Source of the DNA: Accumulibacter sp.
GTDB taxonomy: Bacteria; Pseudomonadota; Gammaproteobacteria; Burkholderiales; Rhodocyclaceae
Direction: 5' to 3'
Length of the DNA stretch: 39,222 bases
Assembly: GCF_029255285.1 (NCBI RefSeq)
Contig: NZ_JAPUVI010000094.1
Location: forward strand, 1-39,222
Positions 1-39,222 of the stretch are shown here, piece after piece. The translations under genes and the position numbers were made by a program. Each line of letters starts with the position of its first letter. The stretch's first letter is position 1. The notes under the pieces were generated by a model. It worked only from the letters and a program-made list of their open reading frames with translations. It made no database searches and had not been told where the DNA came from.

Positions 1-1
1 C

Positions 2-298
2 GAGACCATCGAACAGGCTCGCGCCTGGGGGAGCGATTTCGTGCGCTGGTACAACACGGAGCACCGCCATAGCGGCATTCGCTATGTCACGCCAGAGCAA
101 CGTCATGTTGGCGACGATCAGGGCCAATTGGCGGCCCGTCACCTGCTCTACGAAGAAGCCCGTGCGAAGAACCCGGCGCGCTGGAGCCGACACACGCGAA
201 ACTGGTCGCCCATCGCCGCCGTGGCGCTCAACCCGGAACGGGATGCCGTCGTGAATGCGGCAACCAACACGACCAAAAGTATGCAAATGGCAGCTTGA
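2..298 (+). CDS. IS3-family transposase OrfB, 3' end (partial at window start)
   Basis: The frame is open from the first bases and ends in TGA at 296-298, so this is the C-terminal part of a longer gene that begins outside the window. The reading W-Y-N-x-E-H-R-H-S-G-I-x-Y-V-T-P-E-Q-R is the characteristic end of the rve (DDE) integrase domain of IS3-family OrfB, with an extended tail of about 70 residues. The catalytic DDE residues lie upstream and cannot be checked, so I cannot say whether the element is intact. Its sequence differs from the other IS3 remnant at 5052-5473, so two IS3 types are present. No usable right-end inverted repeat could be confirmed downstream. Confidence 0.8.
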   Translation, partial: ETIEQARAWGSDFVRWYNTEHRHSGIRYVTPEQRHVGDDQGQLAARHLLYEEARAKNPARWSRHTRNWSPIAAVALNPERDAVVNAATNTTKSMQMAA

Positions 299-754
299 AC
301 CTAAGCGACAACTAGCTTGACATCTACCGTGGGTACGGATGTGATGAACGCGCTGTCCGGGCTGAAAGCCAAGCGCATTCGGTATGGAACGAGCAGGTGT
401 TGCGAAGTCGCCACCATCCTGCGCACCGTTGGTGATGGTGGCCGGGTCATCGGTGCATCTCCGGCTGCGCCACGATGCGGGCAACGGTCGAGCCGTTGCT
501 GCGAAGGCCAACAGCACGAACGCGCCGCGCGGCAGCACGTCCCCGAACAGCGGCACCACCACTTCCGCCGCCGTGAAAGCAGCTGAGCGCGTCGCGCTCA
601 GCGCCAGCAAAGGAAGTGGCCTCGAGAACGCTCGCGTGACCACCAGAGAAAACGGAGAACAGAGAGGCGTCAGTGGGGGCAAAAACGCCCCTTCGCAGGG
701 GTGGCGCTCGCGAGGCCAGGCCCGGAAACCGCGTAAAGGCTGGGGAAAACGGGC
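299..754. other. Gap between IS3 tail and tRNA-Lys; no convincing gene
   Basis: Open frames exist here but their translations are low-complexity Arg/Ser-rich strings that I cannot match to any family. A perfect inverted repeat with 10-bp arms (582-591 and 593-602, one-base loop) lies inside it; the arms read GCTGAGCGCG and CGCGCTCAGC. A minus-strand stretch near 500-570 reads like part of a hydrophobic protein but has no start or continuation. The most economical reading is debris from insertion and deletion next to the IS3 end. Confidence 0.4.
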
Positions 755-779
755 AAAAAAAATCAACCGAGAGCGGTTG
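755..779 (-). terminator. Rho-independent terminator of tRNA-Lys
   Basis: On the minus strand, a perfect 6-bp stem CAACCG/CGGTTG (774-779 and 764-769) with a 4-base loop is followed by a run of eight T. It starts 14 bases after the CCA end of the tRNA-Lys gene, the expected place for its terminator. Confidence 0.85.
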
Positions 780-792
780 GTTTATTAAATAG

Positions 793-868
793 TGGTGGGT
801 CGGGTGGGATTCGAACCCACGACCAATGGATTAAAAGTCCACTGCTCTACCGACTGAGCTACCAACCC
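793..868 (-). tRNA. tRNA-Lys (anticodon UUU)
   Basis: The minus strand folds as a complete 76-nt tRNA. The acceptor stem GGGTTGG pairs with CCGACCC (one G-T pair), the D-arm is AGCTCAGTCGGTAGAGC, the anticodon loop contains CTTTTAA with anticodon TTT, and the T-arm is GTGGGTTCGAATCCCAC. The discriminator is A and CCA is encoded at 793-795. A T-rich terminator follows. It lies at the edge of the insertion-sequence-rich region; tRNA genes are common integration sites, but I see no duplicated 3' end nearby. Confidence 0.97.
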
Positions 869-1058
869 AAAAGCCCGCGGATTATAGGGAAGCGACCAAT
901 GACTGTCAACGAGACCCTCGCCACCTAACCCATCATGAGTGGGCCCACTCGCCCCCGACCATGAAAGCCTTGGGCAGGGGCATCATGCGAGGTGGCGCGC
1001 AAGGGCAAAGAGGTCGCCAAACGAATGAAGGCCCGACCCCGTTGCCTAACTTCGAGAA

Positions 1059-2123
1059 GTCTTCCAGCTCACCGGTTTGTCGTGCCGCGGCAGACGCGGC
1101 CGCTCGACGCACCGACCACAGGTGATGCCCCTGCGTGCCGCCTCCCACTGAAGGCCGGCATCACGGCGTGGGCGGTCAACGCCCACTTCATCAAGGATGT
1201 GTCCGGCCGCAAGACCGACATGCTCGACTCGGAGTGGCTGGCCATGCTGGCGCGCTTCGACCTGGTGCGCGGCAGCTTCATCCCGCCCAAGGACTTGCGC
1301 GAACTGCGCCTGGTCTCGCGCTGCTGCCGAAAGCTCAACGCCCTGTGCCGCGGCCAGATCAACCGGCTGCACAAGATCCTGGACGACGCGGGCATCAAGC
1401 TCGGCGCGGTGGTCAGCGACATCCATGGCGTCTCCGCCCGGGCGATGGTGCGCGGCCTCATCGAGGGTCCGTCCGAGGCGGTGTTGCTGGCCCATGCGCG
1501 CGGCACGCTCAAGCGCAAGACCGAGGAGCGGGCCGCCAGCCTGGACGGTGAGCTCAGCGAACGCGACCTGTTCGTGCGGCGCCATCTGCGCGACAGTATC
1601 GAGGCCCGGCAGCGCCAGCTCGCCGAGATCGACGCCTACCGGGTGGCGGCCATGAAGCCCTACGCCCGGGCGCACGGCCTGTTGCAGATCCTGCTCGGCA
1701 TCGACCAAGTGGCCGCCGCACTGATCTTCATCGAGACCGGCGACGACATGTCCCGCTTCGGCTCCCCCCAACGCCTGGTCTGCTGGGCCGCACTGAGCCC
1801 CGGCAAGCACGAGACCGCGGGCAAGCGCAAGTCCGGCCGCACACGCCACGGCAACAACGTCATCCGCTACATTCTGTGCGAGTGCGCCAACGCCGCGCGC
1901 TGGATCAAGAGTACCCTCACGGCCAAGTGCAAGAGCCTGATGGTGCGCAAGTCGGACAAAAAAGGCCATCGTGGCCGTGGCGCACAAGATGATCCGGCTG
2001 ATCTACATTCTGCTGTCTCGCCGCGAGCCCTACCGCGATCAGGCCATCGACTACGCCGCCATCTGCGCGAAGAAGAACGCGCCTCGCTGGGGATTATCGG
2101 CGGCCTCCGTTAGCCGGTCGTAG
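1059..2123 (+). pseudogene. IS110-family transposase, broken
   Basis: The frame that is open from 992 carries the IS110 signature V-N-A-x-x-I-K-x-V-x-G-R-K-T-D-x-x-D-S-E-W followed by L-x-R-G-S-F-I-P-P (around 1176-1290), then the transposase_20 helix region (G-I-D-Q-V-A-A, F-G-S-P-Q-R-L-V-C-W-A-A-L-S-P-G-K-H). Two breaks are visible. The N-terminal RuvC-like part is largely deleted: only a V-F-Q-L-T-G remnant survives at 1059-1076 in another frame. A +1 shift at the A6 run 1958-1963 moves the conserved end K-A-I-V-A-V-A-H-K-M-I-R-L-I-Y into a second frame that stops at 2121-2123. The family is normally about 340-350 residues with DEDD catalysis. The loss of the N-terminal acidic residues means it should be inactive whether or not the A6 run is slippery. 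Confidence 0.85.
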
Positions 2124-2594
2124 GGCCCCACCAGCCGGTGCAACCTGCCCAGCGTGCCGCCGCCTCGTAAGCGCTCCGGCAAGGGGAACTCGACCAGTGG
2201 CGGCCGGTCGGTGCCCCGGCACAAACTGGCGGGCTCGTTCTATCCGATCAGTGCCGCGATATGGGCTGGATCCTGGTCATGACGACGCCGGCGCGTCGCC
2301 AGCACCGCCTGCCAGTCGACGATGCGTACCTGAAGGGGGCGACGATGTTGGGGACATGCTTGTGTTCGACGTTTGCCGCCGTGAAGTTCCACGGGGATTC
2401 CTGCCGCCGGGACGACCCAAATCAAGTGCCCAGGTGCTGCGATTGGAGCGCTGGTGGCCATTCCCGCGCATCACCAACCCGAAATTTTGCGATGGCGTAC
2501 GTCACGGGGGCAGAACGTACGCCATTACAAACGCTCTGCATTTTTGGAGTGAGGCTAACGGCATCCTCAGCGCGCCCGCGCTCCTGGAAGTTCG
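2124..2594. other. Unassigned stretch between IS110 remnant and membrane-protein pseudogene
   Basis: Several overlapping open frames on both strands give no family match that I can defend. A minus-strand frame at 2240-2461 ends in D-P-A-H-I-A-A-L-I-G, loosely like the start region of IS66-type proteins, but too short to call. A strong inverted repeat is at 2492-2525. This looks like scrap DNA left by rearrangement. Confidence 0.35.
2492..2525. repeat. 11-bp perfect inverted repeat, 12-bp spacer
   Basis: The arms ATGGCGTACGT (2492-2502) and ACGTACGCCAT (2515-2525) are exact reverse complements around a 12-base spacer. The right side reads GTAATGGCG on the minus strand; a GTAA start is seen at many IS66-family ends, so this could be an IS terminus or a junction between two ends. 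No target duplication is recognisable. Confidence 0.6.
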
Positions 2595-3378
2595 CTGGAA
2601 CAACACGCCGAACCACGTCTTCAGCAAATCTTCCAGCGGCATCATGGTCAGTGCCAGTGGGACGATCGGTGCCAGCGTGGCGACCGCGAGTTGGAGGAGG
2701 ATCTCCTTGGTGACCGGTACCGGGCGCATCGTCCGCACCACTTCGTAGCTGTTGCCCAGATCGGCGAGCGACTGGATGTCGCCGCTACCGACCAACGGCT
2801 CGTCGGAAGCGGCGCCGCCGCCCAGCCATTTCGCGTCGAACTCGCGCACGTAACGCTCGGCCAGCGTGCCATATTCCTGCCGCCCGATACGCTTCGCCTG
2901 AACAAGCTGCGGAACGAACAACGCCATGCACGAGAACGATCAGCAAGACCTCGGCGAGCACCGAGTTGCGCAGCCACCGAGGCGATGGCCGACTGGAAGC
3001 GGGTCATGGCGTGTTTGGGGATCAGATGCCGCTCGACGAACGAGCCCGCCACTGAACGCCCGCGCCGATGTACGACCAGTTCGGCGGCGATCAACAGCGG
3101 CATCGCCAACAGGAAGCGGACGTGAACCTCCACGTCGAACAGAAAAGGAACGCCCTCCTCGCCGCCGCGAACCTGCCCTTGCCGGGTCGAGAGCAGCAGA
3201 AGCGGCAGCCAGGCGAAGAGCGAGATGACGATGATCCGTTTGCGAACCATCAGCAGCGCATCGTCAGCGAGGCGCGCCCGACGCAGCCGTTGAAAGAGCG
3301 GCCCAGCACCAGAGAGCAGTCTGGCTGCCCGTCAAGCAGGTTCAAACCGTCGCTCGATTCCGAGGTGTCCGATTTCAT
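2595..3378 (-). pseudogene. Integral membrane protein, internally deleted and frameshifted
   Basis: Pieces of one membrane-protein gene lie in order on the minus strand in different frames. It begins at an ATG (3376-3378) after a GGGAGAA ribosome site: M-K-S-D-T-S-E-S-S ... L-L-D-G-Q-P-D-C-S-L-V-L-G. A shift near 3300 then leads into P-L-F-Q-R-L-R-R-A-R-L-A-D-D-A-L-L-M-V-R-K-R-I-I-V-I-S-L-F-A-W-L-P-L-L-L-L-S. Next comes V-P-F-L-F-D-V-E-V-H-V-R-F-L-L-A-M-P-L-L and, after another shift near 2970, N-S-V-L-A-E-V-L-L-I-V-L-V-H-G-V. The sequence then jumps to F-V-P-Q-L-V-Q-A-K-R ... E-Y-G-T-L-A-E-R-Y-V-R-E-F-D-A-K-W-L, ending L-T-M-M-P-L-E-D-L-L-K. I recall relatives of roughly 350 or more residues with extra membrane helices between the halves, so several hundred bases appear to be missing near 2920. 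The function of the family is unknown to me. Confidence 0.7.
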
Positions 3379-3530
3379 TGGCGGGTTCTCCCTATGGGAG
3401 TGGCGCTCTTGCGGTCACTATGCTTTTCGCCCGACGCAAGAGCCTTCCCGCTTTACGTCGGCGACGCTGACGGACTCGGGAATCCCGTGTCCTCCACCGG
3501 GCTGCTCTCATGGCACTGGGGCCGCCAATG

Positions 3531-3560
3531 TTCGCACCCCCGCTGTACGTTCACTATACT
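3531..3560 (+). promoter_or_regulatory. Candidate sigma-70 promoter for the DUF2252 gene
   Basis: TTCGCA (3531-3536) and TATACT (3555-3560) are separated by 18 bases. Initiation about 7 bases later would give a leader of some 36 bases before the ATG at 3603. The -10 is a 5/6 match and the -35 a 4/6 match. Confidence 0.4.
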
Positions 3561-3602
3561 GATTATGATCGTCGTCTCACGTTCATTGAAGGGAGTGCCG
3601 AG

Positions 3603-5027
3603 ATGTCAAAGCGCAAACTGGACGACAACAAGAATAGCGCCACCATGACCGGCCAGGCGGCGGTTCTTTCGCCGCAGGAGCGCCGCGCACAAGGGAGCGG
3701 GCTGCGTGAGGTCGTGTCGCGCGAGGCGCAGGGCGGATGGAAGCCGCCGAAGAAGCGGCGTGATCCGATCGAAGTGCTGACCGCCTCCAACGAGGGCCGG
3801 ATGCCCGAACTCGTACCGATCCGCTTCGGGCGAATGCTGCAGTCGCCGTTCACCTTTTACCGCGGCTCGGCCGCGATCATGGCCGCCGACCTCGCCTCTA
3901 CGCCGAACACCGGACTGCGGGTACAGGCCTGTGGCGACGCGCATCTGCTGAATTTCGGTGGATTTGCCACGCCGGAGCGGCAAGTGGTCTTCGATGTCAA
4001 TGACCTCGATGAGACGCTGCCGGCACCCTGGGAGTGGGATCTCAAGCGCCTCGCCGCAAGCATCGTCATCGCCGCGCAATACTTGCGCCTGCATGAAAGT
4101 GAAGCCGCCCGGGCGGCGACGGCAACGGTGCGCGCCTACCGTGAGCGGATGGCCGACTATTCGTCGATGCGGGCGCTGGACGTCTGGTACGACACTATCC
4201 CCCTTGAACGCGTTCAGGCCGAGATGAGCGGAACCAGCGACAAACGGAGGCAGTTCGTCGCCAGGCGGATCCAGAAAGCGCGCCAGCAAAGCGCCGTCGA
4301 AAACATCTTCCTGAAGCTCGCCGAACATCACGGGGCACTGCCGAAGATCAAGGACAATCCGCCACTAATCTTCCACCTCAGTGAAGAACAGGCTCCGGGA
4401 ATGCGGACGCAATACCGGGAAGCACTGGCCGCCTACCGCGAGTCCCTGCCCGAGCACGTGCGCGTGCTCTTCGACCGCTTCCACCTGTGCGACGTGGCGG
4501 TCAAGGTCGTCGGCGTGGGCAGCGTCGGAACCCAATGTCTCGTGGCGCTGTTCATGGCCGCGGACAACGACCCGCTCTTCCTGCAGATCAAGGAAGCGCG
4601 GGCCTCGGTTCTGGAGCCCTATGCGGGTGCGAGCCTGCATGCCAATCACGGCCAGCGAGTGGTTGTGGGGCAGCGCCTGATGCAGGGAGCGAGCGACATG
4701 TTCCTTGGCTGGACGGCGGGCGTCAACGGCCGGCACTACTATTTCCGGCAATTGCGCGATGTCAAGATCAGCGCCATTGTCGAGGGATGGGATGCCGACC
4801 TGCTGACCATCTACGGCCGGCTGTGTGCCAGGGCATTGGCGCGAGCGCATGCGCGCTCCGGGGATGCGGCGCTGATTGCTGGCTACATGGGTTCCAGTTC
4901 CATCTTCGACGACGCCATCTGCGAGTTCGCGGTCGAATACAGCGACCAGAATCAGCAAGACTACCGGGCTTTCGTCAAGGCGGTCCGGGAAGGGCGACTC
5001 GAAGCGCAGGTGGAAGACAACCCATGA
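3603..5027 (+). CDS. DUF2252 family protein
   Basis: This 474-residue protein matches the DUF2252 family, a widespread bacterial group distantly related to aminoglycoside-phosphotransferase/kinase folds and without an assigned substrate. The open frame extends upstream, but the ATG at 3603 has a GAAGGGAG ribosome site at normal spacing and the upstream part reads as non-coding, so I chose it. Conserved features include P-I-R-F-G-R-M at about 75-80, F-Y-R-G-S-A-A-I-M-A-x-D-L, the motif C-G-D-A-H-L-x-N-F-G (G111-D112-A113-H114), F-D-V-N-D-L-D-E-T (D131-D136) followed by W-E-W-D-L-K-R-L-A-A-S, and a C-terminal C-A-R-A-L-A-R-A-H-A-R-S-G-D. It is the only intact non-mobile gene between the IS remnants at 1059-2123 and 5052-5473. 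Its stop codon is seven bases before a 14-bp inverted-repeat arm. Confidence 0.88.
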   Translation: MSKRKLDDNKNSATMTGQAAVLSPQERRAQGSGLREVVSREAQGGWKPPKKRRDPIEVLTASNEGRMPELVPIRFGRMLQSPFTFYRGSAAIMAADLASTPNTGLRVQACGDAHLLNFGGFATPERQVVFDVNDLDETLPAPWEWDLKRLAASIVIAAQYLRLHESEAARAATATVRAYRERMADYSSMRALDVWYDTIPLERVQAEMSGTSDKRRQFVARRIQKARQQSAVENIFLKLAEHHGALPKIKDNPPLIFHLSEEQAPGMRTQYREALAAYRESLPEHVRVLFDRFHLCDVAVKVVGVGSVGTQCLVALFMAADNDPLFLQIKEARASVLEPYAGASLHANHGQRVVVGQRLMQGASDMFLGWTAGVNGRHYYFRQLRDVKISAIVEGWDADLLTIYGRLCARALARAHARSGDAALIAGYMGSSSIFDDAICEFAVEYSDQNQQDYRAFVKAVREGRLEAQVEDNP

Positions 5028-5034
5028 ACGCCAC

Positions 5035-5490
5035 TGAATCGCCCCGGGTTTTGTAGAGGCTCCGTGGTTTAAGTACAGGCGTGATGGGCCTGTTGGGCGA
5101 GTTGCTGACAATACCGATCCTCCGCCTCGGCGGGTGGACTGTAGCCGAGGGATTCCGGGAGTCGCTGGTGGTTGAACCAAGTCACCCATTCGAGCGTGGC
5201 CAACTCGAGCGACTCAACGGTTTTCCCGAGCGCCCGCCGATGGATCCGTTCGGCCTTGTACAGTCTGTTGATGGTTTCGGCCAAGGCGTTGACGCAGCTG
5301 TCGCCCTTGCTACCGACAGAAGGTTCGATGCCGGCTTCGGCCAGGCGCTTGGTGTAGCCGATGAAAATCCTGGTGTGTCTCCTGGATTCGCTTTACCGCA
5401 CGCTCTCTGACTTCCGGTGAATATTTGTTTGTCTTGCTCATGGCTCCATTACCTCAGGTCTGGAGCCTCCTCAATTCCCGGGGCGATTCA
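5035..5490. repeat. 14-bp perfect inverted repeat split by an IS3 remnant
   Basis: The arms TGAATCGCCCCGGG (5035-5048) and CCCGGGGCGATTCA (5477-5490) are exact reverse complements and lie immediately outside the IS3-type ends at 5052 and 5473, with only three bases between arm and element on each side. Without the element they would form one long GC-rich hairpin between the converging stop codons of the DUF2252 and protoglobin genes. That is consistent with a shared bidirectional terminator into whose loop the element inserted. Confidence 0.85.
5052..5473 (-). mobile_element. Internally deleted IS3-family element (422 bp)
   Basis: The ends begin TGTAGAGGCTCC (5052 inward on the plus strand) and TGAGGAGGCTCC (5473 inward on the minus strand), typical IS3-type imperfect terminal repeats. 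Inside, an OrfA start (ATG at 5439-5441) reads M-S-K-T-N-K-Y-S-P-E-V-R-E-R-A-V and runs about 25 codons. After a deletion near 5370 it is joined to the last quarter of OrfB: Y-T-K-R-L-A-E-A-G-I-E-P-S-V-G, N-A-L-A-E-T-I-N-x-L-Y-K-A-E, and T-L-E-W-V-T-W-F-N, with the stop near 5069. An intact element would be about 1.2-1.4 kb, so most of OrfA and OrfB is gone. It cannot move itself but keeps both ends and might be mobilised by a related transposase. Confidence 0.85.
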
Positions 5491-5508
5491 CTGGGTCGCG
5501 CAGTCAGG

Positions 5509-6174
5509 TCAGAACCCACCATCCTTGATGTAGGGTTGACTCCACAGGATGGTCTGCATCAGCACCGACTTGACCCAGGCGGCGTGCATCTTCTCCACGT
5601 CGGCGGTGGAGGCGCCTTTCTTGGCGAGGAAGGGCTTGAGCGTCGTGGTGACGGGAATGGTCAGTGCCGGGATGTAGCGGAAGTTGACCTGCGCCACGCT
5701 CGGCGCGCGGTCGGTCTTGTTCTTCTTGAGCTTGTTGTGGCGCAGGCCGATCTCGTGTTGCCAGTCCAGCCAGCGCTGGTCGTAGTTGGCGTCGGCGGTG
5801 TCCAGGATCCACAGCGCGAAGCGCTTGCGCACGGCTTCGAGGTATGCCCCGTCGGGCTTGCCGGTCTTGGCTTCGCCGAAGAAGTAGACGAGTTCAGGTG
5901 TCGAAGCAACGAAGCCGTACCAGACGTCGAGGATGGCGTCGGTCTGGTCCGCCAAAATCGCCTTGCTTTGACGCAAGGCCTTGACGTCCTCCTCGGTGAA
6001 CAGCAGTGAGGTTTGCAGCGACTTCAGGTCGGCCATCGAGTACGGCGCCTTGGCTAGCGTGCTTTGGCCATAGGCGTAGCCCTGCACGGCGGGGTTGGGC
6101 TGTTGCTGGGCGTGGCTGGTGGAAATCGTGGTCGCCAGGCCGACGGTGAGCAGGATGGGTGCGAAGTGTTTCAT
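5509..6174 (-). CDS. Exported protoglobin-domain protein
   Basis: The 221-residue product begins with a cleavable signal peptide (M-K-H-F-A-P-I-L-L-T-V-G-L-A-T, predicted cut after S-H-A near residue 22), so it should act in the periplasm. The rest resembles the protoglobin/globin-sensor fold. An N-terminal helix runs L-L-F-T-E-E-D-V-K-A-L-R, then I-L-A-D-Q-T-D-A-I-L-D-V-W-Y-G-F-V, and a putative proximal-histidine helix W-Q-H-E-I-G-L-R-H-N. Protoglobins bind haem and small gases and usually sit in the cytoplasm or in sensor proteins, so export is unusual. I chose the ATG at 6172-6174 because the signal peptide starts there; the longer open frame upstream is the antisense of the regulator. 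The gene is divergent from the AraC-type gene at 6253, which probably controls it. Confidence 0.75.
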   Translation of the reverse strand: MKHFAPILLTVGLATTISTSHAQQQPNPAVQGYAYGQSTLAKAPYSMADLKSLQTSLLFTEEDVKALRQSKAILADQTDAILDVWYGFVASTPELVYFFGEAKTGKPDGAYLEAVRKRFALWILDTADANYDQRWLDWQHEIGLRHNKLKKNKTDRAPSVAQVNFRYIPALTIPVTTTLKPFLAKKGASTADVEKMHAAWVKSVLMQTILWSQPYIKDGGF

Positions 6175-6240
6175 GGCGGTCTCCGGGGTGAGGAGCGGCG
6201 GGTGCCACTCGATGGGTTGCATCATGGCCAAGAACCTCGG

Positions 6241-6254
6241 ATGATTGTTATCAT
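6241..6254. promoter_or_regulatory. Candidate operator: ATGAT-N4-ATCAT
   Basis: A perfect 5-bp inverted repeat with a 4-base centre lies in the short divergent region between the protoglobin and AraC-type genes and overlaps the likely start of the regulator. It could be a regulator-binding site; the size alone is not strong evidence. Confidence 0.3.
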
Positions 6255-7155
6255 GAAGTCCACGAAACTTAACGCAACGTCCAATTCGCACGGTACGGAT
6301 GCGCCCGAAGCGGTCGATCGCCTGTCGACGCTGCTGGATCGCTTCCACATCCGCGCCTCGCTGTTCCACACCGGGGCGCTGTGCGGGCGCACGACCTTCG
6401 AGGCGCAGCCGGATCGCGCCTTCCTGCATGTGCTGCGGCGCGGTCGGCTTCAGATCGAGCACCCGAGGCACGCCGGTGCGCCGCGTTGCGTGGTCGTCGA
6501 CGAGCCGACGCTGCTGCTGTACCCGCGAACCGTGCACCACGCGTTCATCAATCCGCCGCGCGAGGGCTCGGACTTCACCTGCGCGACGCTGCAGTTCGCT
6601 GGTGGAGACCGCAACCCCATCGTCGCGGCGCTGCCACCGCTGGTGCAGGTACCGCTGGATGCGGTGGCGGGCCTGCGGCCGGCGCTCGAGCTGCTGTTCT
6701 CTGAAACCGACCGCGTGCGCTGCGGCTCGCGCCTGCTAGCCGACCGGCTGTTCGAGGTGGTGCTGATCCAACTGCTGCGCTGGATCATCGATCATCCCCA
6801 GGCAGTGGGCGTCAGCAGCGGTCTGGTGATGGGACTGAGCGACCCGCGGCTTGCCCGCGCGTTGGTTGCGCTGCATGGGGCACCGCAGGACGACTGGACG
6901 CTGCCACGCATGGCCGCTGCGGCCGGCATGTCGCGTAGCGCGTTCGCCGAGACCTTCAAGACCGTCACCGGCACCACGCCCTCGGCGTACCTGACCGACT
7001 GGCGCCTTACCCTGGCTTCGACACTGCTGCGCGCGGGCCGGTCGCAGAAGCTGGCGGCGGCTGAACTGGGATTTTCGTCGGCGTCTTCGTTGAGCCGCGC
7101 GTTCAGGCAGCGCTTCGGTGCGGCTCCACGCGAGTGGCTTGCAGCGCAGGCTTAG
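6253..7155 (+). CDS. AraC-family transcriptional regulator with N-terminal cupin domain
   Basis: The protein is 300 residues from the ATG at 6253; an alternative ATG four codons upstream (6241) is equally possible. Residues about 15-190 form a cupin-like sensing domain (R-A-S-L-F-H-T-G-A-L-C-G, A-F-L-H-V-L-R-R-G, Y-P-R-T-V-H-H-A-F) of the AraC-binding-like (Cupin_6) type. Residues about 200-300 contain two helix-turn-helix units: D-W-T-L-P-R-M-A-A-A-A-G-M-S-R-S-A-F-A, and A-A-A-E-L-G-F-S-S-A-S-S-L-S-R-A-F-R-Q-R-F-G, the AraC signature. Such regulators typically control an adjacent gene for a reductase, oxidase or exported protein; here the divergent partner is the exported protoglobin. The ligand is unknown. 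Confidence 0.88.
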   Translation: MKSTKLNATSNSHGTDAPEAVDRLSTLLDRFHIRASLFHTGALCGRTTFEAQPDRAFLHVLRRGRLQIEHPRHAGAPRCVVVDEPTLLLYPRTVHHAFINPPREGSDFTCATLQFAGGDRNPIVAALPPLVQVPLDAVAGLRPALELLFSETDRVRCGSRLLADRLFEVVLIQLLRWIIDHPQAVGVSSGLVMGLSDPRLARALVALHGAPQDDWTLPRMAAAAGMSRSAFAETFKTVTGTTPSAYLTDWRLTLASTLLRAGRSQKLAAAELGFSSASSLSRAFRQRFGAAPREWLAAQA

Positions 7156-7489
7156 CCGACAGCTTCGGTCTCCCACGGGCAGTAGGGAGCGCAAGAGAAA
7201 CCGGCTAGCGCAACCGGATTCGAACCTAGGGAAACTCTGATTAATGACTTTCGCACGTCAACGTCCAATCTTCACGAGTTAGCATATAAGCATATTTCGC
7301 GCCAAGCCTTGTATCGGTGCTTCCCGCGTGGCAAAAAAGTGACCATGCCCATGTGCTAACTTGCGAAGATTGCCTCCTCATGCCAGTTACTGGCGTTTTG
7401 CAGGGCCGGCCAAGTCCATCTGGCAAGGGTTTGCGGCCGACAGCCCTCGGAAATTCCCCTGCCATGGGCCTTTCGGCGCGAGGTTGGTG
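7156..7489. other. Intergenic region between AraC-type gene and yoeB
   Basis: No credible gene. It holds a long imperfect inverted repeat (7266-7372), a sequence GGGAAACTCTGATTAA at 7229-7244 that resembles terminal repeats of some IS4/IS5-type elements, and a tRNA-T-arm-like string near 7210-7228. It is probably a boundary of past insertions. Confidence 0.4.
7266..7372. repeat. 19-bp inverted repeat (17/19) with 69-base spacer
   Basis: Arms are 7266-7284 and 7354-7372. The reverse complement of the first, TGCTAACTCGTGAAGATTG, differs from the second, TGCTAACTTGCGAAGATTG, at two positions, both transitions. The spacer contains no recognisable gene. Confidence 0.6.
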
Positions 7490-7753
7490 CTATTCGTAGT
7501 GATAGCGGCAGGCGACGATAGCCAGGTTGTCGCCTTCGACCGTATAGACCAGCCGATTCACGTCGTCGATGCGACGTGACCAGAAGCCAGAGAGGTTTTC
7601 GCGTAACGGCTCGGGCTTGCCGATGCCCTCGAAGGGATGGCGCATCGCGTCCTGAATCAGGGCATTGATGCGTTTCAGCGTCTTGCGATCCTGCCCCTGC
7701 CAATACACATAATCCGCCCAAGCGGCGGATGTCCAGCGCAGCCGATCAGGCAT
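7490..7753 (-). CDS. yoeB: YoeB-family toxin (ribosome-dependent mRNA endonuclease)
   Basis: The 87-residue protein has the YoeB/Txe signature throughout: W-A-D-Y-V-Y-W near the N-terminus, D-R-K-T-L-K-R-I-N-A-L-I-Q-D, H-P-F-E-G-I-G-K-P-E-P-L-R, then W-S-R-R-I-D-D-V-N-R-L-V-Y-T-V and the C-terminal C-R-Y-H-Y-E containing the catalytic His-Tyr pair. The acidic, arginine and histidine residues used for mRNA cleavage in the ribosomal A site are present, so it looks functional. It overlaps the antitoxin gene by 8 bp, the usual antitoxin-first arrangement with translational coupling. Confidence 0.95.
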   Translation of the reverse strand: MPDRLRWTSAAWADYVYWQGQDRKTLKRINALIQDAMRHPFEGIGKPEPLRENLSGFWSRRIDDVNRLVYTVEGDNLAIVACRYHYE

Positions 7754-8000
7754 CGACCAGCGCCCGCTCTCGTGCCTTGCCTGAACGCAACTGGCGGATG
7801 GACTTGGCGAGGTGGCTGGCGTTGGCCGGAGTCTTCAACAGATGGACAGTCTCCATCCAACTGTTGAACGTGTCGAGCGACATCACCACTGCATCGGGCG
7901 CGTCGCGGCGGGTGATCACAGCCACGTCCGCGTCCTCGACCACGCGGTCGATGACCTGTTTGAGGTTGTTGCGAGCGTCAGAGAAGTTGATGATCTTCAT
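7746..8000 (-). CDS. yefM: YefM/Phd-family antitoxin
   Basis: The 84-residue product starts M-K-I-I-N-F-S-D-A-R-N-N-L-K-Q-V-I-D-R-V, the Phd/YefM DNA-binding N-terminal fold, followed by V-I-T-R-R-D-A-P-D-A-V-V-M-S-L-D-T-F-N-S-W-M-E-T and a basic, flexible C-terminal part that should wrap the toxin. It neutralises YoeB and, with it, represses the operon. Its ATG lies four bases after the palindromic operator at 8005-8028, so the operator probably overlaps the transcript start. The pair is complete and is one of the few intact genes in the IS-rich area. Confidence 0.94.
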   Translation of the reverse strand: MKIINFSDARNNLKQVIDRVVEDADVAVITRRDAPDAVVMSLDTFNSWMETVHLLKTPANASHLAKSIRQLRSGKARERALVDA

Positions 8001-8004
8001 GGCG

Positions 8005-8028
8005 ACTTGTCCAATAAATTGGACAAGT
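8005..8028. promoter_or_regulatory. Palindromic operator of the yefM-yoeB operon
   Basis: ACTTGTCCAAT (8005-8015) and ATTGGACAAGT (8018-8028) are perfect 11-bp inverted arms around two A residues, immediately upstream of the yefM start. Autoregulation through a palindrome at this position is established for YefM-YoeB systems; the exact core differs from the classic TGTACA. Confidence 0.8.
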
Positions 8029-8065
8029 GTAGCACTGGAATGGCATGGCTGAACAGCTTAACCTG

Positions 8066-8323
8066 TCAATGCTTGCCAGCAGCACGCATGCCAAGCTTCT
8101 GCCGACAACGCGGAGAGTTCTGGCAACCCCAGAAGTCAGGCCATCTGCTGGTGCCCGGAACGTGCCGCATTTCGTCACCGCAGGTCGGGCAGGTCGGCGT
8201 GCGGTAGTCACCATCGGTGGCAAAGGCAAGCAATGCCTGTTGATCGGCATCGGGCAGCAATCGAAACCTCCCATGCTTCAAGCACCCGATCCGAAGCACC
8301 GGGAGTAAAGTTTTGTGCTGCAT
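8066..8323 (-). CDS. Short zinc-ribbon protein (topoisomerase-type C4 finger), probable fragment
   Basis: The 85-residue ORF carries C-P-T-C-G-D-E-M ... W-P-D-F-W-G-C-Q-N-S-P-R-C at about residues 45-74, a four-cysteine zinc ribbon like those at the C-terminus of type IA topoisomerases and of some nuclease-like proteins. The N-terminal 40 residues (C-L-K-H-G-R-F-R-L-L-P-D-A-D-Q-Q) have no clear match. An in-frame stop lies three codons before the ATG, so no longer protein can be read here, and ordinary relatives carry an additional catalytic domain. It is therefore either a stand-alone nucleic-acid-binding finger or the surviving end of a truncated gene. Confidence 0.5.
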   Translation of the reverse strand: MQHKTLLPVLRIGCLKHGRFRLLPDADQQALLAFATDGDYRTPTCPTCGDEMRHVPGTSRWPDFWGCQNSPRCRQKLGMRAAGKH

Positions 8324-8448
8324 GGGGTTCTACCCGCTCCGGCCATCCGTTCTCGCTAGGTTGATGCGTAGGCGGGGCCGGCGGTTGCCATGTCGCCATT
8401 GCATTGGTCGAGCGTGAGTAACCGGCAACTGGCCGACGTCCTTGCTTC

Positions 8449-8900
8449 CTACGTGCGGAAGTTGTAGAGGTCGGAGCGCAAGGGGCTAGCGGCGAAGAGC
8501 GGCTTCCAGAGCCGCGGGGTCAGTTCGAGGACGCGGTTGGCCGGCTGCTGACCGACACGCTGGAAGACATAGACAAGATAGTCGTACGGATCGACCTGGT
8601 GGAGGCGGCAGGTCGCGATGAGGCTGTGCAAGATGCCGAGATACGTGGCGCCGACTTCAGTCCAACAAAAGAGCCCCCTGACCGCCGCCCCATAGGAATG
8701 GGGCGCAGCGCCCGTTCCAGATGGTTGGTGTCGATCGGTACCTCGGGATCGGTCAAATACACCTCCAAGTCCCTATCGTCGTTCCCGTGCGTAGGCCAGG
8801 GCGATGGTCAGCGGGTTGCTGGGCAGAAGCCCCTGGGCGTCGAACTGCCGTCCCAGCCAGACGAAGGAGTCTTCGACCACCGGCTTGGCGTGGATCAGTC
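8449..8900 (-). pseudogene. IS66-family transposase (TnpC) C-terminal remnant
   Basis: Three frame segments in order give the end of IS66 TnpC. The first is V-V-E-D-S-F-V-W-L-G-R-Q-F ... L-L-P-S-N-P-L-T-I-A-L-A-Y-A-R (8900-8790). The second is D-L-E-V-Y-L-T-D-P-E-V-P-I-D-T-N-H-L-E-R-A-L-R-P-I-P-M-G-R-R-S (8768-8675). The third is H-S-L-I-A-T-C-R-L-H-Q-V-D-P-Y-D-Y-L-V-Y-V-F-Q-R-V-G (8628-8550), ending with TAG at 8449-8451. Two frameshifts, near 8785 and 8672, separate them. About 300 N-terminal residues, including most of the catalytic core, are missing, and the sequence breaks off where the IS256 fragment begins. The element is dead. Confidence 0.88.
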
Positions 8901-8904
8901 GATA

Positions 8905-9735
8905 ACGAACGGCGCTTGGATGCCGACGCCCCCTTTGTGCTGGTCGATGCTCTGTTCATCCAGAGTCGGCAGGAAGGATCGCGTCGTGATGCGCACCGTC
9001 CTCACGGTCAGCGGCGTGCGTGCTGACGGCAAGCGCGAGATTCTCGGCGTGAAGATCGGCGACAGCGAGAGCTTTGCCACCTGGGACGAGACCTTCCGCT
9101 GGCTCAGGGGCCACGGACTCAAGGGTGAGGGCTTCATGGTCTCGGATCAACATGGTGGTTTGCGTGAGGCTGTCGCCAAGCACTTTCACGACGCGACCTG
9201 GCAGCGTTGCCAGGTTCATTTGATGCGCAACATTCTCGGCCGTTGCGGATCGAAGATCCGTGCCGAAGTAGCGGCGGCCGCCAAGCGGGCCTTCCGGGCG
9301 GCTAATCTGCCGGAAGCAAGACGACGGCTTGACGAGTTTGGCGAGCGCTTTGCCAAGACGGCACCCAAGGCGGTGGCCTGTCTCGAAGCCGGGTTCGATG
9401 ATGCCATGGTGGTCATGGCGCTGCCGGAAAAGTACCGCAAGCGTCTGCGTACCACCAATATGCCGGAGCGCCTGAACGAGGAAATTCGACGACGGGAGCG
9501 GGTGATCCGCCTCTTGCCTAACGACGAATCGGTACTGCGGCTGACCGGCGCCTTGGTCGCCGAACAGAAGGAAGTTTGGCAGGAGCGTGTGTCTCTGGAC
9601 ATGCAGGAGTATCACGAATGGGCGGCGGCGTGCGTCGCCGCCGGAGAGGGCAACAACGTTGTTGCCCTCTCCGGCTGAAAACCAATCGGCATTGACCGGC
9701 TCAAGGCAAATTTACAGCAGATTTCGGACTTGACT
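8905..9735 (+). pseudogene. IS256-family (mutator-type) transposase, 5'-truncated
   Basis: The frame ending at 9678 matches the C-terminal two-thirds of IS256 transposases: V-S-G-V-R-A-D-G-K-R-E-I-L-G, V-S-D-Q-H-G-G-L-R-E-A-V, W-Q-R-C-Q-V-H-L-M-R-N, and N-M-x-E-R-L-N-E-E-I-R-R-R-x-R-V-I-R. An upstream segment, R-L-D-A-D-A-P-F-V-L-V-D-A-L-F-I, is one frame away, with an extra base near 8977. The first catalytic Asp (V-D-A), the second (S-D-Q) and the Glu (N-E-E) all survive, but the DNA-binding N-terminus (about 150 residues) is absent. After the stop, TTTACAGCAGATTTCGGACTTGAC near 9710-9735 resembles an IS256-type right end. The left boundary is the junction with the IS66 remnant. The coding part ends in a 36-bp palindrome. 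Confidence 0.85.
9640..9675. repeat. 36-bp perfect palindrome at the end of the IS256 reading frame
   Basis: Bases 9640-9657 (GCCGGAGAGGGCAACAAC) are the exact reverse complement of 9658-9675, with no spacer. The palindrome encodes the last twelve residues of the open frame and is followed directly by the TGA. It could form an 18-bp cruciform or a strong RNA hairpin. Confidence 0.95.
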
Positions 9736-9771
9736 TGATCCGGCCCAATAGGCTGGATTACCATTTGCGAC

Positions 9772-10692
9772 ATGCCAGCCACATTAGACAACCAACTCGT
9801 CGTTGCCCTGTCTGCCCGCGCCCTGTTCGATTTCGAGGAAGAAAATCAGGTATTCGAGGCACAGGACGACACCGCATATATGCAGCTTCAGCTTTCACGG
9901 CTGGATCGCGCAGCAAAGCCCGGGTGCGCCTTCCCGTTGGTCAAGAAATTGCTTGCACTGAACACTGCCGGAGAGCAGCACGTAGAAGTCATCATCGTTT
10001 CCAGAAACGACCCAGTTTCCGGATTGCGCGTATTCCGATCGGCAGATCATCACGGACTTGGCGTGACCCGGGGAGTATTTACGAGGGGCAGACCTGCCTA
10101 TCGTTACCTTACTCCGCTCGGTGCCAATCTGTTTCTCTCGGCTCACGAAGAGGACGTAAGGAACGCCTTACAGGCTGGCTACCCGGCTGCGCGGGTATTT
10201 GCCCAATCGGCCATAGAGGCCGACCGCCATCCACACGAAATCCGGATTGCCTTCGACGGCGACGCGGTATTGTTCTCGGATGAGGCCGAGCGCGTATATC
10301 AGAGCCAAGGATTGCCGGCATTCACCGAACATGAACGGAGCAAGGCATTTCAGCCGTTGCCCCCCGGCCCATTCAAACCGCTGCTCGACGCCATTCACAA
10401 ACTGCAGTTGGCCACGGCGACCGATAGCCCCATCAAAATCAGGACGGCCTTGGTCACGGCAAGAAGTGCCCCCGCCCATGAACGAGCGATACGAACGCTA
10501 ATGGGCTGGAATATCAGCGTCGATGAGGCGATGTTCCTTGGTGGGCTGGAGAAAGGGCCATTCCTGAAGGAATTCGAGCCCGACTTCTTCTTCGACGACC
10601 AAACCCGGCATTGTCAGTCAGCGGCTTTTGCTGGCCCAGTCGGCCACGTTGTTAGCGGCGTAACCAACGAACTATCAGTCACAGCAGAATAG
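9772..10692 (+). CDS. Cytosolic 5'-nucleotidase (NT5C1-like)
   Basis: The 306-residue protein matches the cytosolic 5'-nucleotidase 1 family (Pfam 5-nucleotidase, PF06189), which removes phosphate from nucleoside monophosphates in the cytoplasm. Visible features are L-V-V-A-L-S-A-R-A-L-F-D-F at the N-terminus, F-P-L-V-K-K-L-L-A-L-N, V-E-V-I-I-V-S-R-N-D-P-V-S-G-L-R-V, F-L-S-A-H-E-E-D-V, R-I-A-F-D-G-D-A-V-L-F-S-D-E-A-E near 160-175, and E-F-E-P-D-F-F-F-D-D-Q near the C-terminus, which supplies the acidic metal ligands of this HAD-like fold. Length and start are normal. Its upstream region is the right end of the IS256 remnant, so its native promoter may have been replaced. The downstream neighbour is tRNA-Ser on the other strand. 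Confidence 0.88.
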   Translation: MPATLDNQLVVALSARALFDFEEENQVFEAQDDTAYMQLQLSRLDRAAKPGCAFPLVKKLLALNTAGEQHVEVIIVSRNDPVSGLRVFRSADHHGLGVTRGVFTRGRPAYRYLTPLGANLFLSAHEEDVRNALQAGYPAARVFAQSAIEADRHPHEIRIAFDGDAVLFSDEAERVYQSQGLPAFTEHERSKAFQPLPPGPFKPLLDAIHKLQLATATDSPIKIRTALVTARSAPAHERAIRTLMGWNISVDEAMFLGGLEKGPFLKEFEPDFFFDDQTRHCQSAAFAGPVGHVVSGVTNELSVTAE

Positions 10693-10750
10693 CATCACGC
10701 CGTCTCACTACATCCCACCGAGAATGATGGGCCAGGTGATGGGTGGAAAT

Positions 10751-10772
10751 GAAAAACGGCCCGAAAAGGGCC
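10751..10772 (-). terminator. Rho-independent terminator of tRNA-Ser
   Basis: On the minus strand, the stem GGCCC/GGGCC (10768-10772 with 10758-10762) and a five-base TTTTC loop are followed by GTTTTTC, 16 bases beyond the CCA end of tRNA-Ser. Confidence 0.85.
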
Positions 10773-10786
10773 ATCGTTCAAGGTGC

Positions 10787-10878
<92 letters not shown>

Positions 10879-10961
10879 GCAGGCGCAGAATGTTAGCACA
10901 AGTCACGCTGCCATGGGCTCGCCGCGTGCCCTTTCGCTCGCCACCGAAGCCTTGCCTGGAC

Positions 10962-12251
<1,290 letters not shown>

Positions 12252-12354
12252 TCACTTCCTGAGTTGGCGCTCGCGCGGCGAGCCGCAAAGGGTAGCCATT
12301 CCCAACGGCAGGCCGCCGCACGGGCTCACGGTGCCAGCGGTGATGATGTTCTGG

Positions 12355-13671
12355 CTAGTTCTTCTTTCGACTTGCAAGGCGATCAAGCTCGCGCAACTGC
12401 GCCAGCTTTTCGCCAATCCGAATCTCGAGGCCACGTGCTACCGGCCGGTACCATTCGACCGTCGTCATGCCGTCGGGAAAGTAGGTCTCGCCGGCCGCGT
12501 AGCCGTCGGGCTCGTCGTGCGCGTGACGATAGTCCTTACCATAACCGAGGTCGCGCATGAGCCGCGTCGGCGCGTTGCGCAGATGAACCGGTACCGGCCG
12601 GGATCCGTCAGCGGCGATGAAGCGGCGCGCCGCATTATACGCCAGGTAGGCGGCATTCGATTTGGCCGCCAGCGCGAGGTAGAGCACCGCTTCGGCAAGC
12701 GCGAGTTCGCCTTCGGGCGAGCCAAGACGCTCATAGGTCTCGGCAGCGTCGAGGGCCAGGCGCGCGGCGCGCGGGTCGGCCAGACCAATGTCCTCCCAGG
12801 CCATGCGGACGATGCGGCGCGCCAGGTAACGCGGGTCGGCGCCGCCGTCGAGCATGCGACAAAACCAGTACAGCGCGGCGTCGGGGGACGAGCCACGAAC
12901 AGCCTTGTGCAAGGCCGAAATCTGGTCGTAGAAGGCGTCCCCACCCTTGTCGAAACGGCGCAGGCCCGGCGCCAGCGCTTGGTCGACGAAGGCGCCGTCA
13001 ATCGTTTCGGCGTGCACATTGGCCGCCGCCGTACCGACCTGTTCGAGCAGATTGAGCAGACGCCGTGCGTCGCCGTCGGCCAGATCGATCAGTCGCGAGC
13101 GCGCGGCGGCGTCGAAAACGAGGCCCGGCAAGGCCAGCCGGCAGGCACGCTCGAACAACTGCCCCAGTTCGTCGCCCGAGAGCGGTTGCAGCACGTACAC
13201 CGCAGCTCGTGAAAGCAGCGCCGAATTGACCTCGAACGAAGGATTCTCCGTTGTCGCCCCAACCAAAGTCAGCAGTCCGCCTTCGACATAAGGGAGAAAG
13301 GCATCCTGCTGAGCCTTGTTGAAGCGATGCACCTCGTCGACGAAAAGGATGGTCCGCCGGCCAGTGCGCGCGCGCGTCGCCTCCGCGTGCGCCACGGCCT
13401 CGCGAATGTCCTTGACGCCAGAAAAGACGGCGGAAAGCGCCACGAACTCGGCGTCGAAAGCCTCCGCCATCAAGCGCGCCAGCGTCGTTTTGCCGACCCC
13501 CGGCGGTCCCCAGAGAATCATGCTATGCGGCTGACCGGAGTGAAACGCCGTGGCCAGCGGTTTGCCTGGGGCAAGCAGATGCGATTGGCCAATTACCTCG
13601 GCCAGCGTTCTCGGCCGTAGACGCTCCGCAAGGGGAGCGCCTGGCGGCTCTTCAGGCGCCCGGGTGGCCAT
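12355..13671 (-). CDS. rarA: Replication-associated recombination protein A (AAA+ ATPase)
   Basis: The 438-residue RarA/MgsA (WRNIP1 family) is a clamp-loader-like AAA+ ATPase that acts at stalled replication forks. It has [16 protein letters not shown] at the start, Walker A G-P-P-G-V-G-K-T (55-62), Walker [13 protein letters not shown] near 105, sensor 1 [13 protein letters not shown], and the C-terminal tetramerisation part (Y-W[17 protein letters not shown], [10 protein letters not shown]). Full length, no breaks. It is probably transcribed with serS. Confidence 0.97.
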
Positions 13672-13755
13672 TGGTCAGCCTCGCAGGGACATCACCGAGC
13701 TTCGGACTGGGTGCGATTGCCCGGTCCATTTTCTTGCGTGGCGTAGCACGGCCGA

Positions 13756-15153
13756 CTACACACCGGGCTTGAAGGCGTCGAGGACCGACTGTTCGAGTTC
13801 GCTGAAGGCATCACTGACGTAGCGGCTCAAACGCTCGAGGTTGGGCAGTTCCTGAGTCGCGATCAGTCCAAAAAAGAGTTGCCCGGCATAGCTGAACAGC
13901 GTGATGTTGAGCAGATTGCCGGGCGGCAGCGTACTGATCGGGTGCAGTTCCTCGATCCTTGCGCCCTTGACGTACAGGTACTCGCTCGGCCCCGGAACGT
14001 TCGACACCAGCGTATTGCCGGTCGGCGGCAAACGGTTGCTCAGATTCAGCTTCTCGGTCAGCAGCCCGACCAGCGAGGTAAGCACCGTATAGGACTCGAT
14101 CGCCTCCGGTGCGACGCTGTCGATCATCGAGCGGACATTGCGCAACGAAAAGCCGATGTTGCGCAAGCGGACATACGGGTCGTCGGTGGGCGGCGAGAGT
14201 TCGACCTGGACGAAGCCGATCTTGTTGCCCGCCCCCTGCTCACCCTCCTTGCGCAGGTTGACCGGCATCTGGATCGTGATCGGCCTTTTCAGGTCGACGC
14301 CCTCGTCGCGCAGATAGCGGTGCAGTGCGCCGTCGAGACAGGTCAGGGCGACATGATTCAACGTCGACCGCGTCCGCGTGCGGATTCCGTTGACTCTCTC
14401 CATGGCCACGCCGGACGTCGCAAACTGGCGACCGGCCGTCACCTGCCCGGTGAGCGGCGTGTTGCCATCCGCCACGAAGGGCAGCGAAATGGCGTTCTTG
14501 GTGAGCTTCACGCTTTCCAGAAGCAGCATCGCGGCCAGGCGCCCGACCCCCAGCGCGAGCTTGCCGGCGCCGCTGAGCTCAGCAAGCAGTGACTGCGCCA
14601 TCTTTTCCTGGCGCCGCTTCTCCTGGCGCTCGCCACGCAGGTGTGGAATCGACCACAGCGGCCGGAGTTCGACGTCCGACGCCGAGCGGGACAAGGAATC
14701 CGCTGCCCAGCGCATCATCGTCACGCCGTCCGCACAGGCGTGGTGCATCTTGAGATACAAGGCAAAACGCGCTTCGCTGAGGCCGTCGACGACATGCAGT
14801 TCCCACAGTGGCCGCGAGCGGTCGAGCATCGGTTGGTGCAGCGTCGACGCCAGTTGGTAGAGCTCCCGCCGACCATTTTTCCCGCGCGCCATGCGGTGAT
14901 AGAAAACATGCTGGGTGAGGTCCACCGCTTCCGCTTCCCGCCACTCCGGCATCCCGGTAAGCGAAAAATGGATCACGCGATTGAACGGTGCGACGACGTC
15001 GGCATGAGTCAGGAACTCCCGGTAGAGATCATCGACAAAAGCGGCATTCGTACGTGATGGCCGCTTGCAGATCATCAGTCCGCCCACGTGTTTCGGGCTG
15101 GCCTCCGACTCGGCGATAAAGAAGCCCAGATCGAGCAAGGACAGCTTGTGCAT
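13756..15153 (-). CDS. WS/DGAT-family O-acyltransferase
   Basis: The 465-residue protein matches bifunctional wax ester synthase/diacylglycerol acyltransferases, which transfer acyl-CoA to long-chain alcohols or diacylglycerol to make neutral storage lipids at the inner membrane. The catalytic H-H-x-x-x-D-G motif is present (H137-H-A-C-A-D-G143), with L-S-L-L-D near the N-terminus, R-P-L-W-E-L-H-V-V-D-G, and the late N-V-P-G-P block. I chose the ATG at 15151-15153: GGAAGGGGATCAC precedes it and M-H-K-L-S-L-L-D-L-G-F-F is the family's usual start; the open frame upstream is not conserved in character. The gene is divergent from a phasin, linking two storage functions. The exact acceptor substrate cannot be told from sequence. 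Confidence 0.9.
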   Translation of the reverse strand: MHKLSLLDLGFFIAESEASPKHVGGLMICKRPSRTNAAFVDDLYREFLTHADVVAPFNRVIHFSLTGMPEWREAEAVDLTQHVFYHRMARGKNGRRELYQLASTLHQPMLDRSRPLWELHVVDGLSEARFALYLKMHHACADGVTMMRWAADSLSRSASDVELRPLWSIPHLRGERQEKRRQEKMAQSLLAELSGAGKLALGVGRLAAMLLLESVKLTKNAISLPFVADGNTPLTGQVTAGRQFATSGVAMERVNGIRTRTRSTLNHVALTCLDGALHRYLRDEGVDLKRPITIQMPVNLRKEGEQGAGNKIGFVQVELSPPTDDPYVRLRNIGFSLRNVRSMIDSVAPEAIESYTVLTSLVGLLTEKLNLSNRLPPTGNTLVSNVPGPSEYLYVKGARIEELHPISTLPPGNLLNITLFSYAGQLFFGLIATQELPNLERLSRYVSDAFSELEQSVLDAFKPGV

Positions 15154-15455
15154 GTGATCCCCTTCCGTGTGATGCGAGGGCAGTAGTCGCCTGTTGTGCA
15201 AACGCTCGCCGTCCCCGAAAGCGCGCCGAGACGACTGTGAAGCGCGACCCGCTCGGTGCTCTCGCGCACCTTGAGCGGGCAAAGGCGAGCCTGCCGTAAT
15301 ACCGCCAAGGATACAGCATCAGAACTCGTCCGCTTTAGACGAAAACACCCAGGCGTTTGGTGTGCTCCCTCTAAGGCTTGCCGCTAGACTCGCTCCCGGT
15401 GACTGCAGTGGCAGTCGCACAAACCTTCTGACTCAGTCGAACAAAGGAGAAACAG
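15154..15455. other. Divergent intergenic region, acyltransferase / phasin
   Basis: About 300 bases between the two divergent starts. It must hold both promoters, but I see no -35/-10 pair that stands out, no palindromic operator and no small gene. The only clear signals are the two ribosome sites at its edges. Confidence 0.4.
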
Positions 15456-15917
15456 ATGAGCAAGACCTTGACGGTATTGGCCGATCGCGTCGCTAGCGAA
15501 CAGGTCCTGGCAAGCGCCCGCGAAACGGCACGACAAATGTGGCTCTTTGGTCTTGGCGCCTATTCGCTTGCCACCCGGAGCAGCGCCCAGGCCTTCGCGA
15601 CCCTGGTGCGTGAAGGCAAAGCGTTCAGCCCGAAGGCGCGGCAGCAGATCGCGGAGAAATCCGCCGAACTGAAGAGCGGCGCCAAGACGACTATCGAGCG
15701 CGGCGAGCAGCTATTCCGGGAGCGCTTCGTCCGACCGCTTGATTACCTTGCGCCGGCCAGCCGGCGCGACGTCGACGAGCTGTCGATGCGCGTTCGGCAA
15801 CTGGCGACCGAGGTGCAGCGCTTGGCCGGTAGCGCGGCGAAACCACCGGTGCCGTCCGAACCCGTGATCGAAACAGCGGCGACGGACAGTTCTCAGGTGG
15901 TCGAAACCGCTGCCTGA
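15456..15917 (+). CDS. Phasin family protein (PHA granule-associated, PhaF/PhaI-like)
   Basis: This is a 153-residue protein of the poly(3-hydroxyalkanoate) granule-associated type (PF05597). It has an amphipathic helical N-terminal half (A-R-Q-M-W-L-F-G-L-G-A-Y-S-L-A, typical W-L-A-G-L-G-A-Y family pattern), F-A-T-L-V-R-E-G-K-A-F, a basic central stretch, a short coiled coil V-D-E-L-S-M-R-V-R-Q-L-A-T-E-V-Q-R-L and a Pro/Ala/Thr-rich tail. Phasins coat polyester granules and set their number and size. An AAAGGAGA ribosome site precedes the ATG. The full-length PhaF histone-like AAKP tail is missing, so it is nearer the short PhaI form. It lies divergent from the acyltransferase; no phaC synthase is nearby. 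Confidence 0.88.
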   Translation: MSKTLTVLADRVASEQVLASARETARQMWLFGLGAYSLATRSSAQAFATLVREGKAFSPKARQQIAEKSAELKSGAKTTIERGEQLFRERFVRPLDYLAPASRRDVDELSMRVRQLATEVQRLAGSAAKPPVPSEPVIETAATDSSQVVETAA

Positions 15918-15992
15918 CGAAGCGGCGTTCTTGCTCTGGCGGCGGGTCGGCCAGTCGCTCGCCGGATGCGGCGCCGATCGGCCGGCGGCATC

Positions 15993-16949
15993 CTATTCCT
16001 CCCGCACTTTCGCCGCCTCGCCAAGCAACCAGCGGCGAAAGGCGCTGACCACGGGACGATCGGCGACCGCCTCGGGAACGACCAAATAGTAAGCCTCGGT
16101 CCGGCGGATGAGGATGTCGAACGGCATTACCAGTCGACCGGCGAGCACCTCGGCTTCGACCAGAGGCTTCGATGCCAGGGCAACCCCAACACCGTCGATG
16201 GCCGCCGAGAGAACCAGTCCGGGATCGCTGAAGTGGGTGCCGGCGTCGGGATCGACGCCGCTTACCCCGGCGACCTGCAGCCACTCCGCCCAATTCGGGC
16301 GATCCATCAGTTCCATGACCGACTCGTCATGCAGCAGATGGTGCCGGCGCAGGTCGGCTGGCACGTTCAGCGGTCGCATCCCGAACAGCAGGCGTGGACT
16401 GCAAACCAGCGTGTAGACCGGAGCGAACAGACGATCGACGCGACAAGCATCGTAATGGCCACGACCGAAACGGATGGAGAGTTCGGTTTCGTCGTCACGC
16501 ACGTCGATCCCTTCGAGACCCGATACGCCGGACGCATCGCGGCCATCGATGGTTTCCAGCGACGAAGCCAGATGCAACTCGACCTCCGGATGCGAGGCTG
16601 TGAACTTCTCGAGATGGCGGATCAGCCAACGGGTCAGGAAAGCTGGTGGCGAGGTGACGAGAAGGCGGCCACCTGCCTGATGCTCTCGGGTGCTCTCGAT
16701 CGCGGCGGCGAAGCATTCCAGACCGTCGCGGACCTTCGGCAACATCGCCCGACCTTCGCGCGTCAGTTCGAGAGCCCGCGTCAACCTGTGAAAGAGCGGG
16801 AAGCCCAGGTAGTCCTCCAGGCCTCGAATCTGGTGACTGACGGCGGTCGGTGTCACCGACAGCTCGTCGCTGGCCTCCTTGAAACTCAGATGGCGAGCGG
16901 CCGCTTCGAAGGTACGCAGCGCATTCAGCGGGGGCAGGCGATAGGTCAT
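15993..16949 (-). CDS. LysR-family transcriptional regulator, GcvA-like
   Basis: The 318-residue protein starts M-T-Y-R-L-P-P-L-N-A-L-R-T-F-E-A-A-A-R-H-L-S-F-K-E-A-S-D-E-L, the conserved GcvA-subgroup opening, with the winged helix-turn-helix (residues 9-68: L-S-V-T-P-T-A-V-S-H-Q-I-R-G-L-E) and a LysR substrate-binding domain from about 95 (G-R-L-L-V-T-S-P-P-A-F-L-T-R-W-L, then G-V-A-L-A-S-K-P-L-V-E). GcvA controls glycine cleavage in enteric bacteria, but this subgroup is broad and no gcv gene is nearby, so the target is not known. It is divergent from the small gene at 17065, with a candidate LysR box at 16955-16967. Confidence 0.9.
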   Translation of the reverse strand: MTYRLPPLNALRTFEAAARHLSFKEASDELSVTPTAVSHQIRGLEDYLGFPLFHRLTRALELTREGRAMLPKVRDGLECFAAAIESTREHQAGGRLLVTSPPAFLTRWLIRHLEKFTASHPEVELHLASSLETIDGRDASGVSGLEGIDVRDDETELSIRFGRGHYDACRVDRLFAPVYTLVCSPRLLFGMRPLNVPADLRRHHLLHDESVMELMDRPNWAEWLQVAGVSGVDPDAGTHFSDPGLVLSAAIDGVGVALASKPLVEAEVLAGRLVMPFDILIRRTEAYYLVVPEAVADRPVVSAFRRWLLGEAAKVREE

Positions 16950-16954
16950 ATGGC

Positions 16955-16967
16955 TGAGATTTTCTCA
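16955..16967. promoter_or_regulatory. Candidate LysR box TGAGA-N3-TCTCA
   Basis: A perfect 5-bp inverted repeat containing the T-N11-A pattern recognised by LysR regulators lies six bases upstream of the LysR start and faces the divergent small gene. Confidence 0.45.
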
Positions 16968-17064
16968 CGCATCGGCTGACATTTCATCGTTTGCCGACAC
17001 GCTTGCGAAGAAATACAGTGACAGTGATCTCTCGCCAGTCGAGAACAACACAAGGAACAGAGCA

Positions 17065-17244
17065 ATGAAAACCGATCTCAACCGTGAACAGATGATGATG
17101 ATCGTTGAGCGTGCACGCCATGAACGCAGCATCGCGGCAGGTGACATCCTTGCCGCGACGACACACAAGGCACTTTGGTGGCTGGCCAGGTGGACCGACC
17201 GCTTCCTGCACGCCCTGCTGATGTCGCCCACCGCGCGCCAGTAG
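17065..17244 (+). CDS. Small basic amphipathic protein (59 aa), unknown
   Basis: The short frame starts at an ATG eight bases after AAGGAA and ends with TAG at 17242-17244. The product begins M-K-T-D-L-N-R-E-Q-M-M-M-I-V-E-R-A-R-H-E-R-S and continues with a Trp/Leu-rich helix (A-L-W-W-L-A-R-W-T-D-R-F-L-H-A-L-L). Size, position next to a LysR regulator and the pattern of a charged first helix followed by an aromatic-rich second helix recall the small DUF1127-type proteins of proteobacteria, but the sequence is not a clear member. A membrane-surface or RNA-binding role is possible; neither is shown. Regulation by the divergent LysR protein is likely from layout. Confidence 0.6.
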   Translation: MKTDLNREQMMMIVERARHERSIAAGDILAATTHKALWWLARWTDRFLHALLMSPTARQ

Positions 17245-17335
17245 ACCGGGGCTGCCCGGACCAGCGTTTAACCCTGACGGAACTGTTGTCAAACCGACGC
17301 TGTCGATGGGAGTTTAGCGAGATACAGGCCGCCAT

Positions 17336-17761
17336 ATGCCGAGAATCCAGATCCAGCTGCCGACGCAGTTCACTTTCGCGACGGAGATCGCGCTCTACGT
17401 TGGCCACATAAACTACGGTGGCCACCTCGATAACGCGCTGCTGCTGTCCCTGGTCTCGGAAGCGCGGGCGCGCTTCTTCCAGTCGATGGCCTACACCGAA
17501 CTCGATGTCGAGGGGCGGGGGATCATCGTCGCCGACGCCGCCGTGCAATACCGATCCGAAGCATTCTACGGTGAAGTGATGGTCGTACGAATGACGGCCG
17601 CCGACTTTACCGAAAAGGGTTGCGACCTGCTCTGGTGCATGACCGACAAGGCAAGCCAGCGCGAGGTGGCGCGTGGCAAGACGGGAATCGTCTTCTTCGA
17701 TTACACATCGCGCAAGGTGGCGTCGGTACCGGCCGGTTTCCGCGCGCGCGCCGCCGGTTGA
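17336..17761 (+). CDS. Acyl-CoA thioesterase, hot-dog fold (4HBT superfamily)
   Basis: The 141-residue protein matches the YbgC/FadM-like branch of 4-hydroxybenzoyl-CoA thioesterases, which hydrolyse short or medium acyl-CoA. The helix start Y-V-G-H-I-N-Y-G-G-H-L-D-N-A-L-L-L-S-L-V-S-E-A-R replaces the classic D-x-x-G-H-V-N motif, so the usual catalytic Asp is not obvious. Later blocks are G-I-I-V-A-D-A-A-V-Q-Y-R-S-E-A-F-Y-G-E and G-K-T-G-I-V-F-F-D-Y. The substrate cannot be deduced. It may be co-transcribed with the small gene upstream (91-base gap). Confidence 0.8.
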   Translation: MPRIQIQLPTQFTFATEIALYVGHINYGGHLDNALLLSLVSEARARFFQSMAYTELDVEGRGIIVADAAVQYRSEAFYGEVMVVRMTAADFTEKGCDLLWCMTDKASQREVARGKTGIVFFDYTSRKVASVPAGFRARAAG

Positions 17762-17817
17762 CGGGAAAGCGCGGTACGTCGACCCGGCTGACGCTCACCA
17801 AAGCTTCGCCCGGCCAC

Positions 17818-19284
17818 TCAGGCCGGCGCGTATTCGCGAACCAGGCGCTTGTGCAGCAGGGCAACCTGCTTCAGCGATTCCTTGAGGATCAAACGGTCCA
17901 GTTCGTGCAGATCATCGGGATCGACGCGGTTGCCGGCACCGCGTTTCACCTGTTGCTCCAGCCGGACGCGCTGAATATGCTGAAAAGCATCGATCAGCGT
18001 CGCCGTGTGCTCGAGCGGCATCCCGATTCGCTCGCCGGTAAGGCGCAAACGTTCGACGGTATTCGTATCTGGGATTTGCCTGGCCAGTGCATGAATACGC
18101 GCCGCGTCGACGAAGGGGCGAGATCCATGTTTTTTCAGGTCGATGGTGTGCGGAAATTCCTTGTCACCATCGTAGCGGAAACCGTTCCACCAGTTCAGCG
18201 GCGACTCCCAGTTCATCGTGTTCTCGACCATTGCGCGCAGAAAAATGGGGTAGGACGGCGTGCGCGCCAACAGCCAGCTACGCAGTTCGTTGGCCAGGGA
18301 CTCCTGGCCATACAGAGCGCGCAGATCGAAGAAGATGCTCGAATTGAGCAGGGCTTCGGGCTGCGGACACTCCAGCCAGCCGGCGAAGGCCGTCCGCCAC
18401 TCCTCGGTAGACAGGCACCATTGCGGGTTGCTGGCCATGATGTTGCCCTTGCACAACGGGAAACCGCAGGCGTCGAGTGCCTCGTTGACCGCCCGGGCAA
18501 ACGGCAGGAAAGCTTGGCGGAGGATGGCGGCCTCCTCGTCCGACTGGGCGGCGAAAATCAGGCCATTGTCCTGGTCGGTGGCCAGCGTCTGTTCGAGCCG
18601 CCCTTCCGAACCGAACACGAGCCAGCACCAGGGCACATAGGGCAGATCGAACTGGCCGGATACCAGTTCGATCACCTGCAGGGTCAGCAGATCGTTCAGC
18701 GAGGAAAGCCGATGGCACAGAGCGTCGGCACTCACACGTTCGGCAACCAGCCGGGCGACAAAGGCGCGAATCTCGCCGGCCAGGGAGACCAGCGTCGGGA
18801 TGTCGCCAGCGGCGAGAATCGCTCGCACCAGGTCAGTGCCTTGGGCGTCTGGCAGGGAATACAGGTCGGTCTGCGAGACGAGGTTGAAGTAACTGCCGTC
18901 ACTTTCGGTAAGCACCAGATGGCGTACGCCACGCCGTACCATCACGACACTCGCCTGGTGGGCGGTACTGTCGGCAGGTATGGTAATCAGGCCGCCGGTC
19001 ATCACCGCGGCGATCGGCGCCGACAGATCAGCGCCCTCGATGGCGATACGGCGCACCACATCCTGCAGCGTGACGATACCGAGCGGAACCCGGCGATCCG
19101 CATCGACGACGACGACCGCATCGGCGCGCAAGCGGTCGAGAAGCAGCAGAACCTCGCGCACGCTCGCCGACGGATCGACGGTCAGCGGCCGACCACGAAC
19201 CAGATGCCGCAGCGCGACGTAGGGTGAATAGGGCGCGGCAGGCGTCGTCGGGTGCTCGGCCGGCTCAGTATTTGAGCCGCGCAT
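17818..19284 (-). CDS. CBS-pair and DUF294 nucleotidyltransferase-like protein
   Basis: In this 488-residue cytoplasmic protein, residues about 25-145 form two CBS motifs (R-P-L-T-V-D-P-S-A-S-V-R-E-V, L-G-I-V-T-L-Q-D-V-V-R-R-I, then P-A-D-S-T-A-H-Q-A), which usually bind adenine nucleotides. Residues 225-240 carry the DUF294 nucleotidyltransferase signature G-S-E-G-R-L-E-Q-T-L-A-T-D-Q-D-N, with the paired acidic residues D237 and D239 expected to bind metal, as in GlnD-type uridylyltransferases. A DUF294 C-terminal helical domain follows. Its start overlaps the end of the exonuclease gene by 20 bases, so the two are translationally coupled. In other proteobacteria this protein is often found with acetate-type symporters; the substrate it modifies is not known. 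Confidence 0.9.
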   Translation of the reverse strand: MRGSNTEPAEHPTTPAAPYSPYVALRHLVRGRPLTVDPSASVREVLLLLDRLRADAVVVVDADRRVPLGIVTLQDVVRRIAIEGADLSAPIAAVMTGGLITIPADSTAHQASVVMVRRGVRHLVLTESDGSYFNLVSQTDLYSLPDAQGTDLVRAILAAGDIPTLVSLAGEIRAFVARLVAERVSADALCHRLSSLNDLLTLQVIELVSGQFDLPYVPWCWLVFGSEGRLEQTLATDQDNGLIFAAQSDEEAAILRQAFLPFARAVNEALDACGFPLCKGNIMASNPQWCLSTEEWRTAFAGWLECPQPEALLNSSIFFDLRALYGQESLANELRSWLLARTPSYPIFLRAMVENTMNWESPLNWWNGFRYDGDKEFPHTIDLKKHGSRPFVDAARIHALARQIPDTNTVERLRLTGERIGMPLEHTATLIDAFQHIQRVRLEQQVKRGAGNRVDPDDLHELDRLILKESLKQVALLHKRLVREYAPA

Positions 19285-21448
19285 GGTAAGTTTTCTCGCT
19301 GGCCTCGCGCGCTTGGCGCAGCGTCGTGATCCCCATTTCGGCGAGCAGCGGCAGCATTTTCAGAAAGACTTCGCCGGTCACCATCGCGTCGCCGAGTGCC
19401 GTATGACGCCCGAAGACCGAAACTCCCAGCCGCTCGGCGATCGCCTCCAAACGGTGTGAGCTCTGGTTCGGGTGCAGAACGGCCGACAGCAGCAGGGTAT
19501 CGAGCACCGGTTGTTCGAAGCGAACCCCGGTCTGTTTCTCCTTGAGTTGCAGGAAGCGCATGTCGAAAGCCGCGTTGTGGCCGACCAGAACCGTGTCGGC
19601 ACAAAACGCCTGGAACTGCGGCAGGACGACCTCTATCGTCGGCTGTCCGACGAGAAGTTCGCGGGTAATTCCGTGCACCTCGACCGATTGCGGCGACAAG
19701 TTACAGCGCGGATCGATCAGTTGGTCGAAACACTCATGGCGCAGGAGGCGCCGATTGACGATACGCGTTGCGCCGATCTGGATGATCTCGTCGCCCTGAG
19801 AGGGCTGCAGGCCAGTGGTTTCGGTATCGAATATCGTGTAGGACAACTCGACCAGCGGTCTGTCGTCGAGTTCGTGGCTGACTCCCGACCAGCTGAAGAT
19901 GTCGAAGTCGTAGAACTCGGGGCGGTCGTCCTCGTCGGCGGCCACGATGGTCCGCGGCAGATCCTTGGGCGCCGCGGCGGCCGGCAGCATGGTACGAAAG
20001 ATCGCGCGATGTGAAACGCGCACCCGCTGAAACCAGATCTCGCCGTTGCAGCGTTCGATCACGTCGACGACGCTGAGCGGCGACGATTCACCGCCGCCGG
20101 TCATCGGATCTTGCAGCCAGCTCATCGCCGTCTCGTTGTTCATGAAGGTGCCGAGCCATGACAGGTCGAGCTGCGCCAGCTGACCACTGCGCGTCAAGGA
20201 AAGCCGTACCTCGCGGACCTGGTACTCGTCCTGCAGGCGCAGTGCCAAGTAGCGCAGCGCCTGCAGAAGTCCGAAGCTGTCCACCCGCACCCACAGGTCT
20301 TCATCGACCTCCTCGGTCTTCACGGCCAGCGCGCGCCGCTCGCTGGGCCGGCGCTCGCCGATGCGCCGCGCGGCCACCTCGAGCAGTTCCGCACCGAGTA
20401 TTTCCTCGAGCAGCCAGCGTTCGCGCAGGTCTTTCGAGAAGGCGCCCTCGGCATTCTCCAGTTGCGCCGACAACACCTTGGCCTCGTCTCGGATGACGTT
20501 GAGGAAACGGTCACGCTGCCGGGGCGGCATGTCCGAGAAATCGGCCAGCATTTCCGCGGCGGCCCGAATGCTGCCCAAGGGCCCGCGCCCACCCTCGATC
20601 AGCGACTGGATCAAGGCATCGCGCCTGGCGTGCCGCTCGTTGGTCGTCGTCACGTCGTCGAGGACGAGGACGAAGCCGGTGATGGAATAGCCGCCAACTC
20701 GCGCGGCGTGTTGCCCCTCGCCACCGAGCACCGGCGACATGTGGGTACGCATCAGGCGTCCGGAGCGAGTGGCGGTGACAAACTGCGCCGAACCGATGAG
20801 TTTTCTGCTCTCACCGCTGGCCTGGTCGCGGCTGGCCTGTTGCAGCCGTTCGAGCGCGTGCTCGATCAGCGCCCGATCGAAAACGGTATAGATCGAACGT
20901 CCAAGGCCAAGCAGTTCGCCGGTGCTGCCGTCTGCTCCGGCAGAGAGTTCCTGCTTGGCGCGCTGGTTGTAGAGCAATACCCGGCCATCGAGATTGCACA
21001 CCACGACACTCTGGCTCAGGTCGGCCATCAGCGCTGCCAGGCGACTACGCTCCTCCTCGAGCGAAGCGCGGGCCTCGCGAACACGCTCGGCGACGTCGCG
21101 TTCGAGCGTGTCGCGTACGGCGAGCAGTTGATTGGCCGCTTGCGCCAGCGCCCGCAGTTCCTCCGCTCCCTGCTCAGGCAAACGCAGTCCGCTGTGCGCC
21201 GCCTTCGCCGCGAGTTCCTCGGCCAGGCGCAGCGTGGCGCCGACGTAACGATGGTAAAGCCGGGCCAGCACCCAGCAAGCGAGTGCAGCGGCCACCAGGG
21301 CGAGCACCGCCAGTGCGACGACTCTCTCCTCGATCGTCCGGCCACCCGCTTCGCTGGCCGCCATCAAGCCCGCGCTGGCCAGCACCAGGACAAGCACGAA
21401 CAGGCACAAGGTCACCGCCGCCAGCACGAGCTTGCGCGTCGGGTTCAT
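19265..21448 (-). CDS. Membrane PAS/degenerate-kinase protein fused to a DEDDh 3'-5' exonuclease
   Basis: The protein is 727 residues. Two membrane helices (about 8-31 and 42-63) precede a HAMP-like coiled linker, a PAS domain (about 137-266: A-L-M-A-D-L-S-Q-S-V-V-V-C-N-L-D-G-R-V-L-L-Y-N) and a histidine-kinase-like region. In that region the dimerisation helix reads I-E-G-G-R-G-P-L-G-S-I-R-A-A-A-E-M-L (284-301), so the phospho-acceptor His is replaced, by Glu285 if aligned to H-E-L-R-T-P-L; the ATPase part also lacks clear N and G boxes. From about 535 comes a DnaQ-type exonuclease: F-D541-T-E543-T-T-G, V-H-G-I-T, V-G-H-N-A-A-F-D, and H-T-A-L-G-D-A, with all DEDDh residues in place. It starts three bases after the receiver gene stop. 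It is likely a signalling protein whose output is nucleic-acid cleavage; cytoplasmic facing is inferred. Confidence 0.88.
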   Translation of the reverse strand: MNPTRKLVLAAVTLCLFVLVLVLASAGLMAASEAGGRTIEERVVALAVLALVAAALACWVLARLYHRYVGATLRLAEELAAKAAHSGLRLPEQGAEELRALAQAANQLLAVRDTLERDVAERVREARASLEEERSRLAALMADLSQSVVVCNLDGRVLLYNQRAKQELSAGADGSTGELLGLGRSIYTVFDRALIEHALERLQQASRDQASGESRKLIGSAQFVTATRSGRLMRTHMSPVLGGEGQHAARVGGYSITGFVLVLDDVTTTNERHARRDALIQSLIEGGRGPLGSIRAAAEMLADFSDMPPRQRDRFLNVIRDEAKVLSAQLENAEGAFSKDLRERWLLEEILGAELLEVAARRIGERRPSERRALAVKTEEVDEDLWVRVDSFGLLQALRYLALRLQDEYQVREVRLSLTRSGQLAQLDLSWLGTFMNNETAMSWLQDPMTGGGESSPLSVVDVIERCNGEIWFQRVRVSHRAIFRTMLPAAAAPKDLPRTIVAADEDDRPEFYDFDIFSWSGVSHELDDRPLVELSYTIFDTETTGLQPSQGDEIIQIGATRIVNRRLLRHECFDQLIDPRCNLSPQSVEVHGITRELLVGQPTIEVVLPQFQAFCADTVLVGHNAAFDMRFLQLKEKQTGVRFEQPVLDTLLLSAVLHPNQSSHRLEAIAERLGVSVFGRHTALGDAMVTGEVFLKMLPLLAEMGITTLRQAREASEKTYHARLKY

Positions 21449-21451
21449 GGC

Positions 21452-21820
21452 CTACATTCCCAGCAGCTTACGCACCTCGGTGAGCAGCTCCTTGGTGGAA
21501 AAAGGCTTGGTCATGTAGCCATCGGCGCCCAGCCCCAGGCCTTTGCTGACCTCGGTGTCACGTCCCTTGGCAGTGAGCATCAGGATACGCGTTCCGCTCA
21601 GGTCGGGGTCGGCACGCAGCGCCTGGCAGACATCGAAGCCGTTCATCTTCGGCATCATCACGTCGAGCAGGACCAGATCGGGCCGCTCAGCACGTACGCT
21701 GGCCAGCGCTTCCTCCCCGTCGGCGGCCACCAGCACGTCGAAACCCTCGCGGCGCAGCAGGAACTCGATCGAGATGACTATGTTCTGCTCGTCGTCGGCA
21801 ATCAATATTCTCTTGCTCAT
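21452..21820 (-). CDS. Stand-alone response-regulator receiver (CheY-like)
   Basis: The 122-residue protein is a single REC domain: D9-D10 acidic pocket, phospho-acceptor D53 in L-L-D-V-M-M-P-K-M-N-G, T83 and K105 (G-Y-M-T-K-P-F-S). There is no DNA-binding or enzymatic output domain. I chose the ATG at 21818-21820, preceded by GGAG at good spacing and giving the usual M-S-K-R-I-L-I-A-D-D-E start; ATGs 5-6 codons upstream are less likely. It lies between the symporter-kinase (36 bases) and the exonuclease fusion (3 bases), so its most likely partner is that kinase. Known CbrB/CrbR partners carry DNA-binding domains, so this arrangement differs. Confidence 0.93.
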   Translation of the reverse strand: MSKRILIADDEQNIVISIEFLLRREGFDVLVAADGEEALASVRAERPDLVLLDVMMPKMNGFDVCQALRADPDLSGTRILMLTAKGRDTEVSKGLGLGADGYMTKPFSTKELLTEVRKLLGM

Positions 21821-21856
21821 CAACACTCCGATCATCAAAAGACCACGCTAAACTAC

Positions 21857-24610
21857 CTACGCCACCGTCGCCTCCACGTTTGCCTCGGCGAAGGGCAAGG
21901 TGAAACGGAACGTGGCGCCCTCACCCGGCACGCTCTCCACCCACAGCCTGCCGCCAAAGTGCTCGACGATGCGCCGGCTGATCGGCAATCCGAGCCCCGT
22001 ACCCGACGGCTTGGCGGTCATCGTGTCGCCGACCTGGCGGAACTTTTCGAAAATCAGTTCCTGATCCGCCGGACGAATGCCAGGCCCGTTGTCGGTCACA
22101 CTCACTTCGAGTCCATCCGCCAGGGCCCGCAGACCGACGCGTACACGACCCGTACCCGGGGCGAGAAACTTCACCGCGTTCGACAGGAGATTCAGCATGA
22201 CCTGGATCAAGCGATCGCGGTCCGCCAGAATCGGCGGCAAATTATCGGGCAGATCGACATCGACCTGCGCCTCTTTTTCGCGAAAGAGCTGACTGGTCGC
22301 AGCGATAGACTGTTCGACGACTTCCTTCAGGTCGAGTTCACAGCCATTCCAGTCGGCCCGGCCCGACTCGATCTTCGCCAGGTCGAGCGTCTGGTTGATC
22401 AGGCGCGTCAGTCGCTCGGCCTCGCTGACGATCAGTCCGAGAAAACGTTCGCGGTCGGCCAGATGCATCTTCGGATCATCGCGCAACAGCTCGGAGAAGG
22501 CGCGGATCGAAGTCAGCGGCGTACGCAGTTCGTGCGTCACCGACGACATGATGTCGTCCTTGACGCGATCGAGTTCCTGGAGGCGCTCGTTGGCCTCTTG
22601 CAACTCGAGCGTCGCCGCGGTCAGTTCGCGTGACTTGCGCTCCAGTTCTCGACTGTAGGTCCGCAGTTGTGACGCTTCGTCGAGAATGTGCATCACCTCG
22701 TCGATGCTGAGCGGCTCCTCCTTGGCCACCGAGGCGACCATGACGCGCGCCGAGGCGCTGCCGATGGCACCGGCGAGCAGCGATTCGGCGAACTGCACGA
22801 GTTGCGCGTCGGCCTCCAGCGTGACGAGCTTGCCGCGGCCCTGCCGGCGCGCATAGGCGGCGAAGGCGGCCTGCGCGCGCGCCGGACCGAGAAAGCGGCC
22901 GACCAGTCCCTGCAGGTCGCTGACCTTGGCCCGTCCGCGCCACAATACGGCGCCAAGCTGTCCAGTATCCTTCAGCGCATCGACAAAAACCGTTGCCTGG
23001 GTCGCCTCGGCGACCATCGGCGGCCGCAGTAGCGAAACTCCGACATAGGCGCCGATGTTGGCGAACAGGCTCCAGAACAGGCAGTGCGAGATCTCGTCCA
23101 GACCGGACAAGCCGAAAAGCTGCTGCGGCCGCAGCAGTTCGATGCCGAACATTCCCTGCGTCAGGAAAGCGGCGGGCAGCCAGCCCGACTTGGCAAACGA
23201 CGGCAACAACAAGGTATAGCCCCAGACCACAAAGCCGGCTGCCAGACCGGCGAGGGCTCCGCCACGGGTGCCGCCTCGCCAGTACATGCCGCCGATCATG
23301 GCTGGGGCAAACTGGGCCACCGCCGAGAAGCTGATCAGGCCGATGGCGACCAGCGCATACGCCTCGCCGGCCAGCCGGAAGTAGAGATAACCGAGCAGCA
23401 GGATGGCGACGATGGCGCCGCGCCGGATGCCCAGCAGCAGACCCGACAAGTCCTTCGACTCTTCCAGCGACTGCCGCTTGTGACGCAGCAACAGCGGCAT
23501 CACGAGGTCGTTGCAGACCATGGTCGACAGAGCGATGGTTTCGACGATCACCATCCCGGTCCCTGCCGAAAGGCCGCCGATGAAGACCAGCAGCGTCAGG
23601 CCCTCGTGCCGTTGCGACATGGGCAAGGTGAGGACGAAGGTGTCGGCGTCGACGCCCTGTCCCGCAAAGTGCAGCAGGCCACCGAGCGCGATCGGCAGGA
23701 CGAAGATGTTGATCAACAGGAGATAAAGCGGAAAAAGCCAGGCCGCGCGTTTGAGGTGCGCCTCGTTGACATTCTCGACCACGGCGACCTGGAACTGGCG
23801 GGGTAGGAAGAGCAGCGCCATCGCCGACAGGACGATCAGCGCGAACCAGCCCGTATAGCCCTGGCCGGACGGTATCGCGCTCACCAGATGGCGCAGATCG
23901 GGATGTGTCGCGACGTGCTCGAAGATATCGCCCAGGCCGTTGTAGATGCCATAGGTGACGAACACGCCGACCGCCAGGAAGGCCACCAGCTTGACGCCCG
24001 ACTCCAGTGCAATGGCGGCCACCATGCCCTCGTGGCGTTCCGTCGCATCGAGATGCCGGGTACCGAAGACGATCGTGAAGGCGGCCAGAATCAGGGCGAT
24101 GTAGAAGCTCATGTCGGCCGCCACCGACATCGTCGCGCTGCGACCAGGCATGACGATTTCCGGGTAGCTGAGCAGCAGGCTGACCGTGCTCGACATCGCC
24201 TTGAGCTGCAAGGCGATGTAGGGAATGATGCCGACCACCGCGATGACCGTCACCAGGCCTCCGAGCAGATGGCTCTTGCCGTAGCGCGACGAAATGAAGT
24301 CGGCGATCGACGTGATGCGGTTGGCCTTGACGATGCGGATCATCTTCAGGAGAACGAACCAGCCGAGCGCCATGACCAACGTCGGGCCCAGGTAGACCGG
24401 CAGGAAGCCGATTCCGGAGACGGCCGCCCGTCCGACGCTGCCGTAGAAGGTCCAGGTGGTGCAATAGACGGCCATCGACAGGGCGTAGATCGTCGGGTTG
24501 GCGATGATCGACTTGCCCTGGTCGGCGCGTCTGTCGCCCCACCAGGCGACGGCAAACAGCAGCCCGAGATACAACAGCGCGGCGGTTATGACGACCGGAG
24601 CTTCGAGCAT
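21857..24610 (-). CDS. Sodium:solute symporter-histidine kinase fusion (CbrA/CrbS-like)
   Basis: The protein is 917 residues. Residues 1 to about 500 are a complete SLC5-type (SSS) transporter with some 13 helices (T-T-W-T-F-Y-G-S-V-G-R-A, S-I-A-D-F-I-S-S-R-Y-G-K, S-A-G-T-G-M-V-I-V-E). A STAC domain follows (about 545-640, F-V-D-A-L-K-D-T-G-Q-L-G), then a coiled coil and a kinase with H693 in S-S-V-T-H-E-L-R-T-P-L, N box N-L-L-S-N-A-V-K-F, and G boxes D-N-G-P-G-I and G-T-G-L-G-L. CbrA and CrbS proteins of this design control carbon use, including histidine and acetate, in pseudomonads and vibrios. CbrA is known to transport histidine; the substrate here is unknown. It is preceded after 10 bases by a CbrX-like gene. 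No PAS domain is evident, which is nearer CrbS than CbrA. Confidence 0.93.
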   Translation of the reverse strand: MLEAPVVITAALLYLGLLFAVAWWGDRRADQGKSIIANPTIYALSMAVYCTTWTFYGSVGRAAVSGIGFLPVYLGPTLVMALGWFVLLKMIRIVKANRITSIADFISSRYGKSHLLGGLVTVIAVVGIIPYIALQLKAMSSTVSLLLSYPEIVMPGRSATMSVAADMSFYIALILAAFTIVFGTRHLDATERHEGMVAAIALESGVKLVAFLAVGVFVTYGIYNGLGDIFEHVATHPDLRHLVSAIPSGQGYTGWFALIVLSAMALLFLPRQFQVAVVENVNEAHLKRAAWLFPLYLLLINIFVLPIALGGLLHFAGQGVDADTFVLTLPMSQRHEGLTLLVFIGGLSAGTGMVIVETIALSTMVCNDLVMPLLLRHKRQSLEESKDLSGLLLGIRRGAIVAILLLGYLYFRLAGEAYALVAIGLISFSAVAQFAPAMIGGMYWRGGTRGGALAGLAAGFVVWGYTLLLPSFAKSGWLPAAFLTQGMFGIELLRPQQLFGLSGLDEISHCLFWSLFANIGAYVGVSLLRPPMVAEATQATVFVDALKDTGQLGAVLWRGRAKVSDLQGLVGRFLGPARAQAAFAAYARRQGRGKLVTLEADAQLVQFAESLLAGAIGSASARVMVASVAKEEPLSIDEVMHILDEASQLRTYSRELERKSRELTAATLELQEANERLQELDRVKDDIMSSVTHELRTPLTSIRAFSELLRDDPKMHLADRERFLGLIVSEAERLTRLINQTLDLAKIESGRADWNGCELDLKEVVEQSIAATSQLFREKEAQVDVDLPDNLPPILADRDRLIQVMLNLLSNAVKFLAPGTGRVRVGLRALADGLEVSVTDNGPGIRPADQELIFEKFRQVGDTMTAKPSGTGLGLPISRRIVEHFGGRLWVESVPGEGATFRFTLPFAEANVEATVA

Positions 24611-24620
24611 CGTGGGGCGG

Positions 24621-24821
24621 CTACTTGACGCGCCGTTCGACCGCCCAGGCCATCAGTCCGATGACGAAGGCCCAGGCGGCGAAAACGTAGGCATAGACCA
24701 GCGGCAGTTCGAAGATCACGGCGTGGCGATCGAACACCGAAAGCAAGGGGTAGTTGAAAAGAGCACAGCCGACCAGGAAGGCCGCGATCAGCCGGTCGCC
24801 CGCCAGAATCCTGCGATGCAT
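24621..24821 (-). CDS. Small two-helix membrane protein (CbrX-like)
   Basis: The 66-residue protein has two predicted membrane helices (L-I-A-A-F-L-V-G-C-A-L-F-N-Y-P-L-L and Y-A-Y-V-F-A-A-W-A-F-V-I-G-L-M-A-W-A-V-E) and a basic end. I chose the ATG at 24819-24821, five bases after GGGAGG; a GTG two codons earlier is possible. It is ten bases upstream of the symporter-kinase gene. Pseudomonas cbrA is preceded by a comparable small membrane gene, cbrX, needed for proper cbrA translation. The position and topology agree, so I infer a coupled or accessory role; sequence identity cannot be judged here. Confidence 0.8.
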   Translation of the reverse strand: MHRRILAGDRLIAAFLVGCALFNYPLLSVFDRHAVIFELPLVYAYVFAAWAFVIGLMAWAVERRVK

Positions 24822-24950
24822 GTCCACCTCCCGTCTCGTTTGTAGCGACCCGGTAGCCGTCAGATCATCTGGACGACTTGCCCGTCGTCAACGTCACCAC
24901 GTCCACGGCTATACTGCCGCTCCTCACTTCTCGCCGATGAAACTGCCGAC

Positions 24951-25787
24951 ATGATCCGCCCCGCTCTCGCCTGGCAGCCGCACCCTGCCGACACCACCTA
25001 CACCGACATCCGCCACGACAGCGCGGCAGGCATCGCCCGCATTGTCATCAATCGGCCTGAGCGACGCAATGCCTTTCGGCCTGAAACGGTTCAGGAACTG
25101 ATGGACGCCCTGCGCCGCGCCCAACTCGACCCGGAAATCGGCGTCGTCATCCTGACCGGCGCCGGACACGAAGCCTTCTGTTCGGGCGGCGACCAAACGG
25201 TCCGCGGCGACGACGGCTATCACGACCGCTCCGGAATGCCGCATTTGAACGTCCTCGACCTGCAGATGCAGATCCGCCGCTGCCCGAAACCGGTCGTCGC
25301 GATGGTCGCCGGTTATGCGATCGGCGGCGGGCATGTGCTGCATCTCGTCTGCGACCTCACCATCGCAGCCGACAACGCCCGTTTTGGACAGACCGGACCG
25401 CGCGTCGGAAGTTTCGACGCCGGTCTCGGCGCCGGCCTCATGGCACGCACCATCGGCCTCAAGCGGGCCAAGGAAATCTGGCTCCTGTGCCGGCAGTACG
25501 ATGCCCCGACGGCGCTCGCCATGGGACTGGTCAACGCTGTCGTGCCACTCGCCGAACTCGAGGAGGAAACGGTTCGCTGGTGTCAGGAGATGCTGCAGCT
25601 CTCGCCGATGGCCTTGCGCATGATCAAGGCCGGCTTCAACGCCGATACCGACGGCCTGGCGGGCATTCAGGAACTTGCCGGCAACGCCACCGGACTGTTC
25701 TACATGACCGAAGAAGGCCAGGAAGGGCGCAACGCCTGGCTGGAAAAGCGGGTCCCGCGTTTTTCGCGCTACCGGCGGCGCCCCTGA
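24951..25787 (+). CDS. menB: 1,4-dihydroxy-2-naphthoyl-CoA synthase (MenB)
   Basis: The 278-residue crotonase-fold enzyme cyclises o-succinylbenzoyl-CoA in menaquinone synthesis. It shows strong MenB-specific blocks: A-F-C-S-G-G-D-Q near 80, [11 protein letters not shown] (oxyanion hole), [34 protein letters not shown] and the ending [15 protein letters not shown]. The Q-T-G-P form is that of type I, bicarbonate-using MenB (as in E. coli), not the Asp-containing type II. A TATACT at 24910-24915 could be its -10 box, though no good -35 is visible. It is followed after 91 bases by menC. Confidence 0.93.
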
Positions 25788-25878
25788 CCCGCCGCTGGAG
25801 GTCGCGGCGTCGGGCCAAGCACTCATCCGAGACGGCCCGGCGTCGGGTCGCCGCCCGCCAGGCTCTGCTCGTCCTCAG

Positions 25879-26988
25879 ATGAAGATCGCCGCCGTCGCCC
25901 TGCACCGCTATCGCCTTCCGCTATGCGCCGACTGGCGGACGGCCGGCGGCGGCTTTGCGTGGCGCGAAGGTTGGCTGCTGCGCCTCGACGCGGCTGGTGG
26001 CGCGCGCGCTTACGGCGACTGCGCGCCTCTGCCGATGAGCGGCACGGAGACGCTGGCGGCGGCCGAGCCCGCGCTGCAAGCGCTGGCTCGACGGCTGGTC
26101 GGAAAATCAGCCAGCGACGCCTTGGCGACCCTCGACCGCCGCTCGGCCTGTCGCACGCCGGCGGCACGCTGCGCCGTCGAAACGGCATTGCTCGACCTGC
26201 TGGCGCAGGCCAGCGGCTGCTCGCTCGCCGCTTGCCTGCACGATGGCTGGGCGTCAGCCGACCCGCCGCCGAAGCGATCCACGGTGGCGGTCAACGCGGC
26301 ACTCGGCAGCGTCGGCGAAGTCAGCGAAACGGCGATTCTGGAGGCTTGCCGAGAAGGCTTTCAGGTCTTGAAACTGAAGGTCGGCATCGCTGGAGTGCGA
26401 CGCGAAATCGACCACCTGTGGCGCCTCGCCGACCTTCTGCCGAAGGGCATCTGGTTGCGGCTCGACGCCAACCGCGCCTGGCGCTTCAGCGACGCGTCGC
26501 GCTTCCTGCAATCCTGCGTCGGCCTGCCGGTGGAAATGCTCGAAGAACCTCTGGCCAAAGCACGACTCGATCGGCTGCAGAGCTTGCAGGCCGGCACCCC
26601 GCTGGCTATCGCGGTCGACGAGTCGACCGCCTTTCTCGATCTCGAGCGCCTGCTGCGCAGGTGTTCGGTACGCCGGCTGGTGATCAAGCCGGCCCGCGCG
26701 GGCGGCCTGTTGGCGGCCCGCGCTCTCGCCCGGCGTGCCACCCGTGCCGGGCTCGAGTGCGTCGTCACGAGCAACCTCGACAGTGCCTGCGGGGTTCTCG
26801 CCGCGGCCCACCTCGCCGCGGCTATCGACAATCACCTGGCGCATGGTCTGGCCACCTCGACCTGGCTGAAGCGTGATACCGGTCCTCGGCCGGCCATCGC
26901 CCACGGCCGCCTGTGGCTGCCGGACACTCCGGGCCTGGGCTTTGTTCCCGGTTCGGAGATTGTCTTCGCGCCGCTCGACCTGTGCTGA
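25879..26988 (+). CDS. menC: o-Succinylbenzoate synthase (MenC)
   Basis: The 369-residue enolase-superfamily enzyme dehydrates SHCHC to o-succinylbenzoate, two steps before MenB. The N-terminal capping domain has the family start (L-H-R-Y-R-L-P-L) and G-D-C-A-P-L-P. The barrel has K-L-K-V-G (catalytic Lys pair), L-D-A-N-R-A-W, E-E-P-L, V-D-E-S-T-A (metal ligands D, E, D), and V-I-K-P-A-R-A-G-G (second Lys). All are intact. Length is on the long side because of Ala/Arg-rich inserts. It follows menB on the same strand. menD, menE, menF and menH are not in the window, so the rest of the pathway must lie elsewhere. Confidence 0.9.
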   Translation: MKIAAVALHRYRLPLCADWRTAGGGFAWREGWLLRLDAAGGARAYGDCAPLPMSGTETLAAAEPALQALARRLVGKSASDALATLDRRSACRTPAARCAVETALLDLLAQASGCSLAACLHDGWASADPPPKRSTVAVNAALGSVGEVSETAILEACREGFQVLKLKVGIAGVRREIDHLWRLADLLPKGIWLRLDANRAWRFSDASRFLQSCVGLPVEMLEEPLAKARLDRLQSLQAGTPLAIAVDESTAFLDLERLLRRCSVRRLVIKPARAGGLLAARALARRATRAGLECVVTSNLDSACGVLAAAHLAAAIDNHLAHGLATSTWLKRDTGPRPAIAHGRLWLPDTPGLGFVPGSEIVFAPLDLC

Positions 26989-27077
26989 GAGCCGTCGCGT
27001 GCCGGCGCACGGTGGCGGCCGGGTAGGGTTCCTCGAGGATCGCGCGTCGGGAGGCGTATCGATCGAGTCGGGTGACG

Positions 27078-27572
27078 CTAGTCGAAGTAGCTGCGCGCGG
27101 TTTCGAAGCGCTGCGCGTAATACCGGGCACCGAGATGGTCGATGCGTACCCGGCCGTTGCTCGACGGCGCGTGGACGAAACGATCGTCACCGATGTAGAT
27201 GCCGACGTGCGACAAAGGCGCGTTGCGCGTGTTGAAGAAGACGAGGTCGCCGGGGCGCAGGCCGTCGCGCTCGATCGGCCTGCCGCGCCGCGCGATGTCG
27301 GCCGCGCTGCCGGTGACGTGGATGCCGGCGGCACGGCCATAGATATAGGAAACCATGCCGCTGCAGTCGAGACCCGCGGCCGGGTTCTTGCCCCCGAAAC
27401 GGTAGTCGGTATCGATCAGGCTCAAGGCGTAGATCACCACGTCTTGGGCTTGCGCGCTGCTCGCCGGCCGCTCGACGAGCTTCGCTGCCGGCCGTGGCGG
27501 GGCTGGCGGCGCCGTGCCGCAAGCCGCCAGCAGCAGCGAGATCAGTCCGGCGATGAAGAGATGTGCGCGCAT
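27078..27572 (-). CDS. NlpC/P60 cell-wall hydrolase lipoprotein
   Basis: The 164-residue product has a lipoprotein signal (L-I-S-L-L-L-A-A-C18-G) and a short Pro-rich linker. The NlpC/P60 peptidase domain follows, with catalytic Cys70 in L-D-C-S-G-M-V-S-Y, His122 in L-S-H-V-G-I-Y-I-G and H134 in F-V-H-A-P. Such enzymes cut D-Glu to meso-diaminopimelate bonds in peptidoglycan. I chose the ATG at 27570-27572, which gives the signal peptide directly; an upstream ATG at 27623 would add 17 residues that hide it. The start lies unusually close to the promoter-like sequence at 27580-27608. It is divergent from gabD. Confidence 0.87.
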   Translation of the reverse strand: MRAHLFIAGLISLLLAACGTAPPAPPRPAAKLVERPASSAQAQDVVIYALSLIDTDYRFGGKNPAAGLDCSGMVSYIYGRAAGIHVTGSAADIARRGRPIERDGLRPGDLVFFNTRNAPLSHVGIYIGDDRFVHAPSSNGRVRIDHLGARYYAQRFETARSYFD

Positions 27573-27579
27573 TGGCCGT

Positions 27580-27608
27580 AGTATAAACTGCCGTTTTCCG
27601 GATATCAG
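27580..27608 (-). promoter_or_regulatory. Candidate sigma-70 promoter of the NlpC/P60 gene
   Basis: On the minus strand, CTGATA and TATACT are separated by 17 bases. The -10 box ends seven bases before the ATG at 27572, so transcription would begin at or next to the start codon. No Shine-Dalgarno is visible between. Confidence 0.5.
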
Positions 27609-27617
27609 GGAATTGCC

Positions 27618-29069
27618 ATGCAACTCGCCGACCCCCGTTTGTTACGTTCGAACTGCTATATCGACGGTCGTTGGGAGGCGGCCGATGACGGCCGCACACT
27701 GACCGTCACCGATCCGGCGAGCGCCGAGGTGATCGGCGAAGTGCCCTTGGCGGGCGCCGCCGAAACCGGGCGGGCAATTGCTGCCGCGGCCGCGGCCTTG
27801 CCGGCGTGGCAGGCGAAAACGGCGAAGGAGCGAGCCGTTGTCCTGCGCCGATGGTTCGACCTGATCGTCGCCAACGGCGAGGATCTCGCACGGCTGATCA
27901 CCGCCGAATGCGGCAAACCGATCGGCGAGGCGCGCGGCGAGGTGGCCTACGGCGCATCCTTCGTCGAATGGTTTGCCGAGGAGGGTAAACGTGCTTACGG
28001 GGAAACCATCCCCAGCCCGACCGGCGACCGGCGACTGCTGACGATCCGCCAGCCGGTCGGCGTTTGCGCGGCGATCACGCCGTGGAACTTCCCGTTGGCG
28101 ATGATCACGCGCAAGGTCGCACCGGCGCTCGCCGCCGGCTGCACAGTCGTCGTCAAGCCAGCCGAGCAAACCCCGCTGACGGCGCTGGCGCTCGCTCGTC
28201 TGGCGCACGAGGCGGGCCTCCCGGCGGGTGTTTTCAATGTCCTGACCGGCGATCCGCTGGCTATCGGTGGCGCGCTGATGGCCAGCCCGCTGGTGCGCAA
28301 GCTGTCATTTACCGGTTCGACCGAGGTCGGCCGCCTGCTGATGGCGCAGTGCGCGTCGACGATCAAGAAGCTGTCGCTCGAACTCGGCGGCAACGCGCCG
28401 TTCATCGTTTTCGACGACGCCGACGTCGCCGCGGCGGTCGATGGCGCACTCGTCGCCAAGTACCGCAACACCGGCCAGACCTGTGTCTGCGCCAACCGGC
28501 TGCTGGTCCAGGACGGTGTGTACCCGCGTTTCGTCGAGGCACTGACGGAGCGCGTGCGCGCGCTGAAAGTCGGACCGGGCAGCGAGGAGGGGGTCACGCA
28601 AGGGCCCCTGATCGACGCGGTGGCGCTGGCCAAGGTCGAGGAGCATGTGGCCGACGCGCTGGCCAAGGGGGCGCGCCTGCTTACCGGGGGTGTCCGCCAT
28701 CCGCGTGGTGGCACCTTCTTCGAACCAACTGTCCTGGCCGATGTGACGCCCGCCATGCGCGTCGCGCGCGAAGAAACGTTCGGGCCGCTGGCGCCCGTGT
28801 TCCGCTTCGCCAGCGAGGCAGAGGCGATCAGCATGGCCAACGACACGGAGTTCGGCCTGGCGGCCTACTTCTATTCGCGCGACGTCGCGCGCTGCCTGCG
28901 CGTTGGCGAAGCGCTCGAGTACGGCATGATCGGCGTCAATACCGGCCTGATCTCGAACGAGGTGGCGCCCTTCGGTGGCGTCAAGCAGTCCGGCATCGGT
29001 CGCGAAGGCTCGCGGCATGGGCTCGAGGAGTACCTCGAAATCAAGTACCTGTGTTTCAGCATGACGTAA
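27618..29069 (+). CDS. gabD: Succinate-semialdehyde dehydrogenase (NADP+)
   Basis: This 483-residue aldehyde dehydrogenase matches GabD, oxidising succinate semialdehyde to succinate in 4-aminobutyrate breakdown. Visible features are P-W-N-F-P-L-A-M-I-T-R-K near 150, K-P-A-E-Q-T-P near 180, the F-T-G-S-T-E-V-G-R nucleotide loop, the general base in L-E-L-G-G-N-A-P, the nucleophile in N-T-G-Q-T-C-V-C-A-N-R, E-E-T-F-G-P and the ending G-I-G-R-E-G-S-R-H-G-L-E-E-Y-L-E-I-K-Y, typical of GabD. A second cysteine two residues after the nucleophile is also found in the family. The AGGGA ribosome site precedes the ATG. No gabT is adjacent. The downstream gene starts 16 bases after its stop. Confidence 0.93.
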   Translation: MQLADPRLLRSNCYIDGRWEAADDGRTLTVTDPASAEVIGEVPLAGAAETGRAIAAAAAALPAWQAKTAKERAVVLRRWFDLIVANGEDLARLITAECGKPIGEARGEVAYGASFVEWFAEEGKRAYGETIPSPTGDRRLLTIRQPVGVCAAITPWNFPLAMITRKVAPALAAGCTVVVKPAEQTPLTALALARLAHEAGLPAGVFNVLTGDPLAIGGALMASPLVRKLSFTGSTEVGRLLMAQCASTIKKLSLELGGNAPFIVFDDADVAAAVDGALVAKYRNTGQTCVCANRLLVQDGVYPRFVEALTERVRALKVGPGSEEGVTQGPLIDAVALAKVEEHVADALAKGARLLTGGVRHPRGGTFFEPTVLADVTPAMRVAREETFGPLAPVFRFASEAEAISMANDTEFGLAAYFYSRDVARCLRVGEALEYGMIGVNTGLISNEVAPFGGVKQSGIGREGSRHGLEEYLEIKYLCFSMT

Positions 29070-29085
29070 TGGCGAGTGGCCTGCG

Positions 29086-29760
29086 ATGAAGCTCATCATC
29101 TTGCTTTCCTTCATCGGCTTGATCGTCGCGACGATCTTTTGGTGGCGCGCGCTGCTCAGGCAGCGCGCCGAGTTCATCGACCGCTATCCCTACGCGAAGC
29201 TTCTCGACCGACGGCTGGCGGCGCGCCGGCCCGAGTTGAACGCGGCACAGCGCGGGCTGGTGTTCGACGGTTTGCGCGAGTATTTTCAGATCTGTCGCGA
29301 GGCGGGAAATCGCCTGGTGGCGATGCCTTCGCAGGCGGTCGACGACGCCTGGCACGAGTTCATCCTGTTTACCCGTCAGTATCGGCAATTCTGCGACCGC
29401 GGCCTCGGTCGTTTCCTGCACCACACGCCGGCCGAAGCCATGCGCACACCGGTGGACGCGCAGGACGGCATCAAGCGCGCCTGGCGTCTGTCGTGTCGAC
29501 GCGAGGGAATCGATGCGCAGCGGCCGGCGTCGCTGCCGAGCTTGTTCGCGCTCGACGGGCTGCTCGGCATTACCGGTGGCTTCGTCTATCAGCTCGACTG
29601 TCTCGCTGCGGCGTCGGCCGGCACGGCGAGCGGCTTCTGCGCCGGCCACATCGCTTGCGGCGGGGGTTGCGGTGGCAGTAGCGGCTGCGCCGGTGATGGC
29701 GGCAGTTCGTCCGCTGACGGCGGCTGTGGCGGGGGAGGTTGCGGCGGCGGTGGCGATTGA
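29086..29760 (+). CDS. Membrane-anchored protein with Gly/Cys-rich tail (GRDP-like), unknown function
   Basis: The 224-residue protein has an N-terminal membrane helix (L-I-I-L-L-S-F-I-G-L-I-V-A-T-I-F-W-W), a helical domain with V-D-D-A-W-H-E-F-I-L-F-T-R-Q-Y-R-Q-F-C and F-L-H-H-T-P, and a final 40 residues of Gly, Ser and Cys repeats (G-G-G-C-G-G, S-S-G-C, G-G-G-G-C-G-G-G-G-D). The D-x-x-W-H-x-x-I-L-x-T-x-x-Y-x-x-F-C block is that of plant and bacterial glycine-rich-domain proteins, whose function is unknown. The spaced cysteines could bind metal or form disulfides. It is 16 bases downstream of gabD and probably in the same transcript. Confidence 0.7.
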   Translation: MKLIILLSFIGLIVATIFWWRALLRQRAEFIDRYPYAKLLDRRLAARRPELNAAQRGLVFDGLREYFQICREAGNRLVAMPSQAVDDAWHEFILFTRQYRQFCDRGLGRFLHHTPAEAMRTPVDAQDGIKRAWRLSCRREGIDAQRPASLPSLFALDGLLGITGGFVYQLDCLAAASAGTASGFCAGHIACGGGCGGSSGCAGDGGSSSADGGCGGGGCGGGGD

Positions 29761-29927
29761 TCGTTGGCCGCAGAACGACGACCGGAACCGCAAGACTCGC
29801 CGCGCCTCACCACCCGCCGTCTGAGCCGACCGCGATATCGCCTGCCGGGTGTTTGGTCGGGCCGTTTGGCGTCAGCGGTGCGTCAAGCGCCGGCTGGCCG
29901 ACGCGACGCGTCAGGGATGGCACGGCT

Positions 29928-30806
29928 TCAGACGCCGTGTTGTTTGAACCACGCCTGCAGCCGCCGCCAGCCGTCCGCCGCTTCTTCTTTGCGGTAGCTG
30001 GGTCGGTAGTCGGCGTGAAAAGCGTGCGGCGCGCCATCGTAGACGTGGATCGTCGACGCTTTGCTCGGCGCGTTGGCGGCGCTTGACAGGGCTTGGCGCA
30101 TTTGCGCGACGGTGTCCAACGGAATGCCCTGATCGGCGCCGCCATAAAGCCCGAGTACCGGTCCGTGCAGCTTGGCGGCAATGTCCACCGGCTGCTTCGG
30201 GGTCAGCTCGCTGGCCGGGCCGACGAGTCGGCCGTACCAGGCGACGCCAGCCTTGACTTGCGGGTTGTGCGCGGCGTAGAGCCAGGTGATCCGGCCGCCC
30301 CAACAAAAACCGGTGATGCCGAGTCGGGCAGCGTCGCCACCGTTGGCCGCGGCCCAGGCGACGCAGGCATCGAGATCGGCCATGACCTGCGCGTCCGGCA
30401 CCTTGCCCACGATGTTGCTCAGCAGATCCTGGACGTTGGCGTACTGCCGCGGGTCTCCCTGACGGGCAAAGAGTTCGGGCGCGACGGCGAGGTAGCCGAG
30501 TTTGGCCAGGCGCCGGCAAATATCCTTGATATGCTCATGTACTCCCCAGATCTCCTGCACCACGAGGATCACCGGCCAGTTGCCGCCCGCTGCCGGCTGC
30601 GCGCGATAAGCCGGCAGCTCGCCGCCGGCGGCGGCAATCTTGATTTCGCCGGCGCTCAGGCCGGCGCTGTCGGTGCTGACCACCGTTTCCGCCGCCACTG
30701 GCTGTACCGCCAGCGCGAAGCCGGCGCCCAGCGCGGTGACGACGAACTGGCGGCGACTGAAGGGAACGGCAGGAACGAGACTGTCGAAATCGGACGAATG
30801 CGTCAC
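29928..30806 (-). CDS. Dienelactone hydrolase family protein, exported
   Basis: I chose the GTG at 30804-30806: a perfect AAGGAGAG ribosome site precedes it, and an upstream ATG at 30854 has none. The resulting 292-residue product carries a Tat-like signal ([19 protein letters not shown]) and then an alpha/beta-hydrolase of the dienelactone hydrolase type. Features are [16 protein letters not shown], nucleophile Cys168 in G-F-C-W-G-G, Asp in Y-G-G-A-D-Q-G-I-P and His in A-P-H-A-F-H-A-D-Y. Classic members open lactones in chloroaromatic breakdown, but exported relatives are common and act on unknown esters. Its start region is divergent from the small ORF and AhpD-like gene, with an inverted repeat between. 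Confidence 0.9.
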
Positions 30807-30830
30807 GTTTCTCTCCTTACAGGGATAAAG

Positions 30831-30868
30831 GTTGTTGTTTATTTTGTGTATCATGCCATGACAACAAC
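30831..30868. promoter_or_regulatory. Inverted repeat in the divergent promoter region
   Basis: GTTGTTGT (30831-30838) and ACAACAAC (30861-30868) flank an AT-rich 22-base spacer between the dienelactone hydrolase start and the small ORF at 30891. It could be an operator for both transcripts. Confidence 0.35.
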
Positions 30869-30890
30869 TACTCGGACCATGGAGAACTCT

Positions 30891-31055
30891 ATGAATTCAC
30901 CCGATTACCACACCCCTGCAATTCGGCCAGGGGAGCGAAGCGCGCGCCTCGTCCACCCTGTTGGCCCGGTGGCCTTCGTTTTCATGGTGCGCGGGGTGGC
31001 GTCGTGCCCGACTGCCGTCGAGTCGAAACCGCGCTCCGCCGCGAGGAGGGGTTGA
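30891..31055 (+). CDS. Small ORF (54 aa), unknown, possibly coupled to the AhpD-like gene
   Basis: The ATG at 30891 follows GGAGA at suitable spacing and the frame ends in TGA three bases before the ATG of the AhpD-like gene. The product reads [16 protein letters not shown] ... [11 protein letters not shown] and is basic overall; I recognise no family. It may be a real small protein or a leader peptide whose translation opens the next ribosome site. Confidence 0.4.
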
Positions 31056-31058
31056 GTA

Positions 31059-31637
31059 ATGGACAAGCCGATCAGTCGTTTCCCGGTTCCGGCCATCGCC
31101 GAGTTGCCCGAAGACGTGCGCCAGCGCATTCTCGCCGTGCAGGAGAAGTCCGGTTTCGTTCCCAACGTCTTTCTCACTCTGGCCCACCGGCCGGACGAGT
31201 TCCGCGCCTTCTTTGCCTACCACGATGCGTTGATGGAGAAGGACAGCGGGCTCAGCAAGGCCGAGCGCGAGATGATCGTCGTCGCCACCAGCGGCGCCAA
31301 CCAATGCCAGTATTGTGTCGTGGCGCACGGCGCCATCCTGCGCGTGCGCGCCCGCAATCCTCTGCTCGCCGACCAGGTTGCCGTGAACTATCGCAAGGCC
31401 GACCTCACGCCTCGACAACGGGCGATGCTTGATTTTGCACTCAAGGTGGCTCTCCGCGCGGCCGAGGTCGACGATTCCGACCTGGCAACGCTGCGCGAGC
31501 ATGGCTTCAGCGATCAGGACATCTGGGATATCGGCGCCGTGGCGGCGTTCTTCGCGATGTCGAATCGCCTGGCGAACATGACTTCGATGCGCCCCAACGA
31601 CGAGTTCTTCCTGATGGGGCGACTGCCCAAGTCTTAG
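31059..31637 (+). CDS. Peroxidase-related AhpD/CMD-family protein
   Basis: The 192-residue protein is of the uncharacterised peroxidase-related (alkylhydroperoxidase AhpD core) family. The carboxymuconolactone-decarboxylase-like fold carries the redox motif Q-C83-Q-Y-C86-V-V-A-H90-G, expected to reduce peroxides or partner proteins. Conserved blocks are F-V-P-N-V-F-L-T-L-A-H-R-P, S-K-A-E-R-E-M-I-V-V-A-T-S and the family ending N-R-L-A-N. GGAGGGG lies upstream of the ATG. It is divergent from the exported dienelactone hydrolase, and the two could share control during oxidative or aromatic stress. Confidence 0.9.
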   Translation: MDKPISRFPVPAIAELPEDVRQRILAVQEKSGFVPNVFLTLAHRPDEFRAFFAYHDALMEKDSGLSKAEREMIVVATSGANQCQYCVVAHGAILRVRARNPLLADQVAVNYRKADLTPRQRAMLDFALKVALRAAEVDDSDLATLREHGFSDQDIWDIGAVAAFFAMSNRLANMTSMRPNDEFFLMGRLPKS

Positions 31638-32039
31638 GCGGTGGCCCGACACGCCAAGTGCGCCTGGTCGCAGAGCTCCCGTTGGTGAATCCTGTAACCG
31701 CCCATGGCCGACCCGAACGTTCGGCCAGAGCGGCGCCGCGACTTGCTGCGACGACTTTTTCCGCGCGTTTGAGGGGGGCAGGCGAACGATGACGACGACC
31801 GGCCGGCTTCGCCGCTCCTGGCGCGGTCTATTCGCCCGGCTCCTGCTCAGGCAACTGGCGAGTGCATTCAATACCCAACGGTTGTCCCAGCGCGTTCTGG
31901 TGCCGCAGCTCATCGGGCGGCTCGACCGCTATCCGATCAGTCTTGGTTTCCTCGATCGCTCGGCGCCTGCCTGCTGCGCCAACCGGGCAGCGTGCCATCG
32001 GCCGGTGGCGACTGAGCGACACCGCTGCTAGGCGGCACC
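31638..32039. other. Intergenic region before the hybrid kinase; one weak ORF
   Basis: It contains a perfect 12-bp palindrome CCGAACGTTCGG at 31713-31724 and a possible ORF at 31789-32031 (ATG after GAGGGGGGCAGG). The ORF would give an 80-residue basic protein, M-T-T-T-G-R-L-R-R-S-W-R-G-L-F-A-R-L-L-L-R-Q-L-A, without recognisable family and stopping nine bases before the kinase start. It may be real or just upstream sequence. Confidence 0.35.
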
Positions 32040-34700
32040 GTGCGCAAACGCCTGTCGATCTATTCCTCGCTGATTCTTCTTTTCGGCTTGCTGGCCGGGG
32101 TTTCGCACTGGACGAGTTTTCTCGTCTCCGACGATGCGCTGCAGGCGGTCATCGCCGCACGCGAGATCGACAAGGTGCAGACCATCGGGCAGGTGATCGA
32201 AGAACTGATCGCCCAGGAGTCACGACGGGCCCGGCTGACGGCGCGCCTGACGGCCGCCCGCAACAGTGTCGGCAGGAACTTGGCAGAGTCCAGGGCAGGC
32301 GCCTCGGAATCGCTCGCGGAGGTGCTCGACGACGCCATCGGGGCGAGCCAGGTGGCGGTGCTCGGAGTGATGGACAGGCGCGGAGTCGCCGCCGGCTTGC
32401 GCACCGTCGACCCGCCGAGGCATGGCGACCTGGCGCAGTCCTGGGGCATTTTGGAAGCGCTGTCTGGTGACAGCCAGATGTCCAGTTCGCTCGAGTCGGG
32501 GGACCTGACCCTGCTGGCGACCGAGCCCGTACGTTGGCAAGGAAAGGTGGTCGGCGCGATCATCGCCGGGGTTCGCGTCGACTCGCCCCTGCTGAGGAAG
32601 ATCGGCGAGGACGTCGGCAGTACCTTGTTTCTGGTGTCGAAGACCGGGCAACTCTTGGCCGCCTCGTCCGAAGAGCAGGCCTATGCCCTGGATGTAAAAG
32701 CGGTCGACGAAGCACTGAGCCAGAAGGTCCCGATCTACCGCAACGACCGCGTCAGCTACCAGACGCTCGCCTATGTGCCCGTGACCATCATCGACGATGC
32801 TTTCGTCCTGATCGCCGCGATCGACAGTTCCGAGGCCTATGCGCTCCTCGCCCGCGCCAAGCGAAACTCGGCAATGTATACCGTGGCCATCCTGGCGGTC
32901 AGCATCCTGCTCGGGATTCTGCTCCTGCGCTGGGTGTTGAGTCCCTTACAGGCCTTGCGCCACAGGGCCCAGTCGCTGGCCGTCGAGATCACCGGCAGCC
33001 GCATCAGCGCGGACTCGAGAAACGAAGTGCAAGCGGTGGTCGAAGTTCTCGAAACGCTGACCGATCGGCTGGTCAGGCGCAACGTCGAGCTGGACGAGGC
33101 CAAACGGGCGGCGGAAGCGGCCAACGCCGCCAAGTCGCAGTTTCTCTCCAGCATGAGCCACGAAATCCGGACGCCGCTCAACGGCATGCTGGGAATGGCC
33201 GAGGTGCTCGAGCGAACGCCTCTGACGCCCGATCAGGAACGTTACCTGCGCGCCATCACCGGGGCCGGCCAGTCCCTGCACGGGTTGTTGGGTGACATAC
33301 TCGATCTGGCCAAGATCGAGTCCGGAAAAATCGTTCTGGAAGAGGTGGACTTTGATCTGCGGGCGCTTCTGGCCCAGGTCGCCGACACTTTTCGGGAGTT
33401 GGCGTCGGCTCGCGGCGACTGTCTGGTGGCCGATTTCGCCCTGCCGGCAACCTTGCCCGTGCGCGGCGACCCGACTCGTTTGCGCCAGGTCTTGTCCAAT
33501 CTGCTCGGCAACGCCATCAAGTTCACCGAGCGCGGATGCATTACGCTGAGCGCTGCCCGGCTGGCTCCCCGGACCGGGGAAACACGCCAGTGGTGGCGCT
33601 TGAGCGTACGCGATACCGGCATCGGCATCGATCGGACGGCCATCGGCCGGCTGTTTCGGCCCTTTGTCCAGGCCGACCAGTCCACCACTCGCCGTTTCGG
33701 AGGTAGCGGACTTGGCCTGGTGATCTGCAAGCATCTGGCCGAATTGATGGGCGGCACCATCGCCGTCCAAAGTACGGTTGGCGTGGGCAGCACCTTCACT
33801 GTCGAGTTGCCTCTTGCCGAAGCCTCGTCACCGCCGGTCGGCGAAACGGTGGCCTGCCCGGTGCGATACGAACTCCACGGTCGAGTCCTCGTCGCTGAGG
33901 ACAATCCGGTCAACCAAGTGGTGATCGAAGCGATGCTGGGACAACTCGGCATCACCCCGACGATCGTCGACAATGGCCGCCTGGCGGTCGATGCGCTGAG
34001 CCGGGCGCCGTTCGACCTGCTGCTCATGGACTGCCAGATGCCGGTCATGGACGGCTATCGGGCGACGGAAAGCATTCGCGCGTTGCTGTCGCCAGTGTCC
34101 CGTATTCCGATCGTCGCGCTCACCGCCAACGCGTTGCCCGAAGATCGCCAGCGCTGCCTCGACGCGGGCATGAACGATTACCTGAGCAAGCCGATTCGCC
34201 TCGACGTCCTGGCTTCCTGCCTGTCGCGCTGGCTGCCGCGAAGTGTTGCTCGATCGTCGGACTCGCAGGAGTTGCCGGATGCGCGGCCTGTGCCGCCGCC
34301 GGTCGACGTGCTTCCGGTGGCGCGGACGATCGCGCCAGCAAGCTCCGTGCTGGATCGCGGCGCCATGTTCGACAATCCCGATTTCGCCGGCGTCAGCGAC
34401 GGTCGTCTGGTGAGGGAGGTGGTCGAGCGCTACCTTGCCGATTCACCAACGCTGATCGCCGCGATCAGCGCCGGTGTGCAGAACGACGACTGGCCGCAAC
34501 TGGTGCGTTCGGCGCACAGCCTGAAGTCGTCGAGTGCGACGGTCGGGCTACCGACGCTGGCCGTCATCGCGGCGCGAATCGAAGCGCTGGCCAAGCGCGA
34601 GGATGGTTTTGGCATCGCCGGGGAACTACCTGCTCTGCAGGACACTTTCGACGAAGCCTGTCGGGAGCTGCGTCTCGAGCTCGAGCACTTGGTACGATAA
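32040..34700 (+). CDS. Tripartite hybrid sensor histidine kinase (BarA-like)
   Basis: The protein is 886 residues, starting at a GTG with only a weak ribosome site. A first membrane helix ([15 protein letters not shown]) and a second at about 283-302 enclose a periplasmic Cache-like sensor. HAMP, HisKA with H374 in [13 protein letters not shown], HATPase ([21 protein letters not shown]), a receiver with D664 ([12 protein letters not shown]) and a C-terminal Hpt domain with H826 ([13 protein letters not shown]) follow. The phosphorelay is therefore complete up to the Hpt. No response regulator is adjacent, so the final target is elsewhere; a UvrY/GacA-like partner is the usual one for BarA proteins. 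Confidence 0.9.
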
Positions 34701-35122
34701 AGCGTTCTGATTTTCAGGCTGTTTTCACGTCTGGGGCGATTGCCAACCGTCCCCTGCGACGCGTCGAGGTCGAGGGGGGAACGCACGAGGAGGCGCCCAG
34801 GGCGGCCGAACGCCTGGCGAATAGGGCGATCTTCGCCTGGCGCGGCGGCAATTTCGTTGTTCGGCATGTCCGCTTTCCCAGGGCTGGCAGGCGCGGCATC
34901 CGCCGCGTCGGACTCGCTGTTCTTGCGCCAAGTCTCGCCGGCCAGCGTCAGCGCACCGGCTTTGGAATCCCCGCCAGTCCGGCCTCATCGATCCTGTCCT
35001 GACTTCGGGATCCACTTCCGCCTCCCGGAGCCGCCGCCGTTGCGTCGGGCCGGTTTACGCTAGACTGGCGGCGTTCCGGAAATCAGCCCCAGCGGACGTC
35101 ACCTTCCGCGCCCGCCTGCCCG
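34701..35122. other. Intergenic region, hybrid kinase to ATP-grasp gene
   Basis: About 420 bases without a convincing gene: minus-strand frames here are Arg/Pro-rich and have no start signal. TAGACT at about 35061-35066 could be a -10 box for the ATP-grasp gene, but the spacing to TTGCGT (35040) is only 15 bases. Confidence 0.35.
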
Positions 35123-37693
35123 ATGCCGCCTCCGCTTCCCCTGCTGGAAACTTATCCGCCGCCGACCGACCGCTTCGACGAAATGCTCGCCGCCGACGGC
35201 GGCGTTCGCCCGTCCTGGCAGACCTTCCTGGCCCACCTTGACGCGGCGACGCCGGAACAGATGCGCCACCGCATCGACTACGTGCGCCGTCGCATTCTGG
35301 AAAACGGCGTCACCTACAATGTTTATGCCGATCCGCAGGGCGCCGACCGGCCATGGGAAGTCGATCCGCTGCCGCTGATCCTGTCGGCCGACGAGTGGCA
35401 GGCGCTGGCCAGCGCCGTCGGCCAGCGCGCCCGCCTGCTCAACGCCGTGCTCGGTGACCTCTACGGTGCGCAGGAACTGCTGCGCGACGGCACCTTGCCG
35501 CCGGCGCTGGTCTTCGGGCACAACAACTTTCTCTGGCCGTGCCAGGGAATCCGACCACCCGGCGATACCTATCTGCATCTCTACGCCGCCGACCTGGCGC
35601 GCTCGCCGGACGGCCGCTGGTGGGTGATCGCCGACCGCACCCAGGCGCCGTCGGGTGCCGGCTATGCGCTCGAAAACCGGACCATCGTCGGCCGCGTTTT
35701 TCCCGAGCAATTCCGCGATCTGCACGTGCAACACCTGGCGTGGTTCTTCCGGACGCTGCAGGACAGCCTGGCGAACTGGGCGCCGCGCACGGGCGAGGCG
35801 CCGCTGATCGTCCTGCTGACCCCGGGGCCTTACAACGAGACCTATTTCGAACACGCCTATCTGGCACGCTATCTCGGCTTCCCGCTGGTCGAGGGACAGG
35901 ACCTGACGGTGCGCGGCGAAGGCGTCTATCTGCGCACGCTGAACGGCCTGCGCCGCGTGCACGCCATCCTGCGCCGGCTGGACGACGATTACTGCGATCC
36001 GCTCGAACTGCGCGGCGATTCGGCGCTCGGTATTCCGGGTTTGCTGCAGGCGGTGCGCGCCGGTCAGGTGCTGGTCGCCAACGCGCTCGGCAGTGGCCTG
36101 CTCGAATCGGCGGCGCTGCCCGGCTTCCTGCCCGGCGCCTGCAGGAAGCTGCTCGGCGAAGAACTGGCCATGCCGTCGGTGGCGACCTGGTGGTGCGGCG
36201 AAGGCGCGGCGCTCGAATTCGTCATCGAACACCTCGACCATCTGGTGATCAAGGCTTCCTACCCGTCGCAGCGTTTCGATCCGGTCTTCGGCAACGAGCT
36301 GGCCGGCGACCAGCGCGCCGCGATGATCGGCCGCCTGCGCGCCCGGCCGCAAGCCTACGTGGCGCAGGAACTGGTGAATTTCTCGCAGGCGCCGGCCTGG
36401 AGCGCGCGTGACGAGCGCCGCCTGCTGCCGCGCGGCGTCGGCCTGCGTGTTTTCGCCGCCGCGACGCCGGACGCTTACGTCGTCATGCCCGGCGGCCTGA
36501 CGCGCGTCGCCGCGGTTTCCAACGCGCGCATCATCTCGATGCAGCGCGGCGGTTCGAGCAAGGACACCTGGGTGCTGACCGAGCAGGCCGTCAATACGTT
36601 CAGCCTGCTCAAGCACTCGGTCGGCAAGGCCGACCTGGTGCGCGGCGGCCGCAACCTGTCGTCGCGTGTCGTCGAGAACCTGTTCTGGTTCGGCCGCTAC
36701 GCCGAGCGTTGCGACAAGACGTCGCGCCTGCTGCGCGTCGCGCTGTCGCGGCTGGTCGACGCTGGCGCCGACGCGCTGCCGGCGCTGGCCTCGGCGCTCG
36801 ACCTGTGTCGCGCGCTGCAACTTCTGCCGGCGCCCGAGGCGCCGGAGAATGTGGCGAAGAGCGGCGCAACGAAGGCCGCCAGCCGGCCGCCGGCCGCCCC
36901 GCCGTCGCGCGAGGCGGAACTGCTCGCCGCCATCGCCGGCCAGGCGAGCGGCGATGGCCTGGCCGGCGACATCCGCCGCCTGTTATGGGTTGCGGCGCAG
37001 GTGCGCGAGCGTTTTTCGCTCGACAACTGGCATACCATCAATCGCCTGCAGTATCAGTTGCAGTCTTACGCCGAAGCGGTGGCCAGCGACGCCGCGCCGG
37101 AGCCCGGCGAGGCGCTGGCTTTTCTCGACCAAGTGCTGCTCGCTTCTTCGTCGCTCGCCGGCTTCGCGATGGACAACATGACGCGCGACGACGGCTGGCG
37201 CTTCCTGATCGTCGGTCGGCGGCTCGAACGCCTGGTTTTCCTGGCCAATGCCATCGGCCACTTTCTTCGCCTCGACTCGACGCGCGCCGTCGGTAGCCTG
37301 GAGTGGCTGCTCGAACTGACCGACAGCATCATCACCTACCGTTCGCGCTACTTGGCGCAGCCGCAGGTCCTGCCGGCGCTCGACCTGATCGTGTTCGACG
37401 AGGGCAACCCGCATTCGGTCGCTTTCCAGCTCCTGATCCTGGTGCGTTACCTCGACAATCAGGCGCGCCTGCTCGGCAGTCCACGCGACGACGCGCTGCG
37501 TGCCGCACTGCGGCGGCTGCAGGAATTTGACCTCGGACGCTTCGAGGTCGGGGTCGCCGACGGCGACCCGGGCGGCGACCTGGCGGCGTTGCTGGCCGAC
37601 GTCGCGTTGGCTGGGGCGACGCTCTCCGACCGCTTGGCAATGCGCTACTTCAGTCACGTCAGCGACGTCAGTCACTACACTTTGGCTTCCTAG
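35123..37693 (+). CDS. Circularly permuted ATP-grasp and alpha-E domain fusion
   Basis: The 856-residue protein joins two partners that are usually separate genes. Residues about 80-480 are a circularly permuted ATP-grasp (type 2) domain: G-H-N-N-F-L-W-P-C-Q-G, V-I-A-D-R-T-Q-A-P-S-G-A-G-Y-A-L-E-N-R, L-L-T-P-G-P-Y-N-E-T-Y-F-E-H, N-A-L-G-S-G-L-L-E, and V-I-K-A-S-Y-P. Residues about 510-850 are the all-helical alpha-E domain, opening R-V-V-E-N-L-F-W-F-G-R-Y-A-E-R-C. ATP-grasp amidoligases form peptide-like bonds; this set has been predicted from genome context to make or modify a peptide, but substrates are unproven. The linker around 575-600 is Ala/Pro-rich. The transglutaminase gene begins six bases after its stop. 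Confidence 0.92.
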   Translation: MPPPLPLLETYPPPTDRFDEMLAADGGVRPSWQTFLAHLDAATPEQMRHRIDYVRRRILENGVTYNVYADPQGADRPWEVDPLPLILSADEWQALASAVGQRARLLNAVLGDLYGAQELLRDGTLPPALVFGHNNFLWPCQGIRPPGDTYLHLYAADLARSPDGRWWVIADRTQAPSGAGYALENRTIVGRVFPEQFRDLHVQHLAWFFRTLQDSLANWAPRTGEAPLIVLLTPGPYNETYFEHAYLARYLGFPLVEGQDLTVRGEGVYLRTLNGLRRVHAILRRLDDDYCDPLELRGDSALGIPGLLQAVRAGQVLVANALGSGLLESAALPGFLPGACRKLLGEELAMPSVATWWCGEGAALEFVIEHLDHLVIKASYPSQRFDPVFGNELAGDQRAAMIGRLRARPQAYVAQELVNFSQAPAWSARDERRLLPRGVGLRVFAAATPDAYVVMPGGLTRVAAVSNARIISMQRGGSSKDTWVLTEQAVNTFSLLKHSVGKADLVRGGRNLSSRVVENLFWFGRYAERCDKTSRLLRVALSRLVDAGADALPALASALDLCRALQLLPAPEAPENVAKSGATKAASRPPAAPPSREAELLAAIAGQASGDGLAGDIRRLLWVAAQVRERFSLDNWHTINRLQYQLQSYAEAVASDAAPEPGEALAFLDQVLLASSSLAGFAMDNMTRDDGWRFLIVGRRLERLVFLANAIGHFLRLDSTRAVGSLEWLLELTDSIITYRSRYLAQPQVLPALDLIVFDEGNPHSVAFQLLILVRYLDNQARLLGSPRDDALRAALRRLQEFDLGRFEVGVADGDPGGDLAALLADVALAGATLSDRLAMRYFSHVSDVSHYTLAS

Positions 37694-37699
37694 GTCGCC

Positions 37700-38680
37700 G
37701 TGAAACCGCTCGCCGCGCGCTACCACGTCTTGCACGAAACGATCTACGACTATGAGAGCCCGGTGTCGTTGTCGCGTCAGCTACTCCACTTGACGCCGCG
37801 CGACTGTCCCTGGCAGCGTTGCTTGGCGCATCGCATCGCCGTCGAGCCGGAAGCGAGCGCGGTACGCCAACGCGACGACAGTTTCGGCAACCCGGTGCGC
37901 GAGCTGGCGATCGAGTTTCCGCACAACCGTCTCGAGGTGCACGCCGAAAGCACGATCGAAGTGCGCTCGCACCTGCCGGCCGGGGCCGCCGCACTGGCCG
38001 CCGCGACCTCCGGCGAGTCAGCCGACGGTGTGCCGCTGAGCGATTTGCGCGCCTCGCCACCCTGGGAAAACGTGCGTGACGCGCTGGCCTACGGTGCGCG
38101 CCCGGTGTTACTCGATGCCAGCCGCTTTCAGTTCGAATCGCCGCACGTGCGCGTCAAGCGCGAGTTCGCTGCCTACGCCAGCCAGTGCTTCGGCGAGCGA
38201 CGGCCCATCCTCGAAGCCGTGCAGGCGTTGATGAGCCGCATCTACCACGACTTCGACTTCGACCCCGAAGCGACGACGGTCGCCACACCGGTGCTCGAGG
38301 TGCTGGCCGAGAAGCGTGGCGTCTGCCAGGATTTCGCGCACCTGATGCTTTCCTGCCTGCGTTCGCACGGGCTCGCGGCGCGCTACGTCAGTGGCTATCT
38401 ACTGACCCAGCCGCCGCCCGGCCAGCCGCGCATGGTTGGTGCCGACGCCTCGCACGCCTGGGTCTCGGTGTATTGCCCGGAAGTCGAGGGCGGGCGCTGG
38501 GTGGATTTCGATCCGACCAATAACCTGTTGCCCGACACACAGCACATTACGCTCGCCTGGGGCCGCGATTTTGCCGATGTCTCGCCGCTGCGCGGAATCA
38601 TTCTGGGTGGCGGCGAGCACCGGCTCGACGTTGCGGTCACCGTGACGCCGCTGGCTGACGACGTGCCGTTCGACCGCTAA
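37700..38680 (+). CDS. Transglutaminase-like cysteine peptidase (with N-terminal beta domain)
   Basis: The 326-residue protein starts at a GTG six bases after the ATP-grasp/alpha-E stop. An N-terminal bacterial transglutaminase-associated beta domain (H-E-T-I-Y-D-Y-E-S-P-V-S-L-S-R-Q-L-L-H-L-T-P-R) precedes the papain-like core with the complete triad Cys209 (G-V-C-Q-D-F-A-H), His252 (D-A-S-H-A-W-V) and Asp271 (D-F-D-P-T-N-N). Such proteins either hydrolyse or form amide bonds and are encoded with ATP-grasp/alpha-E partners in many proteobacteria. There is no signal peptide, so the pair should work in the cytoplasm. The other frequent members of this cluster (the large transglutaminase with DUF2126, and a proteasome-like peptidase) are not in the window. 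Confidence 0.92.
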   Translation: MKPLAARYHVLHETIYDYESPVSLSRQLLHLTPRDCPWQRCLAHRIAVEPEASAVRQRDDSFGNPVRELAIEFPHNRLEVHAESTIEVRSHLPAGAAALAAATSGESADGVPLSDLRASPPWENVRDALAYGARPVLLDASRFQFESPHVRVKREFAAYASQCFGERRPILEAVQALMSRIYHDFDFDPEATTVATPVLEVLAEKRGVCQDFAHLMLSCLRSHGLAARYVSGYLLTQPPPGQPRMVGADASHAWVSVYCPEVEGGRWVDFDPTNNLLPDTQHITLAWGRDFADVSPLRGIILGGGEHRLDVAVTVTPLADDVPFDR

Positions 38681-38896
38681 CACCGGGAGACCGCCGGGAA
38701 TGAGGTGCCCGAAGCGCCGCCAGTGGCCGCCGAAAGCTCCGTCCGGCGCCGGCCGGGGCCAGCCACGTGTGGCGCGTTGCCGGGCTGGCGAAGGATGGCC
38801 GACCGAATCCCCGCGTTTGTCGAGAAAATTTACACCGGCCGTAGTGCGGCATCGAGAGAATTTTTCAAGCTTCTGATTTTATTGGATTGCGTATGT

Positions 38897-38913
38897 CTGG
38901 CATGGATTGTGCT
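38897..38913 (+). promoter_or_regulatory. Candidate sigma-54 promoter
   Basis: CTGGCATGGATTGTGCT has the invariant GG (38899-38900) and GC (38911-38912) exactly ten bases apart and matches the consensus YTGGCAYG-N4-TTGCW except one T. Initiation near 38924 would leave a 40-base leader before the ATG at 38964. The stretch upstream is AT-rich compared with the surroundings. Confidence 0.6.
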
Positions 38914-38963
38914 GTATGTTTTCCGTCATCCTTTCAATCTCTCACTTTCAACTGGAGTTGGCC

Positions 38964-39222
38964 ATGAATAAGAAACTTACCCGGATTGCCCTGGCGGCTG
39001 CGCTGGCCCTCGGCGCCACCAGCGCGAGCGCCGCGCTGGCCATCGCTGGCGCCATCCCGGCCGGCACGTCCCTGTTTTCGGACAACAGCGCCGAGCAACA
39101 CATCGACGCCAACGGGAATGGCATTCTCGATGTCGGCGATTCGCTGAGAGGCATCTTCTCGATCGACAACATCGCTGGCGCGGGTCCGGCGACGGCGATC
39201 GGTGCCGGCTCGGCCTACAACG
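38964..39222 (+). CDS. Secreted protein, probably PEP-CTERM type (5' part only)
   Basis: The gene runs off the window end. The ATG follows GGAG and encodes a classic signal peptide (M-N-K-K-L-T-R-I-A-L-A-A-A-L-A-L-G-A-T-S-A-S-A-A). The mature part starts with L-F-S-D-N-S-A-E-Q-H-I-D-A-N-G-N-G-I-L-D-V-G-D-S-L-R-G-I-F-S-I-D, which includes a D-A-N-G-N-G-I-L-D calcium-loop-like stretch. This opening is like exported proteins of floc-forming Rhodocyclales that end in a PEP-CTERM sorting signal; that C-terminus is outside the window and cannot be checked. The sigma-54-type promoter upstream agrees, since RpoN control is reported for PEP-CTERM genes. Confidence 0.65.
   Translation, partial: MNKKLTRIALAAALALGATSASAALAIAGAIPAGTSLFSDNSAEQHIDANGNGILDVGDSLRGIFSIDNIAGAGPATAIGAGSAYN

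Follow-up and report, generated by a model that had tools for sequence, protein, structure and literature searches.

Two-component systems mostly end on DNA-binding, cyclic-nucleotide or chemotaxis proteins. An operon of Accumulibacter sp. raises the question of where a nutrient signal goes when the genes for a sensor kinase and its receiver are followed by those for an exonuclease fusion and a putative nucleotidyltransferase. The operon lies in a 39,222-nucleotide stretch of DNA (contig NZ_JAPUVI010000094.1, assembly GCF_029255285.1; hereafter the window) from a host genome of 4.19 Mb. A sequence-only reading had proposed a non-transcriptional branch, in which nutrient uptake sets exonuclease or nucleotidyltransfer activity. 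Our comparisons of sequences and gene neighbourhoods favour the following account, which we regard as probable while leaving considerable room for doubt: the operon would be one form of a conserved monocarboxylate signalling system, in which a kinase acts on a lone receiver, and the receiver on a DHp-type docking domain carried by an exchangeable output.

Gene and domain content of the operon

The five genes lie on the minus strand, as do all features described below, in the order CbrX-like protein, SLC5-STAC kinase, lone receiver, exonuclease fusion and CBS-CBS-DUF294 protein. All five frames of the sequence-only reading exist, and the intergenic gaps of 10, 36 and 3 bases and the one 20-base overlap are correct provided that the receiver starts at 21820, where its frame has an ATG; the frame is open further to a TTG at 21838. 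A domain scan gave HisKA and HATPase in the kinase, a receiver without output domain, RNase_T in the fourth gene and CBS and DUF294 in the fifth.

The first gene (24621 to 24827) encodes a CbrX-like two-helix membrane protein of 68 residues from a GTG start, with an alternative ATG at 24821 and hydrophobic segments at residues 7-25 and 36-64. A homologue precedes the kinase in many relatives, and in 37 of the 61 loci sampled the two are no more than 1.5 kb apart. CbrX is reported to co-purify with CbrA, binding the CbrA transporter domain (PMC13022988).

The second gene (21857 to 24610) encodes a histidine kinase of 917 residues, in which HisKA and HATPase_c score above the Pfam cut-off. No match to Pfam SSF was obtained for the symporter part; the protein contains 13 hydrophobic segments. 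An LGPx(x)A motif has been described for the STAC domain, which lies between the SLC5 and kinase parts (PMC4834066); here it is present as LGPARA at residue 574. The DHp domain (HisKA, 22361 to 22561) has an intact H-box, and all 13 aligned kinases share His693. Having an SLC5-type membrane part, the LGPx(x)A motif, the HisKA histidine and HATPase_c, the protein is predicted to be an SLC5-STAC histidine kinase. The domain scan found no Response_reg inside it, so it is non-hybrid. Hybrid SLC5 kinases align to its first ~700 residues with 41-44% identity. It is the single full-length SLC5 kinase match of the host genome.

The lone receiver (21452 to 21820; 122 residues) is CheY/Spo0F-like, with Response_reg as its sole match above cut-off. 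In the receivers of the phylum sample described below, D53, D10 and K105 are present in 55 of 55, as is T or S at position 83. With a phospho-acceptor Asp, an acidic partner, the T/S and Lys residues and no output domain, it has the predicted make-up of a single-domain response regulator. Descent from a hybrid kinase's receiver was considered and set aside for weak similarity: the match to the receiver of one hybrid SLC5 kinase spans just 49 residues (E 2e-5).

The fourth gene (19265 to 21448) encodes a membrane-anchored exonuclease fusion of 727 residues, composed of two hydrophobic segments, a PAS-like region, a pseudo-DHp, a pseudo-CA lobe and a DEDDh domain. PAS matches were found in homologues; the window protein itself has none at threshold. 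The pseudo-DHp (20414 to 20641), the proposed receiver-docking part, aligns to the kinase DHp with an hhalign probability of 98.1%, and HisKA stays below threshold in the fusion (18.6 bits against a cut-off of 26.9). Glu replaces the H-box His. Among 35 aligned exonucleases this position holds E (16), D (11), Q (2), P (2) or, once each, M, S, R and V, and never His, which is also absent in a separate set of 26 homologues. The CA (ATPase) lobe (19979 to 20353; hhalign 96.4% to the kinase CA) is degenerate, the profile alignment placing substitutions at both the N-box Asn and the G1 Asp. Lacking the H-box His and with degenerate ATP-binding N and G1 boxes, this part is not predicted to be a histidine kinase. 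Nor does it appear to be a phosphotransfer DHp of the Spo0B/ChpT type, which has the His without a working CA, since the His is missing. With the H-box His absent and the ATP-site residues replaced, the kinase part would be dead, so that it could receive a docking signal and not phosphate.

The nuclease domain (19364 to 19834; RNase_T, 121 bits) keeps D541, E543, D629, H682 and D687, which we take to be the DEDDh catalytic residues; none of them varies in either of two sets of homologues (26 of 26 and 35 of 35). A putative 3'-5' exonuclease is thereby indicated. The Pfam and NCBIfam names PolC and DnaQ were dropped as a function call because the nuclease domain alone matches.

The fifth gene (17818 to 19284) encodes a protein of 488 residues with Pfam matches in the order CBS-CBS-DUF294-DUF294_C. 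G225, S226, D237, D239 and D320 are invariant in 17 of 17 homologues and present in at least 90% of 26, so that a GS plus DxD type motif, as in GlnD/GlnE-like or DUF294 nucleotidyltransferases, marks it as a putative nucleotidyltransferase. In comparisons with structures, the best stretch was always the CBS part and never DUF294 among the 60 of 166 matches listed.

The host genome contains a second exonuclease fusion, 50% identical and on another contig, and three DUF294 matches. No gene for acetyl-CoA synthetase (acs) or for the acetate permease ActP (actP) lies beside the operon copy in the window. A separate cluster elsewhere in the genome runs acs - DUF294 - ActP-like - DUF4212-like, where the names acs and DUF4212 are our assignments from reading the sequence.

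Conservation and the proposed output slot

The sequence-only reading had called for the neighbourhoods of the exonuclease fusion to be compared, and the gene group proves to be conserved across families and classes, well past close relatives. Within the genus, the receiver and DUF294 genes were found in the 3-5 kb around the exonuclease in 28 of 28 loci and the kinase gene in 27, the exception lying on a 3-kb contig, a recurrence too regular for chance. Of the family's 61 sampled genomes, 54 contain a strong match to the fusion (best E < 1e-160), as do 2 of the 40 sampled from the order's other families. In a conservation survey of 36 loci (40 fetched, minus four without an exonuclease frame reaching the N-terminal part), the five called genes on either side included an SLC5 kinase at 25 loci, acs at 15 and actP at 14; these are hand counts, with some genes fragmentary and some missed by ORF calling. 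An even sample across the class contained an exonuclease match at E <= 1e-40 in 25 of 369 genomes, the host genome included, and an SLC5 kinase was near the exonuclease in 12 of the 19 new stretches. In some of these loci the order is reversed to receiver - exonuclease - CbrX - kinase, and such rearrangement points to function rather than mere inheritance of a gene string. On plasmid 1 of Paracoccus denitrificans PD1222, all five genes are matched one for one, as PDEN_RS25395 to RS25415. The Rhodobacter capsulatus locus (L314) runs receiver - exonuclease - DUF294 - ActP. Since many relatives have acs and actP next to these genes, acetate or a related monocarboxylate is the probable nutrient.

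A phylum sample was searched with the kinase, which matched at E <= 1e-90 in 176 of 398 genomes. SLC5 kinases split into hybrid, CrbS-like proteins, with frames of more than 1100 residues whose match stops at about profile position 660 to 710, and non-hybrid proteins of about 890 to 1030 residues, the window's included, with a full-length profile match. The non-hybrid set comprises 61 loci: the window, one further locus (L160) and 59 of 60 fetched. A partial match (G540) was left out, and the sixtieth locus (L269), which also contains ScfR, fell below the score cut-off. A lone receiver on the same strand, defined by a frame end no more than 40 residues from the receiver match, lies within 7 kb in 55 of the 61.

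The kinase is accompanied by the exonuclease fusion at 24 of these loci and by ScfR at 27; no locus has the two together and 10 have neither. Like all locus counts here, these are raw numbers from phylogenetically non-independent loci. Several of the ten are truncated by contig ends; two (L218, L242) have no receiver and no output, and three (L225, L250, L254) have a receiver but no ScfR. The exonuclease and ScfR occupy one slot beside the kinase-receiver core and are mutually exclusive in the 61-locus sample. DUF294 goes with the exonuclease: 23 of the 24 loci with the fusion have it no more than 9 kb away, versus 0 of the 27 with ScfR. At the same distance ActP is found in 12 of the 61 and acs in 7.

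ScfR, the short-chain fatty acyl-CoA regulator, belongs to a family (Pfam PF09856) described as containing regulators of acetate and propionate metabolism, and RamB, one of its members, is reported to bind CoA esters and, in PD1222, to control the glyoxylate cycle (PMC10370305). All 28 sensor-linked ScfRs (27 from the sample plus the one of Neorhizobium SOG26, L169) contain a DHp hairpin as an insert, complete with the H-box His. The insert is absent from 8 of 8 unlinked ScfRs, which were fetched from plasmids and whose 13-15 kb stretches contain no SLC5 kinase. hhalign aligned the ScfR insert with the exonuclease pseudo-DHp at 97.0% and with the kinase DHp at 98.2%, while four control comparisons gave 1.6% or less. 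By these profile alignments the ScfR insert, the kinase DHp and the exonuclease pseudo-DHp are one family. Among the literature matches listed, no paper concerned the operon as such and none the DHp insert in ScfR.

Because the same core lies beside ScfR in many Alphaproteobacteria, "non-transcriptional" describes one of two interchangeable outputs. The sequence-only claim is therefore narrowed: for the Accumulibacter lineage a non-transcriptional branch is the better-supported reading, and the DNA-binding ScfR would be the output elsewhere. The receivers of the exonuclease and ScfR forms are distinguished by 8 positions, several of them near residues 87-109; these differences may reflect output contacts or mere ancestry.

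The proposed route and its alternatives

To judge from homology and the intact residues, the first step would be sensing or transport of the nutrient by the SLC5-STAC kinase, followed by phosphorylation of the lone receiver. The phosphorylated receiver would then dock not on DNA but on the DHp-type four-helix domain of a separate output, a step supported by the correlated presence of the two. In the window this output is the membrane-anchored DEDDh exonuclease, whose nuclease activity docking would switch or relocate. In the alphaproteobacterial ScfR form the insert keeps its His, so the receiver may hand its phosphate on to the DHp, in the manner of Spo0F and Spo0B.

The route from receiver to exonuclease gains support from the joint occurrence of receiver and pseudo-kinase. 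For one family of Alphaproteobacteria, 149 genomes were searched and 72 had an exonuclease match, the proteins being either long, with the pseudo-kinase, or short, without it. Directly upstream of the long exonucleases a receiver was present in 20 of 20 (the 20 best-scoring of 27), and no SLC5 kinase was found near them in stretches of 5.6 to 10.5 kb. For the short exonucleases, with an open frame of no more than 510, a search by receiver profile and coordinates found a receiver close by in 0 of 26, the nearest on the same contig being ~16 kb away, a count that weak receivers (E > 1e-18) and contig-end losses could escape. Run as a positive control on five long loci, all within the 20, the same search recovered a receiver adjoining the exonuclease in 5 of 5 (166-228 bits). 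The comparison excludes the other 7 long exonucleases and 19 matches that were ambiguous or split. A scan of named genomes agrees in direction: an adjacent receiver accompanies 36 of 52 full-length fusions versus 1 of 27 DEDDh proteins that are partial or of another kind. Of the 52 fusions, 22 have an SLC5 kinase no farther than 6 kb away, 39 have DUF294 no farther than 9 kb and 28 have ActP no farther than 10 kb.

These data also bear on the alternative that survives best, which we nevertheless hold to be unlikely. The receiver could be a mere phosphate sink or feedback part, split off from a hybrid kinase, and the exonuclease its own PAS sensor that is just co-transcribed. As this explanation would have it, CrbS is reported to be a histidine kinase of the hybrid type (PMC5715377), a type often met among SLC5 kinases. 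It also fits that some pseudo-DHp exonucleases have no adjacent receiver: in the genome scan, 36 exonucleases score clearly for a pseudo-DHp, of which 26 have one and 10 do not. These ten comprise contig-end fragments (L281, L286), Accumulibacter paralogues (L274, L291), Desulfuromonas-like loci (L290, L303, L306) and others (L284, L287, L301). The genome of L274 has the dedicated receiver located elsewhere (220 bits), and the best receiver scores in those of L284, L290, L303 and L306 are 102-134 bits, values that speak neither for nor against such a receiver. However, the resemblance between the lone receiver and a hybrid receiver is confined to the short match given above, and in the alphaproteobacterial family the receiver tracks the pseudo-kinase even where no SLC5 kinase is nearby (20/20 versus 0/26).

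The next alternative, which we consider quite improbable, is an ordinary two-component system. The receiver would signal to an unlinked Hpt protein or DNA-binding regulator, and the exonuclease and DUF294 protein would be only co-regulated targets, like PP_0354 and PP_0353 of Pseudomonas putida. PP_0354 (CBS-domain) and PP_0353 (RNase_T match), which we take by their domain descriptions as homologues of the window pair, are reported to form an operon (PMC9927547), whose promoter, upstream of PP_0354, is bound by ErdR (PMC8402216, PMC9927547). Such a gene pair was thus already known, according to PMC9927547, among the operons targeted by MxtR/ErdR, a related system. The window receiver, moreover, has the residues of a normal phospho-acceptor. 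Against this explanation, no clear partner of the CrbR type, a LuxR-type regulator, emerged from a search of the host genome, the best match reaching 74.5 bits (31%), whereas all 10 genomes that have hybrid kinases like CrbS gave 164-200 bits. The query here, in place of CrbR itself, was the regulator that adjoins a hybrid SLC5 kinase in Azospirillum thermophilum. Best scores in other genomes of the family, however, reach 136 bits. The sequence-only reading had depended on the kinase having no DNA-binding partner elsewhere in the genome, and for a clear partner of the CrbR type this expectation holds. The exonuclease, furthermore, carries a DHp homologue, and it and ScfR substitute for each other beside the receiver.

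That the exonuclease and DUF294 protein serve nucleic-acid defence or DNA repair and sit in the operon by chance is scarcely credible: the exonuclease matches the PADLOC CRISPR-associated DEDDh model (134 bits) and two candidate-defence models (85-98 bits), but these matches are limited to the nuclease domain, DUF294 and the kinase are unmatched in PADLOC, and the neighbours across the phylum are SLC5 kinase, receiver, actP and acs, so this role was set aside.

Within the docking account, the part of the fifth gene is more speculative. The CBS-DUF294 protein may work with the nuclease, sensing adenine nucleotides through its CBS domains and perhaps opposing the nuclease on a shared target, for which SLC5 symporters such as ActP, or their RNAs, would be the likeliest candidates. 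That the two form a pair for nucleotidylation and its removal is a guess. In P. putida the PP_0353 mutant is reported to grow poorly on pyruvate, as do mxtR, erdR and actP-I mutants, and the PP_0354 mutant to be unaffected; the authors speculate on mRNA degradation for PP_0353 (PMC9927547). The lack of a phenotype for PP_0354 argues mildly against such a writer-eraser pair. In a full version, the His-less DHp is an exchangeable receiver socket, and the kinase-receiver core is joined, depending on lineage, either to a transcription factor, with true phosphorelay to the DHp His, or to the membrane exonuclease, where the H-box position is mostly acidic. The exonuclease and DUF294 protein, under two-component control, would remove and add a nucleotide on a common target, most likely an SLC5 monocarboxylate symporter or the RNA encoding it, so that acetate or pyruvate uptake would be controlled directly and without transcription. 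This version is doubtful in our judgement.

If the docking account is right, a sensor kinase ending on an exonuclease through a dead-kinase docking part would be a new type of output, present in many Pseudomonadota, including the polyphosphate-accumulating genus Accumulibacter. It would also provide a lead on the role of the conserved DUF294/exonuclease pair beside actP, and on why one ScfR subgroup is coupled to a two-component system.

Comparison with known systems

CrbS/CrbR (MxtR/ErdR) of Vibrio and Pseudomonas resembles the operon in its SLC5-STAC kinase and its link to acetate and pyruvate. Genes of the exonuclease and CBS/nucleotidyltransferase type are transcriptional targets there, namely PP_0354/PP_0353 and Pflu5625; the latter, with cAMP-binding, CBS and nucleotidyltransferase domains, is reported to belong to the CrbS/R regulon (PMC5715377). 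Propionate is reported to raise PA3232 to PA3235, actP among them (PMC9765439). In CrbS/CrbR, however, a hybrid kinase signals to CrbR, whereas the operon has a non-hybrid kinase, a lone receiver and no CrbR orthologue found in the host genome. In the CbrX-CbrA/CbrB system of Pseudomonas, the two-helix CbrX precedes an SLC5-STAC kinase, as in the operon. CbrB is described as a sigma-54 activator (PMC13022988), but no activator of this type was found among the operon genes and the scanned flanking frames. RpuS/RpuR of Sinorhizobium fredii, with an SLC5-STAC kinase for pyruvate, has the monocarboxylate theme in common with the operon and differs in that a LuxR-family regulator acts on the permease MctP (PMC9100948).

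One subgroup of the ScfR family (RamB, PccR, MccR, PrpR) sits in the exonuclease slot and carries the homologous DHp. The family differs in its DNA-binding output; its described members bind CoA esters, and the unlinked members examined are those without the DHp insert. In Spo0F-Spo0B and other lone-receiver relays, a lone receiver meets a DHp domain without kinase activity. The operon would follow the same scheme, with the difference that its DHp domain is placed on an exonuclease and is without the His.

Exonuclease/DUF294 pairs in other settings

A short exonuclease form, found at L328, L334, L339 and L340 and in one alphaproteobacterial family (f256), lacks the pseudo-kinase, and both DUF294 and ActP adjoin it; no receiver is present beside it. 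A small DEDDh exonuclease adjoins DUF294 in Syntrophomonadaceae (L336, L341) and Pelagibacteraceae (L351); the distance from the pair to an ActP-like symporter is about 5 kb or less. As no SLC5 kinase of the window type was found near the pairs of L336, L341 and L351, the DUF294/exonuclease pair may predate its own coupling to two-component signalling.

Further loci in the genome of the window

The genome of the window (G000) encodes a second full-length exonuclease fusion on contig C73 (48312-50459, corresponding to L073:8310-10517), which is 50% identical to the window fusion. No kinase, receiver or DUF294 was seen around it in the stretch read (L073). This second fusion may share the window's receiver. 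Contig C29 harbours a cluster of acs, a cNMP-type DUF294, an ActP-like symporter and a DUF4212-like gene (L071:5285-12600), perhaps a portion of the acetate cluster separated from the window operon in this genome. On contig C55, at about 30000-32000 (L072:56-1782), a repeated translated motif (GFNPRAPREERA / CRALLTGRAWIET) resembles a repeat array and is possibly CRISPR.

Other combinations and outputs of SLC5-type sensors

Some genomes of the phylum sample, e.g., G464 and G541, contain both a hybrid SLC5 kinase and a non-hybrid, exonuclease-linked one. On plasmid pAZKH of Azoarcus sp. KH32C (L165:7790-11186), the gene for a CbrX-like protein precedes one whose product joins an SLC5-type part directly to GGDEF-EAL. 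This fusion would give the same kind of sensor a cyclic-di-GMP output.
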